From positions 1 to 47,145 of the forward strand of contig JAADCS010000045.1 of assembly GCA_013154295.1 (NCBI GenBank): 47,145 bases of DNA, given 5' to 3'. This DNA is from Thermotogae bacterium. Lineage in GTDB: Bacteria > Hydrothermota > Hydrothermia > LBFQ01. Shown one piece after another: positions 1-47,145 of the stretch (the first letter of the stretch is position 1; each line of letters begins with the position of its first letter). Below the pieces are notes generated by a model. It did no database searches. It worked only from the letters and a program-made list of their open reading frames with translations, and was not told where the DNA came from. The translations under genes and the position numbers were made by a program.

Positions 1-305
1 GGTAGGCTGTACTCTATACCATGCTCCCTCTTCAGATATTCCTTCGCCTCTTTGATGGTCTTTATCTTCCCTTTCCTTATCTCTTCTTTTATCCCCTCTA
101 TCGCTCTCCTCTTCTCTTCGCTCACTCCCTCTTTCCTACCTCGCTTCTTTATCTTCAATAGCTCTTTCCACCACCTCTTTAGCTGCCTGTCACTGTATCC
201 TATCAGCTCCGACGTCTCCTTATACGACATCTTCGGCCTCTCTTTGAACAGTATCAGCATCTTCAACCTCACGTACCCCTCCTTCCTCTTCACCTTCTTT
301 AGCAT
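1..305 (-). CDS. IS630-like transposase, N-terminal helix-turn-helix part (runs off left edge)
   Basis: The reverse strand has an open frame from ATG at 305 to the window edge, 101 codons with no stop. Residues about 22-45 form a helix-turn-helix (YKETSELIGYSDRQLKRWWK). After a basic linker (KKRGRKEGVSEEKRR) comes a second winged-helix-like segment (KTIKEAKEYLKREHGIEYS), the arrangement seen in the DNA-binding half of IS630/Tc1-type transposases. The catalytic DDE part would lie left of the window. The codons are very Lys/Arg/Glu rich. It could also be a free-standing HTH regulator. The call rests on the two-domain HTH pattern only. Confidence 0.6.
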   Translation of the reverse strand, partial: MLKKVKRKEGYVRLKMLILFKERPKMSYKETSELIGYSDRQLKRWWKELLKIKKRGRKEGVSEEKRRAIEGIKEEIRKGKIKTIKEAKEYLKREHGIEYSL

Positions 306-504
306 CCTCTATAGCTCTTTTCTGCTCTCTTTGACTATTTTTTTGCCACAGCCTTTTATCTTATGGGTGTTCGTTGTTTATGTGAGGGACGCAAATGGGG
401 CTAAAGAGTATCAGACGCGTACCCAAAAGAACGTTTATGCAGTAAATTGGTGCCAAAAACAGCTGTGATGATTCTTTATCATGCCCCTCTCGATGAGTTG
501 GAGT

Positions 505-939
505 TTACTCAACGTCTTCGGGTCTAAGTTCTCCCAGACACACCCCTATACGACGGTCAGTTTTTATCACGTGATTTATAAGCCATTCACTTAGTTCTCG
601 GTGTATCATGATGGCCCACTCATACAGTTCTTCCTCATTCCATTCTCCCTTATTCCTAAACTCCTTATACACTTCGGTGAAACGCTTTATATACCATTCG
701 TGTTGTTTGCGATTCAACTCAGCGATGGGACAGTTATGGTGAGCTGCACACCTTTCCTCATTTCCAAAGTGCCACTCCGCATATTTAAGAAGGAAAATGA
801 GAAGATCGCGGAGAATTCGTACGTTCAGGGTTTTTTCAACGATATGGCGTTCCAGGTCATTGAAGTTCCTTATAAGTACCCTATGTTGTACGTCTATCGA
901 CTTCACACCTGTGGCTATCTTATCACTCCAAACTATCAT
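505..939 (-). CDS. Bacteriohemerythrin-like protein
   Basis: A 144-residue four-helix di-iron oxygen-binding protein of the hemerythrin family, probably cytoplasmic. Expected ligands are visible: H19 in DVQH, H57 and E61 in the HxxxE motif (HFGNE), H80, and H123/D128 in the HxxxxD motif. The position matching the first His of the usual HxxxH pair reads Asn76 (NRKQH), so one canonical iron ligand is missing, although H67 and H68 are close by. It overlaps the Roadblock gene upstream by 4 bases (ATGA) and has a clear GGAGGGG ribosome site 5 nt before its ATG, so it is the second gene of a two-gene operon. The family call is secure; oxygen binding is less so because of the Asn. Confidence 0.9.
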   Translation of the reverse strand: MIVWSDKIATGVKSIDVQHRVLIRNFNDLERHIVEKTLNVRILRDLLIFLLKYAEWHFGNEERCAAHHNCPIAELNRKQHEWYIKRFTEVYKEFRNKGEWNEEELYEWAIMIHRELSEWLINHVIKTDRRIGVCLGELRPEDVE

Positions 940-1280
940 TCTAACCCCTCCGGTTTCATTTTTTTAAGTCTCTCCAAAACTGCGTCGTAGATCTCCCTGG
1001 TCTTCAAACGTATCATTCCCAAAGGGAGACTGTCGGGCATGGCGGTTATAAGATAGAGAGATTCTTCCTCTACGGGTAGGACGTGAAACACCAGATGCCG
1101 ATCCGGAACGTTGAAGGAGATTTCCCCTATACGGCTGTTGAGTTCATCTCCTATAGCTTTCTGGAGACCTACGGTTCCGAAGGTTATAACGGCTCCAAAG
1201 TACTCCACGTCTATATCAGGAGTTCCACCACTTTCAACTACCAGTCCATCCTTGTCGGTAAGGATCCACCAGCCTTTCAT
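936..1280 (-). CDS. Roadblock/LC7 domain protein
   Basis: A 114-residue single-domain protein. The start WWILTDKDGLVVESGG, the central amphipathic helix (FGAVITFGTVGLQKAIGDEL) and the beta strands ending LYLITAMPDSLPLGMIRLK match the Roadblock/LC7 fold, found as a partner of small Ras-like GTPases in bacteria (MglB-like). No GTPase gene is in the window. It is the first gene of an operon with the hemerythrin, with a -10 box 8 nt before the ATG. Pairing with a hemerythrin suggests, without proving, an oxygen-linked signalling role. Confidence 0.75.
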   Translation of the reverse strand: MKGWWILTDKDGLVVESGGTPDIDVEYFGAVITFGTVGLQKAIGDELNSRIGEISFNVPDRHLVFHVLPVEEESLYLITAMPDSLPLGMIRLKTREIYDAVLERLKKMKPEGLE

Positions 1281-1288
1281 ACCGGCCT

Positions 1289-1294
1289 ATTCTA
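1289..1294 (-). promoter_or_regulatory. -10 box TAGAAT for the Roadblock-hemerythrin operon
   Basis: TAGAAT on the reverse strand, 8 nt before ATG 1280. No Shine-Dalgarno fits between them. No clear TTGACA-like -35. Confidence 0.6.
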
Positions 1295-1344
1295 TAGGCG
1301 TAGAAACTATTCTTGCACACATATAAAACTTCAAAAATTTCGCT

Positions 1345-1743
1345 CTATTCTCCCTTTACGTTTAAGATGGAATACCTTCCTCCTCCCACCATGGATAGAA
1401 ACAGAAAGACTACCGAATAAAGTGCTGCCTTTTCCCACGCAAAGAAGGGATCACCCTTGACAGCTATATGGAACAAAAAAGTTGCCACGAGCATGTTTGT
1501 AGCCGAAATTAGAGCAGAGATACGAACAAGGATACCAAGGATGATAAGGAACGGGAAAAGTGTTTCCGCTAATATGGAAATGTAGGCCAAAGGTAGAGAG
1601 GCCGACCCCAGGTTTAAAGACATCTCCACAAGATTGACGAAGGAAGTGGGATCCTTAAGCTTACCTATACCGTGCATTAACATCATACCCGAAACCGCTA
1701 TCCTTAAAAAGAGTAAAGAGAAATCTTCACGTACAAACCTCAT
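1345..1743 (-). CDS. DoxX family membrane protein
   Basis: 132 residues with four hydrophobic segments (about 8-24, 47-70, 74-95, 104-122). The N-terminal LLFLRIAVSGMMLMHGIGKL with the following PTSFV and the LAETLFPFLIILGILVR segment are typical of DoxX/SURF4-like small membrane proteins. The function of the family is poorly defined; members are linked to redox or oxidative-stress responses. It stands alone with its own promoter and ends 64 bases before the Roadblock start on the same strand. Confidence 0.8.
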   Translation of the reverse strand: MRFVREDFSLLFLRIAVSGMMLMHGIGKLKDPTSFVNLVEMSLNLGSASLPLAYISILAETLFPFLIILGILVRISALISATNMLVATFLFHIAVKGDPFFAWEKAALYSVVFLFLSMVGGGRYSILNVKGE

Positions 1744-1749
1744 GTTGCT

Positions 1750-1755
1750 ATTTTA
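1750..1755 (-). promoter_or_regulatory. -10 box TAAAAT for the DoxX gene
   Basis: TAAAAT on the reverse strand, exactly 6 nt before ATG 1743, so transcription should begin at the A of the start codon. Confidence 0.65.
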
Positions 1756-2172
1756 AGGCAGTATTCTGCGAGCCTTGGGAATTTGATTCTTTATTTTATT
1801 GCCATCGTAGAGGCCGGAACCGAGGGGATCGGAGCCGTAACGCACTATAACCTGGCCTTTGGATATTCCATTCAAAGTTCCTACCACGAGATCTTCACCC
1901 TTCAGGAAACTTTCCAGTTGCTCTTCGTTAATATCCACCACGTTCTTGGTGGCAAATCTACCAAATATCTGGATAGCCGTAGTAGTCAGTTTGGGATTTT
2001 TAGTTCCTCCCCTTGCGAATCTTAGGCCGGCCCGATTGACGTACCTCAAGTCCGGAACATCTTCAGAAACTATCCAAACATCCCGTCCCCTTTGAAAAAA
2101 GCGGAAGCCTCTAAAAGCATTCCTTGGAATTCCAAAGCGTTCCTTCACATATTTCAAAACCTGCTCTATCAC
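1753..2172 (-). CDS. Stand-alone PUA-like RNA-binding domain (RsmF/NOL1-NOP2-Sun C-terminal type)
   Basis: 139 residues. FGIPRNAFRGFRFFQRGRDV, then GLRFARG, a middle TTTAIQIFGRFATKN and the end GQVIVRYGSDPLGSG resemble the PUA-like domain normally fused to RsmF-type rRNA m5C methyltransferases. No methyltransferase domain or SAM motif is present, so this is a free RNA-binding module, perhaps acting in rRNA or tRNA modification with a partner encoded elsewhere. The GTG start at 2172 overlaps the upstream gene's stop (GTGA), implying translational coupling to the barrel-TPR gene, an unexpected partner. Confidence 0.6.
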   Translation of the reverse strand: MIEQVLKYVKERFGIPRNAFRGFRFFQRGRDVWIVSEDVPDLRYVNRAGLRFARGGTKNPKLTTTAIQIFGRFATKNVVDINEEQLESFLKGEDLVVGTLNGISKGQVIVRYGSDPLGSGLYDGNKIKNQIPKARRILP

Positions 2173-2876
2173 TTCCCCAGCTGTCTCCTAATCTTTTCTA
2201 ATGCTATCCTAGCTCTATCATGCTGTGGGTTGTAACGGAGTGCAGCCATAAAGTGCTTCTCTGCCCTGTGTAAGTCCCCGTTGGCATAAGCTTGGAGGCC
2301 CAGCTTATATTCTCTTTCCGCCGCAGCTAAATCTACGGAAGTTGCAGATGAGGATGTTCGCGATGTGGATTTGGATTTGGAGGAGGTAGAGGATCTTTTG
2401 ATCGTTCTGGCCCTGACCCTTTTACTTCTTCCGTTCTCTACTCTCTCCTCGTTGAACTTCTTCTTAGGAAAGTAGGTACCCTTCAGGCCGAAAGATATAC
2501 CGGGATGCCCCCCATCTAAAGATCTTATAACCAGAGGGGCAAACTCGAAGCCCAAGAGGATCCTATCCAGCGGCGATACTTCGGCACCTAAGATTAACCG
2601 AACCCCGCTTCCTATATCAAACTCATCCACGAACCTAACACCAGCATCAAACCCAAGGCCAACATATACGGATGCCTCGGAACTAACAGGCAGGAAGTAA
2701 AGGGCATCGGCCAAAAGATGAAGGTTCAGATAGGTAAATAAACCACCCACACCCACTCCGGCTCTAAAAACTACCGGTAGGGTATCCAACGCTCCGTAGA
2801 ATCTCAAACTCCCACTCAAGGGATCTCCAACCGACACCTCATAACCGATCTGGCTGAAAAGCAGCAAGTTTAACAC
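2169..2876 (-). CDS. Outer-membrane barrel-like protein with C-terminal TPR
   Basis: 235 residues beginning with GTG. A short hydrophobic start (MLNLLLFSQ) precedes about 130 residues of alternating beta strands rich in Gly and aromatic residues, as in small outer-membrane barrels. Residues about 142-175 are a Ser/Thr/Lys/Arg-rich linker. The C-terminus holds a TPR-like helix pair (YKLGLQAYANGDLHRAEKHF and ALRYNPQHDRARIAL). It may be an envelope protein that recruits partners through the TPR. No named family is recognised. An in-frame TAA between the -10 box and the start rules out a longer signal peptide. Confidence 0.55.
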   Translation of the reverse strand: MLNLLLFSQIGYEVSVGDPLSGSLRFYGALDTLPVVFRAGVGVGGLFTYLNLHLLADALYFLPVSSEASVYVGLGFDAGVRFVDEFDIGSGVRLILGAEVSPLDRILLGFEFAPLVIRSLDGGHPGISFGLKGTYFPKKKFNEERVENGRSKRVRARTIKRSSTSSKSKSTSRTSSSATSVDLAAAEREYKLGLQAYANGDLHRAEKHFMAALRYNPQHDRARIALEKIRRQLGK

Positions 2877-2884
2877 GACCTCTT

Positions 2885-2890
2885 ATTTTA
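2885..2890 (-). promoter_or_regulatory. -10 box TAAAAT for the barrel-TPR / PUA operon
   Basis: TAAAAT 8 nt before the GTG at 2876. It lies back to back with the forward promoter of the phosphatase gene in a 43-base divergent gap. Confidence 0.6.
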
Positions 2891-2905
2891 AGAGGGAAAC
2901 ATCCT

Positions 2906-2911
2906 TAGGAT
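2906..2911 (+). promoter_or_regulatory. -10 box TAGGAT for the phosphatase gene
   Basis: TAGGAT 8 nt before ATG 2920. A poorer alternative is TACACT at 2911-2916, only 3 nt from the ATG. Confidence 0.45.
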
Positions 2912-2919
2912 ACACTTCT

Positions 2920-4467
2920 ATGTTATCTCTCCTGACGCTGATAGGTGGGCCTAAGTTGGTAGTGGTGGTCGTGTTTGACCAGTTCAGGTACGACTATATA
3001 ACCCGTTTTTTGCCTTTCGTCGGTGAAGGGGGGTTCAAGAGAATGATCGGTAGAGGAGTCTTCTTTAGGAACTGTCACCATACTCATGTACCTACCTTTA
3101 CGGCTCCAGGTCATGCTACTATCTCCACCGGGACCACTCCTCGCTATCATGGTATAGTGGCGAATATGTGGTACGACAGAAGGACAGGAGAGAGGGTATA
3201 CGCGGTGTCGGACCCTTCCGTTCGGACCGTGGGTGGTCGTTATAGGTATAGCTCTTCTCCTAAGAACCTCTTGGTAAATACGGTTGGAGATGAGTTACGA
3301 TTAAAGACAGGCTTCAAAGGGAAAGTGATCAGCCTATCACTGAAAGATCGGGCGGCCATACTCATGGGAGGATATCTGGCTAACCTGTCTATTTGGTTCA
3401 GCGATGAGGACGGAAACTTTGTGACCAGCTCCTACTATATAGATTCTCTTCCCAGCTGGCTCAAAGAGTTCAACGGGAGAAAGCTGGCGGATAGTTATTT
3501 CCACAAAGTTTGGAAAAAGATAGGTCCCAAAGCTGCGTACTCGTTCACTCTATCAGGGAACTTTCCACATGTTTCGGGAAAGAATTTGATGAGACCTGGT
3601 CGGAAGTTCTATAGGGAACTCAAAGCTACCCCCTTCGGGAATGAACTACTGTTGGAGTTGGTGAAGGCGGCTATAAAGGGCGAAGAGTTAGGAAAGGATG
3701 AGGTTCCGGATATACTCTTTGTAAGTTTCTCGGCCAACGACTACGCCGGCCACATCTACGGTCCTTATAGCCAAGAGGTGGTCGATCTCATTCTAAGGAG
3801 CGATAGGATAATGGCCGAACTGCTTCGCTTTTTGGATAAGGAAATAGGTAAAGAGTATTTAGTAGTCTTAACGTCGGACCATGGCGTAGCACCCGTACCA
3901 GAAAAGATTTCCGAGCACGGCTTGAGGGCTGGAAGAATAGCTGCCGACAGTCTCAAAACCTTGCTCCAGGATATTCTAAGTGAGCACTTCGGAGAGGGGG
4001 AATGGGTGTTCTCGGTCTCGTTCCCTTGGATATATTTGAATGACACCCTCTTGACCAGACGGGGGCTCTTGAAAGAAGCACGTAGGTTGGCAAAGGAGTC
4101 TTTGGAGAAGGTCGACGGGATCATGCGTGTTTTTACCGCAGATGAATTGGAATATTCCGGTTTCTCTCCATGGGACAGAAGCGCTCTCTACGTCTTTAAC
4201 GGTTACAACCCCCAACGTTCCGGAGATCTTGCGGTGATCCCAAGAGCCTTCTATCTTTTGGGTCGCCACTATTCCGGAACCAACCATGGTACCCCTTACA
4301 CCTACGACACACACGTTCCGCTCATCTTCTACGGCTTTAACGTCGCCGAAGGTGTGGAAGTTGAAGATTTCTGTTCCACCACCTCCATAGCCCCCACCAT
4401 CGCCCATATCCTGTGGAGTGAAGAGCCCGCTGCCTCTTTGGGAGACGTTCTACCTCTAAGGAAATAG
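2920..4467 (+). CDS. PafA-type alkaline phosphatase / phosphodiesterase superfamily enzyme
   Basis: A 515-residue metal-dependent phosphomonoesterase or diesterase of the alkaline phosphatase superfamily, exported. Metal and catalytic motifs are in order: FDQFRYDY near the N-terminus, the nucleophile loop TFTAPGHATISTG (Thr nucleophile typical of the PafA/NPP branch), SANDYAGHIYGP, LTSDHGVAP and, near the end, TNHGTPYTYDTHVPLIFYG. The length is normal for the family. The putative signal peptide is only about 11 residues (MLSLLTLIGG) because the core strand begins at KLVVVVVFDQ. It is transcribed away from the barrel-TPR operon. The substrate is not predictable from sequence. Confidence 0.88.
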   Translation: MLSLLTLIGGPKLVVVVVFDQFRYDYITRFLPFVGEGGFKRMIGRGVFFRNCHHTHVPTFTAPGHATISTGTTPRYHGIVANMWYDRRTGERVYAVSDPSVRTVGGRYRYSSSPKNLLVNTVGDELRLKTGFKGKVISLSLKDRAAILMGGYLANLSIWFSDEDGNFVTSSYYIDSLPSWLKEFNGRKLADSYFHKVWKKIGPKAAYSFTLSGNFPHVSGKNLMRPGRKFYRELKATPFGNELLLELVKAAIKGEELGKDEVPDILFVSFSANDYAGHIYGPYSQEVVDLILRSDRIMAELLRFLDKEIGKEYLVVLTSDHGVAPVPEKISEHGLRAGRIAADSLKTLLQDILSEHFGEGEWVFSVSFPWIYLNDTLLTRRGLLKEARRLAKESLEKVDGIMRVFTADELEYSGFSPWDRSALYVFNGYNPQRSGDLAVIPRAFYLLGRHYSGTNHGTPYTYDTHVPLIFYGFNVAEGVEVEDFCSTTSIAPTIAHILWSEEPAASLGDVLPLRK

Positions 4468-4470
4468 TTG

Positions 4471-4498
4471 CTCGTACGAGTATGGAGCACTATAAAAT
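4471..4498 (+). promoter_or_regulatory. Palindrome and -10 box before the prolyl oligopeptidase gene
   Basis: A perfect 10-bp palindrome CTCGTACGAG (4471-4480) lies just upstream of TATAAAAT (4491-4498). The palindrome covers the region upstream of the -10, so it could be an operator. Unlike most genes here, this promoter gives a leader of about 40 nt before the likely start. Confidence 0.4.
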
Positions 4499-4530
4499 AC
4501 TTTCTATAAATGTTTTTGATCCTGCTCATG

Positions 4531-4540
4531 AAAGGAGGTG
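4531..4540 (+). promoter_or_regulatory. Full-length Shine-Dalgarno deciding the start at 4546
   Basis: AAAGGAGGTG ends 5 nt before ATG 4546, a near-perfect anti-16S match. It favours 4546 over the in-frame ATG at 4510, which has no ribosome site. Confidence 0.85.
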
Positions 4541-4545
4541 ACGTT

Positions 4546-6510
4546 ATGGATAAGTTTGCTTGGCTCAAAGATACCACGCGCAGCGACCCTAAGGTGCTGT
4601 CCTTTTTAAAAGGGGAGAATGAGCGTACAGCTAACTTCTTTAAACCCCTGCAGGGTTTGATAGACACCTTGATCAAGGAGTTCAAGAGCCGGATGGAGGG
4701 AACCTACGAGACCTACCCCTTCCGAATAGGAGACTATCTTTACTTCTACCGGTACGAGGAAGGTAAGGATTTTCCCATAATTATGCGCAAACCTACCATA
4801 CGCTCTCATCCTGAAACAGTTCTTGATTGGAACGAACTGGCCAAGCGACATAGCTCCTTCTATCCCGGAGGATGGAGGGTCAGCAGGGATGGAAGATTTC
4901 TAGCTTATGCCCAAGACACCACCGGAGGGGAAAATTTCGTTCTTTACGTAAAGGATCTTAAAAGCGGAACTATAGTGGATAGTCTTCCTTCAGTCTCGTG
5001 GTGGGAATTTCTGTGGACAGATAGGAACGATCTCATCTACGTGGTAGAAACTGAAGGAACCAAACGTCCCTACAGGGTTCTGATTCACACGCTGGGAGAG
5101 AGTATCAGTAGGGATGAAGAACTGTTTAGAGATGACGACTCCTCTTACTTCGTAGGCATATACGCCTCCCTCGATGGCTACATCTTTGCCTCCTCCGGAA
5201 ACACCGAAACCTCCATGGCTACCCTCATATATCCATACCGTCGTAGTTTCTTCCCACGCAAAAGGGGAGTGAAGTACAGCGTTGAGCATGGAAAAGGGAA
5301 GTTCTACATTTTGACCAACGAGGATGCTCCCAACTACAAGGTCCTTCGTATGGATGAAAGGGACTCTTCCGTTGAGGTCCTCATCCCCGAAGAGAAAGAG
5401 ACACCCATATCCTACATCACCGTCTTTAAAGACTTTTTAGCCTTGGAGGAGAGATACGAGGGTTTGATGGCCATACGGATATACGACCTGGAAACTGGAG
5501 ACACCCACCGTATAAAGTTCCGACAGGAGGCCTACGAGGTCGCTTTGAGTCAGAACCACGTATACGAAACCGATTTTATTCGGATAGCATACTCGTCACC
5601 TATCCAACCTACCACGATATACCACTACGATATTAAAAAGAGAAAGCTCATTAAGAAGTGGAGCGAACCGGTACCTAACTACGATCCCAAACTCTACAAG
5701 GTCAAACGGATATGGGCTACGAGTTATGACGGCGTAAAGATTCCCCTTACCGTGGTTTTTCGCAAGGACCGTTTCAAGAAAGATCGCAAGAACCCCGTAT
5801 ATTTGGTCGGCTATGGGGCTTACGGTTCTCCCTACGAACCTACGTTTAATAGATACGTGGTATCCCTGTTGGATAGGGGTTTCGTGTATGTGATAAGCCA
5901 TGTGAGAGGTGGCGGGGAGTTCGGTGAAAGATGGCACCGGGAGGGAAAGTTCCTTAAGAAGAAAAACAGCATATACGACTTCGTAGAATCCGCGGAATAT
6001 TTAATAATAGACGGTTGGACCGATAAGGGACGCATAGGGATACACGGGGGAAGCGCCGGTGGCATAATCGTAGGAGGTGCCTTAAACTTAAAGCCTTATC
6101 TTTTCGGTGCGGCGGTGGCATCGGTTCCCTTTGTGGATGTACTTAACACCATGCTCGATCCTAACCTTCCCCTAACGATCCAGGAGTACGACGAGTGGGG
6201 AAACCCTAACGACAGTACCTATTACAGGTACATGAAGTCCTACTCCCCATACGACAACGTGAAGTTGGCCAAATATCCCCCCATTTTAGCCATCACGGGG
6301 TTACATGATCCGAGGGTAGGCTTCTGGGAACCGGCCAAATGGATCCTGAAGCTTCGCGAAAACAACATGGGTAAAAGTCCTATCCTTCTAAAAACGGCTA
6401 TGGATGAGGGGCATCTTGGAAAAGCCGGGCGTTACCAGTACATGGAGGAGGTAGCTGTGCGCTACGCTTTCCTCATAAAGTTTCTAAAAGGTAGAGGCAA
6501 AGTCCGGTGA
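4546..6510 (+). CDS. Prolyl oligopeptidase family serine peptidase (S9A)
   Basis: A 654-residue cytosolic peptidase that cleaves short peptides, usually after proline. The N-terminal helix and beta-propeller (about residues 70-380) precede an alpha/beta-hydrolase domain. The catalytic triad is visible: Ser503 in GGSAGG, Asp588 in LHDPRVG, His623 in DEGHLGK. VGYGAYGSPYEP and ISHVRGGGEFGERWH are hallmark S9A motifs. The length is close to the usual 680-700. No signal peptide if started at 4546, which has a strong ribosome site. The next gene is hutI with its own promoter, so both may serve amino-acid scavenging. Confidence 0.93.
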   Translation: MDKFAWLKDTTRSDPKVLSFLKGENERTANFFKPLQGLIDTLIKEFKSRMEGTYETYPFRIGDYLYFYRYEEGKDFPIIMRKPTIRSHPETVLDWNELAKRHSSFYPGGWRVSRDGRFLAYAQDTTGGENFVLYVKDLKSGTIVDSLPSVSWWEFLWTDRNDLIYVVETEGTKRPYRVLIHTLGESISRDEELFRDDDSSYFVGIYASLDGYIFASSGNTETSMATLIYPYRRSFFPRKRGVKYSVEHGKGKFYILTNEDAPNYKVLRMDERDSSVEVLIPEEKETPISYITVFKDFLALEERYEGLMAIRIYDLETGDTHRIKFRQEAYEVALSQNHVYETDFIRIAYSSPIQPTTIYHYDIKKRKLIKKWSEPVPNYDPKLYKVKRIWATSYDGVKIPLTVVFRKDRFKKDRKNPVYLVGYGAYGSPYEPTFNRYVVSLLDRGFVYVISHVRGGGEFGERWHREGKFLKKKNSIYDFVESAEYLIIDGWTDKGRIGIHGGSAGGIIVGGALNLKPYLFGAAVASVPFVDVLNTMLDPNLPLTIQEYDEWGNPNDSTYYRYMKSYSPYDNVKLAKYPPILAITGLHDPRVGFWEPAKWILKLRENNMGKSPILLKTAMDEGHLGKAGRYQYMEEVAVRYAFLIKFLKGRGKVR

Positions 6511-6526
6511 GGTTGTTCGGCACCGT

Positions 6527-6532
6527 TATACT
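6527..6532 (+). promoter_or_regulatory. -10 box TATACT for hutI
   Basis: TATACT 6 nt before ATG 6539. It sits in the 28-base gap after the prolyl oligopeptidase stop. Confidence 0.65.
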
Positions 6533-6538
6533 ATCAAC

Positions 6539-7672
6539 ATGAGAAAGGTTCTAAAAGGTCTTAGAGCGGTGTTTGATGGATACTCCTTACGAGAAGGAGT
6601 AGATGTAGCCTTGGAGTATGGGAAGATAGTAGAGGTGGGTGAGAACCTGAAGGGGGACGAGTACATCATCCTTGAAGGAGAAGTCCTATATCCGTCTTTC
6701 GTAGATGCGCATACACATCTCATATACGCTGGAGATAGGGTCTTTGAACTTAACATGAGACTTTCGGGGGCTTCCTACCTTGACATCCTTAAGGCAGGTG
6801 GAGGCATATATCACACCGTTAAAGCCACCGTTGAAGCGAGCGACGAGGAACTTTTGAATCTAACCTTGCAACGTATCAAGAAGCTCCAGGGTATGGGTGT
6901 AGGTGTTGTGGAGATAAAGACCGGTTATGGATTAGAATATGGACAAGAGATCAGGCTTTTAAAGCTCATAAACGAGGTTTCCCTGCGTACGGATGCTGTG
7001 GTGGTCCCTACGCTTCTTTTTCACGTTCCTCCTAAGGATAGAGATGTGTTCAAGTATCTGGAAGAGTTCTTTCTAAGGTACGACGAGTATGCCCATCTCT
7101 TGAGATTCGTAGATGTGTTTGCGGATGAGGGAGCCTACGGTCCAGAGGAGACGGAGACCATCCTCTCTTTCTACACCCAAAGGGGTGTACAATGTCGCCT
7201 TCATGCTGACGAATTCAAGCCTTTTGCTTCCCGTTTGGCAGCCAAGTACGGATGTGTATCGGCCGACCACCTTATCCACACCGACGGTGTCGGTGCCGAA
7301 GCCTTAGCACGGGCCAAAGTGGTCGCTACATTATGTCCTGTAACTGGCTTTTTTCTGCGAGAGGGTTTTGCCCCTTACGACCTACTTAAGAAACGAGGGG
7401 TTAGGATAGCCCTCGCTTCGGACCACAATCCTGGAACCGCTCCTTTTCTAAATCCCTTTCTAACGATTCTCTTAGCTGTGTTCGGGTACGGTATGACTCC
7501 TCAAGAAGCCTTTTCGGCCCACACCTCCGCGGCAGCCGATTCACTACAGCTTCCCAATGTAGGTCGTGTGGAGCCGGGAGTTAGAGGTCTCCTTTTCACT
7601 ATGAATATGACACCGGAGGAGTTGATCTACCGAGGGGAAGTCAACCCAAAAGTAGAGCTCTTAAGACTATAG
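6539..7672 (+). CDS. hutI: Imidazolonepropionase
   Basis: 377 residues. Hydrolyses imidazolone-5-propionate to N-formimino-L-glutamate, the third step of histidine degradation. The amidohydrolase metal motif DAHTHLIYAGDR, the substrate-binding EIKTGYG, and metal ligands in RLHADEF, SADHLIHT and ASDHNPGTAP are all present and in order. The length is slightly below the typical 400. No hutH, hutU or formiminoglutamate-handling gene is in the window, so if it acts in histidine catabolism its partners are elsewhere. Its neighbours are a peptidase and the tRNA-modifying Sua5. Confidence 0.92.
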   Translation: MRKVLKGLRAVFDGYSLREGVDVALEYGKIVEVGENLKGDEYIILEGEVLYPSFVDAHTHLIYAGDRVFELNMRLSGASYLDILKAGGGIYHTVKATVEASDEELLNLTLQRIKKLQGMGVGVVEIKTGYGLEYGQEIRLLKLINEVSLRTDAVVVPTLLFHVPPKDRDVFKYLEEFFLRYDEYAHLLRFVDVFADEGAYGPEETETILSFYTQRGVQCRLHADEFKPFASRLAAKYGCVSADHLIHTDGVGAEALARAKVVATLCPVTGFFLREGFAPYDLLKKRGVRIALASDHNPGTAPFLNPFLTILLAVFGYGMTPQEAFSAHTSAAADSLQLPNVGRVEPGVRGLLFTMNMTPEELIYRGEVNPKVELLRL

Positions 7673-7719
7673 AGTCAGCTAAATGGCAAGGGATAGGCTT
7701 TTTCAGGACCTGTCATCTT

Positions 7720-7725
7720 TAGAAT
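7720..7725 (+). promoter_or_regulatory. -10 box TAGAAT for sua5
   Basis: TAGAAT exactly 6 nt before the TTG at 7732. No ATG or GTG lies nearby in frame, so this predicts a leaderless TTG start. Confidence 0.6.
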
Positions 7726-7731
7726 TGGAAC

Positions 7732-8697
7732 TTGATAAATCTGATTCCCGCCACGCCTGAAAACGTTAAAAAGGCGGCGAAGGTAATACGTCGCGGTGGC
7801 ATAGTGGCTTTTCCCACTGAAACCGTCTACGGCCTTGGCGCTAACGCCTTCGATGAGAGGGCTGTAGGTCGTATATACGAGGTAAAACGCAGGCCAAGTT
7901 TTGATCCTCTCATAGTACATGTGGCCACTCACGAGCAGCTTGAAAGGGTAGCTTTGACTATCCCACCCGAACTGAAAAAGCTAACCGATGCGTTTTGGCC
8001 CGGACCCCTTACCGTGGTGGTACCCAAGAATCCCCAGCTACCGGCGATAACTACTGCGGGTTTGGAAACCGTAGCGGTTCGTATGCCGGATCATCCCGTT
8101 GCCCTATTCTTAATCCAGGAGGCAAATCTACCTATAGCAGCACCAAGTGCTAATCCCTTCGGATACGTTAGTCCTACCACTGCCCGTCAGGTGGCAGAAA
8201 CCTTGGGGGACGCAGTCGATCTTATCCTGGATGCCGGTTCCACTCCGATAGGTGTGGAATCCACCATTGTGACCCTTCGGAACGATAAGATCCTGTTATT
8301 GAGACCGGGAGGACTTTCGGTTGAAGAGATAGAGAGAGTTTTAGGGAGGAAAGTGGAGGAGCTTAAATCGGAAGATCCCTTAGCTCCGGGTATGCTAAAG
8401 CGACATTACTCACCAAAAAGTAGAGTCGTTATTCTGGAGAGTTGGGAGAAGTATTACCGTCTCAGAGCCTTATATAGGCGTGTGCTTTTGGTTTTACCCA
8501 AAAGGATGTGCGGTGTGGAGGGGGATGTGATCTTTCTATCGGAGAGGGGTGATCTAAGGGAGATGGCGTCCAATCTCTTTCGTATCCTCTACGCAGCCGA
8601 CAGAAAGAGATATGAGGTTATAGCCTTTTTCCCGGTTCCGGAGCGGGGATTGGGAAAAGCTATAATGAACCGGTTACGTAAAGCGGCAGGTATCTGA
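7732..8697 (+). CDS. sua5: L-threonylcarbamoyladenylate synthase, Sua5 type
   Basis: 321 residues. Makes threonylcarbamoyl-AMP for the universal t6A37 modification of ANN-decoding tRNAs. The YrdC domain (about 1-195) shows FPTETVYGLGANAF, KRRPSFDPLIVHV and APSANPFGYVSPTTA. The linker SEDPLAPGMLKRHYSP leads into a C-terminal Sua5 domain, giving the long two-domain form rather than TsaC. It begins with TTG (TTG ATA AAT CTG), chosen because the YrdC fold starts at once and a -10 box lies 6 nt upstream. It is expected to be cytoplasmic and essential. Confidence 0.93.
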   Translation: MINLIPATPENVKKAAKVIRRGGIVAFPTETVYGLGANAFDERAVGRIYEVKRRPSFDPLIVHVATHEQLERVALTIPPELKKLTDAFWPGPLTVVVPKNPQLPAITTAGLETVAVRMPDHPVALFLIQEANLPIAAPSANPFGYVSPTTARQVAETLGDAVDLILDAGSTPIGVESTIVTLRNDKILLLRPGGLSVEEIERVLGRKVEELKSEDPLAPGMLKRHYSPKSRVVILESWEKYYRLRALYRRVLLVLPKRMCGVEGDVIFLSERGDLREMASNLFRILYAADRKRYEVIAFFPVPERGLGKAIMNRLRKAAGI

Positions 8698-8704
8698 TCC
8701 ACCA

Positions 8705-8710
8705 TAAAAT
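8705..8710 (+). promoter_or_regulatory. -10 box TAAAAT for the amidase gene
   Basis: TAAAAT 11 nt before ATG 8722, giving a leader of about 4-5 nt. It lies in the 24-base gap after sua5. Confidence 0.5.
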
Positions 8711-8721
8711 ATGTTTCCCTG

Positions 8722-9606
8722 ATGATCATACTTTTGGGAGTGTTGGATAGTGTTTTAGTGGTAGGGGTAAAAGAGGTTGAACGTTTCGGGGATACGCTAC
8801 TCCTTAAAGGTAAGATCAGCTTAGATACTTCAGCGTTGGATGGTCTGGTTGATGGCGTGAGGCGTGATCACGAGAGGACTTTACTTCTTCTAAACCGCAG
8901 GTTCGCATATCACGTCGTTAAAGGAGATACTTTGGTCCTCTATTCCAAAGAAGGATTCATTGTCGTAGTGGATCCCGGCCATGGTGGTACCGACTTTGGC
9001 GCTGTGGGAGTGAGGGGATTGGCCGAAAAGGACGTTACGCTTCAGGTAGCATTACGCCTGGTGGAGGAGTTGCGATGGCGGGGTTACAGGGTGGTTCTGA
9101 CCAGGGAGGAGGATAGGTTCGTCTCCCTATTTGAAAGGGGAGAGCTGGCCAACGCTCTTAGGGGACGTTACAAAGTGTACGTCAGCCTACATTGCAATTT
9201 CATGTCCAACTCTAAGGCCAAAGGCCTTGAAACCTATATCCTGACCCTTGAAAAGGCAACTGATAGGAGGGCCGCGGTGCTGGTTGAAAATATGCCGTAC
9301 GTTACATCCAAAGAGGTAAAAGGAATAATAGGAGACTTACTCCAGAACGTTTTTCTGGAGGATTCACGTACTTTGGCCCTTTTCGTTCATTCCAACCTGA
9401 AGCGCTATACGACCGATCGTGGAGTTAGACAGGCAAATTTCTACGTCCTAAGGCAAATCTTCTTCCCCTCCATACTTGTGGAGTTGGGTTACCTTTCCAA
9501 CCCCTATGAAGCAAACCTTTTAAAGGATCCCAGCTATCAAGAGGCTTTGGCCAAAGATATAGCCGAAGGTATAGATAAATTCTTTACCTGGAAATTTGGA
9601 CAATGA
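8722..9606 (+). CDS. N-acetylmuramoyl-L-alanine amidase (Amidase_3)
   Basis: 294 residues. A zinc amidase that cuts the bond between MurNAc and the stem peptide in periplasmic peptidoglycan. Zinc and catalytic residues are seen in VVVDPGHGGTDFGA, GLAEKDVTLQ, VSLHCNF and VELGYLSN. The catalytic domain starts near residue 78; residues 11-77 form a small N-terminal region of beta character. The N-terminus MIILLGVLDS is a very short signal-like stretch without a basic residue, and an in-frame stop at 8695 with no start codon after it prevents a longer one. The next gene overlaps by 4 bases (ATGA), so the two are probably made together. Confidence 0.9.
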   Translation: MIILLGVLDSVLVVGVKEVERFGDTLLLKGKISLDTSALDGLVDGVRRDHERTLLLLNRRFAYHVVKGDTLVLYSKEGFIVVVDPGHGGTDFGAVGVRGLAEKDVTLQVALRLVEELRWRGYRVVLTREEDRFVSLFERGELANALRGRYKVYVSLHCNFMSNSKAKGLETYILTLEKATDRRAAVLVENMPYVTSKEVKGIIGDLLQNVFLEDSRTLALFVHSNLKRYTTDRGVRQANFYVLRQIFFPSILVELGYLSNPYEANLLKDPSYQEALAKDIAEGIDKFFTWKFGQ

Positions 9607-10943
9607 ACATCGTTCTTTTGCTTACACTTCCCGGTTGTAGTAAGGGCATGCACCTACAGTTTGCACGAGCCTTATCCCTTAAAGGGAGAATCCGAAAAGA
9701 AGCATTTTACCGAAGGTTGAAGAAAGGGGGATTTGACTGTGTGATCATAGACTTTAAAACGGTAGAGGGATACGTAGGGGTCCCCTTCGACCACCCACTA
9801 TCCGCTAAAACCAGAGCAGTTAAGGGGGATCTGCGGGGTGTGGCGGATTACCTTCGTGGCAAGGGCGTCTACGTGATCGGAAGACTCGCTATATTTAAAG
9901 ATGCTGCTTTACGCCGAGTGATAGGCAGAGGTAGAGGAGAGTTCGTTTTTCCTGGGGATAGTATGGTTGAAGAGTATAATATCTCCATTCTGAAAGAGGT
10001 TATACCTCACGTGGACGAAATACAGTTGGACTACATACGCTGGCCAGATGTAGCTGTTGGACTTCCGACAAGAGTAAAGGTCAGACGCCTTATCTCATCC
10101 TTAAAGCACCTTCTCTCTGTAATACCCGACACCCTCCCCACGTCGGCCGATATTTTTGGCCGCATCCCCCTTCAACCGAAAAACGGTGTGGACATGATCG
10201 GTCAGAGTATTTACACCTTCTCCAACCTCTTTGATGTACTTTCACCTATGGCCTATCCCTCCCACTACTGGAAGGAGCTTTTGAATCCCTACTTGGCTCC
10301 CTATCATACCCTTTTAAATATGATTTCCTTCGGTATAGATACCTCACGAATAAGGGTGTGGCTTCAAGCTTTTAGCTGGAGGGTACCCAAGCGTAAGGGT
10401 TTAGCGTGGTACATACGCCGTCAGTTGGAAGCCACTTACGATTTGGGGAATGTGGGGTACATGTTCTGGCTCCCCCGCGTTTCTGTCTTGGTAAGTGTGC
10501 ATCGTAAATGGCTCCAGAGCCTTCCTCACAACTCAACCTTCCATACGTACGATGAGGCCTTCCCCACGGAGGAAAAGATCATAGATACACTGTACCGAAA
10601 TTGGGACGTAGTACTAAAAAGAAAGGGATGGATTCTTCGCTACTATCTCAGATCTTCTTTCCGTGGGCTTAAAAAGGTCGCCGTCTTCAAAGGAAACAGA
10701 ACTCTTCTTTTATATACCAAAGATGTGTGGCCATGGATAAACGTTCCTTTCAACGTTGTGACTCTCTTAAGCATGGATGATCTTCAGATACATACCTACA
10801 GGCGGAACTTCACTCTGTATTGGAGGGGAAAAGAACCGAGGCGCATACGAGTACTTGTTGGTGAGGGCACCTTCCGCATAGTCGCCTATGACGAGAGAGA
10901 TAGTCTTTTGGCCCAAAGCCCGATCTTTCCACTTCCAAGATAG
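9603..10943 (+). CDS. DUF4015-type putative glycoside hydrolase
   Basis: 446 residues. Residues about 28-300 look like the TIM-barrel DUF4015 family: FDCVIIDFKTVEG, YVIGRLAIFKD, DEIQLDYIRWP, SADIFG, LSPMAYPSHYW and VWLQAFSW occur in barrel order. The acidic residues in DEIQLDYIRWP are the likely active-site candidates. The N-terminus MNIVLLLTLPGC suggests a very short lipoprotein signal with Cys12. The C-terminal 130 residues are of unknown, beta-rich type. Overlap with the amidase gene suggests a joint role on cell-wall or surface glycan; the family's substrate is not established. Confidence 0.7.
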   Translation: MNIVLLLTLPGCSKGMHLQFARALSLKGRIRKEAFYRRLKKGGFDCVIIDFKTVEGYVGVPFDHPLSAKTRAVKGDLRGVADYLRGKGVYVIGRLAIFKDAALRRVIGRGRGEFVFPGDSMVEEYNISILKEVIPHVDEIQLDYIRWPDVAVGLPTRVKVRRLISSLKHLLSVIPDTLPTSADIFGRIPLQPKNGVDMIGQSIYTFSNLFDVLSPMAYPSHYWKELLNPYLAPYHTLLNMISFGIDTSRIRVWLQAFSWRVPKRKGLAWYIRRQLEATYDLGNVGYMFWLPRVSVLVSVHRKWLQSLPHNSTFHTYDEAFPTEEKIIDTLYRNWDVVLKRKGWILRYYLRSSFRGLKKVAVFKGNRTLLLYTKDVWPWINVPFNVVTLLSMDDLQIHTYRRNFTLYWRGKEPRRIRVLVGEGTFRIVAYDERDSLLAQSPIFPLPR

Positions 10944-11005
10944 TTCTCAACCACCTTTGTGAAAGGAATTTTTCTATACTTGCAGTTTTTCTCAAGCATC
11001 ATGGG

Positions 11006-11011
11006 TATAAT
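11006..11011 (+). promoter_or_regulatory. -10 box TATAAT for the gene at 11020
   Basis: Consensus TATAAT 8 nt before ATG 11020. Confidence 0.65.
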
Positions 11012-11019
11012 AGTCACCT

Positions 11020-11349
11020 ATGAAGGTTCTTAAAGAGCGTCCTTTGAAGTGGAAGCTGGTTGAAACCAAAACCGGAGCTGTTTTAAACCTCATAGAGATA
11101 GATGATAACCACTTCTTCATAGAGCAGAACTACAAAAAGCCCAGCAAATATGGGGTTGCCTACAGTCGCCTGAAGGAAAAGTTCCCGGAGTTCTACATGT
11201 TCTGGGAGATCAAAAACAACCGGTATACCGGCAAGCTCTTGGCAGGAGCGTTCCTAACCAAAAAGGAGATAGACGACTTTATCACATCGGTACTTCAAAA
11301 CGAAGAGTATAAGAATCACGAGGACGTTAAAGATGAGATCCCGGAGTAG
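11020..11349 (+). CDS. Small hypothetical protein
   Basis: 109 residues, no family recognised. The sequence is rich in Lys, Glu and aromatic residues, with likely beta strands in the first third (VETKTGAVLNLIEIDDNHFF) and a helix near the end (KKEIDDFITSVLQNEEY). No signal peptide or membrane segment, so it should be cytoplasmic. A consensus -10 box and ordinary codon use support real expression. It is the last gene before the non-coding accessory stretch holding repeat copy A. Confidence 0.6.
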   Translation: MKVLKERPLKWKLVETKTGAVLNLIEIDDNHFFIEQNYKKPSKYGVAYSRLKEKFPEFYMFWEIKNNRYTGKLLAGAFLTKKEIDDFITSVLQNEEYKNHEDVKDEIPE

Positions 11350-11764
11350 GGGTAATATCGTTAGGAAGGTAGGTATTTGAACACGTCCCAATCGCCGTTT
11401 CCTTTCACCTGCTACGATTACAAGTTTTCGTTGGAGACCAAGGGCATGAACATCGCTTTGGTTTCACTCTGCGGCCAAACAGCCTCCAAGTGAAACCACA
11501 GAGCATCAAGCAAAACGCCGCAGAATATAGCAAAAGGGCATTATAGACGTTTTTACGCAAGGATCTAAGGCCAAGGAGTGATCGTTAGCTTTCTTTCTTG
11601 CGATGTATATAGGGGACTGTTGACTGTGATTAAAGTGACCCAAAGAGGATGTTTATGATCATGATGATGGAAGCCAAGAGTATAATGGGATTTTTGGAGC
11701 AGGGGAGGGTCATGCTCTCATCACACCCAACCCTCTCGTCCTACCCCAGAATCGTCGTTTAGAT
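11350..11764. other. Non-coding stretch with hairpin repeat copy A
   Basis: No convincing frame on either strand. It holds the 38-nt hairpin (11460-11497) and otherwise unremarkable DNA. A TATAAT-like word near 11678 is not followed by a sensible reading frame. Confidence 0.6.
11460..11497 (-). repeat. 38-nt imperfect hairpin repeat, copy A
   Basis: Outer arms GGTTTCACT and AGTGAAACC pair perfectly; inner GGCC/GCC also pairs. In the orientation where the arm TTGGAGGC comes first it is on the reverse strand. It ends 336 bases upstream of the FG-GAP gene at 11833. Confidence 0.75.
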
Positions 11765-11832
11765 AACACCGGATTGTACTGTGTGCAAACCCTCCTCCCG
11801 GCACACACATTTCACCACTATAATCCGGTGTT
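11765..11832 (+). promoter_or_regulatory. Nested inverted repeat containing the -10 box of the FG-GAP gene
   Basis: AACACCGGATTGTA (11765-11778) pairs with TATAATCCGGTGTT (11819-11832) at 13 of 14 positions. Inside it TGTGTGC (11780-11786) pairs with GCACACA (11801-11807). The right arm contains the TATAAT -10 box (11819-11824) and ends one base before ATG 11833. Possible readings are an operator for a dimeric regulator or a supercoiling-sensitive cruciform. It cannot be an mRNA leader hairpin if transcription starts at about 11831. Confidence 0.6.
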
Positions 11833-13320
11833 ATGATGGGTATTCTTTTGATTTTGGGACAATCGTATGAGGATTTCGGTCCTTCGGCGCCTGATTGGAA
11901 ACAGTTTAGGCATGATTTTAGGCGCACAGGCCGAACGGCTCTCGTCGGTAACTGTGGTTCCATGAGCCGCCTGTACGACCGCGTCCACGGAGGCCTTGAT
12001 TTGAGCCTTATATCGGTGGATGTGAATCACGATGGCGACTACGACATAATAACCGCCGAGATAAACTACGGCGTAAAGGCCACTGACGGCAACAGTGGTG
12101 CTAACCTCTGGTTAAGAGATTTCCCAGATCAATTCAGAACACCCATAGCCTCGGTGGCCGCCTCCCGCAACAACCGCAAGATATACGCTCACTCCTACAG
12201 CTACTTCCGTGTCCTTAACATGAGTGGCAACATCCTATACAGTCAAACCAAAAGCTCTCGGCGAGGGGAATCGCCTCTGGTAGCCGATATAGAACCCGAC
12301 GGATGCCCGGAGGTATTCGTTTATATGAGTGGTTATGCTTACAGCATAAGGGGATGCGCTTCCACCTTCCTGTACAACTGGAGAACATCCTTGCCTTCTC
12401 CTTCACACGCTGCAGCCATGGGCGATATAGATGGCAACGGCGACTGGGAAATTCTCTTCCCGCTCACCAACGGCCGCATATACGTTCTCAATGCTGAAGA
12501 TGGTTCCTTTCACAGCTCCTTCTATGCCTACATTCCCTCCACTCCTGAAACCTACCCTGACTATACGGTGGCCGTCGAAGATTTGGACGGTGACGGCAGG
12601 GACGAAGTAGTCGTGCCTCGTAGAAGTGCCGTGAGAGTATACGAATACGGTTCCTCTTGGACACAGGTTTGGTACCGGTCCCTCACCAATTCCTCCACTG
12701 TTGCCCTGGGAGACAAAAACGGAGATGGTCGCTCTGACGTGTGGGTAGTGAGTGGAAATGAGCTACGAGTATACCGAGGATACGACGGCGCATATTTGGG
12801 TGGAACCTCCAGCTTGGGAGCTCGTGCCTCCTATCCTCCCACTCTCCTGGATCTAAACAACGATGGCCATTTGGACGCTGTCGTAATGTATGGTAACTAT
12901 AGGCTCCGCCTCGTAAACGGCGTCACGATGAACGTTATAACCACCTTGGGGACTACTCCCTACGGAATAACCTCCGAGGTAGTACCGCTCAAGCTTTCAC
13001 CCACATCCTTAGGCTTTAGTGTGGGCGATCATTCATGTCACATAAGTACCTGGGGATACTGTACCTTAGCCGCCGCCGATGATGACCTATCTACCTCTGA
13101 AAACCGGGATGAGATCAAAGAGGAGATACGTCTCTCCGGTAGAACACTTTTCGTATCGGGAAGGGATGGATCGTCAGTGGAGATCTACAACTTGACTGGA
13201 AACAGGGTTTTCCATGGCACCATCAAGGGCAGTTCTCTACGGGTGGATCTTTCGCATCTTCCCAAAGGGGTGTATTTGGTACGTACCCCCATACGTCTTA
13301 CCAAGGTCGTTCTCCGATAG
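11833..13320 (+). CDS. Secreted FG-GAP/VCBS beta-propeller protein with C-terminal sorting domain
   Basis: 495 residues. At least five calcium-binding DxDxDG-type loops mark FG-GAP repeats: DVNHDGDYD, DIDGNGDWE, DLDGDGRDE, DKNGDGRSD and DLNNDGHLD, spaced as propeller blades. The last 65 or so residues form a separate beta domain (SVEIYNLTGNRVF, then LPKGVYLVRT, ending KVVLR) like the C-terminal sorting domains of type IX-type cargo. The N-terminus MMGILLILGQS is a very short signal-like stretch; an in-frame TAA at 11821 prevents extension. Likely a cell-surface or released adhesin or glycan-binding protein. Promoter lies in a large inverted repeat. A terminator hairpin follows. Confidence 0.85.
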   Translation: MMGILLILGQSYEDFGPSAPDWKQFRHDFRRTGRTALVGNCGSMSRLYDRVHGGLDLSLISVDVNHDGDYDIITAEINYGVKATDGNSGANLWLRDFPDQFRTPIASVAASRNNRKIYAHSYSYFRVLNMSGNILYSQTKSSRRGESPLVADIEPDGCPEVFVYMSGYAYSIRGCASTFLYNWRTSLPSPSHAAAMGDIDGNGDWEILFPLTNGRIYVLNAEDGSFHSSFYAYIPSTPETYPDYTVAVEDLDGDGRDEVVVPRRSAVRVYEYGSSWTQVWYRSLTNSSTVALGDKNGDGRSDVWVVSGNELRVYRGYDGAYLGGTSSLGARASYPPTLLDLNNDGHLDAVVMYGNYRLRLVNGVTMNVITTLGTTPYGITSEVVPLKLSPTSLGFSVGDHSCHISTWGYCTLAAADDDLSTSENRDEIKEEIRLSGRTLFVSGRDGSSVEIYNLTGNRVFHGTIKGSSLRVDLSHLPKGVYLVRTPIRLTKVVLR

Positions 13321-13327
13321 TAAGGAT

Positions 13328-13347
13328 GGGCGGGGTTCTCCCCGCCC
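13328..13347. terminator. Bidirectional terminator hairpin
   Basis: GGGCGGGG (13328-13335), loop TTCT, CCCCGCCC (13340-13347): a perfect 8-bp GC stem between the convergent FG-GAP and fabH genes. There is no good T-tract on either side. Confidence 0.65.
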
Positions 13348-14300
13348 TATCCCCATCTTATGAGGGCTGAAGCCCACGTGAAGCCGGCTCCAAAGGAGAC
13401 GGTTAAGACGACATCCCCCGTTTTTAAAAGATCTTTCTCTTCCATCTCATGGAAGGCTATAGGTATGGAAGCGGCCGAGGTGTTACCATATTCGTGGATA
13501 TTTACATAAACCTTTTCTTTTGGAATTTGCAGACGTTCCCTTGTCGCCTCTATTATTCGTAGGTTGGCCTGATGAGGAACGAGCCAATCCACATCTTGGG
13601 GCGAGAGGGAGGCACGCTTGAGAACCTCTACGGCCGCTTGACCCATTTGAACCACCGCGTTCCTAAAAACTTCCCGTCCTCGCATCCGTACCCCCCAACT
13701 GCCTGGAGGATAGGCGGTGCCTACCTCTATTTTAAGGAGTTCTCCCAGGCGTCCATCTCCCTGGAGATAGGTGGCCAGGATACCGAACTCGCTGTCGTCT
13801 TGAGTAAGAACCACAGCCCCAGCCCCGTCTCCAAAAAGAACGGCGGTACCTCTATCACGCCAGTTTATGAACTTGGTACCCGACTCCACACCCACGACGA
13901 GGGCATACCTGTAATATCCACTCAAAAGAAGCCCTTTAGCTATTTCCAAAGCGTAGAGGAAACCTGGGCAAGCCGCACTTATATCAAAGCAGGGGACTCT
14001 TCCGGCACCTATCTTGGAGGCGGTTATACAGGCCGTAGAGGGGGTGAGGGTGTCAGGGGAGGATGTGGCCACCACCACCACATCCAGCTTCGAAGGAGGG
14101 AGATCGGCATTCTCAAGGGCCTTAAGAGAAGCTTTAGCTGCCAAATCGGATGTGAGTTCGTCCAGAGAAGCTATACGACGGGTCTTTATACCGCTGCGAC
14201 TGCTTATCCACGAGTCGTTGGTGTCCATGAATCGTTCAAAATCTTCGTTAAAAAGTTTGTTCTTGGGTACATACGCTCCCAACCCCACTATCCGAACCAT
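13347..14300 (-). CDS. fabH: Beta-ketoacyl-ACP synthase III
   Basis: 317 residues. Condenses acetyl-CoA with malonyl-ACP to start fatty-acid synthesis. The catalytic Cys is in FDISAACPGFLYALE, His in WLVPHQANLRIIEA, Asn in HEYGNTSAASIP, and the C-terminal GAGFTWASALIRW is typical. I chose ATG 14300 (MVRIVGLGAYVPKN): it begins the first beta strand of the fold and lies 8 nt after a TAGAAT box. Starts further upstream would add about 60 unrelated residues and run into the divergent promoter region. No other fab gene adjoins it. Confidence 0.94.
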   Translation of the reverse strand: MVRIVGLGAYVPKNKLFNEDFERFMDTNDSWISSRSGIKTRRIASLDELTSDLAAKASLKALENADLPPSKLDVVVVATSSPDTLTPSTACITASKIGAGRVPCFDISAACPGFLYALEIAKGLLLSGYYRYALVVGVESGTKFINWRDRGTAVLFGDGAGAVVLTQDDSEFGILATYLQGDGRLGELLKIEVGTAYPPGSWGVRMRGREVFRNAVVQMGQAAVEVLKRASLSPQDVDWLVPHQANLRIIEATRERLQIPKEKVYVNIHEYGNTSAASIPIAFHEMEEKDLLKTGDVVLTVSFGAGFTWASALIRWG

Positions 14301-14308
14301 TACAACAT

Positions 14309-14314
14309 ATTCTA
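14309..14314 (-). promoter_or_regulatory. -10 box TAGAAT for fabH
   Basis: TAGAAT on the reverse strand 8 nt before ATG 14300; fixes the fabH start. Confidence 0.65.
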
Positions 14315-14344
14315 CGGTCGGCTCCGCTTCGCCGTGGTCCAACT

Positions 14345-14350
14345 TATAAT
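14345..14350 (+). promoter_or_regulatory. -10 box TATAAT for the gene at 14359
   Basis: Consensus TATAAT 8 nt before ATG 14359, 30 bases from the divergent fabH box, so the two polymerases would compete. Confidence 0.65.
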
Positions 14351-14358
14351 AGGGGGGT

Positions 14359-15552
14359 ATGTTTAAAGTGAGCAATGTGAGACGATTAGAAGAATACCTA
14401 AAACATTTGCTCTTATCCGGTACTGTACCTAAAGATCTTCTCAAGGTGATAGCTATGTTCCACTTTTTCAACATGGACATGGGAAAAACACACTATTACA
14501 TTAGACTTTGGGATCGTTTGGTAAAAGAAAGGGATGAGGATATTGAATGGTTAAAATTTATGCTGAAATTCTTAGCCTTTAAACCTTTAGATCCCCCCCA
14601 AAAACCCATTGAGAACTTCTACTACACCATGTATTACCTTGGCGATTTTGCCAAGGCATACCGAATACTTTATGAAAACGAAGATTACATACGTGCCAGA
14701 TTTTCCCAAGCCTTTTTGCATTCTCTATACCTGCAGGTTTTTAACTTTCTGGGTAGAATGTACGTTCTACCGAAATCTGCCCTCAAAGGTGATCCTTCGG
14801 AAATATACGGCGGTATAAACCGAGCTTTCACCGGTGATCTTCTCGCCCTTAGGGATGTATTTAGGTCCAAAAGGTTTCCCTTTCTGTTGAGTCATCCTTT
14901 TTCGAAGAGGTTGGCGATCATCGGCAGAATGGTCATGGCCATAATGGAGGAAGACTTTCTGACCTACGAAATTCTTCTCAAGAGTTTTCAGAAGGAAGGG
15001 GAGAAGTTGTTATATCTCGCAGGTCGGATACTTGGAAGTATCTTTGATCCCGCGCAGACGGTGAGAGAGGTGGAGTTACCTGACTACGCTCCGTTCTTTA
15101 GAAAGATAAATCGTCTCGTTCGTAAGGGGTTTCTCTGCAACGTATCGCCTAAGGAGGCCGGGATACAGAGTTTCTTGTGGCACGCTTATAAGGTTAAAGA
15201 CAAAAGAAAATACATCTCCTTTGGGGGGAGGTTAAGAGTAGTACAGGGGCTTGAAGAGGTAAAATTACCCAGAAGGAAAGCACTGATAATCCTTGGGATA
15301 GAACGTACCTTAGGAACCGAAGGACTAAGAAGTATGGCATCTCATATATTTCCCCACAGTCCCAAACCGATGAAAACCGTGTACGATTACATGCGTTTCA
15401 TTAGAGAGTTTAGACATTCACCTTCCAATTTAAGATTCACGCTCTATTCGGGCAGTTTTCTGTACGATGAAACTGAACCGTGGGCCATGGAACTTAAAGA
15501 TAAGCTAAAAAGGGCGGGCAGGTTAAAAAAACCTATTATAGGACGACCGTAA
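14359..15552 (+). CDS. Hypothetical mostly helical protein
   Basis: 397 residues, not recognised. It looks all-helical and strongly basic (many Lys and Arg) with aromatic-rich helices such as HYYIRLWDRLVK and FYYTMYYLGDFAKAYRILYE, reminiscent of degenerate TPR-type helix pairs in the first half. No signal peptide or clear membrane segment; no catalytic motif seen. It has its own promoter and its stop lies 9 bases before the galT TTG. Conserved helices plus basic charge could suit nucleic acid or protein binding, but this is a guess. Confidence 0.6.
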   Translation: MFKVSNVRRLEEYLKHLLLSGTVPKDLLKVIAMFHFFNMDMGKTHYYIRLWDRLVKERDEDIEWLKFMLKFLAFKPLDPPQKPIENFYYTMYYLGDFAKAYRILYENEDYIRARFSQAFLHSLYLQVFNFLGRMYVLPKSALKGDPSEIYGGINRAFTGDLLALRDVFRSKRFPFLLSHPFSKRLAIIGRMVMAIMEEDFLTYEILLKSFQKEGEKLLYLAGRILGSIFDPAQTVREVELPDYAPFFRKINRLVRKGFLCNVSPKEAGIQSFLWHAYKVKDKRKYISFGGRLRVVQGLEEVKLPRRKALIILGIERTLGTEGLRSMASHIFPHSPKPMKTVYDYMRFIREFRHSPSNLRFTLYSGSFLYDETEPWAMELKDKLKRAGRLKKPIIGRP

Positions 15553-15555
15553 AAT
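15550..15555 (+). promoter_or_regulatory. -10 box TAAAAT for galT
   Basis: TAAAAT exactly 6 nt before the TTG at 15562. It overlaps the stop (TAA) of the preceding gene. Confidence 0.55.
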
Positions 15556-15561
15556 GGAAAC

Positions 15562-16392
15562 TTGGAATTTCGGAGGGATCCACTTCGTCTGATAGGTGTT
15601 ATAGTTGCTCCTGAAAGAAGCCGGAGGCCCCATGAAGGGAAGACGAAAGAATTTCGCTGCCCCTTCTGTAAGGGTAACGAGGAGCTAACACCACCGGAGA
15701 TAGCACGTTTTCCCGGGGATGGAGAGGATTGGTTGGTCAGGGTCATTCCCAACAAGTATCCTATAGTTCCTGACCATGAGGTAATAGTTGAAACTCCCTC
15801 TCACGAAGCTGATATCGATATTTTACCGGGGGAACATCTTCAACTCCTCGTGAGGGTATGGTATGAACGGTTAAAGGCCTATCACTCGAAGGAGTACGTC
15901 CTTCTTTTCAGGAACTATGGTTTGGATGCGGGTGCCTCCTTGGTTCATCCCCACGCTCAACTGATAGCACTGGATAGGGTACCCGATCTGGTGGAGGCTG
16001 AAGTTAGGGGACTTTCAGGCGATAGCTGTTTGCTATGTGGAGGCTATGCGACCGTCCTGGTGAAGGATGATGGTTGCGCTGTCGGGGTTCCAAACGTCCA
16101 GGCTTTTCCCTATGAGGTTTGGATATTTCCCACGAAACATGCAAGGATCTTTGAACCCTCAGAAGCTTTCGTCCATCTTTTAAGGAGAACGATAGCCGCT
16201 CTTAAGAGAATGGGTATAAAAAGCTACAATATGGTTCTTCATCAATCCCCCAGGAGCCGTGATTATCATTGGCATTTAGAGATATTACCGAGGATGGGAA
16301 GGCTTGCCGGTTTTGAATTAGGTACCGGTATGAGGGTGTTACACCACAGCCGCGAGGAGTTTATGGAACAGTTTTTAAGATTCTATCGTTAA
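15562..16392 (+). CDS. galT: Galactose-1-phosphate uridylyltransferase-like HIT enzyme
   Basis: 276 residues. Predicted to move a nucleotidyl group between sugar 1-phosphates (UDP-glucose + Gal-1-P in the classical Leloir reaction). A zinc-type CPFC near residue 33, NKYPIV, and the catalytic HIT motif VHPHAQLIAL are clear; a second CLLC and the C-terminal HQSPRSRDYHWHLEI complete the GalT-type fold. It is shorter than E. coli GalT (348). GalT-like proteins also include ADP-sugar phosphorylases, so the nucleotide is uncertain. TTG start chosen because a -10 box lies 6 nt upstream and the sequence RRDPLR begins the family alignment. Confidence 0.85.
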   Translation: MEFRRDPLRLIGVIVAPERSRRPHEGKTKEFRCPFCKGNEELTPPEIARFPGDGEDWLVRVIPNKYPIVPDHEVIVETPSHEADIDILPGEHLQLLVRVWYERLKAYHSKEYVLLFRNYGLDAGASLVHPHAQLIALDRVPDLVEAEVRGLSGDSCLLCGGYATVLVKDDGCAVGVPNVQAFPYEVWIFPTKHARIFEPSEAFVHLLRRTIAALKRMGIKSYNMVLHQSPRSRDYHWHLEILPRMGRLAGFELGTGMRVLHHSREEFMEQFLRFYR

Positions 16393-16404
16393 ATCCTCCC
16401 GCCG

Positions 16405-16410
16405 TATAAT
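16405..16410 (+). promoter_or_regulatory. -10 box TATAAT for tRNA-Ala
   Basis: Consensus TATAAT 12 nt before the mature tRNA 5' end, in the short gap after galT. Confidence 0.65.
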
Positions 16411-16422
16411 AGTCACTCGGCT

Positions 16423-16495
16423 GGGGCGGTAGCTCAGGTGGGAGAGCGCCGGAATCGCACTCCGGAGGTCGGGGGTTCGAGTCCCCTCCGCTCCA
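16423..16495 (+). tRNA. tRNA-Ala (anticodon CGC)
   Basis: Full cloverleaf: acceptor GGGGCGG/CCGCTCC with the G3:U70 pair that marks alanine tRNAs, D stem GCTC/GAGC, anticodon stem CCGGA/TCCGG with anticodon CGC at 16456-16458, T arm with TTCGAGT, discriminator A. The CCA end is not encoded. It reads GCG codons. Confidence 0.95.
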
Positions 16496-17094
16496 CTTTA
16501 GGGAATATTACAAACATTGTGAAGTTGGGGATTTTGTGTTTTTTGCTGTATAAATGCCCTTTTTGAATGTACGGCTCTCTTTCAGAGGAGTATGAGATTC
16601 TTTAAAGATCCTTCGTTCCCTACAGACTTTAAAAATGCAAGATGTACAAACAATCCGAAGTTAATGAAGATAATTTCACTTGGAGGCTAAATACCCTCAT
16701 AGTGAGACCAATTCAGATGTTGCCGTTCTTTCGTTTCTCCAAAGAATATCGCAAATGGTGAGTGAGATGATTACTACGAAAATTTTTCCCATCTATAAAA
16801 TACAAACGTTATGCTGGTATTTTTACTCTCCCAATCGGCTAACCCTTATGTGGCGGTTGCACCATCACCATAAATCGGGTGGTGGTTGCCATAAGGGGGA
16901 AAAAAGATGTGGAACGTACGTAAGCGCTGTTATGAGACGTTTGTTGAAAACCTTCAATCGTGGCGACAATAAAATCTCCTTGGTGTTTGCTATGGGATTA
17001 AAAAAACTATCTCTATTTAAGATTTCGCCCCGATTATACCCACGATTATAGGGAAATCAAATCCTCTAAGATACTTACTCGCGGCCCAAACCTG
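16496..17094. other. Non-coding stretch after tRNA-Ala with repeat copy B
   Basis: No supported gene; short frames here lack family resemblance and ribosome sites. Contains the 38-nt hairpin at 16672-16709 and a TATAAAAT word at 16796-16803 without a sensible frame after it. Base use is more A+T rich than the flanking genes. Confidence 0.55.
16672..16709 (+). repeat. 38-nt imperfect hairpin repeat, copy B
   Basis: Core arms TTTCACTTGGAGG and CCTCATAGTGA. The similarity to copy C extends over about 70 bases, from CCGAAGT upstream to TTCAGATG downstream. It lies 177 bases past the 3' end of tRNA-Ala and about 390 bases before the decayed propeller gene. Confidence 0.7.
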
Positions 17095-17867
17095 ATCAGA
17101 CGTTGCCACGTACGGTGGAAGTACATCGGATTATGTTGGAGGTCGATACACCGGTCCTTCTCCTCTTCATTACGAGTTTTTCCATAAGTGGAAATGATAA
17201 GGATTACATCTCGATGACCCCCACTTGGAAGAAGGTTATAGGAAACACCGGTGATAGAACGACTGGGCCTCCAGGGTTATATGGCAAACCGACAGTACTA
17301 TTACCATCGGCTACGATGGTGGAGCAAGCCCTGGCAGCTGTTATCTCCCCTTTACAGTTTCCTGGTGCAGCTTAATTTTATACGAGGCAAACACATGGAT
17401 TGGGTCGACGTTCCGGTGAAGCTCTTGCCAAACGAGAATACTATCGTCCCACCAACCGGGGATGGAGGATTCGTAGCTGCCGGATGTCTGAATTGCGTAT
17501 CGGGAGGTGACGCTGACGGTTTTATAGCAAAGTTTGATAGAAGTGCCAACCTTCAATGGGTCAAGATTTTCGGTACTTCCAATTATGACGCGATTTAGCT
17601 TTGGGATCGGACGATGGTGATGCAGATCTAAGTGCCGACTGCTACGTAAATTACGCCGTGGCGGGAGATGAACTACGCCTTAGAGTTAAAGGGAGGACGG
17701 ATCTGAAAGTGGATCCCTACACTGTACCTGGCTCCCATCTCTATCACGGTAGCTGAAAGAACTACTAGGGTCTTTTGAACGTCCCCGTGAAACTCAAACC
17801 TGGGGTGTATCTGTTGAGGGTGTGGCATAACACTGGCGAGATCGAACGGAGCATAGTGGTATACTGA
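17095..17867 (+). pseudogene. Decayed secreted beta-propeller protein with C-terminal sorting domain
   Basis: Fragments of an SBBP/Kelch-like repeat protein in changing frames. ATYGGSTSDYVGG lies near 17105. GDADGFIAKFDRSANLQWVK lies near 17505, matching the common DAFIAKFDSSGNLQW blade signature. In a shifted frame, GDELRLRVKGRTDLKVDPY (near 17670) is followed by NVPVKLKPGVYLLRV and ends SIVVY at the TGA 17865, as in the sorting domains of the intact FG-GAP proteins. Two in-frame stops (TGA 17754, TAG 17766) interrupt that final domain. No start or promoter is recognisable. This is a dead relative of the surface proteins at 11.8 and 40 kb. Confidence 0.7.
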
Positions 17868-17879
17868 ATACTTCTGCGG

Positions 17880-17885
17880 TAGAAT
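17880..17885 (+). promoter_or_regulatory. -10 box TAGAAT for the AhaH-like / rsmI operon
   Basis: TAGAAT 7 nt before ATG 17893. Confidence 0.6.
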
Positions 17886-17892
17886 ATCGTCT

Positions 17893-18225
17893 ATGGCGCA
17901 CCACGAATATAAAGAAACTTGGTTGGTGGATGAAGCTATCAAATACGAAGAAGAGATGGAAAGCCTGCTAAGAAAAGCTGAAGCGAAAGCGAAAGAAATA
18001 ATAGGAAAGGCTCAAAGGAATGCGAAGATTCTGGTGGAAGAGGCACAAAGGGAAGGGCAAGCGATGCTGAAGGGAGCTCGTCAGAAGGCCTTGATTGATG
18101 CTCAAAGGAAAGGGGAAGAGATGCTCAAGCGGGCTGAAGCCAAAGCAGAGGCCTTGCGTAAGGATAAAGAACGCAAAGTAAAAAGGATAGCCGATTCACT
18201 TTTAAAGGCCGTTTTGGACGTATGA
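17893..18225 (+). CDS. V-type ATPase subunit G/H-like coiled-coil protein
   Basis: 110 residues, almost one continuous charged helix. Alanine-rich heptads such as LRKAEAKAKEIIGKAQRNAK and EEMLKRAEAKAEALRKDKER match the peripheral-stalk subunit of archaeal/V-type ATP synthases (AhaH/subunit G), which is also about 105 residues long. No other ATPase subunit is in the window, and the gene overlaps rsmI by 4 bases (ATGA). It may be an orphan stator subunit whose operon is elsewhere, or another membrane-cytoskeleton coiled coil (DivIVA or F-type subunit b-like). Low-complexity helices make family assignment weak. Confidence 0.5.
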   Translation: MAHHEYKETWLVDEAIKYEEEMESLLRKAEAKAKEIIGKAQRNAKILVEEAQREGQAMLKGARQKALIDAQRKGEEMLKRAEAKAEALRKDKERKVKRIADSLLKAVLDV

Positions 18226-18893
18226 GTGGCCGTCTTTACGTGGTGGCCACTCCCATCGGGAATCTAGAGGATATTACCCTACGGGCTTTGGAGGTTCTAA
18301 AGGATAGTGACTTTGTACTGTGCGAGGATACTCGTCGAACTAAAGCACTCCTTAGACGTTACGGGATAGATGTACCTTTAATATCGTTCTACGAAGGTAA
18401 TGAAAACAGAAGACTCCATAGAATCTTAAACCTCCTTCAAGAAGGTAAAACGCTAAGCTTGGTCAGCGATGCCGGTACTCCCCTCATATCCGATCCGGGT
18501 TACCGTCTCGTTAGAGCATGCAGGGAGAGGGGGATCCCCGTTCTACCGGTTCCGGGACCATCGGCGGCTCTTGCTGCTCTGTCGGTTTCCGGCCTTCCTA
18601 CGGATCGTTTCGCCTTCTTCGGATTTCCACCAAAGAAAGCTGGTCGGAGACGTAAGTGGCTTGAAGAGGCTGGACGTTTTAATGGAACCGTTATCTTCTA
18701 CGTCTCCCCTCATACGGTGCGCCGCTTTTTGAAAGAGGTTCTGGAGGTCCTTGGTGATAGGGAGGCCTGTCTCTGTAGGGAGATGACCAAGGTTCATGAG
18801 GAATACATCTTTGGACGACTTTCGGAGATAGCCGAGAAGGTTAAGGAAAGAGGTGAGCTGGTCCTCGTAGTGGGTAGGGGTGATCTACCTTAA
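18222..18893 (+). CDS. rsmI: 16S rRNA (cytidine1402-2'-O)-methyltransferase
   Basis: 223 residues. Methylates the ribose of C1402 in the decoding centre using SAM. The start LYVVATPIGNLEDITLRALE, the FVLCEDTRRTKALL segment, SLVSDAGTPLISDPG and the glycine-rich VLPVPGPSAALAAL are signature motifs; FFGFPPKK, TVIFYVSPHTV and CREMTKVHEE follow in order. Length is below the E. coli 286 because the C-terminal extension is absent. It is translationally coupled to the coiled-coil gene upstream. Confidence 0.96.
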   Translation: MSGRLYVVATPIGNLEDITLRALEVLKDSDFVLCEDTRRTKALLRRYGIDVPLISFYEGNENRRLHRILNLLQEGKTLSLVSDAGTPLISDPGYRLVRACRERGIPVLPVPGPSAALAALSVSGLPTDRFAFFGFPPKKAGRRRKWLEEAGRFNGTVIFYVSPHTVRRFLKEVLEVLGDREACLCREMTKVHEEYIFGRLSEIAEKVKERGELVLVVGRGDLP

Positions 18894-18896
18894 CAT
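18891..18896 (+). promoter_or_regulatory. -10 box TAACAT for ahcY
   Basis: TAACAT 8 nt before ATG 18905. Its TAA is the rsmI stop codon, so the box and the end of rsmI share bases. Confidence 0.45.
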
Positions 18897-18904
18897 AGTC
18901 ACCC

Positions 18905-20146
18905 ATGTCCAAAGTGAGGGATTTGGAGCTAGCTCCCAGCGGTAAAAAGCGGATAGAGTGGGCTGCTCGCCGTATGCCCGTTTTAAAGACCATAAGAGAG
19001 GATTACTTGCACGATTCTCCTTTGAGGTGCATAAGAGTAGCGGCCTGCCTTCATGTAACGACGGAGACGGCGAATCTGATCATCACCCTTAAAGAGTTAG
19101 GCGCAAAGGTACGACTCTGTGCCTCCAACCCTCTGTCTACGCAGGACGACGTAGCCGCTGCGCTGGTCAAATACTACGGTGTTGAAGTCTTCGCCATGCG
19201 AGGTGAGAGTTCTCAGGAATACTATGAGAATCTGCGCGCCTGCCTAGAGTTCGAACCACACATAACTATGGATGATGGAGGGGATCTCACGGTTCTGGCC
19301 CATGAGGAAGGCTTCTGGAAGAGCATATGGGGCGGGACTGAAGAAACGACTACCGGTGTGAAAAGACTCCGTCAGATGGAGTGGGAAGGTGTACTGAAAT
19401 ATCCTATCATAGCCGTAAACGATTCCAGAACCAAATACCTCTTTGACAATCGCTACGGTACAGGCCAGTCTACCGTGGATGGTATAATGCGCGTGACCAA
19501 CGTTCTTTTTGCCGGTAAGGTGGTAGTCGTAGCCGGATACGGTTGGGTGGGGCGCGGTGTGGCCATGCGATCTAAAGGCCTTGGAGCCCGCGTTATAGTG
19601 ACCGAGATAGATCCTATAAAAGCCCTGGAAGCTCTACATGACGGCTATGACGTCCTCCCCATGACCGAGGCTATAAAACGGGCCAATATCGTTATAACAG
19701 CAACAGGAGAACCCGACGTGGTGAGGGCAGAGCATTTTAAGGTGGCTAACGATGGTGTAATATTAGCTAACGCTGGCCATTTCAACGTGGAGATAAACCT
19801 GACCGATTTAAAAAGCATGGCTCTGGAAATTAGGGAAGTCCGACCCAACGTGGTTGAATACCTTTTGAAGGATGGAAGAAAGGTGTATGTGCTCTGTGAG
19901 GGTAGACTGGTGAATCTGTGTGGCGCGGAGGGGCATCCGGCCGAGGTAATGGATTTGAGCTTTTCAAATCAGGCTTTGGCTGTCCTCTACCTGAAGGAAA
20001 ACCATGACAGGTTGAAACCTTCGGTCTATACATTACCGGAAGCCATAGACGAAAGCGTGGCCGAGCGTAAGCTAACCACGATGGGTATCCGCATAGACGA
20101 GCCTTCCGAGCGTCAGTTGAGGCGCACATGGAAGGAGGGGACTTAG
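18905..20146 (+). CDS. ahcY: Adenosylhomocysteinase
   Basis: 413 residues. Reversibly hydrolyses S-adenosylhomocysteine to homocysteine and adenosine, clearing the by-product of SAM methylation. Substrate domain motifs VAACLHVTTETANL, CASNPLSTQDDV, TMDDGGDLT and the NDSRTKYLFDNRYGTGQS segment are intact. The Rossmann domain carries VVAGYGWVGRGVA, and the C-terminal AVLYLKEN leads to a KLTTMGIRIDEPS tail. It has the compact form common in archaea and thermophilic bacteria. Placement after the methyltransferase gene rsmI is sensible but may be chance. Confidence 0.96.
   Translation: MSKVRDLELAPSGKKRIEWAARRMPVLKTIREDYLHDSPLRCIRVAACLHVTTETANLIITLKELGAKVRLCASNPLSTQDDVAAALVKYYGVEVFAMRGESSQEYYENLRACLEFEPHITMDDGGDLTVLAHEEGFWKSIWGGTEETTTGVKRLRQMEWEGVLKYPIIAVNDSRTKYLFDNRYGTGQSTVDGIMRVTNVLFAGKVVVVAGYGWVGRGVAMRSKGLGARVIVTEIDPIKALEALHDGYDVLPMTEAIKRANIVITATGEPDVVRAEHFKVANDGVILANAGHFNVEINLTDLKSMALEIREVRPNVVEYLLKDGRKVYVLCEGRLVNLCGAEGHPAEVMDLSFSNQALAVLYLKENHDRLKPSVYTLPEAIDESVAERKLTTMGIRIDEPSERQLRRTWKEGT
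20132..20140 (+). promoter_or_regulatory. Shine-Dalgarno supporting the TTG start at 20147
   Basis: AAGGAGGGG ends 6 nt before the TTG. The TTG directly follows the ahcY stop, so this is an operon-internal start relying on a ribosome site. Confidence 0.75.
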
Positions 20147-21262
20147 TTGGCTCGGAGGGAAGTGGTTGCTTTCGTTCCCTTAGGTCCGCCTTATGCGGGA
20201 CCGGAGGTTTCCAACTCTTTACTCCTTAAGGCGGAAGATCTTCCCTTCAACCTGCACGTTATAAACACCTCCTATCAAAGGGATAATGCTGACAAGGGGC
20301 GTTTAACCTTCCGAGCCATCCGTGCTTGGGGACGCAACCTCCTATCTCTGATTAGGCTTCTCCCATCCGTTGGTCCTGACGTCTTTTATTTCAACCTTAG
20401 TGCCACACCCCTGGGGGTTTTGAAAGACTGGATTGTTCTCAATCTTGCCTCATCCTTCTCAGCCCGTGTGGTAGCCCATGCCCGCGGTGGCCATTATGGT
20501 CGTTTCTTTAAAGAAAGCAACCCCTTAGTTAAAGCTTTGGCCCTCTGGACGTGGCACAGATGCCATAGAATTCTGGTACAGTCGGAGGGTTTAAAGGACC
20601 AATTTGCCGGTATCCTTCCAAGCTACAAGCTGGGAGTGGTACCCAACCCGGCTGCGGAGGAGTTCTTTTCTCTAAAGCCCGACTATACGAAGCGGGTGGT
20701 ACTTTTTGTGGGGCATAGGTCTGTAGCTAAAGGATGGACTTTGCTTTTGAGAGTGGCCCACCGGTTAGTTGAGAGGTTCCCTGATGTAAAGTTCGTGGCC
20801 GTGGGCAACGAGATAGAAAACGAGAACAACATAGTTTGGATTCCTAAGGAAAGCGTGAGAGATGTGTGGCACCGGTACGTGATAGAACGAGGGATTGAAG
20901 ATCGCTTTGATATACATGAGAACGTTTGGGGAGAAAGGAAACTTAGTATATTCTCCTCTGCCTCTGTCTTCGTTCTTCCCTCTTACTCCGAGGGCTTCTC
21001 TATGGCCGTCTTGGAAGCTATGGCATCGGCTTTACCTGTAGTCACAACACCCGTTGGCGCTCTCACGGAGGTGGTACCTGAAGGAAACCCCTTCGTGAAG
21101 GTGGGGGACGAGGACTCCCTTTTAGAAGCATTGTCCTTAGTTTTGGAAAGTCCCCAACTGCGGATGAGGTTGGGTCAAAGAAACCGCGATGGAGCCTTTC
21201 GGTTTCATGAAGCGAAGGTACGCCGTATCTTCGCCGAGGAACTTTTTAAATCCACCGCGTAG
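20147..21262 (+). CDS. GT-B glycosyltransferase (family 4-like)
   Basis: 371 residues. Predicted retaining glycosyltransferase adding a sugar to a lipid-linked or surface glycan acceptor, cytoplasmic or at the inner membrane. The N-terminal half starts VVAFVPLGPPYAGPE. The C-terminal donor domain begins at VVLFVGHRSVAKGW and shows the GT4 hallmark YSEGFSMAVLEAMASALPVV (the EX7E element). The donor sugar is not predictable. The TTG start abuts the ahcY stop and has a strong Shine-Dalgarno. The following SDR gene could supply or modify a sugar, but it has its own -10 box. Confidence 0.88.
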   Translation: MARREVVAFVPLGPPYAGPEVSNSLLLKAEDLPFNLHVINTSYQRDNADKGRLTFRAIRAWGRNLLSLIRLLPSVGPDVFYFNLSATPLGVLKDWIVLNLASSFSARVVAHARGGHYGRFFKESNPLVKALALWTWHRCHRILVQSEGLKDQFAGILPSYKLGVVPNPAAEEFFSLKPDYTKRVVLFVGHRSVAKGWTLLLRVAHRLVERFPDVKFVAVGNEIENENNIVWIPKESVRDVWHRYVIERGIEDRFDIHENVWGERKLSIFSSASVFVLPSYSEGFSMAVLEAMASALPVVTTPVGALTEVVPEGNPFVKVGDEDSLLEALSLVLESPQLRMRLGQRNRDGAFRFHEAKVRRIFAEELFKSTA

Positions 21263-21273
21263 TTCATCTCCCT

Positions 21274-21279
21274 TAAATT
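21274..21279 (+). promoter_or_regulatory. -10 box TAAATT for the SDR gene
   Basis: TAAATT 6 nt before ATG 21286. Confidence 0.5.
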
Positions 21280-21285
21280 TGTGGG

Positions 21286-22023
21286 ATGAAGGTTCTGATA
21301 TTGGGCGCCAATTCAGCTATAGCCAAAGCCGTGGCTCAAAAATTGGCCGAGAAAGGCCATGAACTTTTTTTAGCGAGCCGTAACTTGGAGGATCTTGAAC
21401 GCTTTGCCAAGCATCTAACCATAAAGTACGACGCCAAAGTAAGCTGGGCTAAATTTGATGCTACCGATTACGATTCCCACTCTTCCTTTCTGCGGTCCGT
21501 CCTTAAGAGGATGGGGGAGATAGATTGGGTGCTCTTAGCTTTCGGATACTTGGGAGATCAAGATAGGGCGGTCGTGGATTTTGAGGAGTTAAAGAGAATC
21601 GTGGAAACGAATTACTTAGGCGCACTTTCCATCCTCACTCAGATCGTTCCCTACATGGAAGAACGCGGAAGGGGAGTCATCGGTGCCATAACCTCCGTGG
21701 CCGGAGATAGGGGTAGAGGAAGTAACTTTCCGTACGGTAGTGCCAAAGGGGGTCTTAGTATATATCTAAGCGGGCTTAGAAACCGACTCTTTAGGAAGGG
21801 GGTAAAGGTAGTTGATATAAAACCTGGTTTTGTGGACACTCCCATGACAGAAGGGTTGGATCTCCCCCGCCGCCTCGTATCTTCCCCCGAAAGGGTGGCC
21901 AAAGATATAGTAAAGGCCATGGAACGCGGGAAGGATGTGGTATATATACCCTGGTACTGGGCACTAATAATGACGATCATAAGACTCATACCTGAACCGA
22001 TATTCAAACGCTTGAGGATTTAA
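21286..22023 (+). CDS. Short-chain dehydrogenase/reductase (DprE2-like)
   Basis: 245 residues. NAD(P)-binding motif LILGANSAIAKAVA, catalytic Ser in AITSVAGDRG, YGSAKG with the catalytic Tyr and Lys, then DIKPGFVDTPMTEGL. The glycine motif and the tail with a hydrophobic helix (WALIMTIIRLIPEPIF) resemble keto-sugar reductases acting on lipid-linked sugars (DprE2 type), which suits the glycosyltransferase just upstream. Substrate is inferred from resemblance only. A C-terminal membrane anchor is likely. Confidence 0.85.
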   Translation: MKVLILGANSAIAKAVAQKLAEKGHELFLASRNLEDLERFAKHLTIKYDAKVSWAKFDATDYDSHSSFLRSVLKRMGEIDWVLLAFGYLGDQDRAVVDFEELKRIVETNYLGALSILTQIVPYMEERGRGVIGAITSVAGDRGRGSNFPYGSAKGGLSIYLSGLRNRLFRKGVKVVDIKPGFVDTPMTEGLDLPRRLVSSPERVAKDIVKAMERGKDVVYIPWYWALIMTIIRLIPEPIFKRLRI

Positions 22024-22418
22024 TACTTCTTTGATGCGTAGCCCCTTTAAAGGAAGATGAAACTCTCTAAAAGATTTTTAGCCAGTTTTTCGTTTTACTT
22101 TTCACAAGTTCAAGAAACGGCCCGAAGTCAATGAAGGTGGTTTCACTTGGAGGCCATTTAGCCTCACAGTGAAACCAGTTCAGATGCTACCTATCGTGAT
22201 AGTTAGAATAGGTGGGGACTTCGTATCCATCAAACCCCCCCCTGTAGCCATATTTTCTCAGTCACCCATTTAAAGGATATCGTTTCAATGAGATAGTAGC
22301 GTACTCCATACCGTATATCCATTCATCTACGAGCCCTCTCTTTAAACCAGCAAAATAGCACAAACTTAACACAATAATAACGAACGGCCGATCCGTTGAC
22401 CCAACCGAGAGGTGAAAA
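22024..22418. other. Non-coding stretch with hairpin repeat copy C
   Basis: Between the SDR stop and the 3' end of tRNA-Val. Holds the 38-nt hairpin at 22139-22176 and no credible frame; a run of 8 C's lies near 22240. No sign of a surface-protein gene or remnant here, unlike the other three repeat copies. Confidence 0.55.
22139..22176 (+). repeat. 38-nt imperfect hairpin repeat, copy C
   Basis: The best-formed copy: GGTTTCACTTGGAGGC, a short loop, GCCTCACAGTGAAACC. Two mismatches are kept within the stem (between ACT and GAGG). It lies 243 bases beyond the 3' end of tRNA-Val. Confidence 0.8.
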
Positions 22419-22492
22419 TGGGCGCGGGAGGAGTTGAACCTCCGACCTCTCGCATGTCAAACGAGCGCTCTAACCACCTGAGCTACGCGCCC
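22419..22492 (-). tRNA. tRNA-Val (anticodon GAC)
   Basis: On the reverse strand: acceptor GGGCGCG/CGCGCCC, D stem GCTC/GAGC, anticodon stem CTCGT/GCGAG with GAC (22456-22458 on the given strand), T stem GGAGG/CCTCC with TTCAACT loop, discriminator A, CCA not encoded. Lies 12 bases after the dapB stop on the same strand. Confidence 0.95.
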
Positions 22493-22503
22493 GCAAGGTG
22501 GAT

Positions 22504-22509
22504 ATTATA
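22504..22509 (-). promoter_or_regulatory. -10 box TATAAT for tRNA-Val, inside the dapB stop
   Basis: TATAAT on the reverse strand 11 nt before the tRNA 5' end; it overlaps the TAA stop of dapB (22505-22507). Confidence 0.6.
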
Positions 22510-23206
22510 AGGGAGAAAGCTCCCTGAAAACGTCATCATAGGTAAAAAAGCCCACCTCTTTACCCATGATAAAATCTATAGCCGCTGGAACACCTAAAGC
22601 CAGAGCCCTCCGGGAAGTTAGCCGATGGGTAAGCTCAAGTCTTTCACCCTCAGTTAGGAGAAAAACCGTGTGATCTCCGAAAACATCCCCACCGCGCACG
22701 CCGAAGACACCTACCTCCTTTTCCAACCTCTTTCCTCTCCTGAAGGTGTTTATAGGTTCGCCGAATAGGTGAGCCAAAGCTAAAGCGGTGCCGCTCGGGG
22801 CATCCTTTTTCCACCTGTGATGTATCTCTACGATCTCCTTATCCCAGCCTTCGAGGAAGGGTAGTATAGATCTTATGGCCAACTTTAAAAGGGCTATGCC
22901 GCGAGAGAAGTTAGGTGAGTGCAAAACTGCTATCCTTTGGGCTAATTTTCTTATCTTATCTATCTGTTCCATAGTATGCCCTGTAGTACCCAAAACGTAC
23001 CTTTTACCCCTTTCAGCGGCATATTCCAGGACTGGTAGGGTGGCTTCCGGTAGGGCAAACTCTACCACCACATCCGCCTCATCTATGGCTTTTAAACCAG
23101 TATCCCTCTCTACTACCCCGACCACCGGGTATCCTTTCTCCTCTAACACCTGTTTCACTTCCTTACCCATACGACCGTACCCGACCAGGACGACCTTCGG
23201 TTTCAT
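22505..23206 (-). CDS. dapB: 4-hydroxy-tetrahydrodipicolinate reductase
   Basis: 233 residues. NAD(P)H reductase in the lysine/diaminopimelate pathway, feeding peptidoglycan. N-terminal Rossmann motif VVLVGYGRMGKEV, then VVVEFALPEATLPVLEYA and the LGTTGHT loop. The signature IVEIHHRWKKDAPSGTALAL carries the catalytic HH and Lys. C-terminal RALALGVPAAIDFIMGK is typical. Length is near normal for the short thermophile form. ATG 23206 lies 6 nt after a TAGAAT box. No other dap gene adjoins. Confidence 0.96.
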   Translation of the reverse strand: MKPKVVLVGYGRMGKEVKQVLEEKGYPVVGVVERDTGLKAIDEADVVVEFALPEATLPVLEYAAERGKRYVLGTTGHTMEQIDKIRKLAQRIAVLHSPNFSRGIALLKLAIRSILPFLEGWDKEIVEIHHRWKKDAPSGTALALAHLFGEPINTFRRGKRLEKEVGVFGVRGGDVFGDHTVFLLTEGERLELTHRLTSRRALALGVPAAIDFIMGKEVGFFTYDDVFRELSPL

Positions 23207-23212
23207 GCTAGG

Positions 23213-23218
23213 ATTCTA
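23213..23218 (-). promoter_or_regulatory. -10 box TAGAAT for dapB
   Basis: TAGAAT exactly 6 nt before ATG 23206. Confidence 0.65.
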
Positions 23219-23223
23219 AGGTG

Positions 23224-24282
23224 CTACTGAACACGTATGGGAACAGGTATGAAGGAGAGTATCAGCATGATGAGAGAAAGAACCCCAACGATCTTTTCCG
23301 ACCTGGTTATAAGACGTTCGTTGAACACGGCCGGAGGATGATAGGGACCCATCAGTAGGCCTATGAAAGCCCAAACCCACCATCCGTTCCAAAGTAGACC
23401 GGCGGGCAGTAGAGCTAAGATTATGGCCCATCCCACCTTACGGTGAAGTTTAGGTAGAAGGCCGTAGAGTATGTGTCCTCCGTCCAACTGACCCAACGGT
23501 ATGAGATTCAAAGCTGTCACGAACACTCCCACCCAACCAGCGAAGGCCACCGGATGTATGAGCAGGTCTTTACCAGGTGGTAAAGATCCCAGCACAATCC
23601 ATCGCAGAAGTTTAAAGATCAAAGGTTCGCCGAATATAAGACGTATGCCTCCCACATCGGCGTCTACCACCTCACTCATGGTTAAACCCACCGCCAAAAC
23701 CGGCAAGGCCACCACGAAGCCCGCTATAGGTCCGGCGAAGGCCATATAAAGAAGCGACCTACGGCTCGGAAGGAGCCCGCGAAGACGTATAACCGCCCCC
23801 ATGGTACCTATCAACGAAGGGAAAGGTATGAAGTAGGGAAGTGAAGCCGGTATTCCGAACCTGCGAGCCACCAGATAGTGTCCAAACTCGTGAGCACCCA
23901 ATATGGCCAACAAGGGAAGCGAAAATATCCAACCTTCCAATATACCCGGTCCGAAGGGGTTGGCTCCCACGTTTATAGCACCGGCGAAGAAGGTGGAAAC
24001 GAGCGTTAAAAGAAACATAACCACATTTAGCCAGGGGAACTCACGCTTTTCGTACGTTATAATGTGTATTCCTAGGCGTCCTTCGTCCTTGTAGACGATG
24101 GTTCGGTGGAAGATGCGGTTACGCTCGATAGCCCGCACATCTTCTTCGGAGTAATCCCCCTCCACCACCAGTATATAACCTCCCTCTTTTCCGGTGTCGT
24201 AAGCTTTGAAATCTACCAGAGCGAAACGCCCATAGATGTAAGACTCCAAAAAGAGGAGGAGATCATAGGAGGGATTTGACAT
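23224..24282 (-). CDS. Site-2 protease family membrane metalloprotease (M50)
   Basis: 352 residues. An intramembrane zinc protease. The zinc motif HEFGH is at residues 131-135 in a membrane helix, and the third ligand motif NLIPLGQLDGGH sits in a later helix; about seven hydrophobic segments follow a soluble N-terminal domain of about 80 residues. This layout matches the cyanobacterial/plant EGY-like branch rather than RseP, since no PDZ is visible. Substrates of S2P enzymes are often anti-sigma factors, but none is seen here. The start overlaps the end of gatA by 20 bases, so the two are co-transcribed. Confidence 0.9.
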   Translation of the reverse strand: MSNPSYDLLLFLESYIYGRFALVDFKAYDTGKEGGYILVVEGDYSEEDVRAIERNRIFHRTIVYKDEGRLGIHIITYEKREFPWLNVVMFLLTLVSTFFAGAINVGANPFGPGILEGWIFSLPLLAILGAHEFGHYLVARRFGIPASLPYFIPFPSLIGTMGAVIRLRGLLPSRRSLLYMAFAGPIAGFVVALPVLAVGLTMSEVVDADVGGIRLIFGEPLIFKLLRWIVLGSLPPGKDLLIHPVAFAGWVGVFVTALNLIPLGQLDGGHILYGLLPKLHRKVGWAIILALLPAGLLWNGWWVWAFIGLLMGPYHPPAVFNERLITRSEKIVGVLSLIMLILSFIPVPIRVQ

Positions 24283-25555
24283 ACCTACCGAAACCTACGG
24301 CCCTCTCATCCAAACCGAAGGGGGCCACAACTTGAACACCCACGAAATCACCTAAGGGTACGTTGAGGACCGGAACACCTGACAGACTGAAGGGTACGGT
24401 AAGGGTATCAAGACGATAGTACTCAACGGGAGAGAAACCGGCACCTATAGGAGGAGGAGAGGTGGGATTGGTAGGTGTAAGGACCAAATCCACATCCTTG
24501 AACCAGTTTTCAACCTCCTCCTTCACCAGACGGCGTACTTTCAAAGCCTGCAGATAGTAGGCATCGTAATAACCGTGGGAGAGAACGAAGGTTCCCATTA
24601 GGATCCTCCGTTTGACTTCCTTTCCAAAGAGAGACCGGGTCTTTATGTAGGTTTCTTCGAGGGTTTCACCTTCAACCCTAACGCCAAACCTCACTCCATC
24701 GTATCGTGCCAGGTTGGAGGAAGCCTCGGCTGTAGCGATAACGTAGTAGGAAGCCAAAGCAAACTTACCGCTCTTCAGGTTCAAAAACGTTATCTCATGG
24801 CCCTCCCTGTGGAGTTTTGCCAGGAAGCTTTCAAACTTTAACTTTACCTCCTTGGAAACTTCCTTCAGATGTTCCTCCACCACACCCAGGCGCCACCGAT
24901 CGCGCATGGAGAACTCACGGACTTTGGCGTAGGAGAACTTCGGGAGGTTCAAGCTGGTGGCATCCCTGGGATCTGGACCCGATATGACTTCCATAACCCT
25001 AGCCAGAAGATCAATATCATTGGCTATCGGTCCTATAACGTCTAAGGAAGAGGCGAAGGCTATGAGACCGTAACGGGATACTCGGCCATAGGTGGGTTTT
25101 AAACTCCAAACGTTACAAAAGGCGGCGGGAAGACGAACCGACCCCCCCGTGTCGCTACCCAAGGCCACGGGCACATACCCACCTCCGACCAAAGCCGCTG
25201 ATCCCGAAGATGAACCCCCAGGAACCAGGGTGGGGATGTGAGGATTCTTAGTCGGTCCGAAGGCCGAACTCTCGCCGGTTGATCCCATGGCAAACTCATC
25301 CAGGTTGGCCTTCGCCATAATAACGGCTCCTGCCTCTTTCAAACGTTTCACGACGGTAGCATCGTAAGGTGGTATATAGTTGTCCAAGATCTTTGAAGCG
25401 GCCGTCGTTCTCACGCCTTTGGTGATTATGTTATCTTTTATCGCTATGGGTAACCCATTGAGGGGGCCAGAACCTCCTTCCGGCTCCACCACAGTTATAA
25501 CGGCGTTGAGTTCGTTCCGTTTGAGTTTTTGGAAGATGGCATCGTAGTTCCACAT
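24263..25555 (-). CDS. gatA: Aspartyl/glutamyl-tRNA amidotransferase subunit A
   Basis: 430 residues. Amidase subunit of GatCAB, which converts Glu-tRNA(Gln) or Asp-tRNA(Asn) to the amide form. The amidase signature is complete: catalytic Lys in PIAIKDNI, TTAASKIL, GGSSSGSAALVGGG and the SDTGGSVRLPA segment. LKPTYGRVSRYGLIAFASSLD is the usual substrate segment. Slightly short compared with the usual 480, the N-terminus being trimmed. gatB and gatC are not in the window. A TAAAAT box lies 12 nt upstream. Confidence 0.94.
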   Translation of the reverse strand: MWNYDAIFQKLKRNELNAVITVVEPEGGSGPLNGLPIAIKDNIITKGVRTTAASKILDNYIPPYDATVVKRLKEAGAVIMAKANLDEFAMGSTGESSAFGPTKNPHIPTLVPGGSSSGSAALVGGGYVPVALGSDTGGSVRLPAAFCNVWSLKPTYGRVSRYGLIAFASSLDVIGPIANDIDLLARVMEVISGPDPRDATSLNLPKFSYAKVREFSMRDRWRLGVVEEHLKEVSKEVKLKFESFLAKLHREGHEITFLNLKSGKFALASYYVIATAEASSNLARYDGVRFGVRVEGETLEETYIKTRSLFGKEVKRRILMGTFVLSHGYYDAYYLQALKVRRLVKEEVENWFKDVDLVLTPTNPTSPPPIGAGFSPVEYYRLDTLTVPFSLSGVPVLNVPLGDFVGVQVVAPFGLDERAVGFGRYVKSLL

Positions 25556-25567
25556 TTTAGAGGGGCT

Positions 25568-25573
25568 ATTTTA
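25568..25573 (-). promoter_or_regulatory. -10 box TAAAAT for gatA
   Basis: TAAAAT 12 nt before ATG 25555, overlapping the stop of the TonB-receptor-like gene upstream. Confidence 0.45.
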
Positions 25574-27829
25574 AAGTTGAGGAGCCATCTCCTCTTCATC
25601 ACTTTCCCCACGAGGTTTTTGAAGTCTGCGGAAGTTGTTGTAGTCATACATGATCATAAGGGATAGGGTTGGCCACTTGGGACTAGTTGCGGAGAAGTGA
25701 TAGAAGTTTTCAGAGATCACCTCTCTCTCACGCCTGTTCAGGTGGAGAAAATCGTTGAACTGTACGACCAAAAGCAGGCTCCGGTTTAAAGGAACTCTAA
25801 GACCCAGGTCTAAAACTTTCCTACTCCTTTGATAACCGCCGGGGAAATAACGGGGACCGAAGTATTTTACTGCCAGTTGCAACCCTACGGGTCCCCTTCC
25901 CAACGTCAGGGATGCTTTGAGGTCGTAAGTGAGACTTCTTTTTAAAGAGTCGGAGTAGGCTCTATGTTCGTATAGGTCAAAACCGAAGTTGGTGCTCAAG
26001 AACTCGAACACATTCCAATTGACGTAAAGTTCCGAGCCGGCCGAGAGCGTATGTCCGGAGTTTACCCATGTATAGACCACTTGGTCTTCCTCGTTGACAG
26101 GTAGGTAGTTTATGGCGTTATAGGTTCTGCGCAAAAAGAGTTCAACCCCGGTGTATCCCCGTTTGCCCAAGAGGATCTGATAGGAGGCTTCGTAGGAGTC
26201 GCTCTCCTGGGGCCTTAAGTTTGGATTACCCCTCTGTACGGTTATCTCGTCTATCACTCTCACGAAGGGTGTGAGCTGCCAACTTCTCGGATGCCATATC
26301 CTTTTCGAGTAGCTTACGGAAAACTGGTAGATGGGATTGGGAGAGAAGCTGATATGGAGACTCGGAAAGGGCATGAGTGAATCGTAAGTATAGGTACTAT
26401 CCCCAACCGTTACACTACGGATCGTTTTTTCGAACCTGACACCTACCTCGTAAGAAAACGTGAGTATGCGATCGCCGTAAGTTGCATAGGCAGCGTGGGT
26501 AGTCCTCCTTTGGACAGCATTTAGAGTTGAGCTTTCCTTCCTGTAGGTGCCGGAGATATAGGTGTAATAGTCGGTGGAGTTTTCCGACTCCCGAAGATCC
26601 CATTGGTATCCCGTTTCCACCTTTCTGTGTTTATTCCTTCTCCACGCGTAGTTAAATTTGACCCTCCAATGGTAACTGGGACCTTTGGATATCCTCTTGA
26701 AACCCGACAACGTATCCTCACCCATGGTTATGAAATTGAAGGTGTTTTCCAAAGCGTCTTTATAGCCGTAGAAGAAACTAGTTTCAAGACCATGGGAGTT
26801 AAACTTGCCACTGTACCCTAAGATGGCCGATAATCTTTTCCCACCTATATCCACATCCGTTACACTGCCTTTTCCATTGGAGTAATTCCCCTGCCACCCC
26901 ATACCGAACCTCCACAGCCCAAAGTTCCCTTCCAGATTTAACATATGACTCTTCAAACGGTACTCCAAAGATGTACGTACACCCTTTGGGGACATAGAGT
27001 AGTATCGTGTGCCTTCACCTTCATACTCCAAAGTGGACGTTCTGGTCAGCGTTTTGGAATCCATATAATGGGAGAAGTTAAAGTAGTTTCCACTTAAGAC
27101 GAATTTAAGTCTTTCCGATGACAGACCCAAAGAGGCACTCCCGCCGTAGTTATCGTAGGTTCCGATTCTACCCATAAGCGAGGCCGAAAGCCCCCTACCG
27201 CGCTGTTTTTTCAAAACGATGTTCATTATAACACCACCTTCAGCGTCGTACTTGGCCGAGGGGTTAGTTATTATCTCTATGCGTTCCACCGACGCCGCCG
27301 GGATCTGGCGTAGAGCTTCCGACACATCTAAGGTGGTGGGATGGCCGTTTATAAGAAGGGTTATGTTGGAGGTGTTGCGTATTCGCACGTTGTCGTTATT
27401 ATCCACGCTGACACCCGGTACGTTCCTTAAAGCGTCCAACGTACTTCCGGATCGGGACGTGAGATCCTCGCTCAAACGTATCACTTTCTTTTCGCCCTCA
27501 TAGGAGATTTTGGGAGGTTCGGCCTCTACCTCAACGGCTCCCACCTGTATAGCCGTACTCTTTAAGACTATCTCACCCAAGTCCCATTCATCATCACCCA
27601 CGTTTAAAGGTCCTAAGATTCTTGTGCGGTAGCCGATGAAACTGATGACCAAAAGATATTTGCCTGGCTTTAGCCTCAACTTAAAGCTTCCTTTAGCGTC
27701 GGTGTAAGTACCACCACTTTGTACGGAATCCGGCAGTGATAGAACCTTGACCAAGGCTCCCATTAGCACCTGTCCATCGTCACCTACAACCCTACCGGAG
27801 ACTACACCTGAAACTAACGCCCAGAACAT
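25571..27829 (-). CDS. TonB-dependent receptor-like outer membrane protein with carboxypeptidase-regulatory-like domain
   Basis: 752 residues. Residues about 8-90 form a carboxypeptidase-regulatory-like beta sandwich (GRVVGDDGQVLMGALVKV, GKYLLVISFIGYRTR). Residues about 95-220 are a plug-like domain (TLDALRNVPGVSVDNN, VERIEIITNPSAKYDAEGG), and the rest is a long beta-barrel of the type common in Bacteroidota-like SusC relatives. No clear TonB box is seen. It probably takes up or handles a peptide or glycan. The signal peptide appears to be only about 7 residues (MFWALVS); no start codon lies in frame upstream. A -10 box is 7 nt before the ATG. Confidence 0.87.
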   Translation of the reverse strand: MFWALVSGVVSGRVVGDDGQVLMGALVKVLSLPDSVQSGGTYTDAKGSFKLRLKPGKYLLVISFIGYRTRILGPLNVGDDEWDLGEIVLKSTAIQVGAVEVEAEPPKISYEGEKKVIRLSEDLTSRSGSTLDALRNVPGVSVDNNDNVRIRNTSNITLLINGHPTTLDVSEALRQIPAASVERIEIITNPSAKYDAEGGVIMNIVLKKQRGRGLSASLMGRIGTYDNYGGSASLGLSSERLKFVLSGNYFNFSHYMDSKTLTRTSTLEYEGEGTRYYSMSPKGVRTSLEYRLKSHMLNLEGNFGLWRFGMGWQGNYSNGKGSVTDVDIGGKRLSAILGYSGKFNSHGLETSFFYGYKDALENTFNFITMGEDTLSGFKRISKGPSYHWRVKFNYAWRRNKHRKVETGYQWDLRESENSTDYYTYISGTYRKESSTLNAVQRRTTHAAYATYGDRILTFSYEVGVRFEKTIRSVTVGDSTYTYDSLMPFPSLHISFSPNPIYQFSVSYSKRIWHPRSWQLTPFVRVIDEITVQRGNPNLRPQESDSYEASYQILLGKRGYTGVELFLRRTYNAINYLPVNEEDQVVYTWVNSGHTLSAGSELYVNWNVFEFLSTNFGFDLYEHRAYSDSLKRSLTYDLKASLTLGRGPVGLQLAVKYFGPRYFPGGYQRSRKVLDLGLRVPLNRSLLLVVQFNDFLHLNRREREVISENFYHFSATSPKWPTLSLMIMYDYNNFRRLQKPRGESDEEEMAPQL

Positions 27830-27836
27830 GGTTGCG

Positions 27837-27842
27837 ATTATA
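27837..27842 (-). promoter_or_regulatory. -10 box TATAAT for the TonB-receptor-like gene
   Basis: Consensus TATAAT 7 nt before ATG 27829, divergent from the VOC-gene promoter 30 bases away. Confidence 0.65.
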
Positions 27843-27871
27843 CACCCGATAGTATCTAAAACCTTCGGCTG

Positions 27872-27877
27872 TAGAAT
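27872..27877 (+). promoter_or_regulatory. -10 box TAGAAT for the VOC gene
   Basis: TAGAAT 7 nt before ATG 27885; fixes that start. Confidence 0.6.
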
Positions 27878-27884
27878 AGCGGGT

Positions 27885-28220
27885 ATGAAGGTAGTAGAAG
27901 TTTCCTTCGCAGTAAAAAAGGAAAACTATGAGGAAGCCAAGGAATACTTTCAAAAGCTTACAGGTATATCTCCCAGAGAGGAAATTTTACCTTATCCGAA
28001 GTTAAAAGTGGCGATATTTGAAGGAGAAACGGTTTTAAAGGTAGTGACACCGGCGGATAAAGGCTCCCACATAGACAGGTTCTTGGAAAGAACGGGTGGT
28101 GGTGTGGTGTCCATATCCCTCGGTGGCGTTGAGGTTACGAGGTACGACGTTCCCACATCCGACGGAGGTTTTTTGGCTCCAACCTTCTTAGGTGGAACTC
28201 TCCTGAAGATCGTTAAGTGA
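27885..28220 (+). CDS. VOC-superfamily protein related to methylmalonyl-CoA epimerase
   Basis: 111 residues. The two-module fold VVEVSFAVKKENYEEAKEYF, KVAIFEGETVLKVVTPADKG and HIDRFLERTGGGVVSISLGG aligns with methylmalonyl-CoA epimerase. The metal-binding His positions of that enzyme (usually in the first strand and in a GIHHI motif) are replaced by Val and Ser, so activity is doubtful; it may bind a small ligand instead. A propionate/methylmalonyl role would fit the stand-alone B12 domain at 30.7 kb. Start at 27885, not further upstream, because of the -10 box and because earlier codons overlap the divergent receptor gene. Confidence 0.6.
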   Translation: MKVVEVSFAVKKENYEEAKEYFQKLTGISPREEILPYPKLKVAIFEGETVLKVVTPADKGSHIDRFLERTGGGVVSISLGGVEVTRYDVPTSDGGFLAPTFLGGTLLKIVK

Positions 28221-28996
28221 GATACCTAAACCTTCTCCTGCAGTTTTGGATCACATCCTTACGGGCCGAAATGGAATATCGTATAAACTTCTGGGTTTCG
28301 GTCATTACGAGTTTAGGCAACACAGCAGGTAGCCTGTTTACGTTATCCTTTTTCTATCGCGATGGGGGCAATATGGGTGGTTGGGGATGGAATGAAGTTT
28401 TGGTCATTTTGGGGGTGTTTACGATAGTGGAAGGCCTATCGCAGAGTATTTTGAACCCCAATCTGAACCGTATCGTAATACATGTCCAATATGGGACTTT
28501 AGATTTCATTCTCCTTAAACCCGTGGATTCTCAAATCTGGTTATCTTTCAGACATATTTCCCCATGGGGAATTCCTTCTATCGTGGTAGGATCGTTATTG
28601 GTGGGATATGGCGTTGTAAAAAACGATCCGGAGCCGACCTGGATACTCTACGGTCTTCTGACCTTATTTTCCGGTTTCGCTATCCTTTACAGCCTGTGGT
28701 TCATCTTGGGAACTTTGAGTATCTGGTTCGTTAAGATATACAATGTTACTTATGTTCTGAAAACTTTAGTTGAAAGCGGAAAGTTCCCTATATCAGCCTA
28801 TCCTACCTTGTATCGCTTTTTTATGACCTTTGTAATACCAGTCGCCTTTTTAACGACTGTACCAGCGGAGGTTTTCTTAGGAAAGGCCAGAAGTTCAATT
28901 TTGCCTTTGAGCATCCTTCTGGCGGTCATATTCTTGATATTGGCACGTGCTTTCTGGAGGTTCGCTCTAAGGTTTTACACCAGCGCCTCCAGTTAG
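28217..28996 (+). CDS. ABC-2 family transporter permease
   Basis: 259 residues with six likely membrane helices. The N-terminal SLRAEMEYRINFWVSVITS, YGTLDFILLKPVDSQIWLS and the C-terminal arrangement match the ABC-2 permeases of the COG3694 type, which work as heterodimers with an ATPase for export or antibiotic/lipid transport. The ATPase and partner permease are not in the window. The GTG start overlaps the VOC gene stop (GTGA), implying coupling. Confidence 0.85.
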   Translation: MRYLNLLLQFWITSLRAEMEYRINFWVSVITSLGNTAGSLFTLSFFYRDGGNMGGWGWNEVLVILGVFTIVEGLSQSILNPNLNRIVIHVQYGTLDFILLKPVDSQIWLSFRHISPWGIPSIVVGSLLVGYGVVKNDPEPTWILYGLLTLFSGFAILYSLWFILGTLSIWFVKIYNVTYVLKTLVESGKFPISAYPTLYRFFMTFVIPVAFLTTVPAEVFLGKARSSILPLSILLAVIFLILARAFWRFALRFYTSASS

Positions 28997-29069
28997 GGAC
29001 GGTTACTCCTATAGTTTCAGTGATATTGTCGCATTAGAAACTACTAAATAGACAGCTGAAGGCATCATC

Positions 29070-30035
29070 TCAACGCTCCACCCACTTACCCATGGACACG
29101 TACTTCTTGAATCTACGCATTTGGAGAGTTCGTGGCGAGCGGTGCTTTAACTCGGATACAGCCTTGAGAAAGGCTCTCTTTATGCGCACAGCCGTGGTTT
29201 TGGGATCTCTATGGGCCCCTCCCAAAGGCTCCTTTATTACACCGTCTATTATGCCGAAGCTGTACAGGTCGTCAGCCGTAATCTTGAGTGTTTCAGCCGC
29301 CTCCTTACTCCGACTCGCATCCTTGAACAGTATGCTGGCGGCCCCTTCCGGAGAAATGACCGAATAGATGGAATACTCCAACATATACACCCGGTCGGCA
29401 GCAGCCAGGGCCAACGCCCCTCCACTTCCCCCTTCGCCGGTTATGAAAGCTACGCTTGGAACCTTGAGCAAGAGCATACGTTTTATACTGTGAGCTATAG
29501 CTGAGAACTGGCCTCTTTCTTCAGCTCCTATTCCTGGATAGGCCCCCGGGGTATCGACCAACGTTAGAACGGGTAGCTTTAACTTATCGGCCAGATCAAA
29601 CAGCCGTATAGCTTTGCGGTAGCCCTCAGGGTGGGCCATACCGAAGTTCCGTTTCAGGTTTTCTTCCGTATCCTTTCCTTTCTGAATACCTATGATCACC
29701 ACACCGTACCTATCTATCTTACCTAAACCGGCCACCACTGCAGCATCGTCCCCAAATAACCTGTCCCCATGAAGTTCCACAAAATCCTCACACATGTAAC
29801 TTATAAGATCCAGCGGCTTAGGACGATCGGGGTGACGAGCTAACTGTACTTTTTGCCATCTCGTAAGTTTTGAAAATATCTCATAGCGGAGCTTTTTAAT
29901 CTGCTTTTCTAATTCGCGTATCCTTTTTAAAAGATTCTCTTCTTTTTGGCTTTCGTATTGCTCCTTCAATCTATTCAACTCCTCCTCAAGGTTGGCGAGA
30001 GGTCTTTCAAAATCCAAATAACGCACAGCAAACAT
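29070..30035 (-). CDS. accA: Acetyl-CoA carboxylase carboxyltransferase subunit alpha
   Basis: 321 residues. With AccD it moves the carboxyl group from biotin to acetyl-CoA, making malonyl-CoA. An N-terminal coiled coil (LEEELNRLKEQYESQKEENL) is followed by the carboxyltransferase domain: VELHGDRLFGDDAAVVAGLG, FGMAHPEGYRKAIRL, TLVDTPGAYPGIGAEERGQ, FITGEGGSGGALALAAADRV and YSVISPEGAASIL. Near-normal length. accD, accB and accC are not nearby. The fabH gene at 13.3 kb uses its product pathway. Confidence 0.96.
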   Translation of the reverse strand: MFAVRYLDFERPLANLEEELNRLKEQYESQKEENLLKRIRELEKQIKKLRYEIFSKLTRWQKVQLARHPDRPKPLDLISYMCEDFVELHGDRLFGDDAAVVAGLGKIDRYGVVIIGIQKGKDTEENLKRNFGMAHPEGYRKAIRLFDLADKLKLPVLTLVDTPGAYPGIGAEERGQFSAIAHSIKRMLLLKVPSVAFITGEGGSGGALALAAADRVYMLEYSIYSVISPEGAASILFKDASRSKEAAETLKITADDLYSFGIIDGVIKEPLGGAHRDPKTTAVRIKRAFLKAVSELKHRSPRTLQMRRFKKYVSMGKWVER

Positions 30036-30094
30036 TTTAACGGTGCAAGAGGATATGGATTTTCCCTTTGGCCCTTACTCTTCCATGGCGATCA

Positions 30095-30688
30095 TCACTC
30101 CCCGATGTTTTGCACCTCTTCAGTTTTCTGGGTGCTATCCTCTTCAAAGAGGAGCGAATCCGGTGGTTCGGCACTATAGTAGAGGATTATGGTACTACCT
30201 ATAGGGACGGAGGAACCGGCCGGTGGATACATCCTAAGAACGTACCCCGGCTCCTCGTCCAAGGTAAAAAGCGGTTCGGTTTTCACGGTAAAACCCACAT
30301 CTTCTAAGGACCTTACAGCCTCCTCTAAAGCCATACCGACCAAGTCAGGCACACTTTTGTTCTTCGCTCCGGCTGATAGGGTAAGATATACGTTGCGACC
30401 TCTCTTTACACGGGTACCAGCAGGTGGTTCTTGGCCTATAACCGTTCCTGCTGGTGTATTTAGACTCGGCACGGTGGTATCTACTCGCGCCTTAAGCCCC
30501 CTATCCTTTAAAACCGCTTTGGCTTTCTCTATAGGCATGTTAGTAACCTTTGGGACTGTCACCGTGGCGTTTCTTCGTTGGATTAGAGGCATGGCAAAGC
30601 CAAGGATAAGGTCGAAAACGAAGTACCACACGAACCCCCAAACGATCATGTAAAGGAAGAATCGCAGGGCTATTAGGAGTTTTTCCAT
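30095..30688 (-). CDS. Membrane-anchored PASTA-domain protein
   Basis: 197 residues. An N-terminal membrane helix (about residues 7-34) precedes two PASTA repeats (about 40-108 and 112-178; VPKVTNMPIEKAKAVL and VPDLVGMALEEAVRSLEDVG) and an acidic tail. PASTA domains bind peptidoglycan muropeptides and usually occur in Ser/Thr kinases or penicillin-binding proteins; no kinase or PBP domain is fused here. ATG 30688 is chosen over GTG 30691 because AGGTG lies about 5 nt before it. The ATG overlaps the stop of the B12-domain gene by one base. Confidence 0.85.
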   Translation of the reverse strand: MEKLLIALRFFLYMIVWGFVWYFVFDLILGFAMPLIQRRNATVTVPKVTNMPIEKAKAVLKDRGLKARVDTTVPSLNTPAGTVIGQEPPAGTRVKRGRNVYLTLSAGAKNKSVPDLVGMALEEAVRSLEDVGFTVKTEPLFTLDEEPGYVLRMYPPAGSSVPIGSTIILYYSAEPPDSLLFEEDSTQKTEEVQNIGE

Positions 30689-31116
30689 CACACACCTATC
30701 TTCTTAAGGCGGTTCTCTTCGTACCACCTGTTGAGATAATCAATTATCTCCTGGAGGGGTGTTCCGGGCCCGAAGATTTTGCCTACGCCCATCTCCTCCA
30801 GCTTTTTGGCATCCTCGTCGGGTATTATACCACCTCCAAACAGCAGAACATCGTTCATTCCCTTCTCCCTCATGAGTTTGAGGATTTTAGGAAAGTAAGT
30901 CATATGCGCTCCCGAAAGGATGGAGATCCCTATGGCATCAACATCCTCTTGGAGAGCCATATTTACCACGTTTTCCGCCGTTTGATGAAGCCCCGTATAG
31001 ACCACCTCCATACCCGCATCCCTCAAGGCTCTGACGATTATCTTAGCACCTCTGTCATGTCCATCAAGCCCCACCTTCGCTATCAGTACCTTTATAGGTT
31101 TCCTCTTTTCAGCCAT
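30688..31116 (-). CDS. Stand-alone cobalamin-binding domain (methylmalonyl-CoA mutase C-terminal type)
   Basis: 142 residues. The adenosylcobalamin-binding motif [14 protein letters not shown] gives the cobalt-ligand His; SILSGAHM and LLFGGGIIP bind the nucleotide tail; [16 protein letters not shown] is the usual C-terminus. This matches the small subunit of split methylmalonyl-CoA or isobutyryl-CoA mutases. The large catalytic subunit is absent from the window. Start at 31116 ([11 protein letters not shown]) because a TAAAAT box lies 8 nt upstream. The box lies inside rnpA; the first codons overlap the end of rnpA by 8 bases. Confidence 0.88.
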
Positions 31117-31444
31117 GGCTAAACATTTTAAGGCGGTCAAACGGTAAAGGAGGAAATCCTTTTAAATCTGCCAAAGACCTCTTACCTATGAGTATCCAAA
31201 TTCCTTTTGGGAAACGGTCCTTGTTGAGGCGATAGAATTCACGGAGCTTTCTCTTTATACGGTTACGCTTTACAGCTTTCCTCACATGTCTTTCAACGGC
31301 GAAAAGGACCTTCCTTTCGTGGTGGGGGGCCCATCGGATGATTAGGTGGTCGTTAGATATTACGGTACGTGAGTTCTTAAAGGCCCAACGGATCTCACTC
31401 CGTTTGCGGAGTATCTCCCTTTTCTTTAAGGTGTGTTTCCTCAC
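31109..31444 (-). CDS. rnpA: Ribonuclease P protein component
   Basis: 111 residues, strongly basic. Helps the RNase P RNA cut 5' leaders from tRNA precursors. The signature [20 protein letters not shown] and [12 protein letters not shown] (the RNR motif) is clear, and the N-terminal [19 protein letters not shown] is typical. Its usual neighbours rpmH, yidD and yidC are absent; here it is coupled to an RmlC-like gene upstream (GTGA overlap) and to a B12-binding gene downstream. The GTG start is the only one compatible with the N-terminal motif. Confidence 0.92.
31125..31130 (-). promoter_or_regulatory. Internal -10 box TAAAAT for the B12-domain gene
   Basis: TAAAAT within rnpA, 8 nt before ATG 31116; predicts a separate transcript for the B12-domain and PASTA genes. 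Confidence 0.5.
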
Positions 31445-31893
31445 CTGTCCCTACGGCTCCAATCGTAGGGTATATCACCGTGGGCGGGTCGCCTCAACTC
31501 ATCGGGATTTTCATGGTTGTAGGGTTCGGTTATAACGTTTAAAATGATAGCTTCATACTCACCTACGTTCTTAAATCCATGCCAAACCAGAGGAGGAATT
31601 TTGACCAGGATGGGGTTATGAATCCCGATGTAGAACTCGTTTATCTTACCCTTGCTAGGGCTGTGGGGTCTATCGTCGTAAAGGACCAGCTTGATCATAC
31701 CGTGTATGCAAGTTAGAAAGTCCGTTTGCAGACGATGTGCATGCCAAGCTTTGACCACACCGGGGTAGGCGGTGGTGAAGTATACCTGACCGAAGCCTTC
31801 GTATATTTTATCGTCCACACGCAGAATTTCCGCCAATCTTCCCCTGTCATCGGGTATGACTCTAAGTCTTTTGACCTTCACTCCCTCTATCAT
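31441..31893 (-). CDS. dTDP-4-dehydrorhamnose 3,5-epimerase-like cupin
   Basis: 150 residues. The RmlC order DDRGRLAEILR, GVVKAWHAHRLQTDF, GMIKLVLYDDRPHSPSKG, KIPPLVWHGFKN and PYDW is preserved, including the His base in WHAH. Acts on dTDP-keto-sugars for surface polysaccharide. At 150 residues it is shorter than classical RmlC (about 180), so a related 3- or 5-epimerase is possible. A good AGGAGG site lies 7 nt before ATG inside the upstream gene, which it overlaps by 32 bases. Other rml genes are not in the window. Confidence 0.82.
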   Translation of the reverse strand: MIEGVKVKRLRVIPDDRGRLAEILRVDDKIYEGFGQVYFTTAYPGVVKAWHAHRLQTDFLTCIHGMIKLVLYDDRPHSPSKGKINEFYIGIHNPILVKIPPLVWHGFKNVGEYEAIILNVITEPYNHENPDELRRPAHGDIPYDWSRRDR

Positions 31894-32128
31894 GTTTTTT
31901 CCTCCTATCCCTCAAGTTGAAAAGAATCCACCCCAAGATACCTCCCAACATCGTCACGCCAAAAGAGGCCCAAACGTAGGGGTCGGGATACTTGAAGGCA
32001 CCCATTAGTCCAGCTGAAAAGGAGGATAACCCCAAGAGGGTCCATAATTTGATACGTTCCGGATACACTGCATATAGGAAGATGCTGATCAAAAACAGAC
32101 CAAAGAAGAGCAACCCCATCTGGCTCAT
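31862..32128 (-). CDS. Small membrane protein
   Basis: 88 residues with three predicted membrane helices (about 4-19, 27-43, 50-69) and a basic, charged C-terminus (LRDRRKKHDRG). No family recognised. It overlaps the YfhO gene by 4 bases at its start and the RmlC-like gene at its end, so it belongs to the polysaccharide operon and may assist membrane assembly there. Confidence 0.7.
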   Translation of the reverse strand: MSQMGLLFFGLFLISIFLYAVYPERIKLWTLLGLSSFSAGLMGAFKYPDPYVWASFGVTMLGGILGWILFNLRDRRKKHDRGSEGQKT

Positions 32129-34335
32129 TTCACCCTATCCCTCCAAAGTCCAAAGATGGTTATCGCTATAACCAAAGCGAAACCGATGGCGTAAAGTTGT
32201 AAACCCAACCTTTCAAGGGGGCTATCGTATGTGAAGGTTATAAGATGCCTACCCTGGGGGATGTTAAAGGCCATAAAGGTCCCTTTGTACCGCTCGATGG
32301 ATACAGGCTTACCGTCCAAAAAGGCGTGCCAGTGAGGATACCAGTTTTCGGTTAATACGAACTTGCACTGCGAAGGGGCCTCTATTTCGGCTTCGTAATA
32401 CCCGTTTATGTAATCGTACGCTTTTACCTTCGCCGGTACGACAGAATCCCCACACTGGCCATAGAAACGGGGGAAGTGGTCGGGGTTGAAAAGTATGGAT
32501 ATGCGTTCATTGTTGAACACTTCCTCGTACTTTGCTATGTAGTCAGCGAAGTTCTGGAGTATAGGATTCGCACGATTTTCAGCCTCCTGGCGGGCTGCCT
32601 CCTTTATACCCACGGGTGCCAGTATGTATCTGGTATTTATGCTGTCCAATATCTGAAAATGGTTTATGAGCCTTTCGCAGTTGAAGGGGTTAAACATAAG
32701 GGCCTTACATCCCAAATATTCCTGATAGGACTGCATCTGCTGACCATGATGTCCCCCTACGAACTGCACCCCAAATAGGGCCAAGTAGTTGTCCTCCGGG
32801 CGGTAACCGAAGTCCAAGATACGGTATATTCCAGGATGCTCTTTCAGGTAAAGAGCTACATCGTCCGGAGCGAAGTGTTGGGTTTCGTCTATAGGTTTTA
32901 TAAACTTACCCTTTAAAAAGAAACTTTCCCCGTAACCTAACAGGGCTAGAGTCAAGGCGGCGGTCATAACCTTGATCTCCTGATTTTTAAGTATACCCCA
33001 AACCAGACCCCATACACCCAAGGTACGAAGCAAGACGAACAGCCTATCTCCACCGGTGGCGTCGAAAATCTCCAAAATCTTCGGGTTGAAAGCGAAACTA
33101 CCTTGGCGAAGGGCCAAGTTAGGTCCCAAGAGGAAGATCAAAACAGCGACCACTACACCACCCATCAGGACCTTAGGCATCAACCGTTTACTCTCTTCAA
33201 AGTTTAGAAACGCATGGCCAGCCAGAGCCAAGGCTACAAAACCTAACGGTATGGCCGCCATAGACTGTGCTCTAAAGAGCTTAAGACCGGGCAAGATAGC
33301 ATGGAAAAGGTGAAAGAGAATGTTTACTTTGGCCGTCATAAAGGTCATGAGAAGTAAGGCCGAAGCTACGAGAGAAACGGGACGCCAGTTCTTACTCTTG
33401 ACCCCCACGATAGCTCCTACTATGCCTAAGAACCCCAGGACTGCTCCCATGTATTCGGTGTTTATCTTGAAAGGATTGGAACCCCAATAGGTCTCAAAGA
33501 CTCCGGAGTAAAGGCCAAAGAAAACGGAGACGAAGTCAGCCCAATCTAAAGACCACGTTTTGGAGAAGGAAAGACTCTTGGTCTCACCACGGACAGAGAA
33601 CTTGGTGATGTATTCGTATTGGGGGAGGAGGAAGGGAGCACCTATCATCAGTGCGATAGCTATGGCCATCAAACCTAAAAGGAAAACTTTTAGGGCGTGT
33701 CTGTAGTTTCTACGTTTAATTTGCACTATTAGATAGGAAAATCCATAGATTATCGCTACGATGCCCACATAGTACACTATCTGAACGTGATGGGCCACGA
33801 TGATGAGTCCTCCGAAGAGGCCCAAGAGTGCGGCGTACTTTAAGCTTCCTTTAAGGGTTCCCTCTAAAGCCCAGAACACGGCGGGTATGTAGGCGGTTAT
33901 CACCATCTTGGCAATGTGGCCGCTATAGACCATACTGGTCCAGAAAAGGCCGAAGGCGTAGAGTATTCCGAGAGCACCTGCCCACTCTCCCTTCAATCCG
34001 ATACTTCTAAGGTAGAGCCATGCAAAAGTAAAGCCCAATAGGGAGTGCAAAAATAGAGTGAGAGCTGCAGCGTGGCCTGGAGTGGTTAGCATGCGAAGGA
34101 GTTGGTTTATGGGATAGAAACTATCGGCGTGGGGTGCTCCCCAAAAGGGAAGACCTCCGAAGACAAACGGTTCCCACTTAGGGGGTGGGAACTTCAAGGA
34201 TGCGAGTTTCCAAAAAGGATATGATGAGGTCAAAAAGTCCGTCATAACGAAGGTATGACCTGGAATCCATCCGGGATAGAAATACACGAGCGATAGTACG
34301 AAGACCAGCGCAAACCATTTCCAGAAGTTACTCAT
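32125..34335 (-). CDS. YfhO-family membrane protein
   Basis: 736 residues, about 12-14 membrane helices followed by a soluble C-terminal region. The first extracytoplasmic loop contains MTDFLTSSYPFWKLASLK and PFVFGGLPFWGAPHADSF, and the end FVLTENWYPHWHAFLDGK with ITFTYDSPLERLG is the typical YfhO tail. YfhO proteins are GT-C-like and implicated in glycosylating lipoteichoic acid or other surface polymers. I chose ATG 34335 because a TAGAAT box lies 7 nt upstream and the leader MSNFWKWFALVF begins the first helix. An earlier in-frame TTG at 34395 would lie near the divergent promoter. Confidence 0.85.
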   Translation of the reverse strand: MSNFWKWFALVFVLSLVYFYPGWIPGHTFVMTDFLTSSYPFWKLASLKFPPPKWEPFVFGGLPFWGAPHADSFYPINQLLRMLTTPGHAAALTLFLHSLLGFTFAWLYLRSIGLKGEWAGALGILYAFGLFWTSMVYSGHIAKMVITAYIPAVFWALEGTLKGSLKYAALLGLFGGLIIVAHHVQIVYYVGIVAIIYGFSYLIVQIKRRNYRHALKVFLLGLMAIAIALMIGAPFLLPQYEYITKFSVRGETKSLSFSKTWSLDWADFVSVFFGLYSGVFETYWGSNPFKINTEYMGAVLGFLGIVGAIVGVKSKNWRPVSLVASALLLMTFMTAKVNILFHLFHAILPGLKLFRAQSMAAIPLGFVALALAGHAFLNFEESKRLMPKVLMGGVVVAVLIFLLGPNLALRQGSFAFNPKILEIFDATGGDRLFVLLRTLGVWGLVWGILKNQEIKVMTAALTLALLGYGESFFLKGKFIKPIDETQHFAPDDVALYLKEHPGIYRILDFGYRPEDNYLALFGVQFVGGHHGQQMQSYQEYLGCKALMFNPFNCERLINHFQILDSINTRYILAPVGIKEAARQEAENRANPILQNFADYIAKYEEVFNNERISILFNPDHFPRFYGQCGDSVVPAKVKAYDYINGYYEAEIEAPSQCKFVLTENWYPHWHAFLDGKPVSIERYKGTFMAFNIPQGRHLITFTYDSPLERLGLQLYAIGFALVIAITIFGLWRDRVK

Positions 34336-34342
34336 GGGGGGA

Positions 34343-34348
34343 ATTCTA
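34343..34348 (-). promoter_or_regulatory. -10 box TAGAAT for the YfhO operon
   Basis: TAGAAT 7 nt before ATG 34335; decides that start. Confidence 0.6.
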
Positions 34349-34410
34349 AGCCCGCTTGGGTAGGAACTCAAGAGAGAACCGAGCATCACCCTCAAAACGT
34401 ATTTCCCCTA

Positions 34411-34416
34411 TAAAAT
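34411..34416 (+). promoter_or_regulatory. -10 box TAAAAT for the GT-C gene
   Basis: TAAAAT exactly 6 nt before the GTG at 34423, predicting a leaderless GTG mRNA. Divergent from the YfhO promoter. Confidence 0.6.
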
Positions 34417-34422
34417 ATCGTA

Positions 34423-36210
34423 GTGCGTAAGTATTTCTTATGGGTTTTTCTGCTGCCTACTGTTGTTTATATTGCAGTTGTGTTATGGTATGTTTTGAAG
34501 ATGATGTCCCTAACGGATGGGCACAATTTCTACGTTATAGATGATGCTTATATACATATGGCTATATCTAAAAATTTCGCTTTGTACGGAGTATATGGAA
34601 TAACGAAATATTATTTCTCCAATGCATCATCATCCCCGTTGTGGACGTTCATGATCGCTGGTGTATTTAAGGTTTTCGGTTTAAAGATTTGGATACCTTT
34701 GGTTCTTGCAATTGTATCGGCTATGCTGAATCTCTTTCTGATCTACCAGATATTTGAAAGGAACAAGGTGCCATACCTAATTGCAGCGGTGACTTCATTA
34801 AATCTGGTGTTTTTGACTTCCATGTGGGGCTTGACCTTCACAGGTTTGGAACATCTTTTGCAGATAGGATTGATGTTAATGATACTGTATATCGCTGCTG
34901 AAATTATACTTACTAATGAGAACGAAGGAAAGAAATTTGTGGGAATCATAGTTTTATCCGCATTGGCATCGGTAACCCGTCCGGAGACCTGGTCTCTTAT
35001 AGGGGGTGTAGCTCTTCTGTTTTTGGCTACAGGGAGATGGGGAAGATCTATATTGTATTTAGCCTTATCATTCTTTCCTGTCATTATATTGGGAGTTTGG
35101 AGTATTTCCCATGGTAATGGATTTTTCCCAAATACATATTATTTAAAAGGAATGAAAGGGAAAGGATTTATAGATTTACTCTTTTATGCTCCAAAATTAA
35201 CCCACCTCTCAGCCCAGGGTCCTTTGATACTATCAACGGCCTATCTCCTGCTTTTTACTGAGGTTAAAGGAACGTTACGTAACCTAATAATCGCCACTCT
35301 ATCGGGATTTATGGCAATATTCCTATTGGGAATGCTTGATAATTTACCCATCTTCTTGCAAAAGGGGGTATTTGTAGATAGATACTACTTTAATGATCTT
35401 CTCGCTCTTTTGTTCGCTATAACACTATTATTGTCAAAGGTTATCATAGTTCTATTACCTATAGATTATAAAAATAGAAGTATAAAATGGAACTCTACTG
35501 CTATTCTATCATATCTACTCTTTATCATTTTAGTTGCACATTTCCATAGGGGGGGATTCGGTTGGTTTTTTAGATATGAGGCTTATTTGATATTTTTAAC
35601 AGTTTTCACCCTTCCTATATTTATTAGGAGCGTTAAGAATTTCGGGGATCTTTCACTGTGGTACCGTTTGGGATTAGTGATTATATTTATTCCATTATTT
35701 ATAAGAGGTTTCACAGTTCTAAAAGATATAATCCCCGCCACGCATATAACCTACTTGAAAAATTATAATCTCGCGGTATTCGTTAAAAAACACTTCAATG
35801 GAGTGGGTATAGCCCTGGATGATATAGGATACGTCTCCTTTTTGTCGGAAGCGAAGGTTGTAGATTTCGTAGGTTTAGGAACTTACGATGTGGCACGTGC
35901 CATATACGAGGGTAAATTTAATACCTCCACAATGAGAGAATTGGCTCGCAAGTACGATATAAAGGCCGCTATTTTAAGACCTTCTTGGTATTTGAAGTAC
36001 GGTGGCCTACCAGAGGAATGGTTGGTCGTAGGAACGTGGAAAGTACCGGATATTTACTATCCAGGAAGTAACTTTTTAACCATCATGGCTGTGGATAGTA
36101 ACTATGCGGATACGCTTTCTCGGTACCTTCAGAGTGCTTCTTCATATTTACCGCCGGAAGTTAATATCCAGATCTTTCCTCCTACACCGTTGGGCAGGTT
36201 GTCGCGATAA
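34423..36210 (+). CDS. GT-C type membrane glycosyltransferase
   Basis: 595 residues, roughly 10-12 membrane helices and a soluble C-terminal part of about 150 residues. The first loop carries VIDDAYIHMAISKNFALYG followed by SSSPLWTFMIAG, the acidic-motif pattern of GT-C enzymes that use lipid-phosphate sugars (ArnT/PMT/arabinosyltransferase-like). It should add a sugar to surface glycan in the periplasm. It is visibly more A+T rich than the genes around it, with many ATA/TTA/AAT codons, which hints at later acquisition. GTG start fits the -10 box 6 nt upstream. Confidence 0.8.
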   Translation: MRKYFLWVFLLPTVVYIAVVLWYVLKMMSLTDGHNFYVIDDAYIHMAISKNFALYGVYGITKYYFSNASSSPLWTFMIAGVFKVFGLKIWIPLVLAIVSAMLNLFLIYQIFERNKVPYLIAAVTSLNLVFLTSMWGLTFTGLEHLLQIGLMLMILYIAAEIILTNENEGKKFVGIIVLSALASVTRPETWSLIGGVALLFLATGRWGRSILYLALSFFPVIILGVWSISHGNGFFPNTYYLKGMKGKGFIDLLFYAPKLTHLSAQGPLILSTAYLLLFTEVKGTLRNLIIATLSGFMAIFLLGMLDNLPIFLQKGVFVDRYYFNDLLALLFAITLLLSKVIIVLLPIDYKNRSIKWNSTAILSYLLFIILVAHFHRGGFGWFFRYEAYLIFLTVFTLPIFIRSVKNFGDLSLWYRLGLVIIFIPLFIRGFTVLKDIIPATHITYLKNYNLAVFVKKHFNGVGIALDDIGYVSFLSEAKVVDFVGLGTYDVARAIYEGKFNTSTMRELARKYDIKAAILRPSWYLKYGGLPEEWLVVGTWKVPDIYYPGSNFLTIMAVDSNYADTLSRYLQSASSYLPPEVNIQIFPPTPLGRLSR

Positions 36211-36232
36211 CCCTATCCTTACTCACCAGAGA

Positions 36233-36360
36233 TAAGGTCCTCTTCAAGTGGCCAGATGTAAGGGGGTATCGCCATGCTAATCACACACCGCATCTATCCT
36301 CCCTCCTCTCTCAACTAGAGCCTTCACCTCATAGTAGTCTTCCTCCGTAGATAAGGAAAT
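36233..36360 (-). pseudogene. Ankyrin-repeat gene fragment
   Basis: Reverse frame STEEDYYEVKALVERGGRI is followed by DAVCD and a stop. It closely resembles GNYEEVKALVKRGAKIDTVC near the N-terminus of the neighbouring ankyrin gene. A second piece, GDTPLHLAT then a stop, follows in another frame. This is the eroded remains of a tandem ankyrin gene copy. Confidence 0.65.
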
Positions 36361-36388
36361 GATAGTTACCGCATGGTAACAGGCCTTT

Positions 36389-36977
36389 TTACCTCCGGCA
36401 GTGGTTCATGGCCTTTTTGATCCCTTCGTCGTCGGTTAGGTCGCAGGGGGGGTTTTGCCGTCGTTGTTCTTAGCGGAGACGTCGGCGCCTTTTTCAACTA
36501 GGTACTTACCTGTAGATGCCCTCTCAAGGAAGCCAAATGCAAGGGGGTGTGGCCAAGATCATACTTAGCATTAACATCGGCACCTTTTTCAATTAGGTAC
36601 TTCATCACAGGGAGATGCCCTCTTAAGGCAGCCTCATGTAAGGGGGCGCGGCCCAATCTATCCTTAGCATTAATGTCAGCGCCTTTTTCAACCAAGTACT
36701 TCATCTGTTTAAGATCTCCTCCATAAGCTGCGAAATGTAGCAAAGTTTTCCCATCGTGGAACTTAACATCCACCGATCCCCTCCTTATAAACTCCCCAAC
36801 CAAATACTTCACCACCTGTGGATGACCTTCCCAAGCAGCCACATCCAGGGGGATGCGTCCTTCGTTATCACATACGGTATCTATCTTCGCTCCCCTCTTA
36901 ACCAAGGCCTTTACCTCTTCGTAGTTCCCCTCTTTTGCAGCTTTGCAAAGTGATTGGGAGATAATGAGTAACAGCAT
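36389..36977 (-). pseudogene. Secreted ankyrin-repeat protein gene with two frameshifts
   Basis: From ATG 36977 the frame gives 159 residues with four or more ankyrin repeats (GRIPLDVAAWEGHPQVVKYL, GRAPLHEAALRGHLPVMKYL, GHTPLHLASLRGHLQV) and stops at 36498. The repeat continues in the next frame as YLVEKGADVSAKNNDGKT; a 1- or 4-base loss near 36505 explains this. A second shift at a 7-C run (36446-36452; 5 or 8 C's would restore the frame) leads to CDLTDDEGIKKAMNHCR and a TAA at 36389. A repaired protein would have about 196 residues. N-terminus MLLLIISQS is a very short signal-like stretch. Sequencing error at the C run is possible. Confidence 0.7.
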
Positions 36978-36983
36978 ACCATT

Positions 36984-36989
36984 ATTATA
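36984..36989 (-). promoter_or_regulatory. -10 box TATAAT for the ankyrin gene
   Basis: Consensus TATAAT 6 nt before ATG 36977; the promoter is intact although the gene is broken. Confidence 0.6.
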
Positions 36990-37084
36990 CCTTTGAAGTG
37001 TCCGTATGTAGCACAGCTAACTGGAGAAACCCAAAAACCATTATATCATCTGCAATAAGTTTGCAAAAATGTGGTGGCATACTG

Positions 37085-37090
37085 TAGAAT
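37085..37090 (+). promoter_or_regulatory. -10 box TAGAAT for the gene at 37100
   Basis: TAGAAT 9 nt before ATG 37100. Confidence 0.55.
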
Positions 37091-37099
37091 CCTTATACT

Positions 37100-38371
37100 A
37101 TGTCAAGAATCTTCCTTTTTGCATCCCTCATCTGCTCGGCCACAGGTGTGAGCGCTCAGGAGTTCGCGGTAAAAGTGTGGCCTAAAGCCCCCAAGTCTGT
37201 AATGGCACTTTCCCCAGAGGGTAGTATCCTTATAAGTGCGGACCACGGGATTGCTAAGTTGGACTCCTTCGGTGAGATCGTTTGGAGCAAAGGATTAGAG
37301 ATTTCGCCTGAGGTTATCATATCCTACTCCGATGGATTTTTGATCTTTGGGGAGAACGTAGCCTATGCTTTTTCGGAGGCGGGATCTCTCAACTGGGCCT
37401 ATTTTTACGATTTCCCATCAGTTTCTGGCCCCGTGCGTCCGGTATCGGCGACCCAGATGGGTGACAGCATCATCCTGCTTCTTCAGATATACGAGCCCTT
37501 AGAGGATGCCTATATACCCGCACTCATATCACTTGATGCCTCAAATGGATATATACACTGGTCCTATCTGTACGATGGGGTTTATTTGCCCTATTCTGTG
37601 GTCGCATCGAATAATTTTATATATTTCACCGGTAAGGATACCCTATCCTATCTCGTCTTAGCGAAGATAGATGCGGAGGGTAATGTGGTATTAGCTAAAA
37701 ACTACAGCACGTCCGTACCGAATAGTTGGAAGTCCAACCTCCTCGTGTATTTCAAAGATACCCTGTTTGCCCTTTCGCAAGGGTCCCATCTCTTGGCTCT
37801 AGGAAGCGATGGAGAGTTTCTATACGCTATAGATGGAGGATTCTGCTACCACTTCTTTGATTTGGCTGCTGACAGCCAGAACGTGTATGCTGGAGGGGAT
37901 TGGTTGGAAGCCCTAAGGTTCGGATGGAAGAAAATCTATAGTGATTTCATGAGCAGTGTTTTTGAGGATGTTGTTTCCGATGGGACACACGTGCTTGGAT
38001 ACGGCTACATATCATCCGATACATCCTATCTGGTGAAAGTTCCCGCCGTAAGTGGGGCCCTATCCTGCGGTTATAATGCGTTTTGCGACTTTTACTTTTG
38101 GGACACGCTGGAAACACATACCCAATCCGTCTCTCAAAAGACGTTGGACATCTATACTTCGGGCTCCCCCTCGGTTTCATCTTTCACGCTGTACACAGCC
38201 ATGGACTGCATACCCACACACGAATCTGAAAATGGAAAAGGGTGCAGCTTACCCACGGCCGATCAGGGTACTACCTACGACGTGTCAGGCAGGAGGGTTT
38301 CACCCGGTAAGAGGAAGGGTGTTTTCTTTGTTCCTTACGGGAGAGAAGTGCGAAAGGTGCTGGTTAGGTAG
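37100..38371 (+). CDS. Secreted beta-propeller protein with C-terminal sorting domain
   Basis: 423 residues. A conventional signal peptide (MSRIFLFASLICSATGVSAQ) precedes blade-like repeats such as SPEGSILISADHGIAKLDSF and NWAYFYDF, similar to PQQ/quinoprotein-like propellers but without cofactor motifs. Residues after about 330 hold Cys pairs, and the end YDVSGRRVSPGK with VFFVPYGREVRKVLVR matches a type IX-like C-terminal sorting domain. Likely surface-exposed. It has its own promoter and stands between the ankyrin and TPR genes in the accessory zone. Confidence 0.75.
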   Translation: MSRIFLFASLICSATGVSAQEFAVKVWPKAPKSVMALSPEGSILISADHGIAKLDSFGEIVWSKGLEISPEVIISYSDGFLIFGENVAYAFSEAGSLNWAYFYDFPSVSGPVRPVSATQMGDSIILLLQIYEPLEDAYIPALISLDASNGYIHWSYLYDGVYLPYSVVASNNFIYFTGKDTLSYLVLAKIDAEGNVVLAKNYSTSVPNSWKSNLLVYFKDTLFALSQGSHLLALGSDGEFLYAIDGGFCYHFFDLAADSQNVYAGGDWLEALRFGWKKIYSDFMSSVFEDVVSDGTHVLGYGYISSDTSYLVKVPAVSGALSCGYNAFCDFYFWDTLETHTQSVSQKTLDIYTSGSPSVSSFTLYTAMDCIPTHESENGKGCSLPTADQGTTYDVSGRRVSPGKRKGVFFVPYGREVRKVLVR

Positions 38372-38464
38372 GCCAAAACCGTTTGGATGCTGAGTCTGAC
38401 CTCATAGTTCGGCAGGGAATTTTACAAGGGGGAAACCGACTTGTAATTTGTATGAAAGATGCAA

Positions 38465-38470
38465 TAAAAT
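38465..38470 (+). promoter_or_regulatory. -10 box TAAAAT for the TPR gene
   Basis: TAAAAT 9 nt before ATG 38480. Confidence 0.55.
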
Positions 38471-38479
38471 ATCTAACCT

Positions 38480-39280
38480 ATGGAAAAACTGTTGGCGTCT
38501 CTTGCTCAACCATTAGGCCGTTTCGCTTTCAAAGTGATATCTTTTCTATTTGGTAGCTCCCAAGCAGCCGTGGAAGTCACACAGGGAATCGTGGGAATCT
38601 ATAGGAAACTTGCGGAGAAGAATCCCGATATATATTTACCCATTTTGGCCGCAATCCTTGACGATCTGGGGGACAACTACTCCAATCTAGGCCATTACGA
38701 GGAAGCTTTAAAGATCATAGAGAAAGCCGTTAAGATTCGCAAAGAACTCGTCAGCAGAGATCCCGACAGGTTCACACCTGACTTAGCCGATACCCTCCAC
38801 AACTTAGGTGTTAAGTACGCCTCCTTGGGTCTCTATGAAGAGATGTTAAACCCCATACAGAAGGCCATTAAAATTTACAGGGAACTTGTAAATAGATATT
38901 CCAACTTGTACCTGCCCGACTTGGCTAGCGCTCTCCACAACCTTGGGGTCGCGTACTTTTACTTGGGTCGTTACGAAAAAGCACTGAAAGCAACGGAGGA
39001 GGCTGTTAGGATCCGCAGAAAACTTACGAAAGAATACTCCGATAGCTTCTTACCTGTTTTAGCTCAATCCCTCACGCTAGAAGTCACTATCCTTCTTCGG
39101 ATCGATGGTGAGGAGAACTGCCGTAGGGCTAAGGAGAACCTAGAAGAAGCTCAAGAGATCATCGAGACCATCTATGAAAACTACGAAAACTACGAGGAGT
39201 ATCCCTTACTCTGGACTACGTTGATAGGGACAATATTGAACCTTGAGGAGGATTTAGATAATTGTTCTAAAACAACATAG
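38480..39280 (+). CDS. TPR repeat protein
   Basis: 266 residues. At least three long TPR units with the pattern DPDRFTPDLADTLHNLG followed by YEEALKIIEKAVKIRKEL or a close variant, the 44-residue spacing common in tetratricopeptide proteins of signalling or effector type. An N-terminal hydrophobic helix (FAFKVISFLFG) may anchor it. The C-terminus is Tyr/Asn/Glu rich (YENYENYEEYPLL). A protein-protein interaction role is likely; the partner is unknown. Its neighbours are secreted repeat proteins. Confidence 0.8.
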   Translation: MEKLLASLAQPLGRFAFKVISFLFGSSQAAVEVTQGIVGIYRKLAEKNPDIYLPILAAILDDLGDNYSNLGHYEEALKIIEKAVKIRKELVSRDPDRFTPDLADTLHNLGVKYASLGLYEEMLNPIQKAIKIYRELVNRYSNLYLPDLASALHNLGVAYFYLGRYEKALKATEEAVRIRRKLTKEYSDSFLPVLAQSLTLEVTILLRIDGEENCRRAKENLEEAQEIIETIYENYENYEEYPLLWTTLIGTILNLEEDLDNCSKTT

Positions 39281-39439
39281 GTTCTTACGGTAACCTTTTT
39301 ATATGCTGCGAGAGAAAATAAACCTCTAGTCACCATAGCCCTACGGATCGGCAGGCACCGAAGGTGCGATAACCTTTGGAGCGATTTTATAAGGGAATTC
39401 GTTACGAGATACTCCTGATGAAACGTACAGCACATGGGT

Positions 39440-39477
39440 GGTTCCACTGTGAGGGCATTCGGCCTCCAAGTGAAACC
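39440..39477 (-). repeat. 38-nt imperfect hairpin repeat, copy D
   Basis: GGTTCCACTGTGAGGG, short loop, GGCCTCCAAGTGAAACC, in the same orientation as copy A. It ends 520 bases upstream of the FG-GAP gene at 39997. Confidence 0.75.
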
Positions 39478-39981
39478 ATCAAACATCACATTTTAAAAAA
39501 GTTACCCGATTTGAAGCACGCTTATAGTACAATTTCCTTCCATGAATACAAAAGCTGCCGTTACCTGAAGATGGAACCCTTGTATCCGAGTGTCTATAAT
39601 GCCCTTGACTACGGTGATGTTGCTCTGAATATTGTGCAGCTTTTATATCGTAAAACTGCCAAAAATTTGAAATTTGTATGTTATAGATGCATTGTTTTTC
39701 GAATTTTACCAGAATGTGCGGTTAAGGAATCATCCATCATGTGCAAGAACAGGGATTTGGTGTATAGAGAAATGATAGCGTCTAAGAATAACAGTAGCAC
39801 TAAGAAACAATTTTCCTTCAAAATTTTGAATATTTATTTTTACCACGAAATAAACATGGGCAATCCTATAGCAGGAAGTATGATAGCGATGATTATATGG
39901 TTTTTTATGTAGTATCACTACTTAATATGCCCATATCACCTTTTTGGATGCAACCTGTTGCAGATTCTAAGCATTCAACTA

Positions 39982-39987
39982 TATAAT
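39982..39987 (+). promoter_or_regulatory. -10 box TATAAT for the FG-GAP gene at 39997
   Basis: Consensus TATAAT 9 nt before ATG 39997; argues against the upstream in-frame TTG at 39958. Confidence 0.6.
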
Positions 39988-39996
39988 TTGAGGACT

Positions 39997-41514
39997 ATGA
40001 TGTGGATAATAGCAAGCATACCAACAACGATCGGTCCCGTCCTGCAAAGGCAGGACGTTAGTACGGTGCGTTTAAAAGATCTTCCACCGGATACCACGAT
40101 TCACCTATCCTCTATGAGCTTTTCGCGCACCTTCGTATGTGCCCCGAAAGATAGTTATCTCTGGGTTGTAACCGATAGGTACGATATAGTCCACGATATT
40201 GACGACAACGGTTTAGTTGATATACCCTTCACAGCGGCAGACGAGGAGGACAGCTGGAGTAGCACCAGTTGGCCCGGTTACGCTTATGTAGCTTTTCAAA
40301 CTAGCCCTGGAAACTTTTCTTGCCAGATCGTATCAAACCAACATGACACCCCTTACGGCGTATCCGTGGGAGATTTCAACGGAGATGGACGCGAAGATTT
40401 GGTTTTTTCCTCCGCCCGTGATAACGCCGCCTACACCTTAAGGAACAACGGTGGATGGTCCTTCACGGAGCAAATGATCGGCTCCGGTGGTGGTTTCCCA
40501 AACCACATGGCCGTAAGGAATGTGGATGCTGGTCCAGGTGCAGAAGTTCTGTACACGGATGAAAATGGCTATCTGTACCAGTACAGTTATACCACCTCGT
40601 CAAGGACCAGGGTCAATACCCTATGCGAAGAAGGATTGGCCGTGGAGGACATAAACGGTGATGGGGAGCAGGACGTAGTATGCGGTACAGGAAACGGATA
40701 CTCGGTAGGTAGAGTGATCTATCAGATAAGGACGAGCGGAACCTGGTCCAGTGTGCGCAACGTGACAACCGCCAACCGTTACTACCATGGGATCAAGGCT
40801 GCCGATCTAAACGGTGATAGGAGGGTGGATATAGTTTCGTGTGTAGGAGCTACCGTCTATGTGTGGTACAATAACGGTGGCACATACCCTACCTTTACGG
40901 AGCGTTCCTATCCCACGGGAGCATCGGCCTCTTCAAACGCCTGTGAGGTCACTATAGCGGATCTTGATTGCGACGGTGACGGCGATATAGTATGGTCCTT
41001 CTATGGGTCCAGATCTCCATCTATAGTCATACTCGTTAACAACGGTGCGACACCTTACCCGAGTTTTACTCCCCAAGTTCTCGAAGGTGGGGCCTACAGC
41101 GTTTATGGGGTAGCCGTAGGTTTGGTCAACGATGATCGCAAGGCTGACATCATAGCCGGCCTGAACACCGGTCTATACATCTACTACAACACCACACCGG
41201 TTTTGGATTCACTGTGTGATCCCTTCGGAATAGGAGACAATGAAGGATTGGCCACTAAGGAGGATCCCATCAGGACTATACCGCAGGTAAAATTCTTCAA
41301 GGTGATCGGAAAGGATGTGATCTTGGAGTTGACATCACCTTCGGAGAATATATCCTTTAGCCTCTACTCGTCTGATGGACGCTTAGTTCAGAGAGGAAGG
41401 GTTAAGGGTAGCGTTTTAAAACTCCACATATCAAACTCCGGAGCCTACGTCCTAAGAGTACGCTATGATAAGGGACATCTGGACTTCTTCTCCAAAGCCT
41501 TCGTTATAAAGTAG
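39997..41514 (+). CDS. Secreted FG-GAP/VCBS protein with C-terminal sorting domain
   Basis: 505 residues. FG-GAP calcium loops occur along the chain: DIDDNGLVD, DFNGDGRED, DINGDGEQD, DLNGDRRVD, DLDCDGDGD, spaced like a seven-bladed propeller. Residues from about 430 form a separate beta domain (FFKVIGKDVILELTSP, FSLYSSDGRLVQRGR, GAYVLRVRYD, ending KAFVIK), the sorting-type tail. It is a paralogue in architecture of the protein at 11.8 kb. The N-terminus MMWIIASIPTTIG is a short hydrophobic signal. A terminator hairpin follows the gene. Likely a surface adhesin or glycan-binding protein. Confidence 0.84.
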   Translation: MMWIIASIPTTIGPVLQRQDVSTVRLKDLPPDTTIHLSSMSFSRTFVCAPKDSYLWVVTDRYDIVHDIDDNGLVDIPFTAADEEDSWSSTSWPGYAYVAFQTSPGNFSCQIVSNQHDTPYGVSVGDFNGDGREDLVFSSARDNAAYTLRNNGGWSFTEQMIGSGGGFPNHMAVRNVDAGPGAEVLYTDENGYLYQYSYTTSSRTRVNTLCEEGLAVEDINGDGEQDVVCGTGNGYSVGRVIYQIRTSGTWSSVRNVTTANRYYHGIKAADLNGDRRVDIVSCVGATVYVWYNNGGTYPTFTERSYPTGASASSNACEVTIADLDCDGDGDIVWSFYGSRSPSIVILVNNGATPYPSFTPQVLEGGAYSVYGVAVGLVNDDRKADIIAGLNTGLYIYYNTTPVLDSLCDPFGIGDNEGLATKEDPIRTIPQVKFFKVIGKDVILELTSPSENISFSLYSSDGRLVQRGRVKGSVLKLHISNSGAYVLRVRYDKGHLDFFSKAFVIK

Positions 41515-41549
41515 CCGTTAGGCGTTGCCGTTACAAAGTAGCTGTCGGT

Positions 41550-41567
41550 GGGGGGCCTTAGCCCCCC
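41550..41567 (+). terminator. Intrinsic terminator after the FG-GAP gene
   Basis: GGGGGGC, loop CTTA, GCCCCCC, then ATTCTTTAAT: a 7-bp GC stem with a T-rich tail, 35 bases past the stop. Confidence 0.75.
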
Positions 41568-41631
41568 ATTCTTTAATATCCCTGAAGATGTAAAACACGT
41601 GACAACTGTACATACTATTCCAAAACATCTA

Positions 41632-41637
41632 TAAAAT
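41632..41637 (+). promoter_or_regulatory. -10 box TAAAAT for the lipoprotein gene
   Basis: TAAAAT exactly 6 nt before ATG 41644. Confidence 0.65.
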
Positions 41638-41643
41638 CCTTGC

Positions 41644-42387
41644 ATGAGGTTCATTCCTATAATCGCCTTCGTACATGTATTAATGGTGTTAGCATCATGT
41701 ACCTCAATTCCCATGGACTATTATGGAGCACAGATTCCCGATACCTTAAACGCGTACGTCGGGATCAGTTGGCAGAAGGTTGAAACGGAGGCACAGTTAA
41801 ACTTCCCCGATGGCTTAACGGAGTTTTTCAGGGAAAGTTCTATACGCGCGGATTTTGATGTTGGAAGCGGCAGAAACGAAAGATTAGAATACGGAGAGAT
41901 AAGAATAATATCCGGGGCAGGTATCGGAACCTTACACCGTTACTCCACCTATCCCGATACTACGGAGATAAAGTCACATTATATCCTCGATGCAAACCTT
42001 GGATTCGTGATACGTTTGGGGTTTTCGAAAGGTCTGCTCCATACCTCTATAGGGGGGGCCTTTCTATATACGGCGTTTTCATGGATCTCCAAGTCCTTTT
42101 GGGATCTTTTAGGCCAAGTCAAGATAGAAAAACAATTGATCTATCCGGACTTGGGTCTTCAACTCATGGTAGGTTTGGGTAAACCCGAACGTATAACTGT
42201 AGGGGGTGGCCTCTATCTTTCGCGGGGTTTGGAAGGATGGCTTAGGGTAGCTCCATTCAAAGAAGTGCCTTTGCAGATGGTAGGTAAAATATCGCCACGA
42301 GGTAATAATAACTACGCGATCGCTATTGGAGTAGCTTATGGAATAGGGGGCTTTTTTAATCGTCCATTTGCCCCAGACTCTCTTTAA
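41644..42387 (+). CDS. Lipoprotein, beta-barrel-like, unknown function
   Basis: 247 residues. A lipobox (VLMVLASC, Cys19) gives a lipid-anchored mature protein. The rest is rich in alternating strands with Gly and aromatic residues (ISGAGIGTLHRY, LGLQLMVGLGKP, YAIAIGVAYGIGGFF), as in outer-membrane barrel proteins. No family recognised. Its last 32 bases overlap the end of cutA on the other strand. Confidence 0.65.
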   Translation: MRFIPIIAFVHVLMVLASCTSIPMDYYGAQIPDTLNAYVGISWQKVETEAQLNFPDGLTEFFRESSIRADFDVGSGRNERLEYGEIRIISGAGIGTLHRYSTYPDTTEIKSHYILDANLGFVIRLGFSKGLLHTSIGGAFLYTAFSWISKSFWDLLGQVKIEKQLIYPDLGLQLMVGLGKPERITVGGGLYLSRGLEGWLRVAPFKEVPLQMVGKISPRGNNNYAIAIGVAYGIGGFFNRPFAPDSL

Positions 42388-42691
42388 GCCACGTTAGATA
42401 GTCAGGATTCCCTTTCTCTACCGGAAGCGCTATAATTTCTGGAACGGTGTAGGGATGAAGTTTTTTTATGGTCTCTTCAAGGACCGGATAGGTTTCCGAG
42501 CTCGTCTTTATAATCAAAAGAGCCTCATTATCCCTTTGAATTTCCCCTCTCCACCAGTAGAATGATACCAAACTTGGAACCACATTTACACATGCTGCCA
42601 GCTTTTTCTCAACCAAAGCGCGCGCCAAATTTCCCGCCTCATCAGGTGGTACGGTGCAAAATACCACTAAGACTTCTTTATCCTTTCCCAT
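42356..42691 (-). CDS. cutA: Divalent-cation tolerance protein CutA
   Basis: 111 residues. The CutA1 fold with VVFCTVPPDEAGNLARALVE, LAACVNVVPSLVSFYWW, EALLIIKTSSETYPVLEE and LHPYTVPEIIALPV is complete. A trimeric ferredoxin-like protein linked to metal tolerance in E. coli; its true role is not settled. It overlaps the mazG gene by 25 bases and is translated from within its end. Confidence 0.95.
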   Translation of the reverse strand: MGKDKEVLVVFCTVPPDEAGNLARALVEKKLAACVNVVPSLVSFYWWRGEIQRDNEALLIIKTSSETYPVLEETIKKLHPYTVPEIIALPVEKGNPDYLTWLKESLGQMDD

Positions 42692-43404
42692 ATCCCGTCC
42701 ATCTCCTTTAAAGACATATCCTTCAGACTCTTACCTCTGCGTTTGGCCTCCAACTCAAGTTGAGAAAACCTCCTTTTGAACTTATCGTTAGCTTTCCGAA
42801 GACTATCTTCGGCGTAGTAACCAACCTTGCGGGCATACTGGGCCAAGGCGAAAAGTAGATCTCCGAGTTCTTCCCTCCTCTCTTCTTCGTTTTGGGCCTC
42901 AAGAAATTCGCGGCATTCCTCCTTGACTTTTTTCAGAACCTCTTCTGCACTCTCCCAATCGAAACCTACACGTGCCACTTTCTCGCCTATACGATGAGCC
43001 GTTACCAGAGCTGGTCGGCGAGTATCTACACCGGAGAGTATCCCATCTTTTTTGGTGTTTTCCCAGTTTTCGAGAACCTCCTTCATACCCCAATCTTTCT
43101 TGTCAGAGAAGATGTGAGGATGTTTGAAGATCAACTTGGCGACGGTTCGCTCCAAGATTTCGTCTGCGGAAGCTACTCCTTCGTCTTCAGCTATCTTTAG
43201 AAGCATTAAAGCTACGGTAAGTAGGTCCCCTATCTCCTCAACGATCCTCTCTCTATCGCCGCGCTCAATAGCCTCTATATATTCATAGACTTCCTCCAGA
43301 GCCTGGTAACGCATGGAAAACAAAGTTTGCGCTCTGTCCCATGGGCATTCTCGTCTTAGCAACTCTACGACCTCGGCTAACCTTTTTAAAGATTCCCAAG
43401 CCAC
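42667..43404 (-). CDS. mazG: Nucleoside triphosphate pyrophosphohydrolase MazG
   Basis: 245 residues. Hydrolyses (d)NTPs to monophosphates, house-cleaning the nucleotide pool. Two MazG domains are seen: the first has CPWDRAQT, LEEVYEYIEAIERGDRERI and EEIGDLLTVALMLL; the second has EECREFLEAQNEEERREELG with GDLLFALAQYARK. The acidic metal-binding EExxE and ExxD patterns are present in both. The GTG start is 7 nt after a TAGAAT box. Operon with cutA. Confidence 0.95.
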   Translation of the reverse strand: MAWESLKRLAEVVELLRRECPWDRAQTLFSMRYQALEEVYEYIEAIERGDRERIVEEIGDLLTVALMLLKIAEDEGVASADEILERTVAKLIFKHPHIFSDKKDWGMKEVLENWENTKKDGILSGVDTRRPALVTAHRIGEKVARVGFDWESAEEVLKKVKEECREFLEAQNEEERREELGDLLFALAQYARKVGYYAEDSLRKANDKFKRRFSQLELEAKRRGKSLKDMSLKEMDGIWERIKKS

Positions 43405-43411
43405 GGATGGA

Positions 43412-43417
43412 ATTCTA
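43412..43417 (-). promoter_or_regulatory. -10 box TAGAAT for the mazG-cutA operon
   Basis: TAGAAT 7 nt before GTG 43404. Confidence 0.6.
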
Positions 43418-43434
43418 TAGCTGCCGTGATGAAA

Positions 43435-43448
43435 CGAACGACCGTTCG
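43435..43448. promoter_or_regulatory. Palindrome between divergent mazG and acetyltransferase promoters
   Basis: CGAACG-AC-CGTTCG, a perfect 6-bp dyad with a 2-base spacer, in the 65-base divergent gap just upstream of TAAAAT at 43453. A possible operator. Confidence 0.35.
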
Positions 43449-43452
43449 CCCT

Positions 43453-43458
43453 TAAAAT
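43453..43458 (+). promoter_or_regulatory. -10 box TAAAAT for the acetyltransferase gene
   Basis: TAAAAT 11 nt before ATG 43470. Confidence 0.5.
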
Positions 43459-43469
43459 AAGAGCGTAAC

Positions 43470-44357
43470 ATGTCTAGATCTATGAGGATGGAAATAGAGA
43501 GGATCAACGCTTATGAGCATCTGGCCAAATGGGAGGAACTCTACCGCAAAACTCTGAACACGGTTATCTTTGCGTCTCCCAAGTGGGCCATACTCTCCGC
43601 TGAATATACTGGAGGCACTCCCACCTTTTGGATGGTCAGTAACGGCTCACCGGTAGGGTACTTCTCCGGCACCTACTACGAACACCGTAATACGCTTATC
43701 CTGCCTGTATTTGATCCTATCTTCGCTCCCTACTCCGACTTCAGCGTGGATCCAGCCTATCGTCGGGAGGTCATGGAAACCTTTTTAGCATATCTTAGGA
43801 AAGAGTACGAGCGGGTTCTCATTGGGCCAATACGTGAAGATTCCCCCACTCATACCTACGTATCGGAAGCTGGAACACCTATAAGTACCGTACGCATCCT
43901 TAGAACCAAACTTAAAGGAGATCCCCTTGAACATCTCTACAGGCAAAGAGCTAAAAGCTTCATAACGGCCTTTGAAAAGATGGGTAAAAAGTTGCGTCTA
44001 ACGGTCCACCTGAAGGATTTTACCAGCCTGGACGATGTTTTGACCTTTTCCTATAATCTTTCACCTGAACGGGAGTTTGCCTTGAAAGCTGTGCTGGCCG
44101 CTCATAGGGATGAGGTGCGTATTCTAGAAGCCCGAAAGCGCGATAAAGTTATTGGCTACATGGTTCTTTTGGATACAGATAGGGGCATATACGTGATAAT
44201 AAACACCGTACCGGAGGAGGAGAGCATGCTAACTATCTGGAGATATATTTACGATTACTCGCGCTCTGGCGTCGTTTTAGAAATACCGGCTATAAAACAC
44301 GGCTTCGTTAAAGACTTGGGCTTTAGAGAGGTTAAAGCCTACATTTATCGTCTTTAG
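43470..44357 (+). CDS. GNAT/FemAB-like acyltransferase
   Basis: 295 residues. The two-lobed layout with FASPKWAILSAEYTGG and PVGYFSGTYYEHRN early on, and a C-terminal half with YRQRAKSFITAFEKMGKK, VIGYMVLLDTDRGIYVI and HGFVKDLGFREVKAYIYRL, resembles the CelD/FemAB branch of the GNAT fold, which adds acyl or aminoacyl groups in polysaccharide or cell-wall synthesis. No substrate motif is decisive. Two more in-frame ATGs follow within 6 codons, so the exact start is uncertain by a few residues. The next gene begins 2 bases after its stop. Confidence 0.6.
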   Translation: MSRSMRMEIERINAYEHLAKWEELYRKTLNTVIFASPKWAILSAEYTGGTPTFWMVSNGSPVGYFSGTYYEHRNTLILPVFDPIFAPYSDFSVDPAYRREVMETFLAYLRKEYERVLIGPIREDSPTHTYVSEAGTPISTVRILRTKLKGDPLEHLYRQRAKSFITAFEKMGKKLRLTVHLKDFTSLDDVLTFSYNLSPEREFALKAVLAAHRDEVRILEARKRDKVIGYMVLLDTDRGIYVIINTVPEEESMLTIWRYIYDYSRSGVVLEIPAIKHGFVKDLGFREVKAYIYRL

Positions 44358-44359
44358 GG

Positions 44360-44899
44360 ATGTTTTTAACCATCCTAACGATAAACTCCGTCGTCAGAGA
44401 ACCTCAACCTCTGGAAGGTGTACGAATAACAGTTCAAGATTCCGTTTGGATAAAGCGCGATACTTTTGCCACCTACAACCTCTTTCCCGTTCTGCCAGAA
44501 GGTATGACTTACAACGAGTTTAAATACCTCCAGATAAAGATAGACTACTGGGATAGGATGTGGTCCATGATATTACCTGGATACCTACACTTTATAACCT
44601 ACGATCGTACCGGAGGTTTCATAAGCGCCAGCGTGCGTATTTTGGGCCTTGCTTTGATGGGTTATGCCATGTATATCGGTGCTCCTGGAGCAGTTGAAGG
44701 TTTGGATCCGAACGCTCTCAAACTGAACGCCGGTATATTCGGGGTAGGTATGTTCTTGAACTTTGCGGGTTGGGTATACGATGTGGTACATGGGGAGTAC
44801 CGACTGAGGGATATGCAAATGCGTATCCTATACCGGTACAGAAGTACCTATCCATATCAATTTATACCTCCAACGGAGGACGTTTCGGGAGTAGAATAA
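44360..44899 (+). CDS. Hypothetical membrane protein
   Basis: 179 residues. A short hydrophobic N-terminus (MFLTILTINSVV) and two to three membrane segments (about 90-108 and 122-140), with the loop WSMILPGYLHFITYDRTGG before the first. This loop resembles the LPGxGQxY-type motif of DUF5683-like proteins. The C-terminus is rich in Arg and Tyr. Function unknown. It follows the acyltransferase with 2 bases between, so they form one operon; its stop overlaps the rplT -10 box. Confidence 0.6.
   Translation: MFLTILTINSVVREPQPLEGVRITVQDSVWIKRDTFATYNLFPVLPEGMTYNEFKYLQIKIDYWDRMWSMILPGYLHFITYDRTGGFISASVRILGLALMGYAMYIGAPGAVEGLDPNALKLNAGIFGVGMFLNFAGWVYDVVHGEYRLRDMQMRILYRYRSTYPYQFIPPTEDVSGVE
44892..44897 (+). 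promoter_or_regulatory. -10 box TAGAAT for rplT
   Basis: TAGAAT 8 nt before ATG 44906; it spans the last sense codons and first base of the stop of the upstream gene. Confidence 0.55.
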
Positions 44900-44905
44900 A
44901 CACTT

Positions 44906-45256
44906 ATGAGGGTAAAAACAGGTTCCTACAGGCAGAGGAAGCATAGGTTCTGGTTGGAACTGGCACGGGGTTATTGGGGAGTAAACTCCCGTCGATTCAA
45001 AACCGCCAAAGAGACTGTACTAAAAGCCCTCCGTCACGCTTATGTTGATCGGAAAAGGAGGAAGAGGGATTTTAGAAGGCTCTGGATACAGAGGATAAAC
45101 GCCGCTGCCCGTATGCATGGGCTGAACTACTCCCGTTTTATCTATGGTCTGAAGAAGGCGGGGGTGGAACTCGATAGAAAGGTTCTGGCATACATCGCCT
45201 ACAGCGAGCCCGATACCTTCGCCCAATTGGTGGAGGTCGCCAAAAAACATCTATAA
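44906..45256 (+). CDS. rplT: 50S ribosomal protein L20
   Basis: 116 residues, highly basic. Early-assembling large-subunit protein binding 23S r[43 protein letters not shown] and [16 protein letters not shown] are diagnostic. In most bacteria infC and rpmI (L35) precede rplT; neither is here, the upstream gene being a membrane protein. The -10 box lies 8 nt from the ATG, so the leader that L20 binds to repress its own operon elsewhere cannot exist on this transcript. pheS follows 5 bases later. Confidence 0.97.
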
Positions 45257-45261
45257 GCGCG

Positions 45262-46236
45262 ATGAAGGAGCTGCGTGAAGAGTTCTACGGTAAGTTAAAA
45301 GATGTTAAGAGTGTAAGTGATCTTGATAGGTTAAAGGCAGAATTTCTGGGTAAAAAGGGGAAGATAACAGCACGGTTGCGATCTTTGAAGGACCTTCCTC
45401 CCATGGAGAGGAGAATATGGGGTAAGGTTCTCAACGACCTGAAAAAGGAGCTTGAGAGAGTTATAAGGGAGAAGAGGGAAGAACTTTTAGATGAACTCCC
45501 TTCACAAGATCCTACGTTACCAGGTACCCCTTGGACGTATGAGGTGGGAGCATTGCATCCTATCAAGGTGGTGGGGGGAGAGATATTGAGAGTTTTGGAA
45601 AACATGGGTTTTGAGATAGGGGAAGGCCCAGAGGTAGAAACCGATGAGAATAATTTCACGCTTTTAAATATACCTGAATGGCATCCAGCCAGGGATATGC
45701 AGCAGTCTCTGTACCTTGACAACGGGATGCTCCTTAGGACCCATACTTCCCCTTTCCAGATAAGATACATGAGCACCCATTCCCCACCTCTGAAAGCTGC
45801 CACTTTCGGTAAGGTCTTTAGAGCGGATGAGTTTGACGCTACCCACTCACCCGTTTTTCACCAGATAGAGGGATTTGCGGTGGACAGAAACATAAGTTTA
45901 AGTTCGCTGAAGTGGGTGTTGGAGCAGATAGTTAAAGCCCTCTTCGGTGAGGGATCCAAAGTTAAATTCGTTCCCTCCTATTTCCCTTTTACCGAACCTT
46001 CTATGGAAGTGGCCGTATGGTATAGGGGGGAATGGTTGGAAATGTTGGGATGCGGTATGATACATCCACAGGTACTTAGAAACGTGGGCATAGACCCGGA
46101 TGTGTGGTCCGGGTACGCGTTTGGAATAGGCGTTGAACGTTTCGCCATGGTAAAGTACGGCATAGAAGATATAAGACATTTCTACGAAAACGATAAGAGA
46201 TTTTTAGATCAGTTCAGGTACGACCGGTGGATATAA
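45262..46236 (+). CDS. pheS: Phenylalanyl-tRNA synthetase alpha subunit
   Basis: 324 residues. Class II catalytic subunit that charges tRNA-Phe as part of an alpha2beta2 enzyme. N-terminal helical hairpin with the AEFLGKKGKITARLRSLKDL segment; catalytic core with HPIKVVGGEILRVLENMGF, PEVETDENNFTLLNIPEWHP, ARDMQQSLY, LLRTHTSPFQ, KVFRADEFDATHSPVFHQIE and YAFGIGVERFAMVKYGI. Length is normal. pheT is not downstream; a glycosyltransferase gene overlaps its end by 10 bases instead. Weak or no ribosome site, so coupling to rplT is likely. Confidence 0.97.
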   Translation: MKELREEFYGKLKDVKSVSDLDRLKAEFLGKKGKITARLRSLKDLPPMERRIWGKVLNDLKKELERVIREKREELLDELPSQDPTLPGTPWTYEVGALHPIKVVGGEILRVLENMGFEIGEGPEVETDENNFTLLNIPEWHPARDMQQSLYLDNGMLLRTHTSPFQIRYMSTHSPPLKAATFGKVFRADEFDATHSPVFHQIEGFAVDRNISLSSLKWVLEQIVKALFGEGSKVKFVPSYFPFTEPSMEVAVWYRGEWLEMLGCGMIHPQVLRNVGIDPDVWSGYAFGIGVERFAMVKYGIEDIRHFYENDKRFLDQFRYDRWI

Positions 46237-46988
46237 AGCTGTCGGTCTTGATCCTTACGAAGAACGAGGAGAGTAATCTACCGAGGTTATTGGAAAGCTT
46301 GAAATTGCTCAACTGTCCCCACGAGATTGTAGTGATGGATTCGGGATCCACAGATTCCACCTTACAGATAGCCAAAAGTTTTGGCGCTCGGACTTACGTG
46401 CGGGAATGGAGCGGGTATGTAGCCCAAAGGGAGTGGGCTATCTCTTTGGCACGGGGGGAATGGATACTGTTTTTGGATGCCGACGAATGGCTAACACCGG
46501 AACTGGCATCGGAGATTTGCCAGGCTATTATGAAGGATAAATTTGCCGGATACATTATAGCCCGACGAAACGAGTACCTTGGAAGAATGCAAAGAATGAA
46601 ACCTACCTCTCTGTTGCGACTTGCCCGCAAGGGATCGGTTAGGGTTATGGGAAGGTATGTACATGAATATCTAAGTGTGGATGGGCATGTAGGTCGTTTG
46701 AAAGGATATATAGGACATAGACCCTATAGAAGTTTGACCCATCATTGGGAGAAAAATGGTTACTATGCATATCTCTCTGCCAGGGAGAAGTTCGAAGATG
46801 GACGCCGGGTTTCCTTCCTTGATCTTATCCTTAGACCAGCTCTTATGTTTCTAAGGTATTATCTTCTTCAATGGGCATTCCTGGATGGTTTTAGAGGTTT
46901 GATTTACGCATTTTCACAAGCTTGGTACCACTTCCAAAAATATGCATTGCTGTACGAAATGAGAGCCAACGAGGATCACACGGTGTAA
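46227..46988 (+). CDS. Family 2 glycosyltransferase (WaaE-like)
   Basis: 253 residues. Inverting GT-A enzyme transferring a sugar from a nucleotide donor, probably to LPS core or another surface glycan. LSVLILTKNEESNLPRLLES, VMDSGSTDSTLQIAKSFGA, the metal-binding ILFLDADEWLTPEL and a C-terminal amphipathic/hydrophobic region (ALMFLRYYLLQWAF) fit the lipopolysaccharide core glycosyltransferase subgroup. GTG start (GTG GAT ATA AAG) lies within the end of pheS, so it is co-translated with an essential gene. Confidence 0.9.
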   Translation: MDIKLSVLILTKNEESNLPRLLESLKLLNCPHEIVVMDSGSTDSTLQIAKSFGARTYVREWSGYVAQREWAISLARGEWILFLDADEWLTPELASEICQAIMKDKFAGYIIARRNEYLGRMQRMKPTSLLRLARKGSVRVMGRYVHEYLSVDGHVGRLKGYIGHRPYRSLTHHWEKNGYYAYLSAREKFEDGRRVSFLDLILRPALMFLRYYLLQWAFLDGFRGLIYAFSQAWYHFQKYALLYEMRANEDHTV

Positions 46989-47093
46989 CACTATCAGTTG
47001 TACGTTTGCACAATGCTCTCCTATACCTTCTCGCCGGGACATACCTGCAATTCTGTGTCCGGCCGAGTGATTGCATTATAAATACTGCGGAAT

Positions 47094-47099
47094 TATAAT
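47094..47099 (+). promoter_or_regulatory. -10 box TATAAT near the right edge
   Basis: Consensus TATAAT 8 nt before an ATG at 47108. The frame from that ATG is only 8 codons long (stop 47132-47134), so this may be a short leader ORF or a chance match. Confidence 0.35.
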
Positions 47100-47145
47100 A
47101 CAATTTAATGGATACCGCTTCTTCAATTGCGTAACATCATACCAG

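Follow-up and report, generated by a model that had tools for sequence, protein, structure and literature searches.

The stretch of DNA analysed here, referred to as the window, comprises 47,145 nucleotides and corresponds to contig C118, part of a genome of 1.97 Mb. Most of the best named matches to the fabH protein encoded in the window were MAGs labelled candidate division WOR-3. In the window, a gap of 483 bp separates a DUF7132 gene (11020-11349) from a gene encoding a protein of 495 aa that combines FG-GAP repeats with a Por_Secre_tail sorting domain, and a dyad was found at the downstream edge of this gap, reaching into the start codon of the FG-GAP gene (Table 1). A 14-base arm with 13 of its 14 bases paired had been claimed for this inverted repeat in the initial annotation. 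The repeat proved to be real and slightly better than that, with the perfect arms ATAACACCGGATT and AATCCGGTGTTAT paired in 13 of 13 positions, and in 17 of 19 when lengthened to 19 nt (11763-11781 and 11816-11834). The span previously given, 11765-11832, leaves out two outer pairs of the dyad. The inner 7-bp arm was present as described. The hexamer TATAAT had been placed within the right arm; its AAT lies in the perfect arm and its TAT only in the extended one. A second gene for an FG-GAP protein (518 aa) was observed in the window at 39958-41514, and an FG-GAP query gave 15 matches in the genome.

Table 1. Features at the dyad and in the adjoining intergenic region (window coordinates).
Feature	Position	Strand	Remarks
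Dispersed 40-bp palindrome family, one copy	11459-11498		unrelated to the dyad and not part of it; same intergenic region
Eroded, internally deleted element, about 157 bp	11614-11770	+	probable extent from end-to-end alignment; left limit approximate
End-B-side segment, same element family	11657-11710	+	81% over 54 bp to C149, E 2.3e-8
Terminus A of the decayed IS/MITE	11733-11770	-	89% over 38 bp to C146
Left arm of the dyad	11763-11775	+	outermost 8 bases (11763-11770) belong to the terminus of the decayed element; last 5 outside it
Inner arm, left (TGTGTGC)	11780-11786	+	
Inner arm, right (GCACACA)	11801-11807	+	
-10 box TATAAT of the putative leaderless promoter	11819-11824	+	8 nt before the ATG at 11833
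Right arm of the dyad	11822-11834	+	shares bases with the -10 box, includes the presumed transcription start and ends with the AT of the ATG
FG-GAP protein gene, 495 aa	11833-13320	+	FG-GAP repeats and Por_Secre_tail sorting domain

Among the perfect inverted repeats of the window the dyad ranks first, and its statistical support beyond chance is modest. Perfect arms of at least 13 within 90 nt were obtained in 32 out of 800 dinucleotide shuffles of the window, with a mean of 0.041 per shuffled window, and a mismatch-tolerant score gave 2 out of 40 in a separate shuffle run. The combination of perfect arms and a nested 7-bp inner arm, a criterion chosen after the feature had been seen, was found in none of the 800 shuffles, and this leaves room for selection. 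The local fold of the dyad had z-scores of -5.5 as DNA and -6.8 as RNA against its own shuffles. Exceptional folding was nevertheless ruled out as a hallmark of the dyad, since its RNA energy of -27.9 kcal/mol per 72 nt is ordinary among the 72-nt stretches across the window: 34 places at or below -26.4 kcal/mol were counted in the real window versus 26 to 36 in six shuffled windows.

The right arm has the layout of a leaderless promoter, with its -10 box within the 6-9 nt that precede the start codon; a search for a sigma-70-type promoter with a -35 box gave no match at the FG-GAP gene start. The starts of FG-GAP homologues in this genome and in related ones were taken from 12 of 19 tblastn rows, the remaining seven being left out because the match began beyond residue 20. 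A -10-like hexamer was located 6-9 nt before the start codon in 10 of these 12 (for example TATAATTCGTGCT-ATG in G004), while L050 and L052 had no reliable start. The inverted repeat score at the 12 homologue starts was 8 at most, compared with 13 in the window. An exact TATAAT was found 6-8 nt before 5 of the 37 starts examined in the window, the variants TAAAAT or TAGAAT preceded others, and leaderless-type starts appear, from this spacing, to be common in it. Additionally, two other, unrelated genes of the congener G003 begin with TATAAT-ACCGGTGTT-ATGAT and TATACT-TCCGGTGTT-ATGAT, letters near-identical to those of the right arm, while the left arm is missing there. In these two starts, in G003:C14 and G003:C207, CCGGTGTT-ATGAT recurs after a -10 box. 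Because homologues share this layout without the dyad, and because of the G003 starts, the right arm is, judged by its sequence, an ordinary leaderless promoter of the genus with a presumed transcription start. None of the other leaderless promoters examined carried a comparable dyad. A literature search found nothing on WOR-3 elements or on leaderless WOR-3 genes.

The left arm has a different source. When the 101 bp around the site were compared with their own genome, weak matches to the left edge were obtained besides the site itself, and no convincing second copy. These left-edge matches belong to a dispersed repeat that stops at ...GTTTAGACAACACC, with different DNA beyond it in most copies; the C1 and C45 copies have partly common DNA past the repeat end. 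The repeat ends in ...AACACC (AACATC in two) in C146, C45, C1, C41, C138, C149, C142, and C53. Reading inward from the edge, end A is GGTGTTGTCTAAACGGCGATTTTGAG..., and end B is GGTGTTGTCTAATTTACGC... or GGTGTTGTCTAAATAACTGG...; both ends were seen in the C149 and C71 copies, which have 12-bp termini GGTGTTGTCTAA with up to two changes. In total, 14 element ends including that of the window were examined in the genome, a number that is not an exhaustive count. Terminus A of the window reads GGTGTTATCTAAACGACGATTCTGGGG inward from 11770, and its sister ends mostly read GGTGTTGTCTAAACG. End A is clear in the window copy, and the end-B side aligns as well, with its outermost bases eroded. It follows from the matches to end A and to the end-B side, together with the alignment, that the outer eight bases of the left arm are the element terminus and that the next five (GGATT) lie outside it. 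The alignments show the left arm to be the end of a putative eroded MITE/IS remnant, belonging to a family with GGTGTTGTCTAA inverted repeats at both ends and several copies dispersed in the genome.

As in other MITEs and decayed IS remnants, 12-bp terminal inverted repeats, several copies, internal deletions and transposase fragments were found in this family. The window copy differs from them in being eroded, in contributing only its end to the dyad and in having no recognised target-site duplication. No such duplication was recognised by eye at the flanks of the C149 and C71 copies either, and in some families no duplication is made that would outlast decay. A frame-broken zinc-ribbon piece without a Pfam match above the cut-off lies beside end A; this transposase piece was not found in any of the 59 relatives searched and matched one of the 60 genomes, its own. 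Moreover, a DDE_3 fragment (PF13358, E 4.7e-8) was detected in a C12 piece that matches C41 and C146. IS630 is only a candidate for the IS family: the DDE_3 fragment connects to the GGTGTTGTCTAA family by way of C41 and C146, but in C41 it reads opposite to the zinc-ribbon piece, and TA, the IS630 target, flanks only one of the 14 ends (C71A). No intact transposase copy of the GGTGTTGTCTAA family was found, only fragments.

At the other 13 element ends no dyad longer than 7 bp was detected, the best one being a 7-bp palindrome. As only the end in the window, out of 14, takes part in a longer dyad, the dyad is not a feature of the element. The mobile-element footprint proposed in the initial annotation holds for the left arm, which is a decayed IS/MITE terminus. 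It does not hold for the dyad as a whole, because the right arm appears to be a native, ordinary leaderless promoter and the dyad is thus not made of two element ends.

The conservation of both arms in relatives, which had been put forward as a check and whose lack had been named as one of two refuting observations, was analyzed and not found. The whole dyad was absent from the five congeneric genomes (best match in a relative, E 0.18), and the right arm alone recurs. The exact matches of 14-15 nt in the congeners that were examined consist of letters of the right arm or of the element edge alone: the two in G003 are the leaderless starts with right-arm letters, and those in G004:C29 and G005:C44 fall within FG-GAP coding sequence. 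A match of G004:C54 to 15 element-end bases, in apparently coding sequence, was taken as chance (E 1.66). Six WOR-3-type fabH loci, out of 80 fetched, were also compared in search of an empty site; fabH was present and no FG-GAP match was found in these six, one of which extends only 1.1 kb past fabH. Since the loci compared showed no FG-GAP gene, no allele without the element or without the dyad was obtained.

The explanation that we consider fairly probable is that the dyad is an incidental quasi-palindrome, formed by the end of a dead MITE/IS that faces an ordinary leaderless promoter, completed by a template switch or by further chance, and with no dedicated function. The dead element end, 56 bp upstream of the promoter and facing it, supplies the left arm, and the start region of the promoter happens to hold the element-end letters GGTGTT. 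This short chance match would then have been lengthened and tidied into 13 perfect pairs, either through template switching at replication or again by chance. As transcription and translation would both start at the downstream edge of the dyad, the leaderless mRNA would be made without the hairpin. Two observations bear on the second step. The seventh base of the terminus, G in all 13 sister ends, is A in the window, where the A pairs with the right arm, and the pairing continues for 11 nt past the element end, with 9 of 11 paired. Both suggest a later event, of the kind that a template switch would leave. The first match to the terminus letters GGTGTT may well be chance, given that genes of the genus repeatedly start with CCGGTGTT-ATG, and the G003 starts favor the incidental quasi-palindrome.

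The dyad resembles the repeats left by template switching in that an imperfect match appears to have become a perfect stem, the sequence having diverged from the sister ends in the direction of the other arm. It differs from them in that, as no pre-event allele was found, we infer the template-switch step rather than read it from an ancestral sequence. PMC7202029 describes template switching during replication as a mechanism for E. coli, and PMC8794818 reports that it creates hairpins elsewhere. The possibility that the gene start itself came from a second element end was also considered and rejected: the match GATTTTGGG between the element interior and the gene start was not significant, the score of the window end being reached by 727 of 2000 shuffles. 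For the C146, C45, and C138 ends, the scores of this type of match were reached by 92, 423, and 162 of 2000 shuffles, respectively.

Against the incidental origin stands the position of the dyad, exactly over the -10 box and the start codon, as would be expected of an operator. A regulator acting as a dimer or by looping could bind both half-sites, 59 bp apart from centre to centre, and block the -10 box of the FG-GAP gene, which is covered by the right half-site together with the start; the 13 perfect pairs with their nested inner arm, reached by none of the 800 shuffles, would also agree with this. The operator suggested in the initial annotation is unlikely, although it comes foremost among the alternatives: elsewhere in the own genome the 101-bp region has only weak partial matches and no convincing second copy, no whole dyad exists in the five congeners, and what recurs at congener promoters is the right half alone rather than paired half-sites. 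Moreover, the homologues have no dyad, the left half is mostly element terminus, and none of the seven neighbouring proteins scanned is a DNA-binding regulator (one of them, encoded at 14359-15552, had no Pfam match). The invertible element, also proposed initially, is very improbable. A promoter segment or small mobile element bounded by both arms would, after inversion of its interior, bring TACAAT, a weak -10, in front of the unchanged start. By contrast, no second copy of the unit was found in the own genome, no recombinase or transposase was detected among the 37 window proteins scanned, and the right arm is apparently a native promoter. To our knowledge, the known invertible segments are all longer than the 46-bp interior seen here. 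An integron attC site was rejected by eye, as the dyad did not fit the core sites of such elements, and no phage relative was found.

A role as RNA had been dismissed on the grounds that the transcript is leaderless. The leaderless transcript is well supported by the promoter layout; the dismissal does not follow from it, since an RNA read through from upstream would hold the whole hairpin. Such an RNA might fold into the hairpin and cover the start codon, which would restrict efficient translation to the leaderless mRNA. In agreement with this, the RNA of 11720-11890 keeps the hairpin in both its minimum-energy and its centroid folds, and both in-frame AUGs (11833 and 11836) are paired in these folds, with five more pairs, partly G-U, outside the dyad. 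The leaderless 5' end alone is not unusually structured, and no terminator-like site was found between 11340 and 11900. However, of the first AUG only the A and the U are paired by the dyad itself, the z-score of the longer fold is only -2.67, equally strong hairpins are common in the window, no conservation of the dyad was found in the five congeners, and no evidence of transcription from upstream was obtained. This read-through guard is also unlikely, and we rank it after the operator. The transposase start codons of IS10 and IS50 are protected against read-through RNA, and the guard would resemble that protection. An extension of this idea, in which the dead transposon end would have been recruited as a gate, with read-through RNA folding on the promoter and start codon to shut translation so that only the leaderless mRNA would be translated, is considered less probable again than the guard. 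Pure coincidence would require neither template switching nor selection, the element end and the promoter matching by chance. With about 0.04 such arms expected per 47-kb window, about two would occur per 2-Mb genome; the dyad had been picked as the best of its window, and a match of GGTGTT to the recurrent genus start CCGGTGTT-ATG needs no cause. It would, however, require extra coincidences, namely the nested inner arm, the continued pairing outside the element and the shift of base 7 toward the right arm, and we place this alternative after the recruited gate, as distinctly improbable.

If the incidental origin is correct, an operator-like palindrome over a promoter can arise from the decay of a mobile element beside a recurrent start sequence, which calls for caution when operators are predicted in metagenome-assembled genomes. 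If, instead, the guard were true, a domesticated element end would make the gene depend on its leaderless mRNA. By-products of the analysis were the small IS/MITE family and a species-specific repeat, the palindrome family of Table 1, which is the more striking one.

This palindrome, of about 40 bp and with the structure TGGTTTCACT..GAGGC......GCCTC..AGTGAAACCA, occurs in the window at 11459-11498, 16671-16710, 22138-22177, and 39439-39478. Its half-site gave 138 matches in the own genome and none for the reversed control, and between 0 and 2 matches in each of 40 relatives, 11 of which had any. This distribution suggests a species-specific, amplified family of REP-like or MITE-like type. A CRISPR-like repeat was discarded, as the copies are dispersed and single and no array was present at the listed places. 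In C149, one copy of the palindrome adjoins an end of the GGTGTTGTCTAA element.

A third repeat, of about 90 bases and ending at or near GCGCAACTCCTG, was observed at the 3' end of a repeated reading frame that is putatively transposase-like by eye. It was found in L249, L250, L253, L254, and L255 (C20, C38, C89, C114, and C144, respectively), with different DNA beyond each copy. Since four of the five copies begin at a contig end, it is probably another IS end at which the assembly broke. Its similarity to the loop of the dyad was too weak to be used. Additionally, an ankyrin-repeat protein gene was observed on the minus strand of the window (36498-36977), and the DNA at 36469-36977 contains 39-bp repeats spaced 95 and 99 bp.
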